Assembly (NCBI GenBank): GCA_030432235.1
Contig: JAUIHT010000002.1
Location: 124,001 to 188,000, forward strand
Source of the DNA: Verrucomicrobiia bacterium
GTDB lineage: Bacteria > Verrucomicrobiota > Verrucomicrobiia > Opitutales > Cerasicoccaceae
Reading direction: 5' to 3'
Length of the DNA stretch: 64,000 bases
Position 1 is the first letter of the stretch, and each line of letters opens with the position of its first letter. The notes below the pieces were generated by a model. It saw only the letters and a program-made list of their open reading frames with translations. It was not told where the DNA came from and did no database searches. The position numbers and the translations under genes were made by a program. Of the stretch, positions 1 through 64,000 are shown piece after piece.

Positions 1-62
1 CTGCCAAACAAAAAGCCAACAGTGCTTGCCTCTAACCGATGGGCCGGACAGCATCCGCAGCC

Positions 63-959
63 ATGTCCCCTAGCGCAAACTGCGTCGAACTCTTTTCCCC
101 GGCCAAGGTCAACCTGTTCCTGGCCATCACCGGAGTGCGCGATGATGGCTTCCATGCCCTGCTCAGCCTGGTCGCTCCGCTTCAACTCGGGGACCGCCTG
201 CACGTCCATTTGCATAGCGATGCGGGAGAGGACACCATGAGCTGCGACTTCCCCGGTGTCCCCACGGGGGCGGAGAACCTGGTGCTGCGCGCGGCCGCTC
301 TGTTGCGTAAAGAGGTTTCCGTTCCCGGCCGTTTTCACTTCGATCTGATGAAAACCATTCCTGCCGGCGCAGGGCTCGGCGGCGGCAGCAGTAATACCGC
401 AGCCGCACTGCTGGGAATGAATCAGCTCCTCGGAAGCCCACTGGATACCCAGGCACTGTGCCGACTTTCGGCGCAGCTTGGCAGCGATTGCCCACTGTTC
501 ATCGAAGGAAAAGCCACCGTCATGTCCGGGCGCGGCGAAGTTCTGGAACCGCTCCCCCAACCTGCCCTCGAAGCCCTTTCGGGGCGGCGCATCATCCTGT
601 TTCGCCCGGACTTCGGCGTGTCAACCGCGTGGGCGTACGGACGCATGAAAGCAAATGGCAGCTACTACCTGCCTGAGGAAGAGGCGCACACCCAACTGAA
701 CGGCTGGCTTACGGAGCCCACCTGGGATTCGCTGCCGCTCTTCAACAACCTACAGGATGCCGTCTTTGAAAAATTTCTCGCGTTGCCAGCCTTGCTGCAA
801 CTCCTGCGGAAACAGCACGGACTACGCTGCATGATGAGCGGTAGCGGCAGTTGCTGCTTTGCCCTTCCCAATGAAGAGGCTTCTAGTGGTGACATCGAAG
901 CTACCATCAAGGACGCTCTCGGCGAAAACTGCTTCTACGCCGATACCCGGCTGGGCTAG
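63..959 (+). CDS. ispE: 4-diphosphocytidyl-2-C-methyl-D-erythritol kinase
   Basis: Phosphorylates the 2-hydroxyl of CDP-methylerythritol in the cytoplasmic MEP pathway to isopentenyl diphosphate. The N-terminus carries the GHMP-kinase start FSPAKVNLFLAITG. The glycine-rich ATP loop PAGAGLGGGSSNTAAAL lies near residue 100, and the C-terminal GHMP motif MSGSGSCCFAL is present. The length of 298 residues fits the family (about 280-300). I chose the ATG at 63 because it places the FSPAKVN motif at the usual distance from the N-terminus. An in-frame ATG at 39 would add eight residues, and neither start has a clear Shine-Dalgarno sequence. It ends two bases before the end of the convergent gene on the other strand, with no room for a terminator. 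MEP-derived isoprenoids would feed the UbiA and carotenoid genes elsewhere in the window. Confidence 0.95.
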   Translation: MSPSANCVELFSPAKVNLFLAITGVRDDGFHALLSLVAPLQLGDRLHVHLHSDAGEDTMSCDFPGVPTGAENLVLRAAALLRKEVSVPGRFHFDLMKTIPAGAGLGGGSSNTAAALLGMNQLLGSPLDTQALCRLSAQLGSDCPLFIEGKATVMSGRGEVLEPLPQPALEALSGRRIILFRPDFGVSTAWAYGRMKANGSYYLPEEEAHTQLNGWLTEPTWDSLPLFNNLQDAVFEKFLALPALLQLLRKQHGLRCMMSGSGSCCFALPNEEASSGDIEATIKDALGENCFYADTRLG

Positions 960-961
960 CC

Positions 962-1450
962 TTAGCTGGACGTACCGATGGGCTCCACCGCGTAGGTGGT
1001 GTTGAAGGTCAGCACACGGTCACCGGTATCGATCTTCAGAACAATCTTACCGCAATCCTTGTCTTTTTCGCTGGGGAAGATTTCACAGGATACTTCGCGG
1101 CGTGCGGCGGTTTTGTCACCCTTGATGCCGAAACCTTCCATGATGCCGCCATCTTGGCGCAACTCTACGATTTTCTTGGCAAAGGAGAGCTGAATCTGTC
1201 CGTCTTCGTTATTCTTGCTGAAAAGAGGGACCTCCATGTCGTACTTACCGGTCAGGCGCCCTTCCTTCAAAGCAAGATCGGTAATCTTGAGATTCACCCG
1301 CGCAATGCTGACCCATGTGGAGGCGTCGGCAATACGCAGACGCATCGTATCTTCATTGTACTGCCAGCCCTCGCTAGGAGCCGGCGTAGCGGCGGAGAGC
1401 CAGGCTACGGGGGCAAAAAGGGCAATCAAAAGGCAGGTTCTTAATCTCAT
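962..1450 (-). CDS. Hypothetical secreted protein
   Basis: This 162-residue protein has a clear Sec signal peptide: MRLR, then a hydrophobic stretch to about residue 20 ending in LSAA. The mature part is mostly beta-strand-like, with alternating hydrophobic residues and repeated charged turns. Two cysteines near residues 121 and 132 could form a disulfide. I do not recognise the family. It lies downstream of the pilus secretin gene on the same strand with a gap of about 120 bases, so co-transcription with the pilus operon is possible but not shown. A periplasmic or outer-surface location is inferred from the signal peptide alone. Confidence 0.75.
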   Translation of the reverse strand: MRLRTCLLIALFAPVAWLSAATPAPSEGWQYNEDTMRLRIADASTWVSIARVNLKITDLALKEGRLTGKYDMEVPLFSKNNEDGQIQLSFAKKIVELRQDGGIMEGFGIKGDKTAARREVSCEIFPSEKDKDCGKIVLKIDTGDRVLTFNTTYAVEPIGTSS

Positions 1451-1570
1451 GCGTTTATATAAGGTCGGCTAAAAGGTGTATCACTTAAGCAAATGGTAGA
1501 TGAGCTTATCGAGGATTGGCAAGGCTTGATTCCATTGGCTGCTTTACGGTTGAACCGGTCCGGGGTGGTC

Positions 1571-3868
1571 TTAGCGAGCCCGGCTGACGGCATTGCGTTT
1601 ATCGGTAGGTGATTTCTGGGAGGAATCGTCCGTGGTACCGTCACCATTGATGACGCCCGCCTGCTGAAGTACCTTCAGAGCCATTTGCTTTTCAAACAGG
1701 TCTTCCTCGAGCTTGTCGTTTTCGACCTGGGAACGCATCTGGAAGATGTCATCCATGACCTGCTTGTGATCGTCGGGAAGCTTCATCCCCGGGATATCGG
1801 CCTCGGTGATGCCCATGCGGTAGAGCATGCGCTGGTCGATGATATCCTTGTAGGTGGTGCCGTCGGGATTGAGGGTCTTGGCGGTGATGAAGATGATGAG
1901 GTTACGCTCGTCCGTAGTGGTGGCCTCATGTTTGAAAAAGTAACCGAGACCGGGGATGTCGCCGAGCCACGGCACCTTATTATCGGTCTGCACACGCTCA
2001 TCCTGGATGAGACCGCCGATAGCCAGGGTGTAACCGTCTTTGAGGATAACCGAGCTTTGCGTCTCCGTGCTATTAATGATCGGGATGGTGGCGCCACCGG
2101 CCCCGCCGAAATTCACGTCACCGTTGCGACGGCTGAGCTGCGGATTCACGTCAAGCCGGATGAAGCCGGCAGAGTTTACCTGCGGGCGCACGGTCAGAAC
2201 GATACCGATGTCCTCGTACTCAAAACCGCTGACTTCGAACGTGCCGCGCTCTTCGTTGTAGGTGTAATTCGGTATCGGATATTTGTCGCCGATGAGCAGC
2301 TTGGCGTCCTCCCCGTCGAGAGTGACCAGGGTCGGGTTGGTCAGCAGCTTGGAATCACTGAGCGTTTGCAGGGCACTCAACACCCACTCGAAAGCCGGGG
2401 CGGAAAACACAGCCGTGTCAATGCGGCTGGTACCGGCGGCGGTGGCGATGTCGAGCGCGTTGCTCATGGTCGTCCCGACCGTGTTGGTGAAAGTGTTGGT
2501 AGCCGTACCGTTGGTAACCGTCGAGGTGGAGGTATTGCTGCGGTTATTGGTACTGGTGGAGTTGTTGAGATTTTCCGCCGAGCTTTCGCTGCTATAGTCA
2601 CGTTGAAATGGTCCGGCCGAAATGCGATACCCGCTCAACGACGTCCAGTTGACGCCCAGGTTCTCCTGGTTGCGGTCGTTCACCTCGATAAACTTCGACT
2701 CGATCATCACCTGCGGATTCGGGCGGTCGAGACGCTCGATGATTTCCTGAATGTCGTTCATGCGGGAAGGACGCTCGGTGATGATGAGAGCGTTGGTGCG
2801 TTCGTCGACCTGGATGCGGCCGCCGGCAGCGGCATCGATGAGGGGCGCGAGGGAGGCCTGCAGATTCTTGGCCACGGCGTAATTGATGAGGAAGACGCGA
2901 GTGTCAACAGGCTCCTGGAGGAGCTCGTCCTGGCTGCGAATCTTGATGATGTTGCGATCTTCCACATAGGTGTAGCCCAGCGGCTGAAGCACCACTTCAA
3001 AGACCTGGCGCCAGGAAACGTTGCGCAGCTTCACACTGGTACTGCCCACCAAGGTGTCGGGAATGACGACGTTGAGGTCATAAAGGTCGGCCACGTTGCG
3101 GATGATGGTGCGCACTTCCTCGTCGGGGAAGTCGACCGAAATGGTGTCGTCCGTGCCCATCTCCGCTTCGGTCACCTGCTCCTCACTGGTGGGGAATTCC
3201 AAGGTCACTTCACCGGATTCAGGAAAGTCCACTTCGAGAGCCGGCAATGTCGTGGAACTTTCCGCCATCTTGGGCTTACCACCCGGATCGAGCTCCGCTT
3301 CGACTACCGGCTCGGACACTTGAACTTCCTTGACGCTCAGGCCACTGGTATCCGGCGCATAGGATTCCGTGCCGGTCTGTGCAGCAGGCGTCGTATCCGT
3401 AGAGCCCGTGGCATCGGTCGCAGCGGCGGTATCCGTACCATCGGCTGCGGGCTCTACCGTCGCAGGAGCCGGCTCCGTGGAGGCGTCTGCCGCCACAACG
3501 GGAGCCACGGCATCGGCTGCCGGAACTACGTGCTCTTCTGCGGAGACACCCTTGGCCTGGGCATCGTCGGCATCGATATCCATGGTTAACTGACTTTGGG
3601 GATCACCCGCCGGCCCGGTTTTAGCAGGCATGGCATTATTCCCACTGGAGATATCTTCGACTTTCGCCTTTTCGGCGGCCGCCTCCTTCTCTGCCTCTGT
3701 CGCCGTACTGGGCAAGAGGCTGTCGCCAGTGGAAGTGTCTTCCGGAGAATGTGGAACCATGACGGGCTGCTCCCCGGTTTCAGTCTGCCCCTTCGCTTCA
3801 TCATCCTGAGCCATCAGGAAGGTGAAACAGAGGGTTGTCATGAGGAAAATGCAGGACTGGATTTTCAT
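1571..3868 (-). CDS. PilQ/GspD-type secretin (type IV pilus or type II secretion outer-membrane pore)
   Basis: Outer-membrane secretin of 765 residues and last gene of the pilM-like operon, so a type IV pilus role (PilQ) is preferred over GspD. A signal peptide occupies about residues 1-20. Residues 20-240 are an acidic Ala/Thr/Pro-rich region that looks disordered. From about residue 243 an STN/N0-like module begins (VDFPDEEVRTIIRNVADLY). Near 320-390 follows an N1 ring (VFLINYAVAKNLQASL, then VDERTNALIITERPSRMNDI). The secretin beta-domain with LLTNPTLVTLDGEDAKLLIG and IPIINSTETQSSVILKDGYT runs to about residue 700. A charged C-terminal tail of about 80 residues follows. The Ser/Thr/Asn-rich loop near residues 420-470 is unusually long. 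Confidence 0.9.
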   Translation of the reverse strand: MKIQSCIFLMTTLCFTFLMAQDDEAKGQTETGEQPVMVPHSPEDTSTGDSLLPSTATEAEKEAAAEKAKVEDISSGNNAMPAKTGPAGDPQSQLTMDIDADDAQAKGVSAEEHVVPAADAVAPVVAADASTEPAPATVEPAADGTDTAAATDATGSTDTTPAAQTGTESYAPDTSGLSVKEVQVSEPVVEAELDPGGKPKMAESSTTLPALEVDFPESGEVTLEFPTSEEQVTEAEMGTDDTISVDFPDEEVRTIIRNVADLYDLNVVIPDTLVGSTSVKLRNVSWRQVFEVVLQPLGYTYVEDRNIIKIRSQDELLQEPVDTRVFLINYAVAKNLQASLAPLIDAAAGGRIQVDERTNALIITERPSRMNDIQEIIERLDRPNPQVMIESKFIEVNDRNQENLGVNWTSLSGYRISAGPFQRDYSSESSAENLNNSTSTNNRSNTSTSTVTNGTATNTFTNTVGTTMSNALDIATAAGTSRIDTAVFSAPAFEWVLSALQTLSDSKLLTNPTLVTLDGEDAKLLIGDKYPIPNYTYNEERGTFEVSGFEYEDIGIVLTVRPQVNSAGFIRLDVNPQLSRRNGDVNFGGAGGATIPIINSTETQSSVILKDGYTLAIGGLIQDERVQTDNKVPWLGDIPGLGYFFKHEATTTDERNLIIFITAKTLNPDGTTYKDIIDQRMLYRMGITEADIPGMKLPDDHKQVMDDIFQMRSQVENDKLEEDLFEKQMALKVLQQAGVINGDGTTDDSSQKSPTDKRNAVSRAR

Positions 3869-3908
3869 GATGGGTATTAAGTTCGGTCGGTGTTCCGGTA
3901 GCTAAAAG

Positions 3909-4463
3909 TTATTGGGGTTTGGGGGAATCTCGCTCGATGGTTCCGCTGGTTCCTTGCCCGAAGGTTTTATGAACGACATCGTCGTTGAGCTTCAGGTCGT
4001 ATCCGGACGAGTTGATGTTGATAACGCGGATGATGTAGGGCTTTCCACGGAAATTGAGTTTGATCGAGCCGCCTTCGGGCAACTGGCCGTTAGGGAAAAT
4101 CAGATAGCTTGTCCCGCCACGAACCATAGTACCGGTCGCGTTGATCTTGGGCGCGACCTCAGTGAGCACATCCTTATCCGTCAGCTCAGGTTCGACAGGT
4201 TTGTCGGGCTCTTTCTCAATGATTTCTTCGGGGATTTCTTCTTCCTTAAATGAAAACGGGTAAAGCAAATCAACAAAGGCAGCTTTCAGCTCGGGATCCT
4301 CCTGGTACATGTAGGTGCGCCCCTCTTCCAGAATCGCTTTACGTTTTTTGATGGGGATGACGGCTCCGCTCTGGGCCTGGGCCAAGGATGCAAGCAGCGT
4401 GCAGGCAGTCAGCACGAGGATGCCCTGGACAACGCGGTACTTCTGTATCGTGAGGTTACGCAT
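3909..4463 (-). CDS. Putative periplasmic pilus assembly protein in the PilP position
   Basis: This 184-residue protein has a signal sequence or N-terminal anchor (about residues 12-30, ending in AQA). A charged Pro/Glu-rich linker follows (EEEIPEEIIEKEPDKPVEPE), then a compact beta-rich C-terminal half. Sequence similarity to PilP is not obvious. The call rests on gene order: it sits between the PilO-like and secretin genes, exactly where pilP sits, and overlaps the PilO-like gene by eight bases. In characterised systems PilP links the PilN/PilO inner-membrane pair to the N-domains of PilQ. The short beta domain and flexible linker would suit that job, but this is inference. The secretin gene follows after 40 bases. 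Confidence 0.7.
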   Translation of the reverse strand: MRNLTIQKYRVVQGILVLTACTLLASLAQAQSGAVIPIKKRKAILEEGRTYMYQEDPELKAAFVDLLYPFSFKEEEIPEEIIEKEPDKPVEPELTDKDVLTEVAPKINATGTMVRGGTSYLIFPNGQLPEGGSIKLNFRGKPYIIRVININSSGYDLKLNDDVVHKTFGQGTSGTIERDSPKPQ

Positions 4464-5049
4464 CAGTCTTCTTAACCTCCTTCTTTTTAGACAGGATCTT
4501 CACTACCATCTCCGCCTCCACCACCGGGCCGTTGGCGTCCTGGCGGGTCGAAAGCGCCAGACGGCTTTCACGGATAAAATATTTCCCGGTGCGCAAGCCG
4601 TAGAGAAAATCGAGGACTTGTTGATATTCACCACTGATATCCAGCGAGTATTCAATCTGGGCAAATTCCTTGGTATCCACCTTGACACCCTTTTCATCGG
4701 GATTCAAATAACCGCCATAGACCGGGTCGCTGATACTGACTCCACTGGTTTCGGCGATACCGAGAAAATACTGGTAGTGATCCGCCTTTGCGTCATCGAG
4801 CATGAGACGCTCATCAAGTTCTTCGACAAGCTTGTTCGCCTCGGTCAACTCCTGTTCCAGACCTACAGCATTTTCGTTGTTCTTCAGGATGGTGTTCAGC
4901 TCGGTTTCAATTTCCGTGTAACGTCCTTCCAGGTCCGAAACCGTACTGGAGGAGAAATAGAGCAAGACCAGAAAGATCAACGCAATCACCGTGCCGGCTA
5001 CCGCCAACGGATACTGCTTGAGTTTGGCAAGAAGTGCTTGGGCGTTCAT
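4456..5049 (-). CDS. pilO: PilO-like type IV pilus inner-membrane protein
   Basis: Bitopic inner-membrane protein of 197 residues. It has a short cytoplasmic N-terminus, one membrane segment at about residues 16-33 (AVAGTVIALIFLVLLYF), then a periplasmic coiled coil (about 37-80, heptad-like Glu/Leu) and a ferredoxin-like alpha/beta domain. This is the PilO fold and length. Its start overlaps the stop of the upstream PilN-like gene (TAATG), a sign of translational coupling, and its 3' end overlaps the PilP-position gene by eight bases. PilO normally heterodimerises with PilN to align the pilus motor and secretin. Assignment rests on topology and gene order more than on sequence motifs. Confidence 0.82.
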   Translation of the reverse strand: MNAQALLAKLKQYPLAVAGTVIALIFLVLLYFSSSTVSDLEGRYTEIETELNTILKNNENAVGLEQELTEANKLVEELDERLMLDDAKADHYQYFLGIAETSGVSISDPVYGGYLNPDEKGVKVDTKEFAQIEYSLDISGEYQQVLDFLYGLRTGKYFIRESRLALSTRQDANGPVVEAEMVVKILSKKKEVKKTDA

Positions 5050-5687
5050 TATTCGGTGGGCTTAAGGATGACGACGATGTTGAACTCGAAGAGGTCCAGG
5101 CCGGGGTTACGGCGCGGTGGCGGCACTTCGATGGATTCAATACGGTCCTTGAAGATATCAAGGCCGTTGACGATTTCGCGGTACTTGTTGAGGGCGTCGA
5201 GCGCTTCCGCTGAACTGCCCTGGAGGACACCCACGATGCGATATCGGCTGTAATTAACGGTCTTCTTTTTACTGACCGGGCGCTCGAGCTCCGTGAACTC
5301 GATGCTGCTCAAAGCGATGTACTCGGGACGTGTCTGCGAAATCTCCACGAGGAAGTCCAGGGGGGGCTCGGACTGGCTGTAGAACTTGACCAGGTCTTCA
5401 ATCTGGGTGGAGGCCTTTTTGAAATCGCCGCTGTTTTTCAGGTTACGGCGGTTCTCCGGAGTAGCCTGCTCGATCTGAGCTTCAACATCCGCAATGCGGC
5501 TGCCAAGGTCCCAGGAATACAACTTACGATATCCGTAAAAACCGGCCAGCAACACGGCGGCGGTGATGGTAATGAAGTTGATGATGAAGTCCGTGCGAAC
5601 GACCTTAACGTCAGGCAGGGTGTCCTGGATGCGGAAGTCCGGATGCCAGGAAATGGCCGCGGTCTCTTTGTTTTTCGATTTAGCCAT
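5049..5687 (-). CDS. pilN: PilN-like type IV pilus inner-membrane protein
   Basis: Protein of 212 residues with a cytoplasmic N-terminal stretch of about 35 residues, one membrane segment (about 36-55, FIINFITITAAVLLAGFYGY), a coiled-coil region and a periplasmic ferredoxin-like domain. The cytoplasmic N-terminus of PilN binds PilM in known systems. Here the N-terminus lacks an obvious INLLP-type motif, so the family member is divergent. It overlaps the PilM-like gene by eight bases and touches the PilO-like gene, supporting a tight pilMNO unit. A short helix-breaking stretch VPPPRRNPGLD precedes the last strand. Confidence 0.82.
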   Translation of the reverse strand: MAKSKNKETAAISWHPDFRIQDTLPDVKVVRTDFIINFITITAAVLLAGFYGYRKLYSWDLGSRIADVEAQIEQATPENRRNLKNSGDFKKASTQIEDLVKFYSQSEPPLDFLVEISQTRPEYIALSSIEFTELERPVSKKKTVNYSRYRIVGVLQGSSAEALDALNKYREIVNGLDIFKDRIESIEVPPPRRNPGLDLFEFNIVVILKPTE

Positions 5688-6735
5688 TCTCGACCCCCTG
5701 TCCTTCGGCGATTACCGGATCGTAGTCCCCCATCAGGCTGAAAAGGCCGAACCAACGCGCGCCAAGCCCGGTCAGGTCGACGGTCTCAGCGACGGAGATA
5801 TCCTGGTTGCCAACCCAGTCGCGCAAGTCCACCCGGAGTTCATCGACGCCGAGGGAGCGTGCCAGACTGCTGCCAATCCAGGAAAGATTCTCAGGCAGCA
5901 GGCCCAGATATATCTGCCCGATGGTCTGCCCGGTCTGCACTTCGTAGAAGCCGGTCGAAGCCTGTAGCTCCTTGAGCAGCTTCCGCAACAGGGAGGGGCC
6001 CATTTCCGTAAAATCAAAGGTATTAGAAGAAAACAGCTTGCGAGCGGACTCCTCGTCCTTGAGGCCGAGCTCCTTCTGGACCACCGGATACATGCTGTTG
6101 AGCCCGTGGGGAATAGGCCGGGCCACATCGAGCTGGCCTTCATGGAAGATGAGCACCTGCGAACTCTCCGCTGAAATTTCCAGCACCAGGGTCGGTGTCG
6201 TGACCTTTTCGTTCTCACAGTAACGCATGAGCCCGCCAAGAGTGGCGAGGGTGCCGATTTCCATGCGCTGCGGAAACAAGGAGTACTCCACCAGGCGATC
6301 CTGCTCTTCCTGCAACTCGTCCTTGGGCGCGCCGCAGAAAACCAGGTCTTTGGTCAGACCACGCTCCGGGGAGAAGGCCTTGCCCTCGGCGGCTGTCAGG
6401 GCGGAAATCGAAAAAACCTCCAAGTCTATTTTAAATTGATTCTTGAGGTACTCGGGCAGGAAGCTCGGCTCCTTGGCTTTGGCAGCATTCTCCAGCGTAG
6501 CGCGGCGAACCACCCGCCGCGGAGGATAAATACCGCAAATGGAAAAGGAAAGCTGCCCCTTATTGGTGCCCGCGAAGCCCATAATAAAATCACGCACTTC
6601 CTCGGGATCTTCCGAAAGCTGGCACTCGTCCAGCGCTTCGATATGATAGGGGGGCTCCAGTTTGGTCACACGGGCTACCTGAAGACCGTATTCAGATACT
6701 TGAGCAAACAGACCTTTGGTATTGGCTTTAAGCAT
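5680..6735 (-). CDS. pilM: PilM-like actin-fold ATPase of type IV pilus assembly
   Basis: Cytoplasmic actin-like protein of 351 residues and first gene of the pilus assembly operon. It has no signal peptide or membrane segment. The pattern of two alpha/beta halves, with LVLEISAESSQVLIFHEGQ near the middle resembling the phosphate-2 loop region, and SSLARSLGV near the C-terminus, fits the PilM/FtsA/ETRAMP family. Nucleotide-contact residues are poorly conserved, so ATP binding should not be assumed. I chose the ATG at 6735. A TTG at 6768 would add eleven residues (LCPPSTWPLT...) that look non-coding. Eight-base overlap with the PilN-like gene follows. Confidence 0.82.
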   Translation of the reverse strand: MLKANTKGLFAQVSEYGLQVARVTKLEPPYHIEALDECQLSEDPEEVRDFIMGFAGTNKGQLSFSICGIYPPRRVVRRATLENAAKAKEPSFLPEYLKNQFKIDLEVFSISALTAAEGKAFSPERGLTKDLVFCGAPKDELQEEQDRLVEYSLFPQRMEIGTLATLGGLMRYCENEKVTTPTLVLEISAESSQVLIFHEGQLDVARPIPHGLNSMYPVVQKELGLKDEESARKLFSSNTFDFTEMGPSLLRKLLKELQASTGFYEVQTGQTIGQIYLGLLPENLSWIGSSLARSLGVDELRVDLRDWVGNQDISVAETVDLTGLGARWFGLFSLMGDYDPVIAEGQGVENG

Positions 6736-7074
6736 CGTGAGAGGCCACGTACTGGGCGGGCATAACAAGCAGAATTTCGAGCATGACGGTATAGGATACG
6801 CTTCTCGGCTGTCAGTAAATCTAAGGCTTCAGGAAAGAGCCGGAAAATAAGCGCCAGGGCCGATCGTTAACAAGCAAAAAAGACCCTAGAATATCCATTT
6901 TCCCCCGGAAAATGAAGGGTTTACAGTTCCTTGACGCGTCTCGGTAAGACCCCGTCTGGCTATGGGGATTAATCCCCCAGGAAAGGCCCTACTTGGAATC
7001 CATGAGGAATTCCTCCAAGCATTTCCTTAAAATCCGAAAATGAGCCGCTTATTCTGAATGGATGGATACAAAAA
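6736..7074. promoter_or_regulatory. Intergenic region with three perfect palindromes upstream of the pilus operon
   Basis: About 340 bases without a convincing gene separate the PilM-like gene from the bS22-like gene. Three perfect inverted repeats are visible: an 8-bp stem with 3-nt loop at 6896-6914 (CATTTTCC/GGAAAATG), a 14-bp palindrome at 6964-6977 (GGGGATTAATCCCC) and a 12-bp palindrome at 7004-7015 (GAGGAATTCCTC). Loopless palindromes of this kind are typical operator half-site pairs for dimeric regulators, and the first could be an RNA hairpin. The regulator is not identifiable. A small RNA in this stretch cannot be excluded. Confidence 0.4.
6844..6873 (-). promoter_or_regulatory. Weak candidate sigma70-like promoter for the pilus operon
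   Basis: On the minus strand a TTGTTA hexamer (6868-6873) is followed after 18 bases by TATTTT (6844-6849). Each matches four of six consensus positions. It would give a leader of about 100 bases before the pilM-like start at 6735. The match is weak and found by eye. Confidence 0.22.
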
Positions 7075-7094
7075 GGCCAGGTATCAACCTGGCC
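7075..7094 (-). terminator. Rho-independent terminator of the bS22-like gene
   Basis: Perfect 7-bp stem GGCCAGG/CCTGGCC with a six-base loop. On the minus strand it is followed at once by five T residues (7070-7074). It lies 46 bases past the stop of the small basic protein gene and fits a classic intrinsic terminator. Confidence 0.85.
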
Positions 7095-7139
7095 AGTAGG
7101 AGGAGGCATCCACTCAGGATGCCACAGGCACTGAAACGC

Positions 7140-7235
7140 CTACCACGCGCGCTTCTTATGACGATTCGCGTGCGAGCGCTTACGGCGCTTGTGCTTGTTC
7201 ATCTTCAGTCGGCGCTTCTTTTTGAGATTACCCAT
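7140..7235 (-). CDS. bS22-like / AURKAIP1-COX24 domain mini ribosomal protein
   Basis: This 31-residue, extremely basic protein ([20 protein letters not shown] then a short RHKKRAW end) has the pattern KKRRxKMxKHKxRK. That pattern defines the AURKAIP1/COX24 family, which includes mitochondrial mS38 and the small actinobacterial 30S protein bS22. In those ribosomes it sits near the decoding-site helix. The ATG at 7235 starts exactly at the family's usual MGN/MGS. Longer in-frame upstream extensions are not basic and look spurious. A strong terminator follows 46 bases downstream, supporting a stand-alone transcript. No Shine-Dalgarno sequence is visible, a feature shared by many genes in this window. 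Confidence 0.85.
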
Positions 7236-7451
7236 AAGGAGTGTGTCTGTATCTATTGTATCGGTGTAAGGTGGTGAAAAAACAGAGGAAAGTGGCAGAA
7301 ATAACCTATTTGTCCAGCAGAAAAGTTTCGCGTCTTCACGCACCGGAATCCGCCGGGACAACCGCGATGGAGAATGTCATACAATTGTAACAATGAAATA
7401 TTGCTCTCACCTTGACCCTCCCCTTCCCCCCGGCACACTGCGGTGACTTAA

Positions 7452-7469
7452 GGACCCGATTACGGGTCC
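7452..7469 (+). promoter_or_regulatory. Perfect hairpin just upstream of the PiT-like gene
   Basis: A 7-bp perfect inverted repeat GGACCCG/CGGGTCC with loop ATTA ends 11 bases before the ATG at 7481. It could hide or present the ribosome-binding region of the leader RNA, or be a DNA operator. No T-tract follows, so it is not a terminator. Confidence 0.45.
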
Positions 7470-7480
7470 GGAATAATCCC

Positions 7481-8533
7481 ATGGACTGGCCAACAATCTT
7501 TCTGCTTTTGGGCTTTGCGATGGCGAGCTACGCCGTTATCGGCAACGACTCGTTACAAACGCTGGGCACATTCATAGCGTCCAATGCCAAGCGCCCTTGG
7601 TGGGTGCTTTGGCTATTCGCCGCCGGTATCCTGGTTGCCACCATGCTAATCGGGTGGTACCTGAACAGCGGTGACCCCTCTTTCGGACGACTCAACCCCA
7701 AGAAGTTCCCGATTCCGGATCGCAGCATGGCCTGGCTCTACATGGTGCCTCCGCTGTTCCTGTTGGTGCTAACCCGCTACGGTATTCCGGTCAGTACGAC
7801 TTTCCTTATCCTGACGACTTTTGCACCCGGAAGCCTGGGCAGTATGCTGCAAAAGTCCCTACTCGGCTATGCGGTCGCCTTTGTCGCGGCGCTGGTCCTG
7901 GTGCTCTACATCACGAAGAAGATCGAAAAGCGCTTTATCGACACCGCCGACCAGCCTCCGCCCGGCTACTGGATAGCCATACAGTGGTGCTCGACCGCCT
8001 TACTGTGGAGCGGCTGGCTGACCCAGGATGTCTGCAACGTCTTCGCCTACCTGCCCCGCAAGCTGGAGCTTTGGCAGATGCTGCTCTCCCTGGGCTGGAT
8101 TGTCCTGCTCATGGCGGTCATCTTCTACTTCGCCGGGGGCCGCATCCAAAAGATCGTTCTGTCAAAAACCAACACGACGGACATCCGTTCGGCTACCATC
8201 GTGGACTTCGTTTACGCCATCATCCTTTGGATATTCAAATTTCAGAGCGACATCCCGATGAGCACCACCTGGGTCTTCCTTGGGTTGCTGGCCGGCCGCG
8301 AAATCGGCTTCACGCTCAATTACAAGCTCCGGAAAATGAAGGGCACCTACGCCATCATCGGGCAGGACGCGGTCAAGGCGCTGCTGGGACTCGGCCTGAG
8401 TATCGCTCTCGGTCTGGGGCTGCCTGCCATCCACGATGCTGTCATGGGGCAACCCGAACCCGAGGCGCAGTTATCCCCTGCTGAGCTGGATGGCATCCCA
8501 CTGGAACCCGGCGTCACTGAAAAGGGTAATTGA
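7481..8533 (+). CDS. PiT-family-like inorganic phosphate/sodium transporter (divergent)
   Basis: Integral membrane protein of 350 residues with about nine hydrophobic segments. Two stretches match the duplicated signature of the PiT (SLC20) family. Near residue 20 is VIGNDSLQTLGTFIAS, compared with the canonical GxNDxANxxGTxIAS, and near 105 is GIPVSTTFLILTTF. The second half has SDIPMSTTWVFLGLLAGREIG near residue 255 and GQDAVKALLG near 290. The internal repeat with GND and P-V/M-STT motifs supports phosphate or anion transport. The protein is shorter than PitA (about 500 residues) and lacks a second full GxND motif (GQD instead), so its substrate is uncertain. The ATG at 7481 lies just after a hairpin; upstream in-frame codons look non-coding. 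Confidence 0.75.
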   Translation: MDWPTIFLLLGFAMASYAVIGNDSLQTLGTFIASNAKRPWWVLWLFAAGILVATMLIGWYLNSGDPSFGRLNPKKFPIPDRSMAWLYMVPPLFLLVLTRYGIPVSTTFLILTTFAPGSLGSMLQKSLLGYAVAFVAALVLVLYITKKIEKRFIDTADQPPPGYWIAIQWCSTALLWSGWLTQDVCNVFAYLPRKLELWQMLLSLGWIVLLMAVIFYFAGGRIQKIVLSKTNTTDIRSATIVDFVYAIILWIFKFQSDIPMSTTWVFLGLLAGREIGFTLNYKLRKMKGTYAIIGQDAVKALLGLGLSIALGLGLPAIHDAVMGQPEPEAQLSPAELDGIPLEPGVTEKGN

Positions 8534-8565
8534 CCAGACGCCCGTGAGCGCAAACCTTGCGCGGC

Positions 8566-9246
8566 ATGAGTGCGATTGACGATCTGATTCATACCGTGGC
8601 GCGCCTGCGTGGTCCCGGCGGCTGCCCTTGGGATATCGAGCAGACCCACCAAAGCCTGTGCGACTGCCTCGTCGAGGAATGCGCCGAGCTGCTCGACACC
8701 ATCGACCGCGAGGACTTCGAGCACATGCGCGAGGAACTCGGCGACCTGCTCCTGCAAGTCGTCATGCACGCGCAGATGGCCGCGGAGGAGAAACGGTTCG
8801 GCTTCGAGGAAGTCGCCCACGACATCAACGAAAAGCTGGTGCGACGCCACCCGCACGTCTTCGGGGATATGTCTCTCGACGATAGCGAAGCCGTCCTGGC
8901 GCAGTGGGATAAAATCAAGGCAGCGGAAAAGAAAAACGGCCCGGCCATTGATGAAAACGGTCCCTTTAAACATCTGCCACCCATGCTCCCCGCCCTGCTT
9001 TACGCCCGTGAACTCTACAAGCAAATCATCAAGAAGGAGTTGCCTGCGGAAAACGTCATCGATGCGGAGGCCATTAAAGACAAGAGCCACGGCTTGACCG
9101 AAAAGGAAGCCGGTCATATGCTATTCACCATAGTAGCGGCATGCCGCCACGCAGGAATCGATCCGGAATCTGCCCTGCGTCGCGAATGCCGCCGCGTGCA
9201 AGACGAAGTTTCCACCCGTGCCTCAGAAGAAAGACAACGGACTTAA
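8566..9246 (+). CDS. mazG: Nucleoside triphosphate pyrophosphohydrolase MazG
   Basis: All-alpha NTP pyrophosphatase of 226 residues that hydrolyses (d)NTPs to monophosphate and pyrophosphate. The N-terminal MazG domain begins LRGPGGCPWDIEQTHQSL and contains the metal-binding EECAELLDTID and EELGDLLLQVVMHAQ motifs (ExxE...ExxD pattern). It is followed by the HPHVFGD and AQWDKIKAAEK elements that mark full-length MazG. The length is slightly below E. coli MazG (263) but both halves are recognisable. An in-frame TTG at 8557 is less likely than the ATG at 8566. The 3' end overlaps the next gene by 29 bases. Confidence 0.93.
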   Translation: MSAIDDLIHTVARLRGPGGCPWDIEQTHQSLCDCLVEECAELLDTIDREDFEHMREELGDLLLQVVMHAQMAAEEKRFGFEEVAHDINEKLVRRHPHVFGDMSLDDSEAVLAQWDKIKAAEKKNGPAIDENGPFKHLPPMLPALLYARELYKQIIKKELPAENVIDAEAIKDKSHGLTEKEAGHMLFTIVAACRHAGIDPESALRRECRRVQDEVSTRASEERQRT

Positions 9247-9970
9247 ACTGGCCGAGGTCCCCACCTCGGAGGGTTGCATCTTGGTCCCCTATGAGTTGAG
9301 GCGCTCGCGGCGCGCACGTTATATCCGGCTGAGTATCGGTCGTCACAACCAGGCACTGCTGTCCGTGCCCTGGCGCTGCCCCTTCGCCGAAGCCATGCAG
9401 TTTCTGCGCAGCCAGGGCGACTGGATTGAAGAGCGCCTCAAGGATCATCCAACACGCACTTCTCTGTTTCAGTTCCTGCAAAAGCACTCGCGCTTGCACG
9501 GCCTCGGGCAATCTTTCCGCCTGACCTTAGGCTTCACCCGCGCCAAACCCTTTTACGTTTACTCCGTACCCAACTCGGAAATCGAAATGCGCATCCCCTC
9601 ACAAGGCGATCGCGAAGCGGCCACCCTGAGTCTGGTACGCGAATTTGCCTCCGAGGTCATCAGCCTGCGCGTCGATGAGCTGGCCAAACAATGCGGCGTA
9701 GAGGTGGGCCGCACCACCGTGCGCGACCAGAGCAGTCGCTGGGGCTCCTGTTCTTCCAACCGTACCATTTCGCTCAACTGGCGGCTGGTGCTGCTGCGCC
9801 CCAACCTGCAGGATCATGTCATCCTGCACGAGCTCGCTCACCTGACGGAGATGAACCACTCGCCCGCCTTCTGGGAGCTGCTTCAAAGCTACGACCCGCG
9901 CACACAACATCACAATTCCCAGCTCAACCCCGCCGCCGCACGCCTCATGCCCCTCGGCAAAGGTTGCTAA
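9218..9970 (+). CDS. YgjP-like zinc metallopeptidase (DUF45)
   Basis: Predicted cytoplasmic protein of 250 residues with the gluzincin motif HELAHLTEMNHSPAFW near residue 203, preceded by RDQSSRWGSCSSNRTISLNWRLVLLR. Both are diagnostic of the YgjP/DUF45 (M48-like) family. The N-terminal half carries the family's beta-rich region (RRSRRARYIRLSI, VPWRCPFAEAMQFLRSQGDWI). The start is GTG at 9218, inside the mazG 3' end, so translation is probably coupled. The last codons (GGT TGC TAA) lie inside an interspersed palindromic repeat that begins at 9964. The physiological substrate of this family is not established. Confidence 0.88.
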   Translation: MPQKKDNGLKLAEVPTSEGCILVPYELRRSRRARYIRLSIGRHNQALLSVPWRCPFAEAMQFLRSQGDWIEERLKDHPTRTSLFQFLQKHSRLHGLGQSFRLTLGFTRAKPFYVYSVPNSEIEMRIPSQGDREAATLSLVREFASEVISLRVDELAKQCGVEVGRTTVRDQSSRWGSCSSNRTISLNWRLVLLRPNLQDHVILHELAHLTEMNHSPAFWELLQSYDPRTQHHNSQLNPAAARLMPLGKGC

Positions 9971-10022
9971 CGCGCGACCTGGGCTTACGTCACGGTGCGT
10001 GACCGCACAGGACATAGTTTTG
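9964..10022 (+). repeat. Interspersed hairpin repeat, family R1, copy A
   Basis: One of three copies of an element with consensus ends TTGCTAACGCACGACCTGGG and GGTGCGTGACCGCACAGGAC, followed by TTTTG. This copy has lost the right arm of the central hairpin but keeps the GTGCG-TGAC-CGCAC stem. It overlaps the last codons of the YgjP-like gene and lies between convergent genes. It is followed within 32 bases by repeat family R2. Confidence 0.8.
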
Positions 10023-10053
10023 CCAGAAAGGGGGCAGCGAGCAACGTGAGCGA

Positions 10054-10109
10054 TGGGGCACAGCCCCATTTAGATGCGCAGCATCTAGGGTGCAGGGCCG
10101 CTGCCCTGC
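10054..10109 (-). repeat. Interspersed triple-hairpin repeat, family R2, copy 1
   Basis: A 56-base element, 52/56 identical to the copy at 11326-11381 in the opposite orientation. It has three successive palindromes: GCAGGGC/GCCCTGC, TAGATGC/GCATCTA and TGGGGC/GCCCCA. It encodes the last eight residues and the stop codon of the small TPR protein (stop at 10085-10087). Confidence 0.85.
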
Positions 10110-10456
10110 TTGAGTTGGTCTTTCCAGCCGAGGATACGAGCCTGGGCCCCGAAGTGCTCGGCCTGTTTCTTGTCGCCCTTCTCCATCCAGATGCGTGAGA
10201 GGCTGGTGTTGATATGGACGTCATCCGGCTTGAGCTTATGAGCCTGCTCCGCCGCTTCGAGCGCCTCGTCGAACTTGCGTTCGGAGAACTGCACTTCAGC
10301 CAGGGCATGCCAGGCCTCAAAACTATCAGGCTTGGCCTCGATGGCGCGCTTCAGTTTTTCCACCGCCACATCGCAATCGCCCATGGTGAAGTCAAACGTC
10401 GCCTCTTCAACCAGCGCCATTACGTCGCTGACTTCGTCTCTGCGGTACTCTGCCAT
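10085..10456 (-). CDS. Small tetratricopeptide (TPR) protein
   Basis: This 123-residue soluble protein has two to three TPR units: VMALVEEATFDFTMGDCDVAVEKLKRAIEAKPD, then a second unit with consensus AW/AL/A-spacing near residues 45-80, and a third from HKLKPDDVHINTSLSRIWME. TPR arrays bind partner proteins; the partner here is unknown. I chose the ATG at 10456 because AGGGGG lies just upstream. An ATG at 10480 would add eight residues. The open frame extends much further upstream but there it lies antisense to aat. The C-terminal tail (QGSGPAP) and stop lie inside an R2 repeat, which suggests the repeat inserted and supplied a new end to the gene. Confidence 0.8.
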   Translation of the reverse strand: MAEYRRDEVSDVMALVEEATFDFTMGDCDVAVEKLKRAIEAKPDSFEAWHALAEVQFSERKFDEALEAAEQAHKLKPDDVHINTSLSRIWMEKGDKKQAEHFGAQARILGWKDQLKQGSGPAP

Positions 10457-10501
10457 GCCCCCTACGTTAAAGGCTCGCATGAGACGCGCAAGCCATAGAA
10501 A

Positions 10502-11209
10502 ATGCTTTTGGTGAAGAACCCGCTCATACGCTTTCCCGACCCGCGCCAGGCCCCCGGTGACGCGCCGCTGGCGGTCGGCGGCGATTTGAAGCGAGCCACG
10601 CTCATAGAAGCATACACGCAAGGCATTTTCCCTTGGTACGGTCCCGAATCGCCTATTCTGTGGTGGAGCCCTGACCCACGCTGCGTGCTTGTCCCGTCGC
10701 AGTTCCACCTGCCCCACGGTCTGGCAAGGCGACTGGACGAGCCTTGGGAAGTAACTGCCGACCATGCTTTTAGAGAAGTCATCGAGGCTTGCGCGAGCAG
10801 CCCGCGACCCGGCCAGCACGGCACCTGGCTCACATCGGAAATGCGCGATGCCTACACCTCGCTGCATCGGTTCGGCTACGCCCACAGCATCGAAGTCTGG
10901 CGCGACGGAGCCATCATCGGCGGCCTGTATGGAGTGGCCCTGGGGGGCGCTTTTTTCGGCGAATCGATGTTCTACCGTGAGCCTGACGCCTCCAAGATAG
11001 CACTCGTCAGCCTGATCCATTATCTGCGCGCAGAAGACTATGCGCTCATCGACTGTCAGCAGCACACGGCCCACCTTGCACGCTTTGGCGCGGAGACCTG
11101 GCCCCGGGACCGTTTTCTCGACGTGCTCAAAGAAGCGGTCAATAAACCGACCGTGCCGGGCTCCTGGAGCGCCAAAACATTCTCACCGCAAGGCATCGAA
11201 CACCCTTGA
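10502..11209 (+). CDS. aat: Leucyl/phenylalanyl-tRNA-protein transferase
   Basis: Transfers Leu or Phe from aminoacyl-tRNA to N-terminal Arg/Lys of proteins, marking them for ClpS/ClpAP degradation (bacterial N-end rule). The 235-residue protein has the family blocks FPDPRQAPGDAPLAVGGDL, AYTQGIFPWYGPESPILWWSPDPRCVL and the central GGLYGVALGGAFFGESMFYREPDASK. HYLRAEDYALIDCQQHTAHLARFGA follows near residue 180. All are characteristic. The gene is divergent from the small TPR gene (46 bases between starts) and is followed 40 bases later by tRNA-Thr. Confidence 0.96.
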   Translation: MLLVKNPLIRFPDPRQAPGDAPLAVGGDLKRATLIEAYTQGIFPWYGPESPILWWSPDPRCVLVPSQFHLPHGLARRLDEPWEVTADHAFREVIEACASSPRPGQHGTWLTSEMRDAYTSLHRFGYAHSIEVWRDGAIIGGLYGVALGGAFFGESMFYREPDASKIALVSLIHYLRAEDYALIDCQQHTAHLARFGAETWPRDRFLDVLKEAVNKPTVPGSWSAKTFSPQGIEHP

Positions 11210-11249
11210 CCAATGCGTCCAAGCTTGTTTTTTTGACGGTTTTGCTAAT

Positions 11250-11325
11250 GCCGAGATAGCTCAGCTGGTAGAGCAACTCATTCGTAATGAGTAGGTCGTC
11301 GGTTCGAATCCGATTCTCGGCTCCA
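11250..11325 (+). tRNA. tRNA-Thr (anticodon CGT)
   Basis: A 76-base cloverleaf. The acceptor stem GCCGAGA pairs with TCTCGGC, followed by T and an encoded CCA (11323-11325). The D arm is CTCAGCTGGTAGAG. The anticodon stem ACTCA/TGAGT encloses loop TTCGTAA with anticodon CGT at 11283-11285 (reads ACG). The T arm is GTCGGTTCGAATCCGAT. An R2 repeat begins at the next base. Confidence 0.97.
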
Positions 11326-11381
11326 GCAGGGCAGCGGCCCTGCACCCGAGATGCTCCTCATCGAAATGGGGCTGTGCCCCA
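11326..11381 (+). repeat. Interspersed triple-hairpin repeat, family R2, copy 2
   Basis: This 56-base copy differs at four positions from the element at 10054-10109 and is in the opposite orientation. It starts directly after the CCA of tRNA-Thr and fills the gap before the convergent PP2C gene. The outer hairpins GCAGGGC/GCCCTGC and TGGGGC/GCCCCA are perfect. The middle one is reduced to GATG/CATC. Confidence 0.85.
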
Positions 11382-11396
11382 AGTCCATCACACCGA

Positions 11397-12131
11397 CTAG
11401 CCGTAAAAGACCGCGATGGCGGTAACGTTGTCCGGGCCGCCGCGTTGGTTGGCGGTATCGATAAGCTCAGCCACAAAGGGCTCCGGGTCGGTGGCGCGGA
11501 GGATGTTCTCGTGGATTTCATCCAGGCTCATCGTCTTGGTTACCCCGTCTGTGAAGAGGAGCACGCGGTCACCCTCGGTGAGTTCGTACTGGTAGGCTTC
11601 GGACTCCAGTTGGGATAGCTGACCGATGCAGCGGGTCAGCGTATGGGAAAAATACTCGGGGATGTAGGCGTGCTCACCAGGGCGCAACCGGTCGAGCATG
11701 TCCTGCGCCATGGTGTGGTCGCGGGTGAGCTGACGCCAGGAGCGGTTGTTGAAGACCACGGCGCCGGAGTCGCCCACATGGCCGACGCGCAGGATGCCCT
11801 TGGAGATTTGGCAGGCCGTCAGCGTCGTCCCGATGCCCATTTCGGAGCTGATCTGCTGCCCGCGCTCGAAGACGCGGCGATTGATCTGAGCAAAGAGCTG
11901 CGGAAAGTCCAACTCCTGGCCGTCCTTGAGGCCTTTAAGATGCTTCGCAAGGGCCTCGATAGCCAGTTCGCTGGCCATGGACCCCTCGGGCAGGCCGCCC
12001 AGCCCATCGGCCACGGCAAAAACGGCGTGTTTGGAGTCTACCAGCAGGCAATCTTCATTGTCACTGCGCATCAGGCCCTGATCTGTCTGGCCAAACGCGC
12101 TGAGCTGGTCGTGGGAGAGGAAAGTCATCAT
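11397..12131 (-). CDS. PP2C-family serine/threonine protein phosphatase
   Basis: Metal-dependent phosphoprotein phosphatase of about 244 residues (bacterial PrpC/Stp type), cytoplasmic, with no kinase domain. Motifs in order: TDQGLMRSDNEDC (motif 1, metal Asp), AVADGLGGLPEGSMAS (motif 2), MGIGTTLTACQI, VGHVGDSGAVVFNN (motif 5-6), LTRDHTMAQDM, LLFTDGVTKTMS (motif 8) and GGPDNVTAIAVFY (motif 11). All metal-binding Asp positions are present. Such enzymes usually oppose a Hanks-type kinase, but none is encoded nearby. Start codons GTG-ATG-ATG are consecutive (12134, 12131, 12128), so the exact first residue is uncertain. It lies convergent to tRNA-Thr with an R2 repeat between. Confidence 0.93.
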   Translation of the reverse strand: MMTFLSHDQLSAFGQTDQGLMRSDNEDCLLVDSKHAVFAVADGLGGLPEGSMASELAIEALAKHLKGLKDGQELDFPQLFAQINRRVFERGQQISSEMGIGTTLTACQISKGILRVGHVGDSGAVVFNNRSWRQLTRDHTMAQDMLDRLRPGEHAYIPEYFSHTLTRCIGQLSQLESEAYQYELTEGDRVLLFTDGVTKTMSLDEIHENILRATDPEPFVAELIDTANQRGGPDNVTAIAVFYG

Positions 12132-12248
12132 CACAAAAAAGAGGGCGAACCCTGTCAGCGTCGAATGGATAAGGTTTTACCGCAATATGACGGAAAAGTA
12201 AAGCCCCGATGCGCCACAAGCCCCTGCCATACAGGACGAAACCTCATG

Positions 12249-14312
12249 TCATGAAGGAAAAACCGCATCCCGATCGCTACGGGTAAAGACTGAGAAGTCC
12301 TGTTTGGGCAGACTTTCCAGGAACCAGCGTCCATAAGGTTTACCCAACAAGCGGGAATCCAGCAGGGTCAATAAGCCCCTGTCCGACTGACTGCGAATAA
12401 GACGCCCCACCCCCTGGCGGAATTGGATGACGGCCTCGGGCAAGGTCAGTTCGGCAAAGGGCTGGCCACCGCGTGCCCGGATGGCCTCCGCGCGGGCCTC
12501 GCGGACGGGATCGCCGGGATTAGCAAAGGGTAACCGCGTAATGAACACTTGCGACAGCGCCGGGCCGGGCACGTCGAAGCCTGTCCAGAAGCTATCCGTA
12601 CCGCAAAGCACAGCATTACCCGCCTCGACAAACTCCGCCTTGAGCTGCGCGCGCGTCCTGCCCTGCCCTTGACATAACAGAGGCCGTCCCGCCTGACGCA
12701 GAGGCTCTTCCACCAGGGACGCCACCCGGGCCAGATCCGCATGGCTGGTAAAAAGAGCCAGGGTACCGCCCTCAACCCGTGCAGCGCAAAACACCAGCAT
12801 ATCCGCCAGGTAATCAATATCCAGCCGGCCACCGTCCGCACTCGGCGCGGGGGCGTCCCGGGCCACGAAGATTTGCATATGGTTATCGTAATCGAAAGGC
12901 GAGGCCTCCACAGCGTACTCCAGACCATGGGCACCGGCACGCCGCTGAAAGGGCTCGATGGAACCCGCCGTGGTCAGGGTGGCGCTGGTGAGCGTCACGC
13001 TGGTGCCGCGCTCGAAGAGGGCTGCGCGCAAATCCGGCGCGACATCGATGGGGGCGGACCGCAGATTGGTTATCTGCCCTTGCCTCCCGCCGCGCTCCAG
13101 CCAGTAGACGTGTCGCTCGTCAGACAGCTCCACGCAGGCACGGATGCCCGCCAGGTAGCTTTGCAGACGCTGCGCCTGGTCGTTCAACTCCTCACGCTCC
13201 TTCTCGTTCTTGTCTACCTGGGACAGCACCTTGAGCCGCCGGATGACGTCCCCGTAGGGCCGCCCGACGTCGAGGGCGATCCAGTCCGGCTCAAGCAGGC
13301 GGGCCACGGGTTTACGCCGCAGAAAGCGACTGCGCACCTCGTTGAAAAAAGACTCGGTGGCGGCCAGGGCCTTGGTCACGGCGAGCTGGTCCTGTCGGTC
13401 TCCCAAGCGGGCGAGCAACCCGCGCGGCTTTTTGCCCTTGGCCGAATACAGGCGCTTGAGCAGCCGCTCGAGGGCGAAGGAGCTGACCCCCACACCGAAG
13501 TGGTCCGTGGCGGTATCCGGCACGGTGTGAGCCTCATCGAGCACAAGGAAGTCGTTGGCGAAGAGAACGCCCGGAGCATCGCCCTGCGGAGCCAGCCCGG
13601 CGGCCATGAGACTAAAGAGCAGGCTGTGGTTGACGATGGTGATGTGCGCCTCGGCCCGCCGCGCCTGGGCCTTGCGGTAGAAGCAGGTCTGCGGCGAACA
13701 GTTCTTGCGATTGCAGGCCCCCGAGTCGGCGTTGACCCAGTCCCAGACTTCGGGCGAGACGGCGGGGCTGAGCTCCTCGCGCATGCCGGTTTCCGTGATC
13801 TGAGCCCAGTCGGAGAGGCGTTGCAGGTCGTCATTGTCGGCGTTACCGAAGAGGTCCATGCGGGTCTCGATGGCACGGGCCAGACGGTGACCGCAGAGGT
13901 AGTTGGCGCGGCCAACCAGCAGGCTGACCTTGAAGTCCTTGAAGGGCTCCAGTTCCGGCACTTTTTGGAAAAGAGCCCGACAAATTTCCAGGTCCTTCTT
14001 TTCAATCTGCTGCTGCAGAGCAATGGTGTGCGAAGAGACCAGAAAGGGCCGCTTCGCGGAGACCGCGTGGATGAGCCCGGGGATGAGGTAGGCCAGACTC
14101 TTCCCCACCCCGGTGCCTGCCTCGAAAAGCAGCGGCTCGTTCGAAGCCAGCGAAGTGGCGACGCTCAGCGCCATGGCCTCCTGCTGCGGACGATGCTCCA
14201 GGCCCAACTCAGACTCCAGCCAACCGCCTGCGGCAAAGGCGCTATCCGTCAGCCGGACCAAGTCCGCCGCCGGGCCGTCATGGGCGGATGGGGCCTCGGC
14301 AAAGTTGATCAT
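12249..14312 (-). CDS. DinG/XPD-type ATP-dependent DNA helicase
   Basis: Superfamily 2 helicase of 687 residues. The Q-like region LEHRPQQEAMALSVA is followed by Walker A EAGTGVGKSLAYLIPG near residue 65 and the Walker B variant FLVLDEAHTVPD. A four-cysteine [4Fe-4S] candidate (YLCGH, GACNRKNC, QTCF, about residues 140-215) matches the XPD/DinG iron-sulfur domain. C-terminal motifs include GTDSFWTGFDVPGPALSQVFI, LPFANPGDP and the motif VI stretch IQFRQGVGRLIRS. These enzymes unwind DNA with a 5' overhang and resolve DNA:RNA and blocked forks. No exonuclease domain is present, so it is DinG/YoaA-like rather than the Gram-positive fused form. Confidence 0.93.
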   Translation of the reverse strand: MINFAEAPSAHDGPAADLVRLTDSAFAAGGWLESELGLEHRPQQEAMALSVATSLASNEPLLFEAGTGVGKSLAYLIPGLIHAVSAKRPFLVSSHTIALQQQIEKKDLEICRALFQKVPELEPFKDFKVSLLVGRANYLCGHRLARAIETRMDLFGNADNDDLQRLSDWAQITETGMREELSPAVSPEVWDWVNADSGACNRKNCSPQTCFYRKAQARRAEAHITIVNHSLLFSLMAAGLAPQGDAPGVLFANDFLVLDEAHTVPDTATDHFGVGVSSFALERLLKRLYSAKGKKPRGLLARLGDRQDQLAVTKALAATESFFNEVRSRFLRRKPVARLLEPDWIALDVGRPYGDVIRRLKVLSQVDKNEKEREELNDQAQRLQSYLAGIRACVELSDERHVYWLERGGRQGQITNLRSAPIDVAPDLRAALFERGTSVTLTSATLTTAGSIEPFQRRAGAHGLEYAVEASPFDYDNHMQIFVARDAPAPSADGGRLDIDYLADMLVFCAARVEGGTLALFTSHADLARVASLVEEPLRQAGRPLLCQGQGRTRAQLKAEFVEAGNAVLCGTDSFWTGFDVPGPALSQVFITRLPFANPGDPVREARAEAIRARGGQPFAELTLPEAVIQFRQGVGRLIRSQSDRGLLTLLDSRLLGKPYGRWFLESLPKQDFSVFTRSDRDAVFPS

Positions 14313-14330
14313 CAGTCAATTCTGTTTAGA

Positions 14331-14405
14331 CACAAAAAGGCACAAGATTCACAAAGAAATCCAATCCTGTTCATGCCACTTGTGCCTACTGTGCTTCTTT
14401 GTGGC
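14331..14405. repeat. Inverted arms made of degenerate 9-nt CACAAA repeats
   Basis: Between the helicase and lipoprotein genes, CACAAAAAGGCACAAGATTC and CACAAAG (14331-14356) form a left arm of about three 9-nt units. CTTGTGCCT, ACTGTGCTT and CTTTGTGGC (14379-14405) are reverse-complement-like units. The region could fold as a long imperfect hairpin. No gene is seen in it. Confidence 0.55.
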
Positions 14406-14416
14406 TATTTTTCGAC

Positions 14417-14872
14417 CTACGGCTTGGGCCAAATCTGAAAGCCGTTCTTCAGGTCGGCGGCTATCTGGTCCTTGTTCAGGATGAGCTTGATGTCGGGTGA
14501 CGTCGCGGGTGTCCAACCACCGGTCTTGCCGATGATGTAGTACACCGCCTCAATGTCCGGCGCATCAACCGTGACACTGTCGGTGATGGGCGTGACGACC
14601 TGCGCAACCATGTCAGCTTTCTTCTGCGTCAGATCAGCCAGGACCCAGACCTCTTCGCCGACCACCCAGACTTCACTGATCTTGACCGACCAGGCGGGTG
14701 TCGGTGCGGAAAGGTTAACGGTGAAGGTGCGTTTCTGATATTCCACGGTACCACTTTCGTCGGTAGGCTTGGCCACCTTCGACTCGTCCACCACGATGGG
14801 CGGCTCGGTCTTGCCGCAGCCGGCGAGCACGATAACGGAGCAAAGGAGAAGGGCTGACAGGGTTTTCATCAT
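14417..14872 (-). CDS. Putative lipoprotein
   Basis: This 151-residue protein has a lipoprotein signal: MMKTLSALLLCSVIVLAGC, with lipobox LAGC placing the acylated Cys at residue 19. The mature part begins with a charged linker (EPPIVVDESKVAKPTDES) and then a beta-rich domain, ending in FQIWPKP. I do not recognise a family. Processing would require Lgt and the LspA encoded at 50785. A perfect 9-bp hairpin sits 8 bases upstream of the start. It lies about 100 bases upstream of the helicase gene on the same strand, with a repeat element between. Confidence 0.72.
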   Translation of the reverse strand: MMKTLSALLLCSVIVLAGCGKTEPPIVVDESKVAKPTDESGTVEYQKRTFTVNLSAPTPAWSVKISEVWVVGEEVWVLADLTQKKADMVAQVVTPITDSVTVDAPDIEAVYYIIGKTGGWTPATSPDIKLILNKDQIAADLKNGFQIWPKP

Positions 14873-14880
14873 AAAGGAAG

Positions 14881-14905
14881 GATGCCTGGATCGCCCCCAG
14901 GCATC
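14881..14905 (-). promoter_or_regulatory. 9-bp hairpin in the lipoprotein gene leader
   Basis: Perfect inverted repeat GATGCCTGG/CCAGGCATC with a 7-base loop, ending 8 bases before the ATG at 14872. No U-tract follows on either strand, so a leader RNA structure or operator is more likely than a terminator. Confidence 0.45.
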
Positions 14906-15053
14906 AAGCGGGAAAGTTTCCAGAGCCGCTTCTACGTCACGATTTTGACCATACCGGCCATTTCTCCTCGAAAAACGTCTTTACCCCAATATGGCTAGAC
15001 TCTAAAATAATAATGCTTGCTTAATCTAAATAAATTCCAACTGGAAAACACCC

Positions 15054-15461
15054 ATGAAAACATCCCTGTGTATCTTATTCCTCATCGCGCTGCCATTCAT
15101 CGGCTTTGCTGAAAGTGAAGCCATAACCGACATCCTACCGCCAGGCAAATACCAGCTGAACACTTCTTTACTCATGGGTAATGGAGAAATCCCGAAAATT
15201 TCGAGTCAAAGCGTCACCATCGCTTACAAAGAGTCGCAGCCCTACATCACGATAGGCGACGATGAACTAAAAGTCTATTATAACGGAGAGGCATTCTTCT
15301 TCTATAATCCGCCAAAACAAGAGTCAGATGGAGCTTCGGGCATCGTTCTCTACAATGGTGAAAAATTGGGTGGAAGGCTTGTCGGCAAGAAACAGTGGTT
15401 TGCTGTGGGAAACACGAATCCTCTGGAAGAGAATTTCAATCTGGTACCGGTCAAAGAATAG
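15054..15461 (+). CDS. Hypothetical secreted protein
   Basis: This 135-residue protein has a signal peptide (MKTSLCILFLIALPFIGFAES, cleavage after FA). The mature domain is rich in Gly, Tyr and beta-branched residues (PPGKYQLNTSLLMGNGEIP, YITIGDDELKVYYNGEAFFF) and looks like a small beta sandwich. No family is recognised. The gene is visibly more AT-rich than its neighbours, as is its upstream region (14990-15050), which hints at recent acquisition or weak expression. A bidirectional terminator follows within 20 bases. Confidence 0.72.
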   Translation: MKTSLCILFLIALPFIGFAESEAITDILPPGKYQLNTSLLMGNGEIPKISSQSVTIAYKESQPYITIGDDELKVYYNGEAFFFYNPPKQESDGASGIVLYNGEKLGGRLVGKKQWFAVGNTNPLEENFNLVPVKE

Positions 15462-15479
15462 TCGATGGAGATAGCATAA

Positions 15480-15510
15480 AAAAGCCACACTCATAGGGAG
15501 TGCGGCTTTT
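15480..15510. terminator. Bidirectional rho-independent terminator
   Basis: A 13-position stem AAAAGCCACACTC/GAGTGCGGCTTTT with one mismatch and a 5-base loop, bearing A and T tracts at both ends. It lies between the convergent hypothetical gene (ends 15461) and ferritin gene (ends 15533) and can serve both. Confidence 0.88.
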
Positions 15511-15532
15511 ATGCATTTAAGAAAACACAAAC

Positions 15533-16030
15533 TCAGTCCCCGGTCCGGGAGCCGGCGTCTTTGTCGAGTTGCAGGAGGGCGTTGACGTGTTCGCCGGCCA
15601 TGGTGAGGCGGTCGACCCAGTCCTGGGCGGACTTCTCCTCCTCCACCTGTTCTTGCAGGAACCAACTGAGGAAGTGCTTGGTCTCGTAATCCTTCCCGGT
15701 CTCGGCCAGCTCGTAGAGCTTGTGAATACTCTCAGTATTCTTGATTTCGGCCGCCAGGGCCACCTTGAAGGCTTCCAGGGGTGAATCGTAAACCACCTTG
15801 GGCGCGGGCAGCGTGTCGAGCGTCACGGCCCCAACACGGTCGTTGAGGTAGTTGAAGAAGCGCATGGCGTGGGCGCGTTCCTCGTCGCTTTGCATCAGCA
15901 TCCACTTGGCGAAACCGCTGTAGACGGTAGTCTCGAACCAGGCGGACATGCCGAGGTACAGGTAGGAGGCGTTCAGCTCCTGCGCGATTTGCTGGTTGAT
16001 GGCGGCGGCGAGGGAGTCGGATATTTTCAT
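15533..16030 (-). CDS. ftn: Non-heme ferritin
   Basis: Cytoplasmic iron-storage protein of 165 residues that oxidises Fe(II) and stores Fe(III) in a 24-mer shell. The four-helix pattern is clear: INQQIAQELNASYLYLGMSAWFE (ferroxidase Glu), SDEERAHAMRFFNYLNDR (ExxxH metal site), PLEAFKVALAAEIKNTESIHKLYELA and FLSWFLQEQVEEEKSAQDWV (last ferroxidase Glu/Gln). There is no Met-pair heme motif, so it is Ftn rather than bacterioferritin. The LDTLPAP loop matches FtnA. It is monocistronic, ended by the shared terminator. Confidence 0.95.
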   Translation of the reverse strand: MKISDSLAAAINQQIAQELNASYLYLGMSAWFETTVYSGFAKWMLMQSDEERAHAMRFFNYLNDRVGAVTLDTLPAPKVVYDSPLEAFKVALAAEIKNTESIHKLYELAETGKDYETKHFLSWFLQEQVEEEKSAQDWVDRLTMAGEHVNALLQLDKDAGSRTGD

Positions 16031-16087
16031 AAGTGATTCAGTTGATGGTTACGTGGTTAACACAGCTTAGGCAAAGGCCCGAGGAAA

Positions 16088-16618
16088 TCAAATTTCGATC
16101 CACACCAGCGTCTTCGACGGCACGGCCTCGAACAACTTGATGACCTCGGCGTTGCTCATCAGGACGCAGCCGTGACTGTCGGGCGTACCGAGGCGCTCTT
16201 CGTGGTTGGTGCCGTGGATGTAGATGTAGCGGTCATGCGTGTCCACCCCCAGCCCGACGTTGACGCCCGGCTCGAGCCCGCGCAGCCAGAGGATGCGCGT
16301 GGTGATGAGGTTGGGTTCGTTGGCCTCCGGTGGCAGCTCCATGTAGGGCTTTTGGGCGACACGTCCTTTGAAAACCATGCCCAGCGGTGCGCCATCGCCG
16401 ATTTTTTCGTCGATAAAATGCAGGCCCGTAGGAGTCCCGAGGGAGTTCTCCACGCAACTCGGCGGACGCCGTCCAGTTGACACCGTATACTCGCGCAGGA
16501 GCTGCCCATCACGAAAGTGCCGGAGTTTTTGCTCGCCAATCGACACGTGAATCGCATCGTTCGTGGGTTCGATTGACAATGCACGGCAACGTGCGAATAG
16601 TGTATCCAAAGCCTCCAA
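16088..16618 (-). CDS. L,D-transpeptidase (YkuD domain)
   Basis: Protein of 176 residues with the YkuD catalytic motif: His in YIHGTNHEERLG and Ser-His-Gly-Cys in TPDSHGCVLMSNAEVI near residue 150. The catalytic Cys forms the acyl-enzyme for 3-3 peptidoglycan cross-links or protein attachment. The N-terminal half has VSTGRRPPSCVENSLGTPTG, a pattern seen in short verrucomicrobial L,D-transpeptidases. There is no obvious signal peptide, which is odd for a periplasmic enzyme. The start is TTG at 16618 for lack of an ATG in the first 100 codons; a TTG at 16579 is the alternative. It is divergent from asd, with only seven bases between the starts. Confidence 0.85.
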   Translation of the reverse strand: MEALDTLFARCRALSIEPTNDAIHVSIGEQKLRHFRDGQLLREYTVSTGRRPPSCVENSLGTPTGLHFIDEKIGDGAPLGMVFKGRVAQKPYMELPPEANEPNLITTRILWLRGLEPGVNVGLGVDTHDRYIYIHGTNHEERLGTPDSHGCVLMSNAEVIKLFEAVPSKTLVWIEI

Positions 16619-16625
16619 GATAAAA

Positions 16626-17645
16626 ATGAGTTACAAAGTCGGCATCGTCGGCGCGACTGGCGCCGTGGGTCAAGAACTGATCGACCTCCTCCATGACCGG
16701 GAGTTCCCCATGGAGAGTCTCACCCTGCTCGCATCGAGCCGTTCGGCGGGTAAAACCATCACCCGCGGGGACAAGACGTGGACGGTTGCCGAGGTCACTC
16801 CAGAGGCATTTGACAACCTGGACATCGCGATTTTCAGCGCGGGTGGAGGCACCTCGCTGGCTCTCTGCCTGGAGGCCGCCAAGCGCGGCTGCGTGGCCAT
16901 CGACAACAGCTCGGCCTTCCGCATGGAGGCCGACGTACCGCTGGTCGTGCCGGAAATCAACGCCGAGGCCATGCGCGGGCACAAGGGCATCATTGCCAAC
17001 CCCAACTGCTCCACCGCGGTGGCGCTGATGGGGCTCTACCCGCTGCACGAGGCTTTCGGCCTGAAGCGCTTCTTCGCCGCCACCTACCAAGCCGCCTCGG
17101 GCGCCGGGGCTTCCGCCATGGCCGAGCTCGAAGCGCAAATGCGCGCCTGGGCCAAGGGCGAGGAAATGGTCGCGGAAAAGTTTCCCCACCAGCTCGCCGT
17201 CAACCTCTTCCCGCACGTGGACAAGTTCCTCGACAACGGCTACACCAAGGAAGAGATGAAGATGCTCAACGAGTGCCGCAAGATCATGAGCCTGCCCGGC
17301 CTCCGCGCCTCCACCACCTGCGTGCGTGTGCCGGTACTGCGTGCTCATAGCATCGCCATCAACGCCGAGTTCGAACGGCCCGTGGATGTGGCTAAGGCCC
17401 GCGAGGCCGTCGCCGCCTTCGCCGGTGCGGAAATCTGCGACGAGCCCGCTGAGAACCGCTATCCGATGCCGATCGATTTCTCCGGCAAGGAAAAGTGCGG
17501 CGTGGGCCGCCTGCGCATCGACACCGCCTTCGACAACGGCCTGTCCCTTTGGGTCGTGGGTGACCAGCTCTGGAAGGGCGCCGCCCTCAACGCCGTGCAG
17601 ATCGCCGAAGCCCTCGTCGAGATGGACGCCGTCGCCCCGGCCTGA
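16626..17645 (+). CDS. asd: Aspartate-semialdehyde dehydrogenase
   Basis: Reduces aspartyl phosphate to aspartate semialdehyde in the lysine/threonine/methionine/diaminopimelate pathway. The 339-residue protein starts MSYKVGIVGATGAVGQELI (Rossmann NADP site). The catalytic Cys lies in GIIANPNCSTAVALM near residue 127. The substrate-binding RVPVLRAHSIAINAEFE contains the family's catalytic His. It is cytoplasmic. The ATG at 16626 sits directly at the Rossmann start; an upstream in-frame extension to 16563 runs antisense into the L,D-transpeptidase. An R1 repeat begins ten bases after the stop. Confidence 0.97.
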   Translation: MSYKVGIVGATGAVGQELIDLLHDREFPMESLTLLASSRSAGKTITRGDKTWTVAEVTPEAFDNLDIAIFSAGGGTSLALCLEAAKRGCVAIDNSSAFRMEADVPLVVPEINAEAMRGHKGIIANPNCSTAVALMGLYPLHEAFGLKRFFAATYQAASGAGASAMAELEAQMRAWAKGEEMVAEKFPHQLAVNLFPHVDKFLDNGYTKEEMKMLNECRKIMSLPGLRASTTCVRVPVLRAHSIAINAEFERPVDVAKAREAVAAFAGAEICDEPAENRYPMPIDFSGKEKCGVGRLRIDTAFDNGLSLWVVGDQLWKGAALNAVQIAEALVEMDAVAPA

Positions 17646-17655
17646 GTGCGTGGCG

Positions 17656-17724
17656 CTGCTAACGCACGACCTGGGCTTACGCAGCCCAGACCTGCGGTGC
17701 GTGACCGCACAGGACAATCTTTTG
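17656..17724 (+). repeat. Interspersed hairpin repeat, family R1, copy B
   Basis: Full-length copy between the convergent asd and response-regulator genes. The central hairpin TGGGCT/AGCCCA is at 17672-17688 and the right hairpin GTGCG/CGCAC at 17697-17710. A further hairpin GTGCGT/ACGCAC starts at 17646. The central stem differs from copy C by paired (compensatory) changes. Confidence 0.85.
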
Positions 17725-17735
17725 TCCGCCCGTCC

Positions 17736-18107
17736 CTACCCCTCGAGGAAGGCCTGCATCTTCTGCGTGAGCAGATCGAAGTCGATGGGCTTGCTGACGT
17801 AGTCGTCGCAACCGGCGTCGAGCGCGCGTTGTCGGTCGCCTCGCATGGCATGCGCCGTCAACGCTATGACGGGGATGCCTGCCGTGGCATCGTCCGCCTT
17901 AAGCTCGCCGGCGACCGTCCACCCGTCCTTGCCCGGCAGACTCATGTCGAGCAAAACGATGGCTGGCTTTTTCTCCCGGACGACGACAAGCCCCTCCTCA
18001 CCGTCCTTCGCCAGGATCAGATCGTAGCCTCGCCTAATCAATCGCCGGCGAATCATTTCGCGGAGGATGGCGTTATCCTCCACGAGTAGTATCTGCGGGC
18101 CGCTCAT
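17736..18107 (-). CDS. Single-domain response regulator (CheY-like receiver)
   Basis: Receiver-only protein of 123 residues. The acidic pocket is in [14 protein letters not shown], the phospho-acceptor Asp is in [14 protein letters not shown] near residue 54, Thr/Ser is in VIALTAHAM, and Lys is in [13 protein letters not shown]. No output domain follows, so it acts by protein contact or phosphotransfer. Its ATG overlaps the stop of the upstream ammonium-transporter/kinase gene (ATGA at 18104-18107). That is strong evidence that it is the cognate partner of that kinase. Confidence 0.93.
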
Positions 18108-20263
18108 GGAGAAAGGGTGTTCAGTTCAAGTTGACGTGCGGGAACGGGAGCTTCGGTGGGCTCCAGGTCCGCGGGAAGTTCAAGGGTAAAGCAGGAACCT
18201 TCGCCAGGCTTGGAGGCCACTGTGACATCACCGCCCATCAGCCGTACAAAGCTGCGCGTGATGGCAAGGCCCAGACCGGTACCGCCATAGCGCCGGGTCG
18301 TGGAACTATCCGCCTGGGTGAACGCCTCAAAGATGTTTTCCATCTGCTCATCGTTCATGCCGATGCCGGTATCCTTGACCTTGATGAGAATCCGGGGGCG
18401 CTTGCCGTTGGCTTCGCACCTTGAAACGGTCAGGATAATCTGACCGTCATGAGTAAATTTGGCAGCATTGGAAATCAGATTCAGGAGGCACTGTTGCAGC
18501 TTCTTCTCGTCGGAAACCAGAATGCCGACCGTCGGCGGGCAATCAGTCTTGAGCGTGTTACCGCCCTGGCGAATCAGCGGCTGCACGGTCTTGGCCAAAC
18601 CGGCAATAAGATCGGTCACCTCGATGGGCTCGAGGTGCACCTCCATGCGCCCGGACTCAATCTTGGAGATATCAAGCACGCCGTTGATGAGGTGGAGCAA
18701 ATGCTGGCTGGCGTTGGCGATAGCCTCCAGCTCCTCGTCATAAGTGCCCTGGCCGGCATCACGCATCTCCTCCTGGATAAGCTCGGTGTAGCCGGTGATG
18801 ATGCCCAGCGGCGTACGCAGCTCGTGGCTCATGTTGGCCAGGAAGTCGCTCTTGACCTGGTTGGCGCGCACGGCTTCGCCCTGGGCATTGCGGGCCATTT
18901 CGGCGACGTTCTCGCGCTGGCGAATCTCGTCCTCAACACGGGAGAGGACGCGGTTGTACTCGGCGGCGATAATGCCAACCTCCGTATGCGGCTCTTCATG
19001 GACCCGTGAGGTAAAACTGCCCTCGCGACGCTGAGAGTCCATCTCACTGATCAGGTCGACCAGCTCGGTGGTGGCACCGTGCTCGGACACATTGAGGCCG
19101 GCATGCTCCTGCTCGGGCGTCACCCGCAGTGGGACGAAGCGGTTCAGCATTTTGAAAAAGATCCAGGAAATACCAAAGGTCCAAGCCGCACAGACGGACA
19201 CCCCGGCGGCCTGCACCCAAAACTGCATGCCGCGTGAAAGACCTGTATCCAACACTGCCAAGTCCCCGAAAATCGCCACCGCCAGAGTCCCCCAAACGCC
19301 GCAGAAGGCATGCGCCGGCACGGCACCCACGGCGTCGTCAATCTTGAATCGCTCAAGCAGAACAATACCACCGAAGCAAAGCAGGCCCGATATGGTACCG
19401 ATGATAGCGGCCTCCGACGGGCTGACTACATTGCAGTTTGCAGTGATGCCGACCAAGCCCCCGATGATGCCGTTCATGATGGCCCAAGTCTTCGGCATGC
19501 GGTAGTAGGCGTAAGCCACGAACATGGCTGCCACGCCACCAAAAGCGCCCGACACGATGGTGTTCGTAATAATAAGCGGCACATGCTCGTTGAGCGCGAG
19601 CGTGCTGCCACCATTGAAGCCCAGCCAGCCGAACCAGAGAATGAGCGTACCAGCGGTCGCCAAGGTCAGATTGTGCCCCTGGATATTTGGTCGGCCCTTC
19701 TGGAATTGCCCCAACCTCGCGCCGATAACCAGGATGGCGGCGAAGGCCACCCAGCCGCCCACCGAGTGAACCACGGTCGACCCGGCGAAGTCACGGAAGC
19801 CCATCGCGTTGAGCCAGCCGCTGTTGGTGCCAGGCACCACCCCACCCCAGGCCCAATGCCCGAAAATGGGGTAAATCAGACCGGAAACGAAGAAAGCAAT
19901 AATCAGGTAGGCCGAAAAGCGCATCCGCTCAGCCACGGCACCGGAGATAATCGTCGTGGCCGTGCCGCAGAATACCAATTGGAAAATAAAAAAAGCCAGC
20001 AGCCAGTAGTCAGTCCCCGCATCGACAAAAAAGAAACTGTGGCCAATCCAGCCCGTCTCACCCGCTCCAAACATCAACGCAAAGCCGAACAGCCAGAAGA
20101 CGGACGCCGAGACGCAGAAGTCCGCCATATTCTTGATCGCGACATTGATGCTGTTCTTGGCGCGCACCAGCCCCGACTCGAGAAAACAAAATCCAACCTG
20201 CATCGTCATCACCAAGGCGGCGGTGACGAGTATCCAGGCAATATTCAGGCCTTCATGATCCAT
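18104..20263 (-). CDS. Ammonium transporter-histidine kinase fusion (Amt sensor kinase)
   Basis: Membrane sensor of about 719 residues. Residues 1-410 form a full Amt/MEP/Rh domain with about eleven membrane helices. The conserved Asp and first pore His are in [16 protein letters not shown], the second pore His in [14 protein letters not shown], and [17 protein letters not shown] is the typical helix 3 block. A linker with a coiled coil (about 420-470) leads to the HisKA domain with H-box [10 protein letters not shown] near residue 478. The HATPase follows with [21 protein letters not shown] and GGTGLGLAI. Amt-kinase fusions are known, for example Ks-Amt5 of Kuenenia, which senses ammonium. 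Both pore histidines are retained, so some conduction is possible. The ATG at 20263 is preferred to a GTG at 20290. Confidence 0.93.
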
Positions 20264-20399
20264 ATGACTGCACGGACAAGGTGCCTGCACTGCCTAAGGT
20301 TAAGAACAGCAAAGATATAGAGCACCAGTCCCCCGTGCCTAGAGCATTTTCCAGGCCGATAAAAATCAGGCCGGAATCAAGAGCAACACCTAGGGTGTT

Positions 20400-21170
20400 T
20401 TAGCGGCCCAACTGAAGGGATTGCGTCAGGTCAAAGGACAGTATCGTGCCAGACTTGTAAACGACCTGATCCGGCTTGCGCAGGACGCCTCCCGCCGCAG
20501 CGGCAGCCATACCGCCAAGCGCACCATCGCCTGCATCATCATTGGCAATAGCACCAAAAATAGCCCCCTTGGCCGCGCCACCAGCGGCATCCTTGATCAT
20601 GCCCTTGCCTTTGACGTCCTCGGATTGCGCCGTGGTGCTGATCGAGTACTGCTGCGAGCCGACCACCAGGGTGTTAAGGGAAAAGCTTAGAGAAGCGTTG
20701 CGGCCAAGCAAACGGCGCGCGCCGTGGACTTCGCTCACCGTGCCATTGACCCGCGAACCCGCCGGAGCCACGACAGTGTCGCCAACCGTCAACGGAGAGA
20801 CCAGCGTACCGCTAAACATCTGGCCGACTTGCGCGTTACCGGAGTCCAGCTCCTGGGACAGGGAAACCAGCAGAGGCGTGCCAGCGGGAATCGTAGCGGC
20901 GGACGGAGCGGACTGGACCGGGGCCGTGCTCATGGCGACCGGTGCGGACGAACTGCTTGCCACGGGAGCGCCCGGGCTTCCCCCAAAGGTAATAGCAGCC
21001 ACTTGCATGACCGGATAGTCATTGATTTGCCCCTCCACCTCAAAGCGCACGGTAGCGATAGTGCCGCCGGCGTAGGTGCCATTCAGGACTTTTCCGTCCT
21101 TGAGTTGCAGCATGTCGGCGGAGGCAAGCGAAGGCACCAGAAGGATGCCAATATAGGTAAGTACTTTCAT
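20400..21170 (-). CDS. Secreted protein with glycine-zipper-like C-terminal segment
   Basis: This 256-residue protein has a signal peptide (MKVLTYIGILLVPSLASA). An N-terminal domain of about 45 residues (MLQLKDGKVLNGTYAGGTIA) resembles short beta modules that recognise cell-wall or RNA-like ligands. An Ala/Ser/Pro linker leads to a beta-rich domain (IPAGTPLLVSLSQELDSGNA, VVAPAGSRVNGTVSEV). Near residues 195-230 a Gly/Ala-rich helix pair (AAGGAAKGAIFGAIANDDAG) has the spacing of YMGG-type glycine zippers found in outer-membrane proteins. The function is unknown; an envelope location is inferred. Confidence 0.7.
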   Translation of the reverse strand: MKVLTYIGILLVPSLASADMLQLKDGKVLNGTYAGGTIATVRFEVEGQINDYPVMQVAAITFGGSPGAPVASSSSAPVAMSTAPVQSAPSAATIPAGTPLLVSLSQELDSGNAQVGQMFSGTLVSPLTVGDTVVAPAGSRVNGTVSEVHGARRLLGRNASLSFSLNTLVVGSQQYSISTTAQSEDVKGKGMIKDAAGGAAKGAIFGAIANDDAGDGALGGMAAAAAGGVLRKPDQVVYKSGTILSFDLTQSLQLGR

Positions 21171-21212
21171 ACGTTGATGTGAGTTTGCTGAGTAAAAAAC
21201 AGACCGGTACCA

Positions 21213-21884
21213 TTACTCCTTTGCAGGGATAATGGCAAGCGGTAGAATTTGCCCGCGCAGCTCACCCAACTCATTCAAGCACGTATGGATATTAATATAA
21301 ATTTTGCCGCCAAGTAACGCCTGAACCTCCTCTTCCTGACTCAGAGCCGGGGTCAAGTGCGGATTGCCCTGTACTTTATAGACGCCGGTAATAAAGCCCG
21401 ACATCCCCTTGGGCGCAACATCGCCTGAGGTAGGCGGAGAGGCTGTCCAGCCAAGCCCTTTGGAATCACCGGTGGGCTCGCCTGAAATGGTTTGTACGAT
21501 GGGCCCGGTCACTCCCGGCTCACCATAGTGAAAGTGCATCATGATGGGCGGGCCGCTCAAGCCACCATACGAGATAGAGTATTTCAGTTCATTCGTTTCC
21601 GGATCAAACAGCAGGGTCGCCGAACCGGTTGCGTGCGGATAAGGGCGTGGATCCAGCTGTTCACCACAGAATTCCGTATAAACTGGATGCGGCACTTTCT
21701 CATCCCCGGGCTGAAAGAGCGCATGGGCAACCGACGCTGTGGTTAAGGTTGCCTGAAGTGGAATCGGCTCAGCAACTTTGACCTGCGGCGGATTCAAGGT
21801 CAAAGGGGTCACATGCTCGGCATGTTGGGCGCTGAGCGAAAAAGATAGGCTCAGGCCCGCGAGGATCACGGTGATTGTTTTCAT
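21213..21884 (-). CDS. CHRD-domain secreted protein
   Basis: This 223-residue protein has a signal peptide (MKTITVILAGLSLSFSLSA). It contains one CHRD domain: TGSATLLFDPETNELKYSIS, MMHFHYGEPGVTGPIV, then the diagnostic end GKIYINIHTCLNELGELRGQIL. The HFH...G and NIHT...GELRGQI motifs are hallmarks. CHRD domains occur in chordin and in many bacterial secreted proteins of unknown role. It is next to, but separated by 150 bases from, the respiratory operon on the same strand; no functional link is evident. Confidence 0.88.
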   Translation of the reverse strand: MKTITVILAGLSLSFSLSAQHAEHVTPLTLNPPQVKVAEPIPLQATLTTASVAHALFQPGDEKVPHPVYTEFCGEQLDPRPYPHATGSATLLFDPETNELKYSISYGGLSGPPIMMHFHYGEPGVTGPIVQTISGEPTGDSKGLGWTASPPTSGDVAPKGMSGFITGVYKVQGNPHLTPALSQEEEVQALLGGKIYINIHTCLNELGELRGQILPLAIIPAKE

Positions 21885-22035
21885 GGATTGAACATAGTAG
21901 AAGTTAGGTAGTAGTAGTTTAAAGAGCCCTAACCACTCATGACAATCCGAAAAGATGCGTTATTCGGGCAGGCATGCGTCACCCAAAAAGAATCAGGGCG
22001 ACACTTTTAGCGAAGAAAAAACAGTAAACCGGAAT

Positions 22036-22737
22036 TTACTCCAAAGGATGCGCAGAGAGAAGCTCATCCGCGCTCCAGGCCGTGCTCTTGCTGGCGATTT
22101 CGCCGCGTACACGCGCGACCGTTTCCTCGGTGATAGGCGGCGCTTCATTGCCGAAAGCCTGACGCACATAGGTCGTGATGGCGTGAATATCGCGGTCATC
22201 CCAGCCCAGGCCATTCTCGCCATAGGAGGGCATGTTACCGTTGTACTCGGTGCCAAGGACATCAATGGGCCCGCTCAGGCCGCGCAGAAGAATCTTAACA
22301 AGGCGATCTTCGCTTCCAACCACATAGGGGGAACCGGCCAACGGCGGAAAAACACCAGGCACGCCCTGCCCCTCGGCCTGGTGACAGGCGGCACAGTTAT
22401 TCTTGAAGAGACGGTCACCCTTCTTGATGGGGTCCCAGGCGGCTGCGGTCTGATCACCGCCGAAGCCGGGCTTCCAATCCGGATCGTAGATGTCGTAGCG
22501 GAACTCCGCCGAGTGGTTGGCAATGTAGATCCCTCCCCAAAAGACCAGTGCGCCGAAGAGGAAAAGCAGGACAATCGGAATCTGCGAAAAGCCCTCGGTC
22601 GGCTCCTCCTTCTCGCGACCCAACTGCTGGTGGATGCGATGGATGGAGTCGTCGCCGTAGGCCGCGCGGTCAATCTCCGAGAGGTGATCGCTCGGAGCCG
22701 GGCGATGCTTGTCGGAATGATGTGGATTGTCGGCCAT
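22036..22737 (-). CDS. cbb3-type oxidase-associated mono-heme cytochrome c (CcoP-like)
   Basis: Membrane-anchored cytochrome c of 233 residues. The N-terminal soluble stretch (about 50 residues, HQQLGREKEEP) is followed by one membrane helix (about 54-73, IVLLFLFGALVFWGGIYIAN) and a periplasmic cytochrome c domain with heme motif CAACH and probable axial Met in YNGNMPSYG. CcoP normally carries two hemes in about 300 residues; this one has a single heme. It is the last gene of the ccoN-O-P set and starts four bases after ccoO ends. Its role would be electron entry to the oxidase from complex III or soluble cytochromes. Confidence 0.85.
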   Translation of the reverse strand: MADNPHHSDKHRPAPSDHLSEIDRAAYGDDSIHRIHQQLGREKEEPTEGFSQIPIVLLFLFGALVFWGGIYIANHSAEFRYDIYDPDWKPGFGGDQTAAAWDPIKKGDRLFKNNCAACHQAEGQGVPGVFPPLAGSPYVVGSEDRLVKILLRGLSGPIDVLGTEYNGNMPSYGENGLGWDDRDIHAITTYVRQAFGNEAPPITEETVARVRGEIASKSTAWSADELLSAHPLE

Positions 22738-22741
22738 GATT

Positions 22742-23371
22742 TTACTCGGCGAAACGGGATTCGGGCAGTTCGTAGTCCACCTTCAGGCTCAACAGGTAAG
22801 CCACGAGCTGACGGGCGCGTTCGGTGGGGACGATTTCGTAGCCTGCGGGAGGACGCTCGTAAGCATAATCGTCGGGAAAGATAAGGGCGTCCGGCGAGGG
22901 AGCATCACCGATCTCGCGGGTCTCAAAGAGATAGCGGAAAGGCGGCATGATGGAGCCCTTGGAAGTGATGTCGGGATTGTAAAGGTGCAGGTAGTGCCAC
23001 TCCGTGCTGGGCTGGCGCTGACCAATGGTCATCAGGTCCGGCCCGGTACGGCTGGTGCCGAGGAGCACGCGGGGCTGCAAAATGTAGTCGCGGGGCACGG
23101 TCTGGCGGTCGCCCCAGCCACGCTCCCAGTCGGCTCCGTAACCCTTGCGGCGGACCTGCTGCGAATGGCAGTAAAGGCAGCCTTGATCGATGTAAATCAG
23201 GCGACCCTGCTGAGCCTCGCCCACGATGGCCTGCGGCTGCGGCGTTTCGCCTTCTTCCAACGCGATGGGCTTGAGCCCGCCGTATTGGATTTCGCTGCTC
23301 AGGATGAGCCCCGTCCAGGAGAAAGCCAGGCAGAAGAAGATGCCGAGAAAGAGGAGCGGAAGATTCTTCAT
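22742..23371 (-). CDS. ccoO: cbb3-type cytochrome c oxidase subunit II (CcoO-like)
   Basis: Mono-heme membrane cytochrome c of 209 residues. An N-terminal anchor ([19 protein letters not shown]) is followed by EGRLIYID-like [20 protein letters not shown], the classic CcoO heme site. [16 protein letters not shown] and the axial Met in [11 protein letters not shown] follow. The start overlaps the ccoN stop by four bases (ATGA, 23368-23371). It passes electrons from the complex III or CcoP hemes to the binuclear centre in CcoN. Confidence 0.92.
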
Positions 23372-24870
23372 CCAGCCTTACCCTCCCCTCTGATGGAGTC
23401 CAGAAGCAGCGTAGGACCTTCGCGGTAGCGGCTGATCTTTGGTCCGGCAAGCATCCAGAAGAAGTGAACGAAGAAGGCAATGTGACCGATGGTCAGCAGC
23501 ACACCCGACACCGAGCGAGAGAAAAGCCAGGGCACGAGCGCATGAACCACCTCGAGGAAGGTGTACTTGGGGTTCCCGTCGGGGGTCAGCTCGTTCATCA
23601 TCATGCCCTGAATCCAGCCGCCCACATGCAGGCCGACGAGCATGATGCCGATACCGATGGCGCAGCACCAGAAGTGGGTCTTGATCAAGGCGGCGGAGGG
23701 CCACTCACGGTTGAGCATGCGCGGCATCATGAAGTAGATGCTGCCGTACATCACCATGGTGAAGAAAGCGTAGACGCCGTGGTGGGCATGCCCCACGGTG
23801 AACTGCGTGAAGTGCGTCACCACGTTGACGTCACGCAGTGCCATACCGGAACCAAAGAGGCTGGCCAGCGTGTAGGACATCGCGCCGAAGACGATGAAGC
23901 GCAGCGTCGGGCTGGCCCAGGTGGCGCGGGCGTTACCCACGGCGGTAAAGTGGTGGTTGATGGCTGTGACAATGACCGGGATGACCATCATCACGCTGGC
24001 TACGATACCGGCGGAGATCAGCCAGACCGGAATCGGGCCGCCGATCAGGTGGTGAACCCCCGCCCAGTTATAGAACAGGGCCAGCGACCAGAAGCCGAGC
24101 ACCGACAGGTAATAGCTGTAAATCGGACGCCCCAGTACCTTGGGCAGGAAGTAGTAAATCGCGCCCAGACCGACCGGCGTGAACCACAGCCCGAGGACAT
24201 TGTGCGCGAACCACCAATTGGTGATGGCCTGCACCGTGCCGCGCGCGGGTTCGATGAAAATCATCGTCTGTGCGATGATGTAGAGCCAGGGGAACCAGAA
24301 CAGTGCAGCCAGGATGTACCACTGGGACACATACACGTGGCCGAGCTGGCGGAAACGGAAAGCAATAACGCCCCACACACCGATCAGGATGTAGGAGAAA
24401 GCCAGAATCGGAGCCACCTGCGGGGGCATTTCCAGCCACTCCACCGAGGTCAGACCGCCAGTCAGGATACCGATGACGCCGATGGTCACACCGATGTTCC
24501 AGAAAATACCTGCGATGATAAGCAAGCCGCCATGACGCACCGCCGTCTTACACAGGCGCGCCATAATCCACAGCGACACCGCGAAGATGGCGTTGTTGGC
24601 CCAGCCGAAGGCCATGGCGTTCAAGTGGGCCGAGCGCGCGCGCCCGAAAGTCAGCCATTCGACGTTGGCCAGGAAGTCCGGGCTATGCAGCTTGATGGAG
24701 GCCACCAGAGCGAAAAACGAACCGATCACCAGCCAGCAGACCGCTGCGCTGAGAAAGAGAATCGATGGCGTCCGCATCGACTCGTCGATCTCGCTGAGCT
24801 GCACCTTGACCGGTATCCCGGGCCTGGCCTTGGGATCGATGCTGGAGAAAAATGACAGAAGCGGACTCAC
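23368..24870 (-). CDS. ccoN: cbb3-type cytochrome c oxidase catalytic subunit I
   Basis: Heme-copper oxidase subunit of 500 residues with about 12 membrane helices. Ligands visible: low-spin heme His in [14 protein letters not shown], CuB His in [13 protein letters not shown], the CuB His pair in [10 protein letters not shown], and the distal heme ligands in [13 protein letters not shown]. The pattern, with no Tyr cross-linked in the HNVLGLW helix, is that of the C-type (cbb3) family, which has high oxygen affinity. The start is GTG at 24870; the next in-frame Met is 31 residues in. It lies downstream of the ccoS-like gene and the act cluster in one transcription unit. Confidence 0.94.
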
Positions 24871-24901
24871 TTGCAGTGAAATTCAGAATTCAAAAGTAAT
24901 G

Positions 24902-25135
24902 TCAGGAGGGGCGGCGTTCTTTTTCGAGTTTGGCCCGTTGTTCATCGGCCTCGCCAGGGAAGAAATCCTGTTGGATGCCCTCAGGCTCCTCGGCGTCGAA
25001 AATGCTGCGGGCTCCCTGTTCGAGGTTGCTGAACTGCCCGTTTTTAACCGCCCAGACCAGTGCAGCCACCGCCGTGGCGAAAAACAAACCTGCGACGGCC
25101 GCGATGATAATCAGGTAGGCGTTCCACTCGAACAT
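24902..25135 (-). CDS. CcoS-like small membrane protein (cbb3 assembly)
   Basis: This 77-residue protein has one N-terminal helix (about 7-29) followed by VWAVKNGQFSNLEQGARSIFD. It matches the CcoS signature (W-A-V-R-x-G-Q-F-D-D-L-E-x-P-x-x-R-I-L). CcoS is needed for cofactor loading during cbb3 maturation in other bacteria. The position directly upstream of ccoN supports the call. A C-terminal charged tail of about 30 residues is longer than in typical CcoS. Confidence 0.78.
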   Translation of the reverse strand: MFEWNAYLIIIAAVAGLFFATAVAALVWAVKNGQFSNLEQGARSIFDAEEPEGIQQDFFPGEADEQRAKLEKERRPS

Positions 25136-25151
25136 CGGTTACGGTTTCCTC

Positions 25152-25541
25152 TTAGTGGGCGCTCTGAGGAGCGGACGTTTCCTTGGCTGCGGGTTTAGCC
25201 GCAGCGGGCTTTTCGGTGGGCTTGGCCTCGGGTTGCGTTGCCTCGCCGGAGCTCAGCCGCTGGGCCGTGAGTTGCATGGCCTGGGAAATCGGAATGCGTA
25301 CCACGCCTTCCTGTTCGTTCACCCAGGAGTAGTTGTCCGCGGCCTTGGCCTGAGCAGCCCGGACCTCGGTCAGATTATCCTTACGCTGCTGCACGATGTC
25401 TTCGTTCACCGGCTGCGGGCGGTTCGGCACGTAGGCGATGGCGATGATAAGGGCGAAAAGCAGCATGCTCCCAACCGCTCCCACTACGGAGAGCAGGAAG
25501 TTGGAGTGACTGGTTTCGAGTGCGCCGTGTTCGTCTTCCAT
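25152..25541 (-). CDS. Membrane-anchored protein of the complex III/oxidase operon
   Basis: This 129-residue protein has one membrane helix (about 14-37, LLSVVGAVGSMLLFALIIAIAY). A short periplasmic part contains NYSWVNEQEGVVRIPISQAM, then an Ala/Pro/Lys-rich tail. I do not recognise a named family. The WVNEQEGVVRIPIxxAM block resembles segments in small proteins encoded beside alternative complex III and cbb3/caa3 oxidases. It lies 6 bases downstream of actF and 16 upstream of the ccoS-like gene. An assembly or tethering role is inferred from position. Confidence 0.75.
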   Translation of the reverse strand: MEDEHGALETSHSNFLLSVVGAVGSMLLFALIIAIAYVPNRPQPVNEDIVQQRKDNLTEVRAAQAKAADNYSWVNEQEGVVRIPISQAMQLTAQRLSSGEATQPEAKPTEKPAAAKPAAKETSAPQSAH

Positions 25542-25547
25542 GACAAT

Positions 25548-26852
25548 TTACTCTGCTGCGTGAATGGATTCGAGCACGCGCGGGTCGTGCAGGGGGATGG
25601 GCTCCTGTTTGGCCGCGCTGCGCAGGGCAGCCCAGATGCAGATGCCACCGATGCCGGCCACCACCGCGACGTCGACCAGCAGTGCGGGGGAAAGGAAGGG
25701 CAGCACCTGGAAGCCCAGGATGTTATCGACGGGCTCCTGGATGGGCACGACGTTGAAAATGATGTCGATCAGGCCCATGAACATGATCCAGCAGGAAATG
25801 GTGCGGAAGCGCCAGGGCTTGATCTTGGTGGGATACCACAGCAGAGCGATGAACGGAATGACGAAGAAGCCGAAGATGAGGCCCATCGAAACGTACCACC
25901 AGGCGCTCTTGCTGCCGTCGATGTTGAGCTCGCGGATGTTGTACCAGAAGGTTTCCTCAGGGATGTTGGCGTTGTAGATGAGGAAGTACTGCGAGAAGCT
26001 GATGTAGGCCCAGAAAACGGTGAAGGCCAGCGCCAGACAGCCCAGGAAGTAGGCGTGGCTCTGGTTGTAAAGGCCCTTGAGGCGACCCTGCTGGCTCAGA
26101 TGGAAACAAAGAACCGCGGTGGCCGCGATGCCAAGGCGCATACTCAGGGCGAAGAACCATACACCGTACATGGTGGAGAACCAGTGGTAGCTGAGGCTCA
26201 TCAGCAGGTCGAAGACGGCAAAGGTGGCGGTGAAGGCGGTCAGGAAGATGCCGACGGCGGAAATCTTACGGCAGTTCTTGTAGTACTTGGGGTTGATCTC
26301 CAAGTCGCTGGAAAAAGAATTCTTCCGCAGCAGGAAAGCCAGACCGCAGGTCACCAGGGCGTAAATGCAGAGGCGGCCAATCAGGAAGGGCACGTTGAGC
26401 AGGCCGGCCTTGTGCAGGTAAAGCACGTCGTTGCCCACCGTGGTATGGTGGATACCAGGCACGACTGCATCGAGGTCCATCCAGCGCCAGACCAGGCCCG
26501 GATTATCCATCAGCAAAGGCAGGGCGATGACGGGGATCAGGAGCAGCCAGAGCCACTTGAAGGCAGCCAGGCAATTCTCCATCTGGCGACGCACGACGAC
26601 TACCCAGCCAGCATCGAAGAGATACGAAATCTGGGTGAGGAAAAGCATCCCGGCCAACACGGAAAACCAGAAGGTAAACCCAACCAGCCAGCTAAGCGCC
26701 AGACGGCTGTCGTTGTTCTGGATACCCATGACAAGGGCGCCCAGGCCAATAGCCAGCCCGATGATGCCGACGACGAGGAAAATCCCGGCGGGGTTCTTGC
26801 GGCTTGTGGCGGGAGCCGCGGCCGATGAGGTGGCGACAGCTTCAGCGCTCAT
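25548..26852 (-). CDS. actF: Alternative complex III subunit ActF (NrfD/PsrC-like quinol-binding membrane subunit)
   Basis: Integral membrane protein of 434 residues with about ten helices (for example IFLVVGIIGLAIGLGALVMG, WLVGFTFWFSVLAGMLFL, VFWAYISFSQYFLIY). FWxYISFSQYFLIWYxNIPEET-type residues near 285-300 are diagnostic of ActF. The subunit anchors the complex and may hold a second quinone site or proton channel. It overlaps actE by four bases (ATGA at 26849-26852). It is the last act gene before the oxidase genes. Confidence 0.92.
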   Translation of the reverse strand: MSAEAVATSSAAAPATSRKNPAGIFLVVGIIGLAIGLGALVMGIQNNDSRLALSWLVGFTFWFSVLAGMLFLTQISYLFDAGWVVVVRRQMENCLAAFKWLWLLLIPVIALPLLMDNPGLVWRWMDLDAVVPGIHHTTVGNDVLYLHKAGLLNVPFLIGRLCIYALVTCGLAFLLRKNSFSSDLEINPKYYKNCRKISAVGIFLTAFTATFAVFDLLMSLSYHWFSTMYGVWFFALSMRLGIAATAVLCFHLSQQGRLKGLYNQSHAYFLGCLALAFTVFWAYISFSQYFLIYNANIPEETFWYNIRELNIDGSKSAWWYVSMGLIFGFFVIPFIALLWYPTKIKPWRFRTISCWIMFMGLIDIIFNVVPIQEPVDNILGFQVLPFLSPALLVDVAVVAGIGGICIWAALRSAAKQEPIPLHDPRVLESIHAAE

Positions 26853-27505
26853 AGTCCCAAATCCTTTCTGTATTGAGGCGGCACATCTTCGACGGTGGCG
26901 TTACCGGCCAGTTGCAGGGCGCGCACGTAGGAAATGACGGCCCAGCGTTCCTCCGGATTCAGTACGGGGCCGTAGGGGCCCATCAGGTTCTTACCGTGGG
27001 TAATAGTGTTAAAGATTTCGCCCTCGGCCATCTGACGGATGCGATCATCGTGGTAGGACGGCGTGGCGGCCATGCCGTACTTCTTGGTGATGCCATTGCC
27101 GTCACCGGTCTGGCCGTGGCAGGGCAGGCAAAAAATCTGGTACTTGGCCTGCCCCTGGGCGATGAGCTCGGGCGAGACTTCTACCGGGAAGCCTTTATAC
27201 CACTCGCCGTTGGCGTCCTTGCCGGAGTACATAGCGGGGTTCTTGGCGACGTCCCACTCGTACTCGCTGGAGAAGACTTCCTTCTCTTCCCAGCCGTAGC
27301 CACGCATGACGGTGCCGGGCACAACCGGGCGGTCGTCCATGCCGTTGGCGAAGAACTCGTTCTTACCCTGCGGTTCGAAGCGAGCCTGGATATCCATATC
27401 CGGGAAGACCCAGACCGGCGTTTCCGAAAACTTCTTGCTGCGGACTCCAAGGATGGAAACCGTAGCGACGATCACGAAGATCCATATGGCGATAAAGTAG
27501 CGCAT
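26849..27505 (-). CDS. actE: Alternative complex III subunit ActE (mono-heme cytochrome c)
   Basis: Membrane-anchored cytochrome c of 218 residues: an N-terminal helix (about 3-20), then a domain with heme motif CLPCH in YQIFCLPCHGQTGDGNGIT and a likely axial Met in ITHGKNLMGPYG. In structurally known ACIII complexes ActE receives electrons from the ActB/ActA chain and passes them to the oxidase. Its stop overlaps the actF start, and actD ends three bases upstream of its start, so coupling is tight. Confidence 0.93.
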   Translation of the reverse strand: MRYFIAIWIFVIVATVSILGVRSKKFSETPVWVFPDMDIQARFEPQGKNEFFANGMDDRPVVPGTVMRGYGWEEKEVFSSEYEWDVAKNPAMYSGKDANGEWYKGFPVEVSPELIAQGQAKYQIFCLPCHGQTGDGNGITKKYGMAATPSYHDDRIRQMAEGEIFNTITHGKNLMGPYGPVLNPEERWAVISYVRALQLAGNATVEDVPPQYRKDLGL

Positions 27506-27507
27506 GG

Positions 27508-28050
27508 TCAGGCTTCGACGGCGTGGATCTCCTCGGCTCCTATTTCTTTGAGGAAGGCCTCGGTGGCCTCACGATTAAACTTCGGGTCGGACTTCTCGAT
27601 CACGATGAAGAAGGTGTCGTCGTTGCTGCGGACGAAGTCCGGATAGTTGAAAAGCGGGTGGTTGTGGCGCGGCAGCATGTTCATCACGAACATCCCGAGC
27701 AGCGTGCCGAAAGCGGCGTTGAGAATGGTCAACTCGTACATGACCGGGAACGGGAAGACCGGGCTCCAGAAGGGCTTGCCACCGACGATCAGCGGGTAGT
27801 CCCAGCCGTTCATGTACCAGGTGATGAGCGTGCCCAGGCAGAAGCCGAAGAGGCCGCCGCAGAAGGTGAACATGGGCACCTTGGAGCGCTTCATGCCCAT
27901 CTGGGCATCGAGCCCGTGGACCGGGAACGGCGTGAAGGTATCCCACTTCTTGTAGCCGGCGTCGCGAACCTTGCCCGCGGCCTCGAAGAACTCGGGGGTC
28001 TTGGTAAAGGTGCCCAGCAGGCAGTACAGAGCTTTCGGTTGGTGTTCCAT
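27508..28050 (-). CDS. actD: Alternative complex III subunit ActD (DUF3341)
   Basis: Protein of 180 residues with two transmembrane helices (about 73-92 and 110-135) flanked by a cytoplasmic alpha/beta domain. The DUF3341 pattern is clear: [37 protein letters not shown], then DDTFFIVIE near the end. The ATG at 28050 has a good Shine-Dalgarno GGGAGG at 28060-28065, one of the few in the window, and excludes an in-frame TTG at 28056. A short-tandem-repeat region of about 110 bases separates it from actC. Confidence 0.93.
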
Positions 28051-28059
28051 CAGCAAGCA

Positions 28060-28065
28060 CCTCCC
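28060..28065 (-). promoter_or_regulatory. Strong Shine-Dalgarno of actD
   Basis: GGGAGG on the minus strand, nine bases before the ATG at 28050. It decides the actD start. It is notable because most genes here lack a visible Shine-Dalgarno sequence. Confidence 0.7.
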
Positions 28066-28071
28066 TTGGCA

Positions 28072-28167
28072 AAAGATGAAAGATGAGAGATGAAAGATGG
28101 AGTCAATAAGAACGACATGCCCTCAGTGAGAGAAATTTCTGCTTTCTGCTTTCTGCTTTCTGCTTTC
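28072..28167. repeat. Heptanucleotide tandem-repeat element between actC and actD
   Basis: Left part 28072-28100 is about four GATGAAA/GATGAGA units. Right part 28136-28167 is four perfect TTTCTGC units followed by TTTCATC, the reverse complement of GATGAAA. The 35 bases between show nothing recognisable. The element sits inside the act operon, upstream of the actD ribosome-binding site. Confidence 0.8.
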
Positions 28168-28168
28168 A

Positions 28169-29656
<1,488 letters not shown>

Positions 29657-29702
29657 TCTATAAAGTGCTTTGGTGCTCTAGTTCCTAGTGCTTAGTTAAA
29701 AA

Positions 29703-32700
29703 TCAGTGATGTTCCGGTGTCGCTTCAGCGTGGGTCGGCGCACCGTGGCTTTCGGTGGAGGCGTGGGGCTCACCGTGACCGTTGTCTCCGTGACCTTCGC
29801 CATGCCCGGCTGCGTGACCGCTCTTGGCCTCGTACTCGGCGCGGGTCAGGGGCTGCGCGGTGTAGTCCGGCATCTTCGGGTTGGGATTGCGCAGCTTGGC
29901 CAGATAGGTCGTGCGCGGGCGGATATTAAGGTAGCCGAGGACCGAGTAGTTGCGGTCACTCTCCTTGGCCTGGTAAACCTCAGTCGTGGTGTCGGTGATG
30001 TCACCGAAGGTGATGGCGTCAGTCGGGCAGACCTGCTGGCAGGCGGTCTTGATGGTGCCATCGGGTACCTCGACGTTGTTGGTGTTCTTGGCCTTGACGA
30101 GCTGGTTGATCTTGGCCTCCTCGATGCGCTGCACGCAGTAGGTGCACTTCTCCATGACGCCGCGCATGCGCACGGTGACGTCCGGGTTCTTCTGCATGCG
30201 GGTGAGCTGGCTGGCCTCGGTCTTGTCGTAGTTGGTACCGAGAGGTCCCTTGTAGAACTCGCCGCGCTCGCGCTTGTTGTAATCGAAGAAGTTGAAACGA
30301 CGGACCTTGTACGGGCAGTTGTTGGCGCAGTAACGGGTGCCAACGCAGCGGTTGTAGGCCATGACGTTGAGGCCCTGGTCGTCATGCACGGTGGCGTTGA
30401 CCGGGCAGACCTGCTCGCAGGGAGCAAGCTCGCAATGCTGACAGGCCATCGACATGAAGCTGACCTGCGGATCCTCGGGAATCTCTGTCGTGCTGGAGTC
30501 CGGACCGGCGGAATAGTAGCGGTCGAGGCGAATCCAGTGCATCTCGCGCCCGCGCAGGACCTGGTCCTTACCAATGACGGGGATGTTGTTCTCGGACTGG
30601 CAGGCGAGCACGCAGGCGTTACAAGCCGTGCAAGTGTTCAGGTCGATGTTCATCCCCCACTGCTGGCGGTCCGTGAAGGCAGGCGTATCGTAAAGGGAGC
30701 CACCGCGCGGAATATCGGTGGAAACTTCGGACAACGGCTCCTTGCGGGCCGTACCGAGAACTGGCGGCGAGTGCGCCTCCATGCCCATGGCCTTGACGAA
30801 TTCCGGGTTGGACTCGTACTCGGTGTTGTTGGCCTCGCGGATGATGGCGCGGCCTTCCATGGACCAGTGTTCCTGGGTGTTGGCGACCTGGAAAGTCTCA
30901 TCGAGCACCGTAATCGTGCCGCCGGTAGCGACGGACGGCGAGCTGCTCTTGACGAAGGGATAAACGTCGAAGCCGATGCCCTTGCCCTCCTTCGGGTAAT
31001 GGATGGCAGTGCCGACGCGGCCGGTCTTGCGGCGGCCAAAGCCAAGGGTCAGCACGACGGTATAATCCGCCAGGCCGGGCTGGATGTGCAGCGGGCCTTC
31101 GATGGTGGTGCCGTCCGGCAGGGAAAGTTTCGCCATGTGGGCGATTTCGCGGCCCAACTTGAACGTGTTGTCGTTCATGTGGAGCTGCCCCATCTCGTCC
31201 ATGCGAATGGGCTTGGGCGTGATGTCGAGAACCTTGGCCATCTTGGGGCTGACGCTGACGACGTTGTCCCAGGTGATCTTGGTCATCGGGTCCGGGCACT
31301 CCATCAGCCAGCCGTTGTTGTTGTAACGACCGTCGTAGGCGTGAGTGCTGGGCAGGATGCGGAACTCGAGACTGTTCTCGGAAAGCGCGGGGGCCTTGAA
31401 CTCGGCTTTGTCCAGCTTTTGCGGGATGCCGAAGGACGCCATCTTGGGCGTTGGCATGCCAGCCTTATAGCTGTCGGGCTCGTCGACGCCGATGGTCAGC
31501 CATTCGTTGAAGGAGATATCGTCCTTCTTACCGGTAAATTCGGTGTAGGTCGCGCGGACCAGCTCGTAGGCGCCATCTTCGCCGAGGGGCTTGCCGCCAA
31601 GGGCGGACAGCACTTCCAGCTCAGACTGCGTCTTGAAGAGCGGCAGAATCATCGGCTGGACCGGCATGTAAGCGCCGCAGAAGGCGCGCCCGTCACCCCA
31701 GGTTTCGAGGTAATGGCTCGCGGCGACGGTCAGGTCGGCCAGTTCAGCGGTCTCGTCGTCGTAATAGCTGTGGTAAACGACGGTTTTCGCCTTGGCGGCG
31801 GCTTCGGCGAATTTCAGGTCCGCCGGAGCGTCGTAGGCGGGATTGCCGCCGATGACGACGAGCGTGTCTACCTCACCGGTGTTCAGCTTCTCCACCAGTG
31901 CGGGCAGCTCGACAGCGGTGTTTTCGGGAAGTTGCTTGTACTCGACGGTGTGGCCCTCGGCGCCGAGCGCGGCGTTGACCGCGTAGACGAGCATGTGGAC
32001 GCCTACGGGGAGGTGCTCGCCGGCCACGACGAGGGACTCGCCCTTGTGCGAAGCGAGGTCTGCGGCGCATTCGTCGATCCACTTCTGGTCGACCTGGGCA
32101 CCCTTGCCCAGCTCCTTCAGAGCGGCGGCAAGCGCGGCGTCCCCGTGGGCTTGCTCTATAATAGCGGCGCCAAGCAGCGCAGCCACGGCGGGCATCTGGC
32201 TGGTGGAGGCACGCAGACGGTGGTCGGCCATGGCGCCGGTGAGGCTCATGGTGGACTCGACCGAGTAAAGGCGGTTCATCTTGGAGGCCTCATGGGCGTC
32301 CTTGACGGCGCGGGCCTTGCCGAAGCCGCGCGAGTTGCGGAGCTGGTCGGGGCCGCTGCTAAGGAAGTCGCTGTCCAGCGTGAGGACACGCTTGGCGTTC
32401 TTCGTATGATAAAGCGGACGGTGCGTGCTGCCCGAAATGGCGGTGAGGGCCTTGACGGGGTTACTGTAGGCAACCGGCTCGTACTCGGCTACGACCATTT
32501 CCGGCATCGACTTCTTCAAGTCAGCCAGCAGGCGGGCGCGGGTCGGCGACGTGCTGGGCTGGAGCAGAAGCGCGAGGCCGCTGCCCTTGTTGCCGGAGAA
32601 TTTCTTGGAAAGATTGGCCAGGGCCGTGGCGACCTCTGCGTCGGAGGCGGGTGCCCCACCCTTCTTGACGGAAACTTGCAGGCGGTCCGGGTCGTAAAGG

Positions 32701-33140
32701 TCCAGGATGCTGGCCTGGGCAAAACCGTCGGTGGTGCCGCCGTAGGCGAGGTAGCTGGGGTTACCCTCGATCTTGGTCGGGCGGGCGTCGTGGGTTTCCA
32801 CGATGATGGGCGTGCTGCCGTAAGCGCCCGGGAAAGAGGTGGCGTAGTAAATCGGCACGCCGGGGATGATGCGCTCGGGCTGCTGTGAGTACGGCAGCAC
32901 GTAACGACGCGGCATGCGGCAACCGGTCAGCCCGATGCCGGCAAAGGCGGCAGAGGCCCCCATGAGCTTGAGGAACTGGCGACGGTCCTGCTCGCTGGCT
33001 TCGGAAGCGCCCTCGGGGAACTCACGCTCGAGCGTCTCTTTGAATTCCGGCGCGTTGGCCAGCTCGTCAGGGCTGCGCCAGTAGCGCGGGCCGGAGAGCT
33101 CGCGTTCGGTGGGTTCGGGATGGTGGAATTTGCGCTTCAT
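29703..33140 (-). CDS. actB: Alternative complex III subunit ActB (molybdopterin-like plus iron-sulfur subunit)
   Basis: Large periplasmic subunit of 1145 residues. Residues 50-72 hold a twin-arginine-like signal with lipobox (RRQFLKLMGASAAFAGIGLTGC). Then comes a molybdopterin-oxidoreductase-like domain without cofactor (about 75-800). The C-terminal ferredoxin domain has four Fe-S binding sets: CTACNACVLACQ, CQHCELAPCEQVCPV, CVGTRYCANNCPYKVRRF and CTYCVQRI with a later CQQVCP. This B1/B2 fusion is the usual ActB. A His/Gly/Glu-rich tail ends the protein. I chose the ATG at 33140, which overlaps the actA stop as ATGA, over an ATG at 33149. Confidence 0.95.
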   Translation of the reverse strand: MKRKFHHPEPTERELSGPRYWRSPDELANAPEFKETLEREFPEGASEASEQDRRQFLKLMGASAAFAGIGLTGCRMPRRYVLPYSQQPERIIPGVPIYYATSFPGAYGSTPIIVETHDARPTKIEGNPSYLAYGGTTDGFAQASILDLYDPDRLQVSVKKGGAPASDAEVATALANLSKKFSGNKGSGLALLLQPSTSPTRARLLADLKKSMPEMVVAEYEPVAYSNPVKALTAISGSTHRPLYHTKNAKRVLTLDSDFLSSGPDQLRNSRGFGKARAVKDAHEASKMNRLYSVESTMSLTGAMADHRLRASTSQMPAVAALLGAAIIEQAHGDAALAAALKELGKGAQVDQKWIDECAADLASHKGESLVVAGEHLPVGVHMLVYAVNAALGAEGHTVEYKQLPENTAVELPALVEKLNTGEVDTLVVIGGNPAYDAPADLKFAEAAAKAKTVVYHSYYDDETAELADLTVAASHYLETWGDGRAFCGAYMPVQPMILPLFKTQSELEVLSALGGKPLGEDGAYELVRATYTEFTGKKDDISFNEWLTIGVDEPDSYKAGMPTPKMASFGIPQKLDKAEFKAPALSENSLEFRILPSTHAYDGRYNNNGWLMECPDPMTKITWDNVVSVSPKMAKVLDITPKPIRMDEMGQLHMNDNTFKLGREIAHMAKLSLPDGTTIEGPLHIQPGLADYTVVLTLGFGRRKTGRVGTAIHYPKEGKGIGFDVYPFVKSSSPSVATGGTITVLDETFQVANTQEHWSMEGRAIIREANNTEYESNPEFVKAMGMEAHSPPVLGTARKEPLSEVSTDIPRGGSLYDTPAFTDRQQWGMNIDLNTCTACNACVLACQSENNIPVIGKDQVLRGREMHWIRLDRYYSAGPDSSTTEIPEDPQVSFMSMACQHCELAPCEQVCPVNATVHDDQGLNVMAYNRCVGTRYCANNCPYKVRRFNFFDYNKRERGEFYKGPLGTNYDKTEASQLTRMQKNPDVTVRMRGVMEKCTYCVQRIEEAKINQLVKAKNTNNVEVPDGTIKTACQQVCPTDAITFGDITDTTTEVYQAKESDRNYSVLGYLNIRPRTTYLAKLRNPNPKMPDYTAQPLTRAEYEAKSGHAAGHGEGHGDNGHGEPHASTESHGAPTHAEATPEHH

Positions 33141-33790
33141 CGGTGGCATCCGGAGCAGCTCTGCGGCGGATTGACGTCCCAGTCGTGGACGAAGGTTTCA
33201 CCCATTTCGAGCTGGGCCTGCTTGCTTTCGGGCTTCCAGGTCAGGTCATAGACCTTGTCGAGGGGACGAATAAAGTTCTCGGGGTTGCGGTGACACTCCA
33301 GACACATAGCCATGCTAAGGGGCTTGGCGTGGTAGACGGTCTCCATCTCGTTAATCTGGCCGTGGCAATGCACGCAGGAGACGCCGCGGTTCACGTGGGC
33401 GGAGTGATTAAAGTAAACGTAGTCAGGCGTGTTGTGGATTTTCACCCACGGTACCGGCTCGCCGCTATTATAGCTGTCGCGGATGGGCGCGAGCTTGGCG
33501 TCGTTGGCCAGCACCTGATTGTGGCAGTTCATGCAGACCGAAGCCGCCGGGACGTTGGAGTGCTCCGAGCGGTCGACAAAGGTATGGCAGTACCGGCAGT
33601 CCATCCCGAGCTGGGTGACGTGCAGGCTGTGGTCGAAGGCCACCGGCTGCACCGGCTGGTAACCGACCCGCAGGTACTTCGGTGTGGCGTAGTAAGTGAC
33701 GCCCGCCACCACGGTTCCCAGAATCAGGGTCAACCCAATCAGAACTTTGACGGGCGCGAGGTTGGCCCACTTTGGAAAGACGTTCGCCAT
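33137..33790 (-). CDS. actA: Alternative complex III subunit ActA (pentaheme cytochrome c)
   Basis: Multiheme cytochrome of 217 residues with an N-terminal membrane anchor (about 14-33) and five CxxCH motifs: CRYCH, CMNCH, CVHCH, CLECH and CSGCH. Distal His ligands are plentiful (FDHSLHVTQ, FNHSAHVNRG). Five hemes and about 220 residues match ActA of known ACIII. It relays electrons from the iron-sulfur chain of ActB. The stop overlaps the actB start. A small secreted-protein gene ends 18 bases upstream. Confidence 0.95.
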   Translation of the reverse strand: MANVFPKWANLAPVKVLIGLTLILGTVVAGVTYYATPKYLRVGYQPVQPVAFDHSLHVTQLGMDCRYCHTFVDRSEHSNVPAASVCMNCHNQVLANDAKLAPIRDSYNSGEPVPWVKIHNTPDYVYFNHSAHVNRGVSCVHCHGQINEMETVYHAKPLSMAMCLECHRNPENFIRPLDKVYDLTWKPESKQAQLEMGETFVHDWDVNPPQSCSGCHR

Positions 33791-33807
33791 GAGAATTGGC
33801 CAGGGGC

Positions 33808-33999
33808 CTACGCGGTGTTACCTCCACGCGCCACGGAGCGCGGCGCTTTCACGGCCTGCATGGGCAGTTTTTCAGCGCTGGGGGCCTCACTCTTGGCAGA
33901 GCGGGCCGGTTCACGCTTTCCGCCAAACGCAAAGCCGGCAAACAAAGCCGAGCCACACGCAGCGAGAAACGCCTTACGGTTGGTAAACACCTTATCCAT
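33808..33999 (-). CDS. Small exported protein leading the act operon
   Basis: This 63-residue protein has a short basic start (MDKVFTNRKAF) and a hydrophobic segment (LAACGSALFAGFAFGG, about 12-27), then a charged tail without further motifs. It would be either a signal peptide with a 36-residue mature peptide or a small anchored protein. It lies 18 bases upstream of actA on the same strand and is the first gene of the transcript. I do not know a family for it. The coding call rests on position, length and signal-like composition. Confidence 0.5.
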   Translation of the reverse strand: MDKVFTNRKAFLAACGSALFAGFAFGGKREPARSAKSEAPSAEKLPMQAVKAPRSVARGGNTA

Positions 34000-34156
34000 T
34001 AGTTAGTCAGTAGAGAGGCATCAAAAGTGTTTACGCACCCCAATCAACAGAATTTTTCCAAAATCTTTCAAAGTTTGCTAATACCCCGGATAAATTAGCT
34101 TCCGTAATGAGGTCGATAAGGAGACCGGCCTTGTGCCCTGATGCGCGCCCCATCCC

Positions 34157-35188
34157 CTATTCCTGCGGCTCTTCGCCGACTTCTCTTCTTTTCTCATCGG
34201 CATTATCTGCCTGGACCTGCTTGACGATCTCATCTGTTGCAGCTTCGGCTTCCTGCTTGCTGTGACCTTGTTTCACCAAAAGCCCGGCATAGAGCTTCCT
34301 GTAGTCTGGATTATCATGCTCATCTGCTTCGTCCGTACCCGAGTATCTAGTTTTGAGGATCAAAAGGCGCCTCATCATGACTTCGGCTTTCTCCAACTGC
34401 CCCCCTTCCAAATAAAGCGTAGCCAAATTCCCCAACGCACTTTCCAAACTAGGATCTTCAGACCCCAGAATCGCTTCCTGAATATCCAAGGCACGCAAAT
34501 AGCAAACTTCCGCTTCTTCCGTTTGCAACATTAGTTGGTGCAGCGTCGCCATGGAAAGCAGTGTGCCGACCGTCTCTCGGCTTTCTTCCCCATACACTTT
34601 CCGTTGAATCGCCAACGCGGATTTGGCCATGGACAATGCCTCCTCGTATCGGGCCAAGGTTAAATAGACCATGCTCATATTCATTAATCTGTCGGCAACA
34701 ACAGGGTGCTCTTCCCCCAAAGCGCTCCGGTAGATTTCCAAGGCACGCTGCAGGTGCGGCTCGGCCTTTTTCGGTTGCTCGGTGAGGAAGTAGCACAGAC
34801 CCAGGTTTTTCTCCGCTGTACCGGTGTAAATATGCTCTTTGCCCCAAACCCCCTCTACGACGGCTAAAAAATGCGTCATCAGTGGCTCAACCGCCTTATC
34901 CTTTCTGAGATGTAATAAGTACTGCTCCAGCTCAAGGTGCGCACGCGTCCAAGCTTCGGGCCTTTGCTTGATATCCAAGCTCTTGCAGAATGCCATCTGC
35001 TTTTCAAAGGCCGCTTTGAACTCCTGTGGCGATAAAGAGTGAAAATCCTGGGATTCTAAATAGGTTACAGTCTGCCTGGATGGCTCCGTCTCCGCGCCCA
35101 TAGTGGATTCGGCCAACAAAGCTACGACGCCCAATCCGCTGAAAATAAAGGCATATGCACAAAAGCGAACGAGTCGAATCAGCGGCAT
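34157..35188 (-). CDS. Exported tetratricopeptide-repeat protein (kinesin-light-chain type)
   Basis: This 343-residue protein has a signal peptide or anchor (MPLIRLVRFCAYAFIFSGLG, to about residue 28). Five or six 42-residue TPR units of the kinesin-light-chain type follow: AEKNLGLCYFLTEQPKKAEP, ADRLMNMSMVYLTLARYEEALSMAKSALAI, LLSMATLHQLMLQTEEAEVC and LESALGNLATLYLEGGQLEK. The C-terminal helix is Lys/Glu-rich. It is a protein-interaction scaffold, probably periplasmic. The ATG at 35188 begins the signal; an upstream in-frame ATG at 35239 would add a cysteine-rich stretch that does not look coding. Lower GC than its neighbours. Confidence 0.8.
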   Translation of the reverse strand: MPLIRLVRFCAYAFIFSGLGVVALLAESTMGAETEPSRQTVTYLESQDFHSLSPQEFKAAFEKQMAFCKSLDIKQRPEAWTRAHLELEQYLLHLRKDKAVEPLMTHFLAVVEGVWGKEHIYTGTAEKNLGLCYFLTEQPKKAEPHLQRALEIYRSALGEEHPVVADRLMNMSMVYLTLARYEEALSMAKSALAIQRKVYGEESRETVGTLLSMATLHQLMLQTEEAEVCYLRALDIQEAILGSEDPSLESALGNLATLYLEGGQLEKAEVMMRRLLILKTRYSGTDEADEHDNPDYRKLYAGLLVKQGHSKQEAEAATDEIVKQVQADNADEKRREVGEEPQE

Positions 35189-35281
35189 ACTGAAATAGGC
35201 ACGCCAGCCTGCGCCGCACATGCAAATGACGTTAAGCACCTGTTTGATGACATAATCGTCGATAGTAAGATTTTTGCGCGC

Positions 35282-36118
35282 CTACCGCTGCCTTCTTGGC
35301 GAAAACGCATCCCGCATGGAAGAGGTATCGACGTTGGCGGGGAGGGCCTTGCCGGTGGCGTAGCTAAACAGATAGGCCTTGAAGATGGCATCCGCGGTCG
35401 AGCTGGCGAGCACGGCGATGATAACCAGGGGCACGCAGACGGCGATGGCCACTTTGACACCGACAGACATACCAAGCAGGATACCAATGGCGATGATGGG
35501 CAGCATCATGAGGAAGGCGATGCCGCCCATGGAGAAGTTGCCCATCAGCGCGGTGCCCCAGGTGTCCTTGAGGGTGCGCATGGAGTGCTTGACCGCCGCG
35601 ATGGGGCCGAGGCCGTCCGTGACGATCACAGGAATAACGAAATAGGTGAGCGCGCTCCAGGCAGAGCCAAGCAGGCTGGCCACGATACTGCCGATTTTAT
35701 CATTTCGCTCCAAGGCGTTGAGGATCATGCCCACGCAGGCGGAGATAAGCGCCCAGCCAAAGATGGCGTGGATGCGCCGGGCGGCAAACTTGAGGCCAAA
35801 GCTCAGCTTGCCCGGCCCGCCCTCGAAGGTGTCCATGACCGAGGCAACGAGTGCGGTGTTGAAAAAGACGATGACGAAGTAGTTGCAGAAGTAGAACAGG
35901 AAGCTGGTGACGTACATCATCGGATCTTCATGGGTACTCCCCTGCGCTTCGGCGCTGTCCACCCAGGTTTGGAGCTGCCCACTAAGACCAAGCGGCACCA
36001 GAAAGCTCGCGATGACTAGCACCAGCGCTATGGTCGAGATGAGCGGGAAGACCATCAGGTGTTTGTGTTCAAAGAGCGTGCTGTAGCTGAGCTTGGCAAA
36101 CTCCCAGGAGCGGGACAT
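35282..36118 (-). CDS. DUF6159-like integral membrane protein
   Basis: Membrane protein of 278 residues with about six helices (FPLISTIALVLVIASFLVPL, FLFYFCNYFVIVFFNTALVA, GIAFLMMLPIIAIGILLGMS, VAIAVCVPLVIIAVLASSTA). The opening SRSWEFAKLSYSTLFEHKHLMVFPL and the helix pair with FGLKFAARRIHAIFGWALIS are typical of DUF6159. The function is unknown. The start may be the ATG at 36118 or one at 36133. The frame stays open further upstream, but there it is antisense-like overlap with the P-ATPase 3' end. Confidence 0.8.
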   Translation of the reverse strand: MSRSWEFAKLSYSTLFEHKHLMVFPLISTIALVLVIASFLVPLGLSGQLQTWVDSAEAQGSTHEDPMMYVTSFLFYFCNYFVIVFFNTALVASVMDTFEGGPGKLSFGLKFAARRIHAIFGWALISACVGMILNALERNDKIGSIVASLLGSAWSALTYFVIPVIVTDGLGPIAAVKHSMRTLKDTWGTALMGNFSMGGIAFLMMLPIIAIGILLGMSVGVKVAIAVCVPLVIIAVLASSTADAIFKAYLFSYATGKALPANVDTSSMRDAFSPRRQR

Positions 36119-36210
36119 GGTTCGGAAAAACATGGTTCCTGCTATAGCGCCGTAACAGGAATAAGCAATAGTAAGTGGAGGCGCGGCGCTAGTTGAAAGC
36201 AATGTACGGA

Positions 36211-36235
36211 GGGCGCGGCGGTTCACCCCGCCCCA
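36211..36235. repeat. GC-rich hairpin downstream of the P-ATPase gene
   Basis: GGGCGCGGCGG, TTCA, CCCCGCCCC form an imperfect hairpin nine bases past the P-ATPase stop codon (minus strand). No T-tract follows, so it may be a repeat remnant or an mRNA 3'-end stabiliser rather than a terminator. Confidence 0.4.
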
Positions 36236-36243
36236 CGCGACTG

Positions 36244-38238
36244 CTAGGTGCGTTCCACGCCGCCTGCCACTCGTAGAACCCGACCGCTGACAATCGCGCT
36301 GGAGCCGAGCATGAGCAGCGCTGCCACCACCGGATGCAGGATGCCGCCCGCGGCCAGCCCCATGCCGAGCAGGTTGTAGCAAAGCGCAAAGCGGAGATTT
36401 CCCCGAAGGGCACGGGTAAGCTTGCGTGCGAAAGTCACCGCCTGCGGGAGCCCGGAAAGCTGGCCGCCGAGCAGCACGGCCCCCGCGGTGGCCTGGCTGA
36501 GTCCCGCGCCGGAGTCCAAAGCGATGGCGGCATCCGCCTCGGCCATGGCGGGAGCATCGTTGACACCGTCCCCGACGAAGACCAACGGCCCGGCCTCCAC
36601 CCGTAGTGCTTTTACCTGCGCGACCTTCTCCGTGGGGGTCAGGCCGGACGCGATGGAGACCCCGGCGATATCCGTCCAACCCGGCGCGGGATCGCCCGAC
36701 AGGATATCGATTGCTACGCCCAAACTTTTCAGATCGTGCAGCGCCCCTTCCGCGCCGGCTCGGAGTGTTTCGGCAAGGGTAAAACGCGCGGCGGGATCCT
36801 TGTTAATAGATACCCATAGGTGCGAATCCAGAGCAGACGGTTGCTCTCCCAGAGCGAAGGCTTTTTGGCCGATGCGCCAGTGCTGGGTGTGCCCATCAGC
36901 GATTTCCAAGACCGCCTTGATGCCTTGCGCTGGCACGAGATGACTCTCCAGGAGCATCGGCGGACGCCCCGGCGATGCGCCCCTACCCTCCGAAGCCCAG
37001 GCGCGGAGAGCTACCGCGGCAGGATGCGAAAGCGGCGTCTCAATGGCCAGCAAGCCAGCGGCGATTTCGGCTGGGCTTTGCTGCCAAGGGCCATCTAGTT
37101 CGGCCTCAGTCACCGTGAGATGCTCCCGGGACAGCGTTCCCGTTTTATCAAAAACGAACGTGCGGGCACGGGCAAGGTCTTCCAAAATGTCGCCCTGACG
37201 GGCCACCAGACCCAGCCGGGCCAGCGTGGCCAAGCCCGCCCAGACCGCCGCCGGGGTCGCCAGGCCGAGCGCACAGGGGCAGGCCACAATGAGCACCGCC
37301 ATGGCGTTGAAAAGCGCCTGTGCCCAGCCGACGAAGGGCAGCCAGCCGATGAAGGTGCTCACGCTAACCGTGCAGACCGCCGGCACGAACCAACGCGTTA
37401 GCTGGTCGGCCTCGCGTTGCAGTCGCGAGGGCTTCTCCCGCGCTTCGCGGACGGCTGCCAGGACCTCGTCGAAGCGGCGCTGCCCTTTTAATCTTTCAGC
37501 TTTTATGAAGAGAGTCCCATCCACCGAGTGCGTCCCGGCCAGGACGGAGTCCCCCGGACCACGTGTGACCGGTGCGGGCTCACCAGTCAGGGGCTGCTCC
37601 TGCACATAGGCGCTGCCGCGCAGCACAATGCCGTCCACCGGAATAACTTCTCCCGGCGCCACTACGACCAAGTGATTAACAGTCACCTGCTCGACGGGCA
37701 TCCGCCGCAGCTCGTCTGCTTCCTCGACCACGGCGAAATCCAAATCCGCCTCCAGCTTGCGGGCCTCGGCCAAGGCACGAGCCTTGCCACGGACCCCGAG
37801 GGCCTTGCCCACAGTGTAGATGGCCAGCACGATGGCCACCACTTCGTAGTAGACCGAACCGTGCCCACGAATGGTCGACAACAGCGACCCGGCGAAGGCC
37901 CCGAGCACACTGAGGGTGAAGAGCGACTCCACTGTGATGCGCGCCCGGCAAAGATTTGCCCAAGTCTCACGCAAGAGCGGTCCGCCCAGCAGCACCAGCG
38001 CGACCACGGCACTGAGCAGTAAGCCGCCGTGCAGCACCCAGTAGATCGGGCTCTTCGGCGTCAGAGGCGGGTCGGCGGTGTTAAGCCCGAGCCCGAAAGC
38101 CATGCCCTGCCCCGCCAGCACCAGCACAATGCCCACACGCAGCCATAGCTTCGGCCAGAAGTCTTCCCCCGGCCCACCTCCAGGCAGACAGTCGGGATCG
38201 TCTGGATCATCAACGGTGCATGTGGACACAACAGACAT
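36244..38238 (-). CDS. Copper-type P1B ATPase (CcoI/FixI-like)
   Basis: Heavy-metal P-type ATPase of 664 residues with about eight helices. Motifs: actuator TGEPAPVT, metal-transport CPC in VACPCALGLATPAAV, phosphorylation DKTGTLSREHLTV and hinge FVGDGVNDAPAMAEAD. The CPC motif and the PCALGLATP context indicate Cu(I). No N-terminal heavy-metal-associated domain (GMxCxxC) is present; the N-terminus has only a CTVDDPDDPDCLPGGG stretch. In other bacteria CcoI supplies copper to CcoN, so a partner role for the cbb3 oxidase 12 kb away is plausible. The ATG at 38238 excludes a heptanucleotide repeat that would otherwise be read as residues. Confidence 0.9.
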   Translation of the reverse strand: MSVVSTCTVDDPDDPDCLPGGGPGEDFWPKLWLRVGIVLVLAGQGMAFGLGLNTADPPLTPKSPIYWVLHGGLLLSAVVALVLLGGPLLRETWANLCRARITVESLFTLSVLGAFAGSLLSTIRGHGSVYYEVVAIVLAIYTVGKALGVRGKARALAEARKLEADLDFAVVEEADELRRMPVEQVTVNHLVVVAPGEVIPVDGIVLRGSAYVQEQPLTGEPAPVTRGPGDSVLAGTHSVDGTLFIKAERLKGQRRFDEVLAAVREAREKPSRLQREADQLTRWFVPAVCTVSVSTFIGWLPFVGWAQALFNAMAVLIVACPCALGLATPAAVWAGLATLARLGLVARQGDILEDLARARTFVFDKTGTLSREHLTVTEAELDGPWQQSPAEIAAGLLAIETPLSHPAAVALRAWASEGRGASPGRPPMLLESHLVPAQGIKAVLEIADGHTQHWRIGQKAFALGEQPSALDSHLWVSINKDPAARFTLAETLRAGAEGALHDLKSLGVAIDILSGDPAPGWTDIAGVSIASGLTPTEKVAQVKALRVEAGPLVFVGDGVNDAPAMAEADAAIALDSGAGLSQATAGAVLLGGQLSGLPQAVTFARKLTRALRGNLRFALCYNLLGMGLAAGGILHPVVAALLMLGSSAIVSGRVLRVAGGVERT

Positions 38239-38243
38239 GGAAT

Positions 38244-38277
38244 GATGAACGATGAAAGATGAACGATGAAAGATGAA
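38244..38277. repeat. GATGAAC/GATGAAA heptanucleotide tandem repeat
   Basis: Two and a half copies of a 14-nt unit, GATGAAC plus GATGAAA, lie just upstream of the P-ATPase start. The unit is nearly identical to the repeat between actC and actD. On the minus strand it reads TTTCATC/GTTCATC. Confidence 0.75.
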
Positions 38278-38415
38278 GAGCAAAAAGACGATTAGGCTCA
38301 GAGGCGTGCTTTCATTTTCCTCAAGTTCGCTTCCTCTTTTGGCACATCTTTTCTCCGCCTCCTGTAAAAAAATGGCGTTGTCTCAAGGGCCCGGCGCGTC
38401 GACAGTCTGCGCAGC

Positions 38416-39456
38416 ATGGCTCTCCATCTTGTCACCGGCGGCTGCGGCTATCTGGGCTCCTTCATCTCACGTCGCCTTCTGGAAATGGGTGAAAGCGTCC
38501 GGGCGCTCGACGTCCTTGATGATGCCCCCGAGGCCGTGACGGACTTCGCCCGCGTCGACGTGCGTGACCGTGCCGCCGTCGATGAGGCGATGAAGGGCGT
38601 CGACTTTGTCCATCACAACGCCGCCCTGGTGCCCCTGCGCAAAGCCGGGCACCAATTCTGGGAAGTCAACGTGGAGGGCACACGAACCGTCCTACAGGCG
38701 GCCAAGGCCGCAGGCGTGGCCCACTTCACCCATATGAGCTCCTCGGCCATCTTCGGCAACGTCAAGGAGGCGGACTGCCCTATCGGCGACGACCCGTCTC
38801 ACCTGCACCCGGTGGAAATCTACGGCCGCTCGAAGTTTGCCGCCGAGCAGGCCGTCAAGGAGGAGCTGGAGAAAGGCAAGATGTCCTGCTCCATCATCCG
38901 CCCACGCACCATCCTCGGGACAGAGCGACTGGGCATTTTTCAAATCCTCTTCGAGTGGATCAGCGAGGGGCGCAATCCGTACATCATCGGCAATGGCGAA
39001 AACCTGTTTCAGTTCGCCCACGTCAACGACATCGTCGAGGTCAGCATCGAGACCGCCATGCGGCAGGTCAGCGGCCTCTTTAACATCGGCACGGACCGCT
39101 ACGACACCCTCCGCAACACCCTGCAAGCCCTCTGTGACGAGGCCGGCACTGGCTCCAAAGTGCGCGGCATCCCCGTCAGCCTGGCCATTCCCTCGCTCTG
39201 GCTGCTGGACAAGTCCCGGCTCTCACCGTTGGGCCCCTGGCACTACATGACTTACCACAAGCCTTACTATTTCGACCTGACCACGCCCTTTGCCAAGCTC
39301 CAGTGGCGGCCCCGGATGTCCAACCACGAAATGCTGATGGCTTCCTATGGCTGGTACCTGGAAAACCGCGAGCGGCTGGAAAAACAAAAGGCCCGCTCGG
39401 CCCACCGGGGCACACTCAAACACGGCATTATCAAACTCCTGAAGCACTTCTCCTAG
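38416..39456 (+). CDS. NAD-dependent epimerase/dehydratase (3-beta-HSD-like extended SDR)
   Basis: Cytoplasmic extended SDR of 346 residues. Rossmann motif is TGGCGYLGSFISRRL. The SSSAIFGN Ser precedes the catalytic pair in HPVEIYGRSKFAAEQ (YxxxK). The nucleotide-sugar or sterol-type substrate region includes RPRTILGTERLGIF and the family motif NLFQFAHVNDIVEVSI. It is the first gene of a six-gene plus-strand cassette ending with a phosphoribosyltransferase, so a role in sugar epimerisation or reduction on a lipid carrier is possible. A sterol-type role is the alternative. A membrane glycosyltransferase gene starts 24 bases downstream. Confidence 0.88.
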   Translation: MALHLVTGGCGYLGSFISRRLLEMGESVRALDVLDDAPEAVTDFARVDVRDRAAVDEAMKGVDFVHHNAALVPLRKAGHQFWEVNVEGTRTVLQAAKAAGVAHFTHMSSSAIFGNVKEADCPIGDDPSHLHPVEIYGRSKFAAEQAVKEELEKGKMSCSIIRPRTILGTERLGIFQILFEWISEGRNPYIIGNGENLFQFAHVNDIVEVSIETAMRQVSGLFNIGTDRYDTLRNTLQALCDEAGTGSKVRGIPVSLAIPSLWLLDKSRLSPLGPWHYMTYHKPYYFDLTTPFAKLQWRPRMSNHEMLMASYGWYLENRERLEKQKARSAHRGTLKHGIIKLLKHFS

Positions 39457-39479
39457 GCTCTCCCGGAACTGAGGGAATC

Positions 39480-41216
39480 ATGTCCATCGATATCTTTATC
39501 CTGATTGCCAAAATCTCGCTGCTGCTGGCTCTCTTTGCACTGGCCCTTCTACCCGCCCGTATGGAGCCGGGCGTCAAACCGGCAGCATCCCCGCTGTGGC
39601 GACGCGACTGGGTATTTTTAATTCTGGTTTTTGGTTATCTGCTGCTGTGCCTCTACCCCTATATTCGCATCAACGGCCAGTTCAATGTCGACGAGGGCCA
39701 GATGCTCATCCAGGCGGAGCGGTACCTATCCCATCCCATTCCGTGGAAGGATGTCGACGGGACCACCAGCGGCCCCTTCAACTCCTGGGTACTGTCCGTC
39801 GCCCTGGCGGCGGGAGCACCCTACAACTACGTCACGCTCCATGTAACGGCCTTTGTCCTGAACTTCCTGACAGTATTCTTCGTCTACCGCGCCTTCCGCC
39901 TCTTTGTCTCGTTGTCCGGCTCGCGGTTGGCCCTGCTGCCATTGGTTTTCGTCTACAGCACCAGCGCCCATACGAAATTCACCTATTATTCGAGCGAGAA
40001 GCTGCCGCTGCTGTTCCTGTCTATAGTGGTCTGGCTGGTCGCCAAGTATTACATATCGGGAAAGCCCCGAAGCACTTGGTTACTATGGGCGGGACTGCTG
40101 CTCGGCGCCCTTCCGTTCGCTAAGCTGCAAGCCTCCTACTGCGGCGTTGCCCTGGGCTTGGGAGCCATTCTGGCCATCGCTTTCAAAGCCCGCAAGAGCA
40201 TCATCACTAATCAGACCGCGACAAAGCACTTGGCTGTCCTGCTCATCAGTACCGGCCTCGTCCCCGCCCTGATCTTCGTTACTCTGCTCCTTAACCAAAG
40301 CCTGGAAGCATTTTGGATATCCTACATTGAGCAGGCCCTTTTCCATTCCACCATTACGAATTACAGCGTCGGCTTCCTGCTGGATTATTTCCTGATTGTG
40401 CTAAAGCCCGGCAAGTGCCTGCTGACGATCTACCTGGCCCTGCTAATCCTGATCGCCTATCTGGCCTCTCAACGAAAAGTCGCCCTGAAGGCACGTCACA
40501 CCCTACTGGCTCTTTTCAGTCTCATCTTTCTGCTGGTATGTTTGTATTCCGTACTCAAATCCGGACACCCGTTTACCCACTACGCACATTTTCTGTTTCT
40601 CGGTTTCGCCTATGCCATCGCCGCTGCGATTCATCTGATTGAGGAGTCCTCGAAGGAGCCCGGAGAAACATCCCGCCTGCGCGCTCCGATCCTGGCCCGG
40701 ATTATACTGGTGGCTTTTCCGATTGTCTTTTTTGCCCGGACGTTTGCCGACGCCACCTACTGGCGTGTCTTCATGCCCAGAAACGAGTTTATCGAAAATA
40801 CCGTAGCGTTACTCGAGCCGCACCTTGAGCAGGAGCCCACCATGAGCATCTGGGGCTGGGAACCCAAATTCTATATTTTCACCCAAACGTATCCCGCCAC
40901 ACGTGATGGCATCGGGCACTACGTCGTCTGGAATTCGCCCAATCAGGATTATTTCCGCAACCGCTATCTGGAGGACCTGAAGGCGAATCCTCCCAAGGTC
41001 TTTGTCGACGCCGTGGCGCACGGTTGCTCAAGCTGGCACGGCCAACTCTTCGGCTTTTCCTACGAAACGTTCCCCGACCTGAAAGCCTACATAGACCAGC
41101 ACTACGAGTTGGCCCATACCATCGGGATCGATCCCAGGGCCCTCCCCGTCAGGATATTTGTCCGCAGGGATGATACCTTTGCCCAAGCAATCCCGGCGGA
41201 GGACGCCAACGGCTAA
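39480..41216 (+). CDS. Membrane glycosyltransferase-like protein (GT-C fold, ArnT/PMT type)
   Basis: Polytopic membrane protein of 578 residues with about eleven to twelve helices. A conserved acidic loop NVDEGQMLIQAERYLSHPIP near residue 65 resembles the first periplasmic DE-type motif of GT-C glycosyltransferases, which binds lipid-linked sugar donors. A C-terminal soluble region of about 120 residues follows the last helix (MSIWGWEPKFYIFTQTYPAT, FVDAVAHGCSSWHG). The ATG at 39480 has GAGGGA just upstream. Position between two SDRs and beside a UbiA-type enzyme suggests transfer of the sugar made by the cassette to a periplasmic acceptor. This is inference. Confidence 0.8.
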   Translation: MSIDIFILIAKISLLLALFALALLPARMEPGVKPAASPLWRRDWVFLILVFGYLLLCLYPYIRINGQFNVDEGQMLIQAERYLSHPIPWKDVDGTTSGPFNSWVLSVALAAGAPYNYVTLHVTAFVLNFLTVFFVYRAFRLFVSLSGSRLALLPLVFVYSTSAHTKFTYYSSEKLPLLFLSIVVWLVAKYYISGKPRSTWLLWAGLLLGALPFAKLQASYCGVALGLGAILAIAFKARKSIITNQTATKHLAVLLISTGLVPALIFVTLLLNQSLEAFWISYIEQALFHSTITNYSVGFLLDYFLIVLKPGKCLLTIYLALLILIAYLASQRKVALKARHTLLALFSLIFLLVCLYSVLKSGHPFTHYAHFLFLGFAYAIAAAIHLIEESSKEPGETSRLRAPILARIILVAFPIVFFARTFADATYWRVFMPRNEFIENTVALLEPHLEQEPTMSIWGWEPKFYIFTQTYPATRDGIGHYVVWNSPNQDYFRNRYLEDLKANPPKVFVDAVAHGCSSWHGQLFGFSYETFPDLKAYIDQHYELAHTIGIDPRALPVRIFVRRDDTFAQAIPAEDANG

Positions 41217-41246
41217 CCACGCCTGACATTACTACGCATCGCGGAA

Positions 41247-42206
41247 ATGGCCAGCAACACCGATATCCCCCTTTGCGTCGATCTGGACGGCACGCTGTTC
41301 CGGCAGGACACCCTTGTCCGCGCCCTGCTCAACCTGGCCAGGCGTGACTGGCTCAGCCTTCTGCAAACCCCACTCTGGCTGACACGCGGCAAGGCATACT
41401 TCAAAGCACGCATCTTCGAGGTCTCACGCCTCGACCCCGACAGCCTCACGCCGCATGCGGAGCTGCTCGACTTCCTCCGGGCCGAGCGCGAGGCCGGGCG
41501 TCCGCTCTGGCTGGTTTCGGGTAGCGACCAACGCCAGGTCAAAGCACTGGCGCAACGTCTGGATCTCTTCTGCGGCGTGCAGGCTTCGGACGGCAAAACG
41601 AATCTCGTGGCCGAGGCCAAGGCCGCACGCCTGACCCAGCTTTTCGGCGAAGGCGACTTCGACTACGTCGGCAACTCACATCAGGATCTCCCTTGCTGGC
41701 GAGCCGCCCGTAAGAGCTATGCCGTGAATCCCCCTGATGAGCTGCTGCGCCAAATAACAGCCGATGAGACTATCCGCCTCGAGCGCGTCTTCGGAAAATT
41801 TCCCCGCCGCGCACAGCCATGCCCCATCCCCTGCGCCCTCCGGCTGACCTACGACATGAGCGCCGCCACAACCGCCACGGTATTGCGACGGACACTCCGC
41901 TCTCTGAGCCTGCCTGAAAACGACGCCCACCAGGCTGAGGCATTTATCGAGCTCATTGCTGCCCAGAAGGCGGAACTGCCATTACCCGTCCTGCTGGGTT
42001 TCACCGTGCTGGAGCTGGGCCTGTCCTGGATGACACTCTTTTCCCACGGGCGACGCTTCCAGCATTTGGCTGCCGATGCCCGCGAGGAAGTCCTGGAGCA
42101 ATGGGAAAACAGCCGCCTCGGCCCCTTGCGTGACTACGTGCGCTTCCACTTGAGCTTCGCCACCCTGAGCGCTCTTGAACCTCAGCCCAGCCCGACCACC
42201 GCATGA
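41247..42206 (+). CDS. HAD phosphatase fused to a GMC-oxidoreductase partner domain
   Basis: Protein of 319 residues in two parts. Residues 1-190 are a HAD-IB phosphatase: DLDGTLFRQDTLVRALLNL (nucleophile), VSGSDQRQVKALAQRL (motif II Ser), and GDFDYVGNSHQDLPCWRAAR (motif IV). This is the same HAD type that is often fused to the N-terminus of UbiA-like prenyltransferases. Residues 205-319 (RRTLRSLSLPENDAHQAEAF, FTVLELGLSWMTLFSHGRRF, LEQWENSRLGPLRDYVRF) resemble the small subunit-3-like domain that accompanies GMC dehydrogenases. The stop overlaps the GMC gene start (ATGA). The likely job is removal of the 5-phosphate from a lipid-phosphoribose, with recruitment of the oxidase. Confidence 0.82.
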   Translation: MASNTDIPLCVDLDGTLFRQDTLVRALLNLARRDWLSLLQTPLWLTRGKAYFKARIFEVSRLDPDSLTPHAELLDFLRAEREAGRPLWLVSGSDQRQVKALAQRLDLFCGVQASDGKTNLVAEAKAARLTQLFGEGDFDYVGNSHQDLPCWRAARKSYAVNPPDELLRQITADETIRLERVFGKFPRRAQPCPIPCALRLTYDMSAATTATVLRRTLRSLSLPENDAHQAEAFIELIAAQKAELPLPVLLGFTVLELGLSWMTLFSHGRRFQHLAADAREEVLEQWENSRLGPLRDYVRFHLSFATLSALEPQPSPTTA

Positions 42207-43642
42207 AGCCCGACGGAGAGTTTCAGAACATCATCGCGGGGTCAGGCCCGGGAGGCGCTGTGGCAGCCTCGATGTTGGCGGCGCAAGGCCAGTCCACCGC
42301 GGTGCTGGAGGCCGGGCTCGACTGGGCGAAACTGCCTCCGCCGGTGCCTTTCTCCTTCGACGAAATCCAGAAGAAATACCGGCAGCGCGGCATGACTGTC
42401 GCCTTGGGCACACCCAAGGTCGCCTACGCCGAAGGCTGCTGCCTGGGTGGCGGCAGCGAGGTCAACAGCGGGCTCTTCCACCGCTGCCCGGAAGCGCTAT
42501 TCGCCGAGTGGCACAAGCGCTACCAGCTCAAGCCCACCCCGGAGGATATCTGGGAGCACATCTACGCCGGTATCGAAAAGGAGTTGTCCGTGCAATGCCA
42601 TCCCGACGGTTTGCCGGGCGCGGCCCGGATGCTGCGTGACGGCGCGGAGAGCCTCGGCTGGCAGGGTCTGGAGGTCCCCCGTTGGGTGCGTTATTCCAGC
42701 GACGCCTCCGGAGCGACCGTGGAGGTCAGGCAAACGATGTCGAAAACCTTCCTGCGCCAGGCCGCAGAGGCAGGCTGCCAGTTCGTCACCGGCACGAGTG
42801 TGCGTCGCATCGAGCGGGCGGGCAGTCACTGGCTGCTGCACTGTCACCAGCGCGACGGCAGCTTTTGCCGGGAGAAAGTTTACCGCACGGAAAACCTCTT
42901 CCTTGCCTGCGGCGCCACGCAGACGCCCTTCCTCCTGCGACGCTCCGGATTGGCTCTGGGCAAACTCTCCCCGCTGCACCTGCACCCGACCATCAAGGTC
43001 ATCGCGAAGTTCCCCGGGGAGATCAACGGGCCGGAGATGGGCGTGCCCTCGTACCAGGTCAAGGAGCACGCGCCGGACTACAGCTTCGGCTGCTCCATCA
43101 GCACACCACAGCATCTGGCGTTGAATCTCCTCGATCACCCCGAGGCCTTGCGCAGCATGGAGGGCGACGGCTGGCGACGCCATGCTATTTACTACGCCAT
43201 GACCACCGGCGGCAAGGGACGCGTCCTCGACCCCCGCCTGGGCGACAAGCCGCTGGTCACCTACGCCCTTGACCACCCCGAGCTGGCCCTCATGAACCGC
43301 GCGGCCAGGGACCTCATGCGCCTGCTGCTGGCTGCGGGCGCGGAGTATGTCGTCCCGACCGTGCGCGGCGCACCCATCGTGCGTACCGAAGAGGAACTGG
43401 CCGCCCTGCCGGAAGCCTTCCCTGCCGCCGACATGAACCTGATGACCATTCACCTCTTTTCCAGTGCCCGCATGGGCGAAGACTCCGCCGCCGTGACCGA
43501 CACCTACGGGCAGCTGCGCGGCCAGGAGAACCTGTGGGTCGCGGATGCAAGCTTGCTCTGTGGCCCTCCCTCGGTAAACCCACAAGGCAGCATCATGGCC
43601 ATTGTGAAACGCAACCTCCTGCATCACCTCGGCCAACTATAA
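42203..43642 (+). CDS. GMC-family FAD-dependent oxidoreductase
   Basis: Flavoprotein of 479 residues. The N-terminal dinucleotide fold is IIAGSGPGGAVAASMLAAQG, followed by GCCLGGGSEVNSGLFHRCP (GMC signature 1), TENLFLACGATQTPFLLRRSG (signature 2) and the C-terminal catalytic region FSSARMGEDSAAVTDTYGQL with WVADASLLCGPPSVNPQGSI. No signal peptide is visible. In the cassette it could oxidise the 2'-hydroxyl of a lipid-linked ribose, replacing the unrelated oxidase DprE1. The substrate is not shown by sequence. It is translationally coupled to the HAD fusion upstream. Confidence 0.9.
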   Translation: MKPDGEFQNIIAGSGPGGAVAASMLAAQGQSTAVLEAGLDWAKLPPPVPFSFDEIQKKYRQRGMTVALGTPKVAYAEGCCLGGGSEVNSGLFHRCPEALFAEWHKRYQLKPTPEDIWEHIYAGIEKELSVQCHPDGLPGAARMLRDGAESLGWQGLEVPRWVRYSSDASGATVEVRQTMSKTFLRQAAEAGCQFVTGTSVRRIERAGSHWLLHCHQRDGSFCREKVYRTENLFLACGATQTPFLLRRSGLALGKLSPLHLHPTIKVIAKFPGEINGPEMGVPSYQVKEHAPDYSFGCSISTPQHLALNLLDHPEALRSMEGDGWRRHAIYYAMTTGGKGRVLDPRLGDKPLVTYALDHPELALMNRAARDLMRLLLAAGAEYVVPTVRGAPIVRTEEELAALPEAFPAADMNLMTIHLFSSARMGEDSAAVTDTYGQLRGQENLWVADASLLCGPPSVNPQGSIMAIVKRNLLHHLGQL

Positions 43643-43648
43643 ACAACC

Positions 43649-44695
43649 GTGGCGGCAACGGACTTCCAGCAAATCATCATCACCGGCGCCTCCGGCTGGT
43701 TGGGACGCACCCTCATCCGCTGCCTGCTGGACCGAACCTTTCCCGAGCTGACGCCCGACGCGCCCATCCGGGCCTTCGTCAAACCCGAGGAAGCCGCGCT
43801 GCTCGCCCCCTGGAAGGAGCATCTGACCATCATCGAAGGCGACCTGACCAATCCAGATGCCTGCAAAAAGCTGATGACGGAGGCCCGCGATGCGCTGGTC
43901 ATCCACACCGCCGGGTTTATCCACCCCCGGCGCGTGAGTGACTTCTACCGGGTCAACGTCTCCGGCACGGAAAACCTCATCGCCAGCCTGAACCCTGACA
44001 ACACTCACCGCCTGGTAGCCGTTTCCTCCAACTCCCCCTGCGGCTGCAATCCCTACCCCGAGCACATCTTCACCGAGGAGTCCCCTTACCGCCCCTACAT
44101 GAACTACGGGCGCTCCAAAATGCTGATGGAAAAACGCCTGCTGGACTCCGGCGCTCCCAGGCTGCGCATCATCCGGGCTCCGTGGTTTTACGGCCCGCTC
44201 CAACCGCCGCGCCAGAAGCTGTTTTTCGAGATGATCCAAAAGGGCAAGGTCCCGGTGGTCGGCGACGGCACCAACCCGCGCTCCATGGCCTACACCGAAA
44301 ACCTCGCCCAGGGCATCCTGCGGGCCGCCGTCAACGACGAGTCGGAGCAAACCATTTTCTGGATTGCCGACCTGCGGCCCTACTCCATGAATGAGATTAT
44401 CGAAACCGTCGAAAGCCTGCTGGAGGACGACTTCGGCATCCCTTGCGCCCACAAACGCATGAAACTGCCGCACTTCGCCGGGGAAATCGCTACCGCGGCG
44501 GACTGGCTGATCCAGCGCACCGGCCTCTACCACCAGAAGATGCACGTCCTCTCGGAGATGAACAAAACCATCGCCTGCTCCGTCGAGCTGGCCCGGAAGG
44601 AGCTCGGCTACGCACCGCAGGTCGACCTGCGTGCGGGCATGCGCGCCAGCCTGCAGGAAATTTTTGATCGTGAGCCCGGTTGGCTAAAGGCGTAA
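43649..44695 (+). CDS. NAD-dependent epimerase/dehydratase (extended SDR)
   Basis: Extended SDR of 348 residues with Rossmann motif IITGASGWLGRTLIRCLL, VIHTAGFIHPRRVSDFYRVN, and active-site YxxxK in PYMNYGRSKMLMEKRL. The conserved substrate element RAPWFYGPLQPPRQ follows. The start is GTG at 43649, six bases after the GMC stop. With the GMC oxidase it could make an oxidation/reduction pair that epimerises a lipid-linked sugar, as DprE1/DprE2 do. Similar to but clearly distinct from the SDR that opens the cassette. UbiA-type gene begins seven bases later. Confidence 0.9.
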   Translation: MAATDFQQIIITGASGWLGRTLIRCLLDRTFPELTPDAPIRAFVKPEEAALLAPWKEHLTIIEGDLTNPDACKKLMTEARDALVIHTAGFIHPRRVSDFYRVNVSGTENLIASLNPDNTHRLVAVSSNSPCGCNPYPEHIFTEESPYRPYMNYGRSKMLMEKRLLDSGAPRLRIIRAPWFYGPLQPPRQKLFFEMIQKGKVPVVGDGTNPRSMAYTENLAQGILRAAVNDESEQTIFWIADLRPYSMNEIIETVESLLEDDFGIPCAHKRMKLPHFAGEIATAADWLIQRTGLYHQKMHVLSEMNKTIACSVELARKELGYAPQVDLRAGMRASLQEIFDREPGWLKA

Positions 44696-44701
44696 CCCAG
44701 C

Positions 44702-45583
44702 ATGAACCCAGCACCCTACATCCAGCTCCTCCGGCCCAAGCAATGGATTAAAAACGGGTTCTGCTTTGCCGGGCTGATCTTCAGCGGGCGGCTTTTTGAA
44801 ATACCCCTGGCCTTCGACGCGGTACGTCTCTTTATCGCCTTCTGCCTGGCCTCTGCCGCCGTCTATGTGCTCAACGACATCCTCGACGCCCCGAGCGACC
44901 GTCATCACCCCCGCAAACGTCTCCGACCTGTGGCCAGCGGACAGGTGCCGCCACGCAACGCCTGGGCTCTGCTGGCCGGACTGGCCGTAGTGTTGGCGCT
45001 GTTTCTCTTCAGCTTCAACATGCTGACGGTCGGCGCCATCCTGGCCTACCTCCTCAACAATCTGCTCTACAATCTCCTCTTTAAAAAGCACATCATCATC
45101 GACGTGATGTCCATTGGCTTCGGGTTCGTCCTGCGGCTGCTGGGGGGCATCTATGTCATCGGCGAAGTGCCTACGGCCTGGATTACCATCTGCACCTTTT
45201 TCCTGGCACTGTATCTGGGCTTCTCCAAGCGCATCGTGGAGCTCAAGGCGGCCACGAATGGAGACGCCGACCTGCAGCGAAAATCCCTCGGCAGCTATAC
45301 CCCGGCCATGCTCGACAAGCTGCTTAACGGCACCTCCATCATCACCGTGACCAGCTACGCGCTTTTCACCGTGACTTCTCACCTGAACTCGACGCTCATC
45401 CTGACCCTCCCCTTCGTCTACTACGGCATCATGTACTTCGAGTGTAAGACGCTGGCCAACGAGACCAACGAAGCCCTGGAAGAAGTCCTGCTGCGCGACC
45501 ACAAGCTACAGGTCATCATCGCCTGCTGGCTGCTGGTCTACATCGCCATCTTTTATTGGGATATCCGGCTCTTTGCCTATTAG
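44702..45583 (+). CDS. UbiA-type decaprenyl-phosphate phosphoribosyltransferase-like protein
   Basis: Integral membrane prenyl-acceptor transferase of 293 residues with about eight helices. The two Asp motifs are NDILDAPSDRHHPRKRLRPV near residue 60 and YNLLFKKHIIIDVMSIGFGF near residue 130. The NDxxDxxxDRxHPxKRxRPxASG form and ALYLGFSKRIVEL plus LGSYTPAMLDKL are those of DPPR synthase (mycobacterial Rv3806c type), not of UbiA proper. The reaction would be PRPP plus decaprenyl phosphate to a lipid-phosphoribose. Last gene of the cassette; its stop overlaps the convergent methyltransferase stop by four bases. Confidence 0.88.
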   Translation: MNPAPYIQLLRPKQWIKNGFCFAGLIFSGRLFEIPLAFDAVRLFIAFCLASAAVYVLNDILDAPSDRHHPRKRLRPVASGQVPPRNAWALLAGLAVVLALFLFSFNMLTVGAILAYLLNNLLYNLLFKKHIIIDVMSIGFGFVLRLLGGIYVIGEVPTAWITICTFFLALYLGFSKRIVELKAATNGDADLQRKSLGSYTPAMLDKLLNGTSIITVTSYALFTVTSHLNSTLILTLPFVYYGIMYFECKTLANETNEALEEVLLRDHKLQVIIACWLLVYIAIFYWDIRLFAY

Positions 45584-46599
45584 GCTGACTTGGCCAACAA
45601 GTATTGCCCGTTGCCGTAGTGGTTGCAGCCCTCCAGGCCGAAAGTCGAAACGCAACCGCACAGGTAAATTTCCCAGAGCTTGAGCGTGGCTGCATCTATC
45701 CCGGTGGCCTCGATCACGGCACGGTTGCGGCGGAAGTTGGCCAACCAGGCCAGGAGCGTCCGGCGGTAGTTACCGCCGTCGAAAAACCAGTCGCCGCGTA
45801 GCTCGAAAGGCTCCGGGTGCTCTATCTGTCCTGGATAGGCCCGGTTGCGTCCGCCGGGAAAGACGTAGCGGTCGATGAAAGCGTTCTGGCGGGGCTCGGT
45901 CTGGTCGTCCTCATGGGGCTTATAGACGATGTAGTGGTGAAACACCTGCCCACCCGGCTCCAGCAGACCGGCGATCTTGGCGTTGGCCGCGCGCAGGCTG
46001 GCGATGTGCTCCATCACCCCGATACTGACCACCCGGTCGAACTTCTCCTGAGTTCCCCACTCCGCGAAGTTGGCCTGGACGATTTTGAAGCGCGGGGTGT
46101 TGAGCGGATGGCCGGGCTCGGTCTGCTTTTCCCGGATGTAATCCGCCTGGGTCCGGCTGAGCGTAAGCCCGGTCACCGCCACCTCGGGATAGCGCTCCAA
46201 CACGTGGGCGCAGAAACTACCAAAACCGCAGCCAATATCCAGGATTCGCTGACTGCCGCCGATGGTCGCCTTGGCGCACAGGTCGTCCAGCATGGCCTCC
46301 TGAGCCTGCTCGAGGTTGCACGCTCCCCGGCTCCACAGGCCCATGGAGTACTTCATGGTGGGCCCGAGCATGTTTTCAAACAGGACCCGCGGCATGTCGT
46401 AATGCACCTGCATCAGCCGCTCGCTGCTCTCGGCGATGATATCCTCGGCCTCCTCCGCCGTCCGGCACTGGCGCCCCGTCAGGCGGTCAAAGTGGTGGAA
46501 GCCGGTTACGTAGGCGGCAATAACGGCACGCACCAAAGCCCCCGGCAGGGCGAAGGATGAATGCAGATAGGCATGAACAAGACGGCTTTCGCTGTCCAT
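45580..46599 (-). CDS. Cyclopropane-fatty-acid-synthase-like SAM methyltransferase
   Basis: Methyltransferase of 339 residues. The SAM-binding motif is ILDIGCGFGSFCAHVLERYP near residue 150, followed by VTGLTLSRTQADYIRE and RVVSIGVMEHIASLRAANAK. The order and the DRYVFPGG and FFDGGNYRRTLLAWLANF regions match the CFAS/coclaurine N-methyltransferase superfamily. The usual CFAS N-terminal lipid-binding domain is replaced by a short helical region. The substrate (unsaturated phospholipid or a small amine) cannot be decided. The ATG at 46599 is chosen; an in-frame GTG-like extension to 46707 lacks support. Confidence 0.85.
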   Translation of the reverse strand: MDSESRLVHAYLHSSFALPGALVRAVIAAYVTGFHHFDRLTGRQCRTAEEAEDIIAESSERLMQVHYDMPRVLFENMLGPTMKYSMGLWSRGACNLEQAQEAMLDDLCAKATIGGSQRILDIGCGFGSFCAHVLERYPEVAVTGLTLSRTQADYIREKQTEPGHPLNTPRFKIVQANFAEWGTQEKFDRVVSIGVMEHIASLRAANAKIAGLLEPGGQVFHHYIVYKPHEDDQTEPRQNAFIDRYVFPGGRNRAYPGQIEHPEPFELRGDWFFDGGNYRRTLLAWLANFRRNRAVIEATGIDAATLKLWEIYLCGCVSTFGLEGCNHYGNGQYLLAKSA

Positions 46600-46717
46600 G
46601 CCAGCAAGTGAATAGCCCAAATTAGGACGTTTCAAGGAAGAATATCCATAAAATGGGCTCCAGGCAGGCGCGAGCCCCCCGAAATACGTGCTTTTGACCG
46701 AAACCACCCTTGACTAC

Positions 46718-46749
46718 GGCGGGGAAAAGGCCAAAATCCGCCGCCTTTT
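46718..46749 (+). promoter_or_regulatory. Overlapping hairpins in the ileS leader
   Basis: GGCGG (46718-46722) can pair with CCGCC (46738-46742), and AAAAGGC (46725-46731) with GCCTTTT (46743-46749). The two helices interlock, so they would be alternatives or a pseudoknot, 55 bases before the ileS ATG. No T-box features were found. Confidence 0.3.
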
Positions 46750-46803
46750 ACACAGGACGACGCGCCCGGCAAACCCGGGTATTAGCGCCGAGAAAGCGGC
46801 CTC

Positions 46804-49605
46804 ATGGAACTCAAGGACACCCTCAATCTGCCCAAGACGCAATTCCCCATGCGGGGAAACCTCGTGCAACGCGAGCCCGAACGCCTCAAGCACTGGGAAT
46901 CCATTGATCTCTACGCCAAAATCCAGGCCAAGACGGCCTCCGGCGAGCCCTTTATCCTGCACGACGGCCCTCCCTTTACCAACGGAGACGTCCACATCGG
47001 CACGGCCCTGAACAAGATTCTCAAGGACTCCATCCTGCGCTTCCAGAACCTCCGTGGCCGCCGCGCCCCCTATGTGCCGGGCTGGGACTGCCACGGGCTG
47101 CCCATCGAGCATAAGGTCGCCCGCGAGCTACGCGAACAGAAGCAGGACCTCGCCCCCGCCGAGCTGCGCGCCAAATGCGCCGAGTTTTCCGCCGGCTTCA
47201 TCGAGACGCAACGCGGCCAGTTCAAGCGCCTCGGCGTCCTGGGCGACTGGGCCCGCGAGTACAAGACGATGAACCCGGCCTACGAGGCCGATATCCTCCG
47301 CACCTTCGCCCGCTTCGTCGAGCAGGGGCTGGTCTACCGCAGCAAGAAGCCCGTCTACTGGTCCATCCCCTGTGAAACCGCCCTGGCCGAGGCCGAAATC
47401 GAGTATCAGGACCACGTCAGCCCCTCCATTTGGGTCAAATTTGCCGTCAAGAACCCCGAGGTGCTCCACCTGCCGGAAAACACCGCTGTGGTCATCTGGA
47501 CGACCACGCCGTGGACCCTCCCGGCGAACCTCGCGGTGGCCGTTCATCCGCAACTGCCCTACGTCGTGGTCAAGTCCGGTGAGGCGCACTACCTCGTGGG
47601 CGAGGCCCTGCTCGAAGACTTTCTGACGAAGACCGCACTCGAAGGAGCCGAGGTCGTCAAAACCATCCCCGGCGAAGAGCTGGCCAAGCTCATCACGCAG
47701 CATCCCTTTATCGACCGCGACTCGCCGGTCATCCTGGCTGACTACGTCACCACCGACGCCGGCACCGGCTGCGTGCACACCGCCCCGGGCCACGGTCTCG
47801 AGGACTACCTTTCCGGCCTTAAGTACAATCTCGAAATCTACTGCCCGCTGGACGACCACGGCTGCTACGTGGACGACGGCCAGGTGCCCGCCGAGCTCGT
47901 CGGCGTCACCGTGCTGGAAACCAAGGGCAAATGCCCGGCCAACATCGCCGTGCTGCAAACCCTCGAGCGTGAGGGCGCGCTGCTGAAGATGGAGAAATTC
48001 CGCCACCAGTACCCGCACTGCTGGCGCTCCAAGACCCCCGTCGTCTTCCGCGCCATGGACCAGTGGTTCGTCTCCCTCGACGCCCACCACATGCGCCAGA
48101 AGGTCCTCGACGCCATCGGCAAAGTACAGTGGCTGCCCGACTGGGGCGAAAACCGCATCCGCGGCGCCGTCGAGAGCCGTCCGGACTGGTGCATCAGCCG
48201 CCAGCGCGCCTGGGGCGTGCCCATCCCCGCCTTCTACGACGAGGACGGCAACGCCCTGCTGGACGCCAAGGTCATCCGCGTCCTGGCCGACAAGGTCGAG
48301 ACCGCCGGTACCGCCATCTGGTGGGAAAAGGATGCCAGCGAGCTGGTTTCCGTCGACGACCTCCCCGCCGAGTTCGCGGGCAAAACCCTCAAGAAGGGCA
48401 TGGACACCCTCGACGTCTGGATCGACTCCGGCTGCTCCCACCGCGCCGTCCTCCAGAGCCAGGAAGACCTCGGCTGGCCCGCCGACCTTTACCTCGAAGG
48501 CAGCGACCAGCATCGTGGCTGGTTCCAGTCCTCCCTCTGGACGGGTGTCATCGCCGACGGCTCTGCACCCTACCGGACCGTCCTGACCCACGGCTTCATT
48601 GTGGACGAGAAGGGCGAAAAGATTTCCAAGTCCAAGGGCGCGATGAGTTCCGATGGCTGGGTGAAAAAGTACGGCGCGGATATCATGCGCCTGTGGGTCT
48701 CCTCGCAGGACTTCCGCGGGGACATTCGCCTCTCCGAAAACCATTTCAAGCTGGTCTCGAATGTCTATCGGGGCGTGCGCAACACCCTGCGCTTCCAGCT
48801 CGGCAACCTGCACGACTTCGATCTGGCCAAGGGCGCCGTGACTCTCGACAAGCTTGAGCCGCTCGACCAATGGGCACTGTGGCGCACGCAGCAGTTCCTC
48901 GAGGCCATCACTGCCGCCTACGAGCGCTATGAGTTCCATCGCGCCTACCAGGAAATCGACCGCTTCGTCGGCGTCACCCTCTCGCGCCTGTACCACGACA
49001 TCCTCAAGGACCGCCTCTACACCTATGGTCCCGACTGGCCTGAGCGTCGCTCCGCCCAGACCGCCATCCGCATCATCTTTGAAAGCTTCGTCAAGGCCAT
49101 CGCGCCCATCCTGACTTTTACCGCCGACGAGGCCTGGGCCTTCTATCTGGGCGATGCCGACCTCAACGACCAGTCCATCCATCTGGAAGACTGGCCCGTC
49201 ATCGGCGCGGACTGCTTCGATGCAGCAACCGCCGAAGGCATCGAGGCCATCCTCACCTTCCGCGATCAGGTCAACGAGAAGCTAGAACGCCTGCGCGAGG
49301 AGAAGGTCATTGGCCAAAGTCTGGACGCTGGCGTAGCCATCAGTGGCCCTGGAAGCGACGAGACCATGAAGCTCCTCAAGCACTATGAGGCAGCTTTGCC
49401 GGAACTTTTCATTGTTTCTAAGGTCTCCGTGACCTTTGCCGATTCCGACAACATCAATATCGAGGCCGGACACGCCCGCGACCATGGATGCCCCCTGCGC
49501 TGCCCCCGCAGTTGGCGCTGGGTCGACAAGCTCGTGTCCGCCGGGGACTTCGGTGAGGTTTCCGAGCGCGACGCCCGCGCTCTGGAGAGCCTGAATTTTG
49601 TTTAA
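46804..49605 (+). CDS. ileS: Isoleucyl-tRNA synthetase
   Basis: Class I synthetase of 933 residues. The HIGH-equivalent is GDVHIGTALNKILKD near residue 60, with PYVPGWDCHGLPIEHKV. The CP1 editing domain includes VIWTTTPWTLPANLAVAVHP and GTGCVHTAPGHGLEDY. The catalytic WCISRQRAWGVPIPAFY precedes the KMSKS-equivalent KISKSKGAMSS near residue 605. The anticodon-binding helical domain follows. The C-terminal zinc module is reduced: only HGCPLRCPRSWRW with two Cys, instead of two CxxC pairs, is seen. Bacterial type 1 by length. The leader has interlocking hairpins. Confidence 0.97.
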   Translation: MELKDTLNLPKTQFPMRGNLVQREPERLKHWESIDLYAKIQAKTASGEPFILHDGPPFTNGDVHIGTALNKILKDSILRFQNLRGRRAPYVPGWDCHGLPIEHKVARELREQKQDLAPAELRAKCAEFSAGFIETQRGQFKRLGVLGDWAREYKTMNPAYEADILRTFARFVEQGLVYRSKKPVYWSIPCETALAEAEIEYQDHVSPSIWVKFAVKNPEVLHLPENTAVVIWTTTPWTLPANLAVAVHPQLPYVVVKSGEAHYLVGEALLEDFLTKTALEGAEVVKTIPGEELAKLITQHPFIDRDSPVILADYVTTDAGTGCVHTAPGHGLEDYLSGLKYNLEIYCPLDDHGCYVDDGQVPAELVGVTVLETKGKCPANIAVLQTLEREGALLKMEKFRHQYPHCWRSKTPVVFRAMDQWFVSLDAHHMRQKVLDAIGKVQWLPDWGENRIRGAVESRPDWCISRQRAWGVPIPAFYDEDGNALLDAKVIRVLADKVETAGTAIWWEKDASELVSVDDLPAEFAGKTLKKGMDTLDVWIDSGCSHRAVLQSQEDLGWPADLYLEGSDQHRGWFQSSLWTGVIADGSAPYRTVLTHGFIVDEKGEKISKSKGAMSSDGWVKKYGADIMRLWVSSQDFRGDIRLSENHFKLVSNVYRGVRNTLRFQLGNLHDFDLAKGAVTLDKLEPLDQWALWRTQQFLEAITAAYERYEFHRAYQEIDRFVGVTLSRLYHDILKDRLYTYGPDWPERRSAQTAIRIIFESFVKAIAPILTFTADEAWAFYLGDADLNDQSIHLEDWPVIGADCFDAATAEGIEAILTFRDQVNEKLERLREEKVIGQSLDAGVAISGPGSDETMKLLKHYEAALPELFIVSKVSVTFADSDNINIEAGHARDHGCPLRCPRSWRWVDKLVSAGDFGEVSERDARALESLNFV

Positions 49606-49650
49606 TCCCTCAACCCAACCTTAACTCGTTACGCAGCAACCCACCCCATC

Positions 49651-50631
49651 ATGCCCGCTAAAAAGAAAACAACCAAGAAAGCGGCCCCGAAAAAGGCCGC
49701 CAAGAAAGTAACCAAGCCCGTGAAGAAAGCTGCAAAATCCGCTTCCAAGAGCAAAACCGCGCCTAAGAAAGCCGCCGCCTCAAAGGCCCCGGCCAAAAAA
49801 TCTGCCGCGAAGAAGCCGGCCGCAAAGGAGACAGCCAAATCCGAAAAGAACGGCAAGGCCACTCCTGAGCTCGACGAGAAGGCCAAGGCCATGGTCCTGA
49901 ACGCCCGTAAGCGTACCTCGACCCCGGCACATTTCAAACCGCGCAAATCCAAGAACACGCCTATCATGTTCACCATGGAGGATGTGGCCGAGCTGCTCGA
50001 GAAGCGCAAGGAAACGGTTGCCGACAGCGAACAGGAAACCGTCACCGAGAAGGCCAAGCGCAAGACCGTGGCCGCCGATGCCGCCCCAGCCGTCGAGCAT
50101 CGCAATCACACCGCCGCCTCCCTTTCCGACATCCTCGGTTTCAATCCCGCCGAGAAAAAGAGCCCGCGCGACGTCAATGAGGTGCCCAAGAAGTGGCTCA
50201 AGAACTACAAGGCCCTCATTGAGCTGCGCGACCACGTCAGCGAAGGCCTGGCCCTGCACACCGCCGACACTCTCAAGCGCTCCAGTAAGGACGACAGCGG
50301 CGACCTCTCCGGCTACGGCCAGCACATGGCCGACGCGGGCACCGACACCTTCGACCGCGACTTCGCCCTCTCCCTCGTTTCCAACGAGCAGGAAGCCCTC
50401 TATGAGATCGAGGAGGCCATCCAGCGTATCTTCGACGGCACCTACGGCACTTGCGAGATTACCGGCGAAGCCATCGACAAGGAACGCCTCCTGGCCGTCC
50501 CCTTCACCCGCTTCTCCCTGCAAGGCCAGCGTGAGCTCGAGCGCAACCGCCGCCGCAAGCAGCAGCGCGGAGGCGTTTTCGGCGACTCCGACGAAAGCGT
50601 GAGCTTTGGAGACGACGACGGAGACGAGTAA
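49651..50631 (+). CDS. TraR/DksA-like protein with histone-H1-like lysine/alanine tail
   Basis: Protein of 326 residues in three parts. Residues 1-75 are a Lys/Ala/Pro-rich tail of AKK and PAKK repeats like bacterial histone-H1-type DNA-binding tails. Residues 75-180 are a charged low-complexity region. From about 185 a DksA-type coiled-coil hairpin runs (YKALIELRDHVSEGLALHTA, DAGTDTFDRDFALSLVSNEQ) and ends in the zinc-finger position YGTCEITGEAIDKERLLAVP. The finger retains one of the four Cys (TCEITGE, then FSLQGQ instead of CxxC), so zinc is unlikely. DksA proteins bind the RNA polymerase secondary channel; the basic tail may add DNA affinity. A repeat-bearing gap follows, then lspA. Confidence 0.88.
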   Translation: MPAKKKTTKKAAPKKAAKKVTKPVKKAAKSASKSKTAPKKAAASKAPAKKSAAKKPAAKETAKSEKNGKATPELDEKAKAMVLNARKRTSTPAHFKPRKSKNTPIMFTMEDVAELLEKRKETVADSEQETVTEKAKRKTVAADAAPAVEHRNHTAASLSDILGFNPAEKKSPRDVNEVPKKWLKNYKALIELRDHVSEGLALHTADTLKRSSKDDSGDLSGYGQHMADAGTDTFDRDFALSLVSNEQEALYEIEEAIQRIFDGTYGTCEITGEAIDKERLLAVPFTRFSLQGQRELERNRRRKQQRGGVFGDSDESVSFGDDDGDE

Positions 50632-50640
50632 GCGTGAAAT

Positions 50641-50772
50641 AAACGCTGAGCGCTAAATGCTAAACGCTGAACTACTCAACAAGCGATACGACCTCTTTTC
50701 CGGGAGGCTTGTTCTATTGCTCAGCTACCGCCCTGCTCCACTCAGCGTTCAGCGTTCAGCGTTCAGCGCTTA
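50641..50772. repeat. Inverted heptanucleotide-repeat element upstream of lspA
   Basis: Left arm 50641-50672 consists of AACGCTG-like heptamers (AACGCTG, AGCGCTA, AATGCTA, AACGCTG). Right arm 50741-50772 has CAGCGTT three times and CAGCGCT, the reverse complement of the same unit. The arms enclose 68 bases with no gene and could form a long imperfect hairpin. It ends 12 bases before lspA. Confidence 0.85.
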
Positions 50773-50784
50773 CTGCTTTGCCTT

Positions 50785-51390
50785 ATGAGCAGAGCATTCC
50801 ATTTCGCTTATGGCAGACTGGGGCTAACGGCGCTCATCGTCCTGCTCCTTGACCAGTTGACCAAAAGCTGGATCGTATCACGCATCCCGCAGGGCACTTT
50901 TGTCATCGGGCCGGAGTCCCCCCCGTACACGGTCATTCCGGACTTCTTCTACATCGTGCATGTGGGCAATCCCGGCGCAGCCTGGGGGATTTTTGAAGGC
51001 TACGGCCTCGCGCTGGCGATTTTGGGTATCCTGGCGGTCGTAGCCATCCTGATTTTCCGCAAGCATTTCGAGCTGCACCGGCCCCTCATGCAGTATGCTT
51101 TCGGGCTGCTCATCGGGGGCATCATCGGAAACATCATCGACCGGCTTCGGTTCGGCCACGTGGTCGACTTCCTGGACTTCCATTTCGGCAGCTATCGCTA
51201 TCCCTCCTTCAATGTGGCCGACAGCGGCATCACGGTGGGGGTCGCCATTTATATTCTGGCTGGCCTGTTCGACTGGAAACGGACGTTCTGCAAGTCAGCC
51301 ACGCCACAGGGCACGGAGGTTGAAACGCCCGAGCAGCCGCAGGCTTCGGCGCAGGCACAGCACGACGACGAGACCGACCACAAAGGCTAA
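50785..51390 (+). CDS. lspA: Lipoprotein signal peptidase (signal peptidase II)
   Basis: Inner-membrane aspartyl protease of 201 residues that cleaves prolipoproteins before the lipid-modified Cys. Four helices and the family blocks are present: VLLLDQLTKSWIV, FFYIVHVGNPGAAWGIF, LLIGGIIGNIIDRLRFGHVVDFLDF (first catalytic Asp) and FNVADSGITVGVAIYIL (second catalytic Asp). A 33-residue hydrophilic tail (TEVETPEQPQASAQAQHDDE) exceeds the usual length and overlaps the 3' end of the convergent CruF-like gene by 96 bases. An inverted heptanucleotide repeat lies directly upstream. Confidence 0.95.
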   Translation: MSRAFHFAYGRLGLTALIVLLLDQLTKSWIVSRIPQGTFVIGPESPPYTVIPDFFYIVHVGNPGAAWGIFEGYGLALAILGILAVVAILIFRKHFELHRPLMQYAFGLLIGGIIGNIIDRLRFGHVVDFLDFHFGSYRYPSFNVADSGITVGVAIYILAGLFDWKRTFCKSATPQGTEVETPEQPQASAQAQHDDETDHKG

Positions 51391-52131
51391 CCAGTAGCCG
51401 GCCACCAGCGAGGCCAGCAGGAAGGTCAGCAGGACCGAGTACAGCACGCAGAGGGGAATCATGTGAGCACTGGGCGTTTCCCAGCCGAACCCCCGCCGGA
51501 ACACGCTCCCGCACAGGCCCAGCAAGCCCGCACTGAGCACCGTGGCAGTGAGGAACCAGCCGAGAAAATTCGTCCAGGGCACCCCGTACCAGAAGCCGCT
51601 GGTTTCCCAGAGCCAGTAGCCGCGCCCCAGTGTCGCTACCGGCTCCAGCGCCAGGTCCACGCAGGCCGCGCATAGACCGACCAGCGGCGGGATCGCCGCG
51701 ACGGGGAACCAGTTTCGCTGACTCAAGCGGACAAAGATAATCTGCAGCGGCAGCAGGACAATCCACCAGGCGAAAGGGATCGCCAGAGGCAGCACGCCCA
51801 GAATACGCGGGCCGAAGGCGTTGCTGTAATGGTAGTCACCGAAGGGAAAGCCCGTCAGGGCACCGATGGTTTCGACCGTACCGGAAACCAGTACCACCCA
51901 ACCAAAAGCCAGCAAGGCCCAGGGCCACCCCATCCGCCGGACGGCCTCCAAAAACAGAACCATGGCGGCTAAAAAGATAAAGAGAAAGTCTTCAATCGGC
52001 CCGAACAGCGACGGCAGATCGAAACCGACGAAAACAAGCCCGACCAAGAACCAAATTAAATACCAACCGGCAATCAGGCGGTAAACCAGTCCCAGGCGAT
52101 CAGGCACATCCAGATAGACTCTCATGGCCAT
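51295..52131 (-). CDS. CruF-like carotenoid biosynthesis membrane protein
   Basis: Integral membrane protein of 278 residues with about seven helices. The family stretch VSGTVETIGALTGFPFGDYHYSNAFGP near residue 85, IPFAWWIVLLPLQII and ACVDLALEPVATLGRGYWLW mark the CruF/DUF422 (carotenoid 1',2'-hydratase or bisanhydrobacterioruberin hydratase) family. The start follows GGAGG at 52136-52140; ATGs at 52131 and 52125 are both possible. The first overlaps the upstream gene's stop as TAATG. Its 3' end overlaps lspA on the other strand. Carotenoid genes elsewhere were not seen in this window. Confidence 0.82.
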   Translation of the reverse strand: MAMRVYLDVPDRLGLVYRLIAGWYLIWFLVGLVFVGFDLPSLFGPIEDFLFIFLAAMVLFLEAVRRMGWPWALLAFGWVVLVSGTVETIGALTGFPFGDYHYSNAFGPRILGVLPLAIPFAWWIVLLPLQIIFVRLSQRNWFPVAAIPPLVGLCAACVDLALEPVATLGRGYWLWETSGFWYGVPWTNFLGWFLTATVLSAGLLGLCGSVFRRGFGWETPSAHMIPLCVLYSVLLTFLLASLVAGYWLAFVVGLVVVLCLRRSLRLLGRFNLRALWRG

Positions 52132-52898
52132 TAATCCTCCGGTCGCTGGACGACCCAAAACCGGGTGTCGTCGGAAAAAGCACGCACGCGTGGCGGTTCC
52201 AGGGCAAGATCGGAGCGCAGCACATCGGCCTCATGGCGCAAGCCGACGGCGGCGATATCCTCGAGGATCTCCCCGCGCGTGGCGGAATGGATGTACATCT
52301 GACCGCCCTCGGGCATGTTGTGGAAAAGGTCACCATACATTTCCAGGTCAGGATGCTGGCCGTGCCGTTGCCAGAGCTTGTACTGCTCGCGCCAGAGTTT
52401 CTTGCTGCCATGATTGTCGCGATCATGCCCGGTGAAGACAAACCAGCTACCGGGCTTGAGCAAGCGACGCACTTCGCTCATGGCTTTGCGCCGGTTTTCC
52501 CGCTGCGGTATCATGAGCAGGCCGTTGAAGCCAAAGATGGCCCCGTCAAAGCTGGCATCGGGGAAGTCGACCCGGGTGGCGTCCCCCACCTGGAAGGAGA
52601 TGCCATACTCGAGCACCTTATTGATACGGCGTGCCTCGCTAATCATGGCGCGGGAGTAGTCCAACCCGAGCAAACGGGTGTAACCGAGCTCCCACAGGCC
52701 GATGGCGATGCGCCCTGCGCCGCAACCGAGCTCCAGCAGCGAATCCTCCTTCTTGAACAGGCGGGTGAATATCTTTTCCTCGGAAATCCACAAGCCGACA
52801 TTGTTGGCGGCCCGGGCGTAGTGATCCACCACCACAGATTGCTCAAAGTACTTCTTGGCCGTCGCAATTTCCACACACACACGCTCGCGCGCCGGCAA
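52131..52898 (-). CDS. Class I SAM-dependent methyltransferase
   Basis: Protein of 255 residues with the SAM-binding motif LLELGCGAGRIAIGLWELGY near residue 55, then LLGLDYSRAMISEARRINK and FQVGDATRVDFPDASFDGAI. RLLKPGSWFVFTGHDRDNHG follows. This is the Methyltransf_11/25 pattern for small-molecule or lipid methylation; the substrate is unknown. It is coupled to the CruF-like gene by a TAATG overlap, so carotenoid or quinone methylation is one possibility. No ATG is available near the start; TTG at 52898 or GTG at 52880 would begin the protein. Confidence 0.82.
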   Translation of the reverse strand: MPARERVCVEIATAKKYFEQSVVVDHYARAANNVGLWISEEKIFTRLFKKEDSLLELGCGAGRIAIGLWELGYTRLLGLDYSRAMISEARRINKVLEYGISFQVGDATRVDFPDASFDGAIFGFNGLLMIPQRENRRKAMSEVRRLLKPGSWFVFTGHDRDNHGSKKLWREQYKLWQRHGQHPDLEMYGDLFHNMPEGGQMYIHSATRGEILEDIAAVGLRHEADVLRSDLALEPPRVRAFSDDTRFWVVQRPED

Positions 52899-52932
52899 AA
52901 AATAGCAAATTGATTCGCACGCCTATGGTGCC

Positions 52933-53706
52933 TTATTTACCGAGGTTCTTTTTGAAATAATAGGCGATATAATCCTCGTAGCTGGGCTTGTTCGTCTCGT
53001 CCTCCATGGTCGAGGAACGGTCGTAGACCAGATCATAGCTGCGGAGGATATAGCTGGAGAAATTCGTATCCAGGTCCATCAAAGCTTCATCGAAGTGAAA
53101 CTGTGCCGCCGTGCCGTTGTAGTTGATCGTTTTTCCGACAAAGGCGCCCATGGTTTCACCGCTGCTGCCGCCACCATCGACATCCAGGTCCGCATAGGGC
53201 GCATAAACCATGGCTGAAAGGTAACCGTTACCTTTCACATCCATGCTCTGACCCGTTTTGGAGGTACCCAGAATCTGGAGGCTCTCGGAGGTGTTGGTGT
53301 TATTAAAGGAGCCGGTGCCGGATATCTTTATATCGCCTTCGACGTAAAGCTGCAGGCTGCCGCCCTCCGCCACATTTAAAGTATGGTTCCCGATGTTAAA
53401 GTTGCCATCTGCCACGATGACGACCGGGCCCGCAATGGTGATGTCACTGCTAAGACTGAAATCGCTGGTCAGGTGTATGGTGGTCGGGCTCGTTGCATCC
53501 TTGGTGCCGACGACAACGCCACTGCCGCTGGACTCGCCACCACCACCCGAATTGCCGGAGCCACCTGAACCCCCAGAGCCGCCCGTATCGTTTTTAGCGT
53601 AACCTTTGCCTTCAGGAGGCTTAGCATCGGAAAGGCACGGGGTGAGTATCAGGCAGGCCAGTACAGCCAGGGTAACGCGAAGGGAGCATCCAACTGAATA
53701 TTTCAT
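52933..53706 (-). CDS. Secreted DUF7305-like pilus-associated protein
   Basis: Protein of 257 residues with a signal peptide (MKYSVGCSLRVTLAVLACLI, cleavage near SDA), a Gly/Ser linker (GGSGGSGGSGNSGGGG) and a beta-helix-like domain. LQLYVEGDIKISGTGSFNNT, MVYAPYADLDVDGGGSSGE and GAFVGKTINYNGTAAQFHFD are typical of DUF7305, found at the C-terminus of PilX-like pilus proteins. Here the domain is a separate gene with its own signal peptide, 19 bases after the PilX-like gene. It may be a minor pilus tip or adhesin component. The real start is the ATG at 53706; the frame upstream overlaps the PilX-like gene. Confidence 0.82.
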   Translation of the reverse strand: MKYSVGCSLRVTLAVLACLILTPCLSDAKPPEGKGYAKNDTGGSGGSGGSGNSGGGGESSGSGVVVGTKDATSPTTIHLTSDFSLSSDITIAGPVVIVADGNFNIGNHTLNVAEGGSLQLYVEGDIKISGTGSFNNTNTSESLQILGTSKTGQSMDVKGNGYLSAMVYAPYADLDVDGGGSSGETMGAFVGKTINYNGTAAQFHFDEALMDLDTNFSSYILRSYDLVYDRSSTMEDETNKPSYEDYIAYYFKKNLGK

Positions 53707-53725
53707 CGATAAACTTTCGTCCTGG

Positions 53726-54532
53726 TTAAAAAGAAGTCGCCCAGCCGGAGGTATCGGGGGTCTCGACATCGGGAAAGTCCATGTAGAAATCGCCGACAAT
53801 GGCGCCGGTGATGGTCTTGCCACCGGAAACAGCCCCGCTGTCAATGGGGTCGCTCGCGCCACTGACAACATTTCCATAAACATGGCCATTGCCCAGGTCG
53901 ACACTACCGGAACTGGTGCTGATGGAGCCGACGGTTACACTTTGGCCGGTATTGACGCCATAAGTATAGGTGTAAGGAAAGACATTGGAGTTAAAGCTGT
54001 TAAAGGAAGGCTGCCCATTGAAGGTCAGGGAATCCTTGGCAATCAAACCCATGAACGGCGTGGTCTTGGAGATGCGCATGGTCACCATTTGCTTCACTTC
54101 CATATCATTGCGATAGACCGTTGATTCCGAAATGATTTCAACATTCATCAGCGATACATTGCGCATGATGATGCGCACACGCGCCGTTTCTCCGTCATCC
54201 AGAGTATAGGTCGAATCCCCGTTCTGGGCGATGGCGTACTCTTTCAGCGCAATGGTATCGCCGTCATCTTCCGTGGAAATGGTCCAGCCGCCATTCGTCC
54301 ACTCCTCATCGGTTTCGTAATTATTGAGTCCCCAAACGGCCTGGCGGCAGCCATACTCTGAAACACCCACGGCGACGGTGAGCAGGCGATTACGGATGTT
54401 GGATTTGTACTCCGTAATCATGGACGGCATGAGGGTGGCAAGCACGGTAACGGCGAATAGCACGAAAAGCACAACAGCCAGGATGGCTGAACCGCTACGC
54501 TGATGACGATTGATGTAGGTCGAAAAGCTCAT
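53726..54532 (-). CDS. PilX-like minor pilin
   Basis: Protein of 268 residues. A short basic start (MSFSTYINRHQRSGSAILAV) leads into a pilin-type hydrophobic helix (about 15-38, AVVLFVLFAVTVLATLM), followed by a long beta-rich domain ending in VYGNVVSGASDPIDSGAVSG. It lacks the GFTLIE processing motif of type IV pilins, as PilX-type proteins often do (here SGSAIL). Gene order PilV-like, PilW-like, PilX-like is that of minor pilin clusters. Its C-terminus ends where fused homologues would continue into the DUF7305 domain, now in the next gene. Confidence 0.8.
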   Translation of the reverse strand: MSFSTYINRHQRSGSAILAVVLFVLFAVTVLATLMPSMITEYKSNIRNRLLTVAVGVSEYGCRQAVWGLNNYETDEEWTNGGWTISTEDDGDTIALKEYAIAQNGDSTYTLDDGETARVRIIMRNVSLMNVEIISESTVYRNDMEVKQMVTMRISKTTPFMGLIAKDSLTFNGQPSFNSFNSNVFPYTYTYGVNTGQSVTVGSISTSSGSVDLGNGHVYGNVVSGASDPIDSGAVSGGKTITGAIVGDFYMDFPDVETPDTSGWATSF

Positions 54533-54538
54533 GATGAA

Positions 54539-55045
54539 TTACAAACGCGAAACGCGAGAGGTGAAGCGGCTGAAGTAAGTGCGTTGAACGTCAGCAGTAG
54601 TACCTACATGGACGTAGGCCACGATAGTTAGCTCTACCACGGTGACTGAGTAGGCCGGTACGGCGAACTTCACACTGGAGATATCCTGCAGAATGGTATG
54701 CTTGGAATTACCGCCTTCGTCATCCCGGATAAGCTCGATCGCGCCGTCTTTGGTTTCCTGCGTATAGTAGTCAATCGTGCCACCGGCAGTGAAGATGCTG
54801 AGGGTGGAGTCGTCCGCCATACTAACCGATGTTGCCTGGCGCACGTCACGCGCCAGCTGCCCCTCGACAAAGCGAATCTCCTGATTGATATCCGCATCCG
54901 CCATCATGCGGTAAAGCATCCGGCTGGAGGTGATGGTGGCGGAAGTCACGGCCACGAGAATGACACTCAAAATCGTGGTGCCGATAAGGACCTCCACGAG
55001 AGTGAACCCCTTCTTCCGACGTAAGTCCTGCCGATGCCTAATCAT
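54539..55045 (-). CDS. Prepilin-type minor pilin (PilW-like)
   Basis: Minor pilin of 168 residues. The prepilin leader MIRHRQDLRRKKG is followed by FTLVEVLIGTTILSVILVAV, so PilD would cleave after Gly and methylate Phe. The remainder has a single N-terminal helix (about 30-75) and a beta-rich globular domain (TIDYYTQETKDGAIELIRDD). It overlaps the PilV-like gene by eight bases and precedes the PilX-like gene by six, indicating one operon. Confidence 0.88.
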   Translation of the reverse strand: MIRHRQDLRRKKGFTLVEVLIGTTILSVILVAVTSATITSSRMLYRMMADADINQEIRFVEGQLARDVRQATSVSMADDSTLSIFTAGGTIDYYTQETKDGAIELIRDDEGGNSKHTILQDISSVKFAVPAYSVTVVELTIVAYVHVGTTADVQRTYFSRFTSRVSRL

Positions 55046-55463
55046 ACTCGGTGAGCAGCGTTACAACGCTGGTGGTAAAGGTTTTGTCTTTGCTGTCGGT
55101 CCAGCTGACCGTGAGTTTGACTTCACGTTGCCCCGTTACCGGCGTACTGATGAGTCTGACCGTGGAAAATGCAGAACCCTTCACAGCGTCATTGAAGACC
55201 GCCTTGGCAGGCAAGGCCTCGACCTGCGGCCAGTCCAGCCCCCGCAGATGCTCCATTTCGTTGTTCAGGAGCATGGTGGCCTGCAGCTCGTTGGCAGCGG
55301 CTTCCTTCATGATGCCAGCTTGCACGAGCGCCGAGAATATCCCGGCGGCGGTAATCGCGAAGATGGACATCCCGATGATGATCTCAATCAATGAGAATCC
55401 TGCCCGGGGCACTCGACATGGAATGCCTAATTCCGCTTCGTCTTCGCTACTAATAGTCACCAT
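55038..55463 (-). CDS. Prepilin-type minor pilin (PilV-like)
   Basis: Minor pilin of 141 residues with a long leader (MVTISSEDEAELGIPCRVPRAG) and cleavage before FSLIEIIIGMSIFAITAAGIF. A short leader would be the norm, so an internal start may be used, though none has a convincing ribosome site. The globular part includes MLLNNEMEHLRGLDWPQVEA, a stretch shared by many PilV-type proteins. First gene of the PilV-W-X-DUF7305 group, and the two-component genes lie upstream on the same strand. Confidence 0.85.
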   Translation of the reverse strand: MVTISSEDEAELGIPCRVPRAGFSLIEIIIGMSIFAITAAGIFSALVQAGIMKEAAANELQATMLLNNEMEHLRGLDWPQVEALPAKAVFNDAVKGSAFSTVRLISTPVTGQREVKLTVSWTDSKDKTFTTSVVTLLTEYD

Positions 55464-55578
55464 CCGGGACTATTATAACAGAAGCGGGCCGCAATCTCTA
55501 CGGCCATTGGTCCCGCCTGTATGCCCTACAATACCAGGGCCTTACGCAACACCCGTCTCAAGGTAAATACTGAGAAAA

Positions 55579-56244
55579 TCAACCATGCGCCGAGGCATTG
55601 CGGACGAAATTCACGGCCGCTTCCGTGCGCGAGCTGTACCCCAGCTTACTGAGGATATTACTCAGGTAATTTTTGACTGTTTTCTCACTCAAGCCCAGCG
55701 TATCGGCCACCTGGCGGTTGGACTTGCCCTTGCTCACCTCGGACAGGACACGATATTCCTGGGTGGAGAGGGCCTCCAGTTTACCACGCTGGTCGTCGAA
55801 TTGGCCGTCCCCACGTACCAGGGATGCCATAGCGGCGGAAACGCTGCTGGAATAGACCGCTTTGCCCGCATGGGTATTACATATGGCCTCAATGAGGTCC
55901 GACGCGGCAATATCCTTGAGGATGTATCCATTTACATTGGCGGACATCGCCTCAAGTACGAGGGAATCCTCGGCATATGAAGTCAAAATCAGGGAACGCG
56001 GGGGCTGAGCCATCTTATCCTTCAGGTTCCTGACCACTTCCGTGCCCAGCCCGTCGGGCAAACGCAAATCCACCAGAATGACATCCGGCTCGGCAGCGGG
56101 AATGGCGTTGAGGGCATCGGCCACACTACCTGCCTCTCCCACCAGTTCCAAGCTGTCTGCGCTTTCAAATATCTGGCGCAAACCGCGTCTAACCAATTCA
56201 TGGTCTTCAACCATGAAAATGCGAATAACGGAGGTAACTGTCAT
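55579..56244 (-). CDS. NarL/LuxR-type response regulator
   Basis: Protein of 221 residues: receiver domain with VEDHELVRRGLRQIF, phospho-Asp in DVILVDLRLPDGLG near residue 55, and Lys near GYILKDIAASDLIEAI. It is followed by a LuxR-type helix-turn-helix (STQEYRVLSEVSKGKSNRQV, then ADTLGLSEKTVKNYLSNILS). It binds DNA as a dimer. It lies 60 bases downstream of the CHASE4 kinase, its probable partner, and 115 bases upstream of the minor pilin genes on the same strand, which it may regulate. ATG at 56244 preferred over TTG at 56253. Confidence 0.93.
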   Translation of the reverse strand: MTVTSVIRIFMVEDHELVRRGLRQIFESADSLELVGEAGSVADALNAIPAAEPDVILVDLRLPDGLGTEVVRNLKDKMAQPPRSLILTSYAEDSLVLEAMSANVNGYILKDIAASDLIEAICNTHAGKAVYSSSVSAAMASLVRGDGQFDDQRGKLEALSTQEYRVLSEVSKGKSNRQVADTLGLSEKTVKNYLSNILSKLGYSSRTEAAVNFVRNASAHG

Positions 56245-56304
56245 GACTGGCAAGGGAGAGAAGCGTTCTTTGTTTTTAAAATAGCCGGAAGCGCAACTGT
56301 ATAA

Positions 56305-58008
56305 TTACAAGCTAAGTTCCGGTTGAGGGAGTGTCAGGCAGGCACACCCACCACCCTCTTCCGAACGGCAATAAGTGAAGCTTGCACCCAGGATATCGGC
56401 ACGTTCCTGTATGTTCTTAAGTCCTGAGCCATTAGAATCTTCTGGTAGATTGTTGAATCCAGGTCCATGGTCATGTACTTTGATCATCAAGGCCCCATTC
56501 TCGAGGTATATTTCGACCCTGATCTTCTTGGCATCCGAATGCCGGGTGGCATTGCTCATCAGCTCTTTCAGGATCATCACCAAGTGAATGCGCTGTTCCT
56601 CGCTGACGCCTTCCTGCAGGGCTTTATCCACATGGATGGAGACCTCTATCCCGGCACGCCGAAGAGGCAGAGCTAAAAACTCAATATTCTCGGCTAAAGT
56701 CGTATTGGACAGGCGTTTGGGGACCAATCCCGCGATGAAGCTGCGTACATCGCTGATGAGCTGGTTGAGCTGCTTGCGCGCTTCCTCCAGGAGGGAATTG
56801 GACTCCTCGGGATTACGATCCATTTCCAGCTTGGCCGTCTCGACCAGCAAGCCGGCTGCATAGACGGACTGGATGATCCCGTCGTGCAAATCACGGGCCA
56901 GGGCTTCCCGCTCCTTCATGTGGTCGCGCAAGGCGGCTTCGCTGGCTACGAGGGCATCCTCGGTCTCTTTACGCTGAGCCACCTCTTCGCGCAGTGTCTT
57001 GCGTTGGTCAATGGATTGGGAAATCAGCGCGGTGAGCCGCTCCCATTCCTTACCGACCGGCGGAGACCTCAGCTCCGCTTCCGGTTCCGCTGATTCCAAG
57101 GCATTACTGATCCGACGCAGGGGCAGGATCACCCAGGCAATCAGGCAAAAGATAAAGACACCGCTGAAAAAAATCACCGTAACGAAAACCAGCCCCGAAT
57201 ACCAGTCCAGCGCGTCCGCTTGCTGATTCAATCCGGGGATGATATGGTGGACCGAATAGGCCAGAACAGGTCTTCCGTTGTGATCCACGCCTTGGTTGTC
57301 GACAGTAACTTCGCCTATCTCTGGAAAGGTCTCCATCGATTCGCCGGGGATGTCTCCGTTCGGCGATGCGTCCAGCATCTCAATTTTGGAGGCGAGACTC
57401 TGGCCCATGGCCTCCAAATGGCCTTCCGTCCAATAACGGGCCGAAATGAGGTAGCCAAAAACCTCTCCCGTACGCTCCAAATCGTCACTGGTGTGAATCG
57501 GGGCGGCGGCCACTTCGATGATTTCTCCGTGATACCTTAGAAAAAAGACAGGAAACTCATCCTCCGCAACCAAGGTGGGCACCACTTCGGGAGACAGCGG
57601 CGATTCCCCGCCATGGGAATCTTCCTGCGTTAAGTCCACGCTGTAAACCAGTTCGCCCTGGAGGTTGTACACCCATACCAGGTCTACATGAAAAATCTCC
57701 GGCACGCCTTCCGCCATAACCAGCCAGGCTTCGTCGCTGGGCTCGGCCACGAAATCGACCATCTCGTCCCACCAACTGTAGTCGTAGTTGAAGGTCTCCA
57801 GGCTCTCCCGGTGCAGGGCCATGACTCGGTCCACCTGCTCGTCAAAGTCCTCCACGTAAACATTGAGCAAGGCACGCTCCTGCTGCTCGACCTCTATAAA
57901 ATGAATCAAGCTGAAGGCCACCAACGCCGACAGCCCGACGCTCAACAGCAGTAACAAGCGTGCGACGACGGAAAACTGAGGACGTCCAGTAGCCATATGA
58001 TTGCTCAT
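56305..58008 (-). CDS. CHASE4-domain sensor histidine kinase (NarX/DegS type)
   Basis: Sensor of 567 residues. First helix at about 15-38, then a periplasmic CHASE4 domain containing FNYDYSWWDEMVDFVAEPSD, second helix at about 275-298 (VFVTVIFFSGVFIFCLIAWV), a HAMP-like linker and coiled coil. The HisKA_3 domain has H-box REALARDLHDGIIQSVYAAG near residue 370 and HATPase with LKELMSNATRHSDAKKI and DHGPGF. This is the kinase class that pairs with NarL regulators, and one is encoded next downstream. The signal sensed by CHASE4 is unknown; a lipid- or redox-related cue would be speculation. Confidence 0.93.
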   Translation of the reverse strand: MSNHMATGRPQFSVVARLLLLLSVGLSALVAFSLIHFIEVEQQERALLNVYVEDFDEQVDRVMALHRESLETFNYDYSWWDEMVDFVAEPSDEAWLVMAEGVPEIFHVDLVWVYNLQGELVYSVDLTQEDSHGGESPLSPEVVPTLVAEDEFPVFFLRYHGEIIEVAAAPIHTSDDLERTGEVFGYLISARYWTEGHLEAMGQSLASKIEMLDASPNGDIPGESMETFPEIGEVTVDNQGVDHNGRPVLAYSVHHIIPGLNQQADALDWYSGLVFVTVIFFSGVFIFCLIAWVILPLRRISNALESAEPEAELRSPPVGKEWERLTALISQSIDQRKTLREEVAQRKETEDALVASEAALRDHMKEREALARDLHDGIIQSVYAAGLLVETAKLEMDRNPEESNSLLEEARKQLNQLISDVRSFIAGLVPKRLSNTTLAENIEFLALPLRRAGIEVSIHVDKALQEGVSEEQRIHLVMILKELMSNATRHSDAKKIRVEIYLENGALMIKVHDHGPGFNNLPEDSNGSGLKNIQERADILGASFTYCRSEEGGGCACLTLPQPELSL

Positions 58009-58129
58009 TTTAGAGATATATCGGTATAATACCTACATCACCTAAGCACTTTCCCCTAAGTCCATTATATTTTAGAGTACAATCTATAAATCCGCTTCCA
58101 CTGCAAACATCACGCCAGTCTATAAACAA

Positions 58130-58155
58130 AAAAGCCGGGCTAATGCCCGGCTTTT
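58130..58155 (-). terminator. Rho-independent terminator after the pilin-like gene
   Basis: Perfect 11-bp stem AAAAGCCGGGC/GCCCGGCTTTT with loop TAAT. On the minus strand it is followed by a run of T. It lies 35 bases past the stop of the prepilin gene at 58190. Confidence 0.92.
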
Positions 58156-58189
58156 GGTGGAAAGTGGAAAATATATCGATGTACGAATC

Positions 58190-58915
58190 TTAGCTTCCGG
58201 AATCGATCAAGATGTCATCGCCAGATTTACCTGTAGCGTCTTCGTAACTTACCGTCTGAGCACCGGTCGTTGCATTAACCATCAAGCCAGGCGTAGTGCC
58301 ATCACCAACCATGTCATCAAAGAATTCAACGTGGCCATCCACAAAAACCATGTGACCGCCGCCGTTATCACCGTAAACTGGATCATTGGCAGCATCGGTC
58401 CATGTGCCAGCTGCAGTCAGACCGCGGGTCCAGCCTACCGGCGTATTGGAAGCGGCACGGGCACTCAGGCCATTAACCACCACAAAACTCTTGGGCGCTG
58501 CTGCGAAAACGGTGTCAGGCGCGTAAACGCCAGTACCATCATCGACTGCAACAACCACAGGAATTTCTGCAGTAGCAGCCAAATCATCATCACCAAGAAT
58601 CCAGATTTTCGGATCATTCAGACCGGCTTCCTTGGCCAAAACAGCCGCATAGCCATCGACGGTGGCGGTATAATCTGCCAATGCACCCGTACCCAGTGTG
58701 AGGGACTTGGGACGGCTGCCACCGGTGGTATAAATGCTATACCCTTGGCCAATCTGGCGCAAGTTGGACGCTGCGGTAGCCTTGCGGGCGTTGTCCATGA
58801 CACTGCCGACGGTGGGGATGAGGATAGCCGCGAGGATACCGATGATGGCGATGACCGTGAGGAGCTCGACCAGGGTAAAGCCGCGGGAACGAGAGAGGAT
58901 TTTTGTATTTTTCAT
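58190..58915 (-). CDS. Type IV major-pilin-like or pseudopilin protein
   Basis: Prepilin of 241 residues: leader MKNTKILSRSRG, then FTLVELLTVIAIIGILAAIL and a long helix. The C-terminal region contains GGGHMVFVDGHVEFFDDMVG, the H-x-G/DGHVE motif of verrucomicrobial and planctomycete pilin-like proteins (the family often annotated with DUF1559). The ATG at 58915 starts the leader; upstream in-frame codons are not pilin-like. Strong terminator downstream marks a single-gene transcript. Major pilin or type II pseudopilin cannot be decided. Confidence 0.9.
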   Translation of the reverse strand: MKNTKILSRSRGFTLVELLTVIAIIGILAAILIPTVGSVMDNARKATAASNLRQIGQGYSIYTTGGSRPKSLTLGTGALADYTATVDGYAAVLAKEAGLNDPKIWILGDDDLAATAEIPVVVAVDDGTGVYAPDTVFAAAPKSFVVVNGLSARAASNTPVGWTRGLTAAGTWTDAANDPVYGDNGGGHMVFVDGHVEFFDDMVGDGTTPGLMVNATTGAQTVSYEDATGKSGDDILIDSGS

Positions 58916-59047
58916 GTGGAGTGTGGAGTTAAGCAAATTGGGCTTATTGACGTATGCATTCAAGCGAAATTTATCCCTAAAATGCGTTCATAGCTGAAAG
59001 ATATCACCTAATAGACCTTTTCATCGCCCAAAAGTTCGAAAATTTAA

Positions 59048-59066
59048 GCTCAACGTTCAATTGAGC
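59048..59066 (-). terminator. Weak candidate terminator of glyA
   Basis: Six-bp stem GCTCAA/TTGAGC with 7-base loop, followed on the minus strand by TTAAATTTT. It lies 34 bases past the glyA stop. The stem is short, so this is uncertain. Confidence 0.4.
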
Positions 59067-59099
59067 CCTTCGACAGGCGTCCGGGTAAGGCTGGATATT

Positions 59100-60374
59100 T
59101 TAATAAGGAAGCGGGAAGCGTTGGCAAAGGGCCAGAGCGATGTCACGGGCCTGCTGAATCTTAGCCTCGTCCTCGGGGCCGTTGATAACCAAGTCTATGG
59201 CCTCGGCGATATCGGCCATCTCGGCCTCGCCCATACCCCGTGAGGTAACGGCGGGTGTGCCGAGACGTATCCCACTGGTCTGGAAGGGGCTACGCGTTTC
59301 ACCAGGCACCGTATTGCGATTCGTGGTGACATTGGCCTTTTCCAGAGCAATTTGCGCCTGCTTACCCGACAGATCGGGGTGACTGGGACGCAAATCCATG
59401 AGCATCAGGTGGTTATCAGTGCCATTAGAGGAGAGCTTATACCCCTTGGCCAGAAGCGCCTCGGCCAGAGCGGTGGCGTTGGCCTTGACCTGCTTCGCGT
59501 AGGTCTTGAACTCCGGCTTGGCCGCCTCGCGGAAGCAAACGGCCTTACCCGCGATGACGTGCATGAGCGGGCCGCCCTGCCCTCCCGGGAAGATGGCGGA
59601 ATTGATCTTCTTGGCAAATTCCTCTTTGCACAGGATGAGGCCGCCGCGCGGACCGCGCAGGGTCTTGTGCGTGGTGGTGGTGACGAAATCAGCGTGCGCC
59701 ACGGGCGACGGATGCTCTCCCGCCGCCACGAGGCCGGCAATGTGCGCAATATCGGCCAGCAGGTAGGCTCCGACGCTTTTGGCGATCTCACCCATGCGCT
59801 CAAAGTCGATAATGCGCGGGTAGGCGGAGGCCCCGACGGTAATCATCTTGGGCTTTTCCTTTTCCGCCTGCGCAGCCAGGCCCTCGTAGTCGATGCGGCC
59901 ATCCTCGGGGCTCACGTAGTAGTGGACTATCTCGTAGAGCTTGCCGCTGAAGTTGGCCGGGTTGCCGTGGGTCAGGTGCCCGCCGTCGGCCAGATTCATG
60001 GTCAGAAGCTTGTCCCCGGGGTTGAGCACGGCGGCGTAGACGCCGAAGTTGGCCTGGCTGCCGCTGTGCGGCTGGACGTTGGCGTGCTCGGCTCCGAAGA
60101 GCTCTTTGGCGCGCTCAATCGCCAGTTCCTCGACGATATCGACGAACTCGCACCCGCCGTAGTAGCGCTTCCCGGGATAGCCCTCGGCGTACTTGTTGGT
60201 CAGGACCGAACCGGCGGCTTCCATCACGGCCGGCAGCGTGAAATTCTCCGAGGCAATAAGCTCGATATGCGTCTGCTGGCGGTTTTTCTCCTGCGCGACG
60301 GCGTTGAAGACATCCGGGTCCAGGTCGGCCAGAGAGGCCGGATTCAGGGCGGGGACTGCGGTTTCTGAAGACAT
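59100..60374 (-). CDS. glyA: Serine hydroxymethyltransferase
   Basis: PLP enzyme of 424 residues that interconverts serine and glycine with tetrahydrofolate, the main source of one-carbon units. Recognisable: [75 protein letters not shown] lysine in [18 protein letters not shown] near residue 235, and [19 protein letters not shown] at the C-terminus. Cytoplasmic. ATG at 60374 starts the family's normal N-terminus; the upstream open frame is repeat sequence. Confidence 0.97.
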
Positions 60375-60431
60375 GCCCCAAAACGAACAGCATTTTCCCA
60401 AAAAGAAAAGCAGAAACCAGTAATAGATGCG

Positions 60432-60522
60432 TTGCTGACGCACGACCTGGGGCTACGGCCCCACTTGGCCTGAGCTTGTCGAAGGTGACCCGCGGTGCGT
60501 GACCGCACGGGACAGTCTTTTG
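60432..60522 (+). repeat. Interspersed hairpin repeat, family R1, copy C
   Basis: Longest copy, between glyA and pyk. Central hairpin TGGGGC/GCCCCA, right hairpin GTGCG/CGCAC and left hairpin TGCGT/ACGCA from 60428. The variable middle contains CCTGAGCTTGTCGAAGG (60469-60485), a motif common in bacterial intergenic regions, as an apparent insertion. Confidence 0.85.
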
Positions 60523-60529
60523 CGCTCCC

Positions 60530-61966
60530 CTACTCGACCTGACGCATCTGGATGCTATCGATGATTTTCTCGCCGGCGATAACGTTGGTGATGACGACCA
60601 TCCAGTCCCCGTCCTCGGCCCACTTGTGCTTGCTGGACTTGAGGCGGTTGAAGGCCTTGCTGATGGTGGCCTGCGGGTCGGGGTCGAACTCCATCATGAA
60701 AGGCTCGACGCCCCACTGCATGAGGAGCTGCTTGAAGAGCACGCGGCTGTCGGTAAAGGCGAATATCGGGCACTGGCTGGGGCGCAGGCTGGACAGCACC
60801 CGGGTCAGCAAGCCGCTGCGGGTGAAGACCACGATGCCGCATTGCTCCAGGTCCATGGCCAGGCGCACGGCGCTGCGCAGCATCAGGGCCTTGGGGGACT
60901 TCAGCTCGACCTCCCTGAGCTCGCGATTGTCAGCCTGCTCGCTCTCTACCTGACGAATGATGCGGTTCATGACATCGACGCATTCGACCGGGTACTTGCC
61001 CGTGGTGGTCTCGCCGGAAAGCATGATGCAGTCGGCGCGCTCGTTGACGGCGTTGGCGATATCGGTCACTTCCGCGCGGGTGGGCAGCGGATTGTCGATC
61101 ATGGACTCGAGCATGTGCGTAGCCACGATGACGGGCTTCTTCTTGTAAATACACTGACTGACCGCGCGCCGCTGGATAATGGGAAGCTGCTCGAAAGGGC
61201 ACTCGATGCCGAGGTCTCCCCGCGCCACCATCAGACCGTCGGCGGCGGCGATGATTTCGTCGAGGTTGGAAATGGCGCTCTGGTCCTCGATCTTGGCGAT
61301 GATTTTGCCGTCAACTTCATGCTCGGCCAGAAAGCGCCGGAAGATGTCGATGTCGTCGGCCTCGCGCACGAAGGACAGGGCAAAGAGCTCCACGCCTTCA
61401 TCCAGGCCAATCTTGATGTCATCCTTGTCCTTGCGCGTCAGGGCGGGCAAGCCCACCTTGACGCCGGGCAGGTTGATGTGACGGCGGTTACCCATGGGAC
61501 CGGGGATGATTACCTCGCAGCGCACGCGATCCTTGAGCACCTCAAGTATTTTCATGCGCACCAGCCCACTGTCGACCAGGAGGGTATTGCCGACATGGAC
61601 GTCGTCAGCCAGTCCTGGATAGTTGACCGTTACACAACGTATCCCCTCCTCGCCCGAAGTTTCGATGCTGCCTTTGGTCAGGAAATCAAACGTCTCGCCC
61701 TGCTGTAAAACAATCGGCTCCGGCAGGTCTCCGGTGCGGATTTCCGGCCCCTTGACGTCCATCATGATGGCGATGTGCCGCCCCACCCGCTCACATACCG
61801 CGCGCACACGGCGTATGGTGGTGCGGGTCCACTCATGGCTGGCGTGCGCCATGTTAAGCCGGCAGATGTCCACGCCGGCGGCGATGAGTTTTTCCAGTTT
61901 ATCTTCGGACTCACTGGCGGGCCCGATGGTGAAAACGATCTTGGTGTGGCGGTAATTGAACTTCAT
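60530..61966 (-). CDS. pyk: Pyruvate kinase
   Basis: Last glycolytic enzyme, 478 residues. [30 protein letters not shown] (substrate loop), [13 protein letters not shown], the active-site [20 protein letters not shown] with catalytic Lys and [17 protein letters not shown] match the family. [26 protein letters not shown] near residue 290 and the regulatory C-terminal domain (about 360-475) are present. Cytoplasmic and probably allosterically controlled. An R1 repeat follows the stop within eight bases. Confidence 0.97.
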
Positions 61967-62000
61967 AGCAAATGGAACAAGCCTGCTACCGGGACGCGGC

Positions 62001-62813
62001 TCAGGCCAGACTGGAAAATGCTAGAGCAGGCATCACGCCGTTTTGAGGATCGACCACATCAATGTGGAAATTTTTACCGCCCTGTCGCAATGGGGCAAAG
62101 GTACGCTCAACACACTCCAGGCTATTGCATTCCCGACTGAGGTGGGCCAGGTAGATGCGCTGCCAGCGCGGTTGCTCCGCCCCGGCCAGGAAGTCAAAGG
62201 CCGCATCGTTGGAGAGGTGCCCGTGGCGCCCGCGGATGCGTTGCTTGAGCGACCAGGGCCGGGGAGACATCTCCAGCATTTCCACGTCATGGTTGGCCTC
62301 GATCACCAAGACGTCAGCGCTGTGGACCTTTTCGCTGACGAGCCGGGGCAGGTGCCCGAGGTCAGTCACCCAGGCCACGCTACGACGCGGAGAGAAGAGA
62401 TCATCATGGCCGTGCTCGAAGACGTAACCGACGGGATCATGGGCGTCATGCGGCACGGAAAACGGCGTCACGGTAAGGTCACGATAACGAAAGGCGCTGC
62501 CGGTCTCGAAAAGCTTCCAGCGGCCCTTGCGCTCCCCCAGCCGACTCTGGGCGGCAAAGGCGGTGTCGCGATTGGCGAAAAATTCTACCTTCTTGTGGCG
62601 AAGCAATCCCCGCAGGCCGGCGGTATGGTCGGAATGCTCGTGGGTAAGGAACACCGCGTCGATGTCCTCAAGCCTTTCGCCGGACTCCTGCAGGCGTTTT
62701 CCTATCTCCCGGGCGCTGAACCCGGCATCGATCAATACCTTGCACTCCGGCGTGCACAGCAGGGCACAATTCCCACTGCTGCTGCTGCCTAAAATTTGAA
62801 ACCGAAACTCCAT
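62001..62813 (-). CDS. YycJ/WalJ-like metallo-beta-lactamase-fold hydrolase
   Basis: Protein of 270 residues. The MBL motifs are [12 protein letters not shown] (HxHxDH) near residue 54, [24 protein letters not shown], and [10 protein letters not shown] with the distal His in [12 protein letters not shown]. The N-terminal [15 protein letters not shown] is diagnostic for YycJ/WalJ, a dsDNA 5'-exonuclease-like MBL linked with the Wal system and DNA repair in Firmicutes. Here it is not beside walKR. ATG at 62813 is preferred; the extension to 62840 is not conserved-looking. Confidence 0.9.
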
Positions 62814-62888
62814 CTGCCTTAGCCGCAGAGACTGCGTCAATCGCAGTTAAGCGGCAAGGGGATTTCTCTCCGGGAGCAAAAAAACAGC

Positions 62889-64000
62889 CTAGTTTTCTTC
62901 CAGAACTGCGGCCACCTCGCCAAGCAGCTGGTCGAGGGAAAACGGCTTGTTAATGAAATGACGCACACCCAACTTTCTGGCCCTTGTCATCGCGCCATTG
63001 TCAACTACGCCACTGATGCCGATGATTCTGACCCTCGGGTCTTTTTCGCGCAAAGCCTCAATCATGGCGGCGCCATCCATTTCCGGCATCATCATGTCGG
63101 TGATGACCGCAGATATTTCCCTGGGGCTGCCCGTATAGGTTTCCAGCCCGTCACGGCCGTCACAGGCCAACAGCACCTGGTAGCCGTGGAACTCGAGCAC
63201 CATTTTCATGCTGTCCAGGATGGTCGGTTCGTCATCAACCACCAGAATCGTTTCACCGCTCCCCCGGGGGAGTTCCTCCTCCTGGCTATTCTCTGGCTCT
63301 ACCTCCTCTTTGGTATCAGAAGAGGGCAGATATATGCTGAAGGTGGTTCCCCTCCCGACCTCGCTGTCCACCGTAATGAAACCGCCATGGCTCTGGACGA
63401 TGGAATAGGCGGTGGCCAGGCCCAGCCCGGTTCCCTTCCCGGGCTCCTTGGTCGTAAAAAACGGTTCGAAAATCCGCTTCAGATTATCCGGCAAGATGCC
63501 CTTCCCGGTATCACTGACTTTCACGAGGATGTAGTCACCTCCTTTAGCGCCAGGATTGTGACGCATCTCGACTTTGTCCAGATGGCGATTTTCGGCCCGC
63601 AAAGTCACGGTTCCGCCCTCGGGCATGGCGTCGGCCGCATTCAGGCAGATATTCATCAGTACCTGCTCGATCTGGGTCGCATCCGCGTTTATCTTCCACA
63701 GGTCTCCGTCGAGCTGAACGTCTAAAGTAATGGAACGGGGAAGCGTCCGTCCCAGGATGCCGGTGACCGAATCAACCAACTGGTGAAAATCGACACTGCT
63801 CATATCCCGGGGTGCTCCACGGGAGAAATCCAAAACCTGCCTCAGGATTTTAGCGCCACTCTCCACCCTTTGTTCGATGATCTTGATGGATTCCAGCTGA
63901 TCCGCTGTTGGCTTCATCATACGCAACCGGTCACAACTGAGGCGGATGGGCGTGAGCGTGTTGTTCAAGTCGTGTGCGATACCACCAGCCAGCGTGCCGA
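62889..64000 (-). CDS. Hybrid histidine kinase, 5' part beyond the window
   Basis: C-terminal portion of a hybrid sensor kinase, truncated by the window edge at 64000; its start is outside. Reading in, the H-box [20 protein letters not shown] appears first (phospho-His at 63972-63974). The HATPase follows with [45 protein letters not shown] linker rich in Glu (about 60 residues) leads to a receiver domain with [14 protein letters not shown], phospho-Asp in [16 protein letters not shown] and Lys in [14 protein letters not shown]. Phosphorelay to another protein is likely. The sensory part cannot be seen. Confidence 0.93.

Follow-up and report, generated by a model that had tools for sequence, protein, structure and literature searches.

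The locus at positions 38416 to 45583 of the 64,000-nucleotide stretch of Verrucomicrobiia DNA analyzed here (the window) raises the question of whether a lipid-linked pentofuranose can be made by enzymes other than those of the mycobacterial decaprenyl-phospho-arabinose pathway, which comprises Rv3806c, Rv3807c, DprE1, DprE2, and GT-C arabinosyltransferases. A preliminary description, made from the sequence alone, had proposed such a route with a different set of enzymes for the same chemical steps. Our analysis favors, with a probability of roughly two in three, the reading that this cassette uses PRPP to build a polyprenyl-phosphate-linked pentofuranose for transfer outside the membrane, with a GMC oxidoreductase, a small domain, and SDR2 acting as a remodelling module.

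Gene content of the cassette

An ORF check of the window found six tightly packed plus-strand ORFs, all of them real (Table 1), with intergenic gaps in cassette order of 23, 30, -4, 6, and 6 bases, the HAD and GMC ORFs overlapping by 4 bases. These coordinates confirm the single plus-strand unit with short gaps or overlaps that had been described. The start of the GT-C gene was taken as the ATG at 39480; its longest frame opens at a GTG at 39303, inside SDR1. Pfam domains found were Epimerase/3Beta_HSD in both SDRs, HAD, GMC_oxred_N together with GMC_oxred_C, and UbiA. No flippase gene was found in the window cassette, which also lacks the SMR gene seen in 21 of the 80 loci collected below. 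A cyclopropane-synthase-like methyltransferase gene adjoins the cassette.

Table 1. Features of the window cassette and their assignments
Feature	Position	Strand	Assignment
SDR1	38416..39456	+	extended SDR; Epimerase/3Beta_HSD (Pfam)
GT-C gene	39480..41216	+	probable GT-C-fold membrane protein; presumed to transfer a pentofuranose
HAD gene	41247..42206	+	HAD phosphatase over residues about 3-174, with a fused C-terminal small domain (GMC partner)
Small domain inside HAD ORF	41940..42179 (about)	+	homologous to small protein preceding or fused to GMC in relatives
GMC gene	42203..43642	+	GMC-type FAD oxidoreductase; presumed polyprenyl-phospho-ribose oxidase/dehydrogenase
SDR2	43649..44695	+	extended SDR; GTG start; presumed ketone reductase working with GMC
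UbiA gene	44702..45583	+	UbiA-family polyprenyl-phosphate phosphoribosyltransferase (predicted), Rv3806c type

The UbiA protein scored 208.5 bits against NF008977, below the cut-off of 234 and far above other UbiA models. A UbiA profile run against the PDB gave 232 bits (8j8j) and 191 bits for the two Rv3806c structures and at most 51.7 bits for the five other UbiA sequences listed. The tree that had been suggested as a check (21 rows) placed the window UbiA with Rv3806c on one side of a branch with support of 83/92, apart from quinone UbiAs. An identity as a quinone, heme, or chlorophyll UbiA was rejected on the PDB profile scores and the tree grouping. Judged by sequence, the window UbiA belongs with the predicted polyprenyl-phosphate phosphoribosyltransferases, in agreement with the DPPR-synthase type originally assigned to it.

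Against PRK08238, a model of HAD-UbiA fusions, the HAD part matched the HAD half (167.2 bits), and, of the 49 HAD rows aligned, the HAD motifs are asserted for the window protein. Both HAD and UbiA lie within one protein in 26 of the 80 loci. The phosphatase noted earlier was therefore of the kind fused to such UbiA proteins, but that reading had overlooked a second, C-terminal domain in the same ORF, which relatives encode either as a gene of its own or within the GMC gene. Weak matches of this small domain to Gluconate_2-dh3 (PF13618) were seen for 2 of 17 members (best E value of 0.0028), and just two PDB matches were returned, both with E values near 1.

The GMC protein carries the N and C domains PF00732 and PF05199, and its catalytic residues, His417 and Asn459, are kept in 44 of 44 aligned rows. 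Its predicted structure (pLDDT of 94.8) aligned with choline oxidase with Z up to 37.6. The closest solved structures were choline and cholesterol oxidases, so the comparison tells little about the substrate. In the GMC tree, the placement of the window protein was unsure (long branch, no starred set).

The product of the GT-C gene had no Pfam match, a PDB sequence search gave nothing useful, and Foldseek returned no match under an E value of 0.001 with a model whose pLDDT was 49. In a structural comparison with this low-confidence model, the first 37 rows listed were GT-C-fold chains, some of them presumably so, with Z from 14.4 to 8.3, and unrelated chains reached at most 7.8, although Z under about 13 may be chance for helical proteins. 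The membrane protein thus probably has a GT-C fold, as had been supposed. As for the SDRs, the DprE2 model NF053786 was not among the best 25 of 28 families for SDR1 nor among the 15 of 15 for SDR2, and no cassette SDR matched a DprE2 profile. The proposal of an SDR equivalent to DprE2 was not supported in that wording: neither SDR is DprE2-like.

Recurrence and co-evolution across genomes

With SDR2 as bait, 80 loci were collected from ten named phyla, which include cyanobacteria and one anammox bacterium; the set was also found on rhizobial symbiosis plasmids. SDR1 relatives accompanied SDR2 in 72 of these loci, GMC in 71, the small domain in 69, UbiA in 48, and DprE1 in none, the last by a profile built on L010 alone. 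As the set recurs in many phyla, the cassette is more than a chance assembly, the GT-C gene excepted, a homologue of which was present in only two loci (L063 and L066). Where UbiA was not nearby (32 loci), it was found elsewhere in 27 of the 32 genomes, and for the nine loci without GMC, a GMC gene was found elsewhere in six genomes, in one as two fragments.

Within the window's own phylum, GMC was rare, being present in 2 of 288 genomes with the window included, and none of nine other genomes of its family had it. The check on gene order suggested earlier found gene content kept in distant bacteria but not in near relatives.

Fusions were observed between HAD and the small domain (window), between the small domain and GMC (18 loci), and between GMC and SDR2, as one ORF in 3 loci. 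The small domain, GMC, and SDR2 co-evolve, with r values of 0.76 to 0.87 (GMC-small, 0.87; GMC-SDR2, 0.86). Distances of this core correlated moderately with those of UbiA (r values of 0.37 and 0.44), and SDR1 co-evolved weakly with GMC (r of 0.26).

DprE1 and DprE2 in this genome and in others

In the window's genome, no DprE1 profile match was found at 1e-20; in separate model scans, the best DprE1 score was 47.3 bits against a cut-off of 500, and the best DprE2 score was 66.8 bits against a cut-off of 250. PF04030 also had no match there, yet this is a poor test for DprE1, since one DprE1-like protein scores just an E value of 0.0035 with it and another has no match. Elsewhere in the genome, no standard DprE1 or DprE2 was found above the model cut-offs. 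None of the outcomes that the preliminary description had named as speaking against it (a quinone- or chlorophyll-type UbiA, an unconserved gene order, DprE1/DprE2 elsewhere in the genome) occurred, with the nuance already given for near relatives.

Among 60 other, hand-picked UbiA loci of the phylum, GMC and the small domain were absent, and DprE1-like and DprE2-like genes were present in the same four (L147, L185, L187, and L188). Like the window cassette, these four place an oxidase gene and a reductase gene next to UbiA or HAD-UbiA; they differ in having the DprE1- and DprE2-like genes in place of GMC, the small domain, and SDR2. The DprE1-linked UbiAs sit beside the GMC-linked ones in UbiA trees. 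In their best curated matches, the two DprE1s examined, that of L010 included, scored 343 to 364 bits, under the cut-off of 500, and three DprE2s scored 145 to 197 bits, under that of 250.

The DprE1 profile was also run on 43 genomes (those of 39 collected loci out of the 80, and four others) and matched in 10, of which 6 were strong (above 380 bits). GMC and DprE1 therefore do not strictly exclude each other. In one genome (G345), DprE1- and DprE2-like genes accompany HAD-UbiA, GMC and SDR2 lie elsewhere, and no second UbiA was found; another (G356) combines a single UbiA with a strong DprE1 match. With both modules and one UbiA in at least one genome, the modules may yield different sugars. 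A third (G385) has a complete GMC locus as well as one with HAD-UbiA and DprE1, and in G017 the small and GMC genes directly adjoin a DprE1-like gene, SDR2 not being found. At the end of L086, one of the module loci, lies a DprE2-like fragment (57.3 bits).

Proposed pathway, alternatives, and known systems

Every reaction below is inferred, as are the oxidised carbon, the product sugar, the flippase, and the acceptor. UbiA, as phosphoribosyltransferase, would begin the polyprenyl-phosphate-linked pentofuranose from PRPP, and HAD would take off the 5-phosphate. GMC and the small domain would then oxidise a ring hydroxyl, most likely at C2, and SDR2 would reduce the resulting ketone so that the configuration is inverted; SDR1, presumably an auxiliary reductase or epimerase, has no defined step. 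After flipping, the GT-C-like protein would put the sugar onto an envelope polymer. With GMC oxidising and SDR2 reducing, the GMC/small/SDR2 module would occupy the DprE1/DprE2 position of mycobacteria, and we infer that it remodels polyprenyl-phospho-ribose in place of those enzymes while lying outside both families.

Arabinofuranose is the single likeliest product, a preference we hold only tentatively, and it is unproven because some genomes hold the GMC module together with DprE1/DprE2-like genes. The same route to polyprenyl-phospho-ribose might instead lead through GMC, SDR2, and SDR1 to another pentofuranose (xylo via inversion at C3, lyxo via inversion at C2 and C3, or otherwise modified), which is a real possibility short of even odds. 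The presence of both modules in G345 and G385 is consistent with this, as are the two SDRs of the cassette, where DprE1 pairs with one, and an SDR1-like gene beside UbiA in L149, a UbiA locus without GMC. Duplicate routes to one product are, however, common, and an FAD oxidase with a separate reductase fits the C2 chemistry of DprE1/DprE2. Citrobacter O2 makes Xylf by one SDR (PMC11127046), which speaks for another sugar, but this only C3 example given in that paper requires just one SDR. An independently evolved second remodelling route in which the two SDRs invert C2 and C3 to give lyxofuranose seems improbable.

It is unlikely that UbiA, HAD, and GT-C form a plain ribofuranose-adding system in which the GMC and SDR genes are unrelated travellers. 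The moderate correlation of the core with UbiA and its frequent separation from UbiA, which is nearby in 48 of 80 loci, would suit this, but UbiA was found elsewhere in most genomes lacking it nearby, and in the window the GMC partner domain is part of the HAD protein. Least probable is terpenoid, sterol, or hopanoid modification, in which UbiA would prenylate a ring compound and GMC and the SDRs would be cholesterol-oxidase-like redox enzymes. The 3Beta_HSD matches of both SDRs, the structural nearness of cholesterol oxidases to GMC, and the neighboring methyltransferase point that way, and HpnA and SdmB are the best models for SDR1; however, their scores of 98 and 86 bits are far under the cut-offs of 368 and 600, UbiA is of the phosphoribosyltransferase type, no role for HAD and GT-C is apparent in a pathway of this kind, and DprE1- and DprE2-like genes hold the equal position beside the same kind of UbiA. 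A steroid or hopanoid pathway was considered unlikely.

Returning to pentofuranose synthesis, the cassette resembles the mycobacterial pathway in that its UbiA is of the same family and there are candidates for each of the other roles: a phosphatase, an FAD oxidoreductase, an SDR, and a probable GT-C protein. It differs in that the phosphatase is HAD-type, the oxidoreductase is GMC and not a FAD_binding_4-type DprE1, the SDRs are extended and not DprE2-like, and a small domain and a second SDR are added. The three-component systems of Citrobacter youngae O1 and O2 (Kelly 2024, PMC11127046) likewise have a HAD phosphatase with a UbiA synthase, an SDR (in O2), and a GT-C transferase, the last being probable in the cassette, but they use a MATE flippase and epimerise with one SDR. 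The HAD phosphatase, first put forward as part of a different set, is thus already known with UbiA. The same paper recognizes two ways of remodelling a polyprenyl-linked ribofuranose, DprE1/DprE2 to arabinose and one SDR to xylose, and states that lyxofuranose occurs in no solved carbohydrate structure; it also points to additional systems, in Xanthomonas and Bacillus, that have more than one candidate epimerase, and in its main text "GMC" and "oxidoreductase" occur 0 times. For the noeCHOP arabinosylation operon (Azorhizobium; Rhizobium sp. IRBG74), two papers propose a lipid-linked arabinose route on the strength of similarity to mycobacterial proteins (PMC2443382, PMC5080398); it is likened to the cassette by description, and a difference is that the rhizobial locus on pNGR234a includes genes for GMC, the small protein, and SMR. 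PMC9045290 was unrelated. Term searches of a literature set covering main texts and few subscription journals listed no account of a GMC module acting in this pathway, and within that set the module is apparently undescribed.

If our reading is correct, the GMC module would be a third, different redox module beside the DprE1/DprE2 and one-SDR routes, with GMC adjoining SDR2 as its sequence marker, and the surface glycans of many bacteria would contain a pentofuranose that has perhaps never been looked for.

Gene context and the UbiA and HAD proteins

The six ORFs of the cassette (in order SDR1, a membrane protein probably of GT-C type, HAD, a GMC oxidoreductase, SDR2 and UbiA) are separated by gaps of 23, 30, -4, 6 and 6 bases, and have GC contents of 0.555 to 0.655, that of the window being 0.589. 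Upstream, on the opposite strand, is a gene for a heavy-metal P-type ATPase; downstream, the UbiA gene shares 4 bases with a methyltransferase gene, beyond which is a gene whose product we take to be isoleucyl-tRNA synthetase.

Coordinates of the cassette and of features in compared loci
Feature	Location	Strand	Remark
Six-ORF cassette	window 38416-45583	+	
Cyclopropane-synthase-like methyltransferase	window 45580-46707		runs against cassette
Rhizobium gallicum plasmid copy	L016:4448-10430		HAD-UbiA and GMC frames both split in two
SDR1-like gene and UbiA gene of same family	L149:7953-9775		SDR1-like gene overlaps UbiA start; no GMC
Small protein and GMC directly before DprE1-like gene	L010:8413-11549		genome G017

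The preliminary description had taken the UbiA protein to be of the phosphoribosyltransferase type, and this was borne out by a 21-row tree that included Rv3806c, the mycobacterial decaprenyl-phosphate phosphoribosyltransferase. The window protein fell on the Rv3806c side (support 83/92), in a five-row set with the unfused UbiAs of other cassettes (99/99), and three other UbiAs of the same genome fell apart from it. The model for this enzyme, NF008977, gave 208.5 bits (cut-off, 234) and the 4-hydroxybenzoate models listed gave at most 37.1. A UbiA profile built on 19 relatives scored two Rv3806c structures at 232 and 191 bits and the five other UbiA sequences listed at no more than 51.7. In the window HAD, residues 3-174 matched the phosphatase part of the model for HAD-UbiA fusions at 167.2 bits, and the DLDGT and GNSxxDLP motifs are retained.

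Kelly et al. (PMC11127046) established the HAD phosphatase with a UbiA synthase, GT-C transfer and SDR epimerization, and these parts of the pathway are therefore not new. Neither "GMC" nor "oxidoreductase" occurs in its main text (0 occurrences each); the paper does mention further systems with several candidate epimerases, for which it points to its supplement.

Distribution and make-up of the GMC/small/SDR2 set

A GMC search found the gene in 3 of 54 relatives, the window's genome counted in, and in none of the 9 other genomes of its family; in the phylum it was found in 2 of 288 genomes, the window's own among them, with up to five candidates scored per genome. An SDR2 scan with one genome per species turned up 233 relatives, and the 80 best were retained: 25 Verrucomicrobiota, 14 Cyanobacteriota, 13 Myxococcota, 13 Pseudomonadota, 6 Planctomycetota, 2 Acidobacteriota, 2 Campylobacterota, one from each of three further phyla and 2 without phylum assignment. 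As the bait, SDR2 is present in all 80 by construction, while the other members were free to vary: GMC was found in 71, a small protein in 69, SDR1 in 72, UbiA in 48 (joined to HAD in 26), an SMR transporter in 21 and DprE1 in 0. Where at least 4 kb of upstream sequence was available, GMC lay within 2.5 kb upstream of SDR2 on the same strand in 55 of 64 loci. Most members absent from a locus turned up at another place in the same genome: UbiA for 27 of 32 loci and GMC for 6 of 9 (once as two fragments). G248 is probably double-counted as the genome of L088, the coordinates being identical.

The same set was observed near nodS on pNGR234a, with SDR, SMR transporter, small protein and GMC in one direction and a 658-aa protein without a Pfam match, SDR2 and HAD-UbiA in the other. 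The 658-aa protein had no detectable relationship to the window GT-C protein (E 0.09). We take these genes to be y4nG-y4nM, names for which a literature search returned nothing relevant among the matches listed. Because two of its frames are each in two pieces, the Rhizobium gallicum copy may be decaying. The noe genes are the subject of PMC2443382 and PMC5080398.

Homologs of the window GT-C gene were found in 2 of the 80 SDR2 loci, and another long polytopic ORF in 43. The predicted structure of this putative GT-C protein is weak (pLDDT 49, built from three sequences). Foldseek with this low-confidence model returned no match under E 0.001; in a structural comparison of the same model, the first 37 rows were GT-C-fold proteins, including AftA, AftB, EmbB and ArnT, and in rows labelled solely by complex the chain is presumably STT3 or PIG-U.

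From residue ~231 onward, the window HAD resembles the small protein placed just before GMC in relatives. Profile scans found this small domain in 77 of 88 loci, the HAD-small fusion being confined to the window. Of the 69 collected loci that contain both the small domain and GMC, 18 have them in one ORF; in seven loci (L059, L060, L068, L078, L089, L090 and L098) an ORF joins the small domain to a long membrane protein. Both such fusions tested matched LPG_synthase_TM, a partner that could possibly be a flippase or anchor. The long small-domain extensions of two more loci, L028 and L084, appear to be non-coding frame. Two of 17 members weakly matched gluconate 2-dehydrogenase subunit 3, a likeness that would fit a role as GMC partner.

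The catalytic His and Asn known for the GMC family (His417 and Asn459) were kept in 44 of 44 alignment rows, and the predicted GMC structure (pLDDT 94.8) had choline and cholesterol oxidases as its nearest neighbours (Z 37.6 and 37.0). Sequence-distance correlations were 0.87 between GMC and the small domain, 0.86 between GMC and SDR2, and 0.76 between SDR2 and the small domain; those of UbiA were 0.37 with GMC and 0.44 with SDR2, and those of SDR1 were 0.26 and 0.18, respectively. A single ORF joins GMC and SDR2 in three loci. By these correlations and fusions, sequence comparison marks small/GMC/SDR2 as the putative oxidizing and reducing core, with SDR1 as a presumed auxiliary.

DprE1/DprE2-like loci and the product of the module

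Sixty phosphoribosyltransferase-type UbiA loci of the phylum (L129-L188) were hand-picked across the ranked UbiA match list. GMC and the small protein were found in 0 of these 60, and a DprE1-like gene in 4, the same four having a DprE2-like gene. Neither GMC nor DprE1 was nearby in the other 56; L149, one of these loci, is perhaps a one-SDR epimerase system. The curated DprE1 model gave 363.6 and 342.7 bits on the two proteins tested (L010 and L147; cut-off, 500), and the DprE2 model gave 197, 145 and 152 bits on three DprE2-like proteins (cut-off, 250), all below cut-off. The gene order in L147 is UbiA, DprE1, DprE2; in L185 there are also genes for a GtrA-like protein and for a large membrane protein. 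DprE1 was found in 22 of 288 phylum genomes, all among the 157 with a UbiA match, which in part reflects other UbiAs.

In a first UbiA tree, which included one faulty row, L147 grouped with L087 and L091 (100/99), L187 and L188 with L081 (94/87), and L185 with rhizobial rows (93/73). The corrected 21-row tree again placed L147 with L091 (98/99) and L185 with L015 (92/90), beside GMC-linked UbiAs. As the DprE1-linked UbiAs lie beside the GMC-linked ones, either module pairs with the same kind of transferase.

The view of the module as a plain replacement of DprE1/DprE2, acting on polyprenyl-phospho-ribose, has to be weighed against genomes carrying both. A DprE1 match at 1e-20 was obtained in 10 of 43 genomes tested, six of them above 380 bits. 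In G345, HAD-UbiA stands with DprE1- and DprE2-like genes at L203, GMC/SDR2 is separate at L064, and only one UbiA was found in the genome; G356 likewise combines a single UbiA with a strong DprE1 match. G385 has a HAD-UbiA/DprE1 locus (L206) besides its GMC/SDR2 locus (L094), and a DprE2-like fragment stands at the end of L086. In G017, where SDR2 was not found at 1e-60, GMC and the adjoining DprE1-like protein may work jointly. Because of this co-occurrence, the module product may be other than arabinofuranose. According to the reasoning of Kelly et al. (PMC11127046), lyxofuranose requires inversion at both C2 and C3, and it is absent from solved structures. A cassette that combines an oxidase with two SDRs is at most a candidate for making this sugar.
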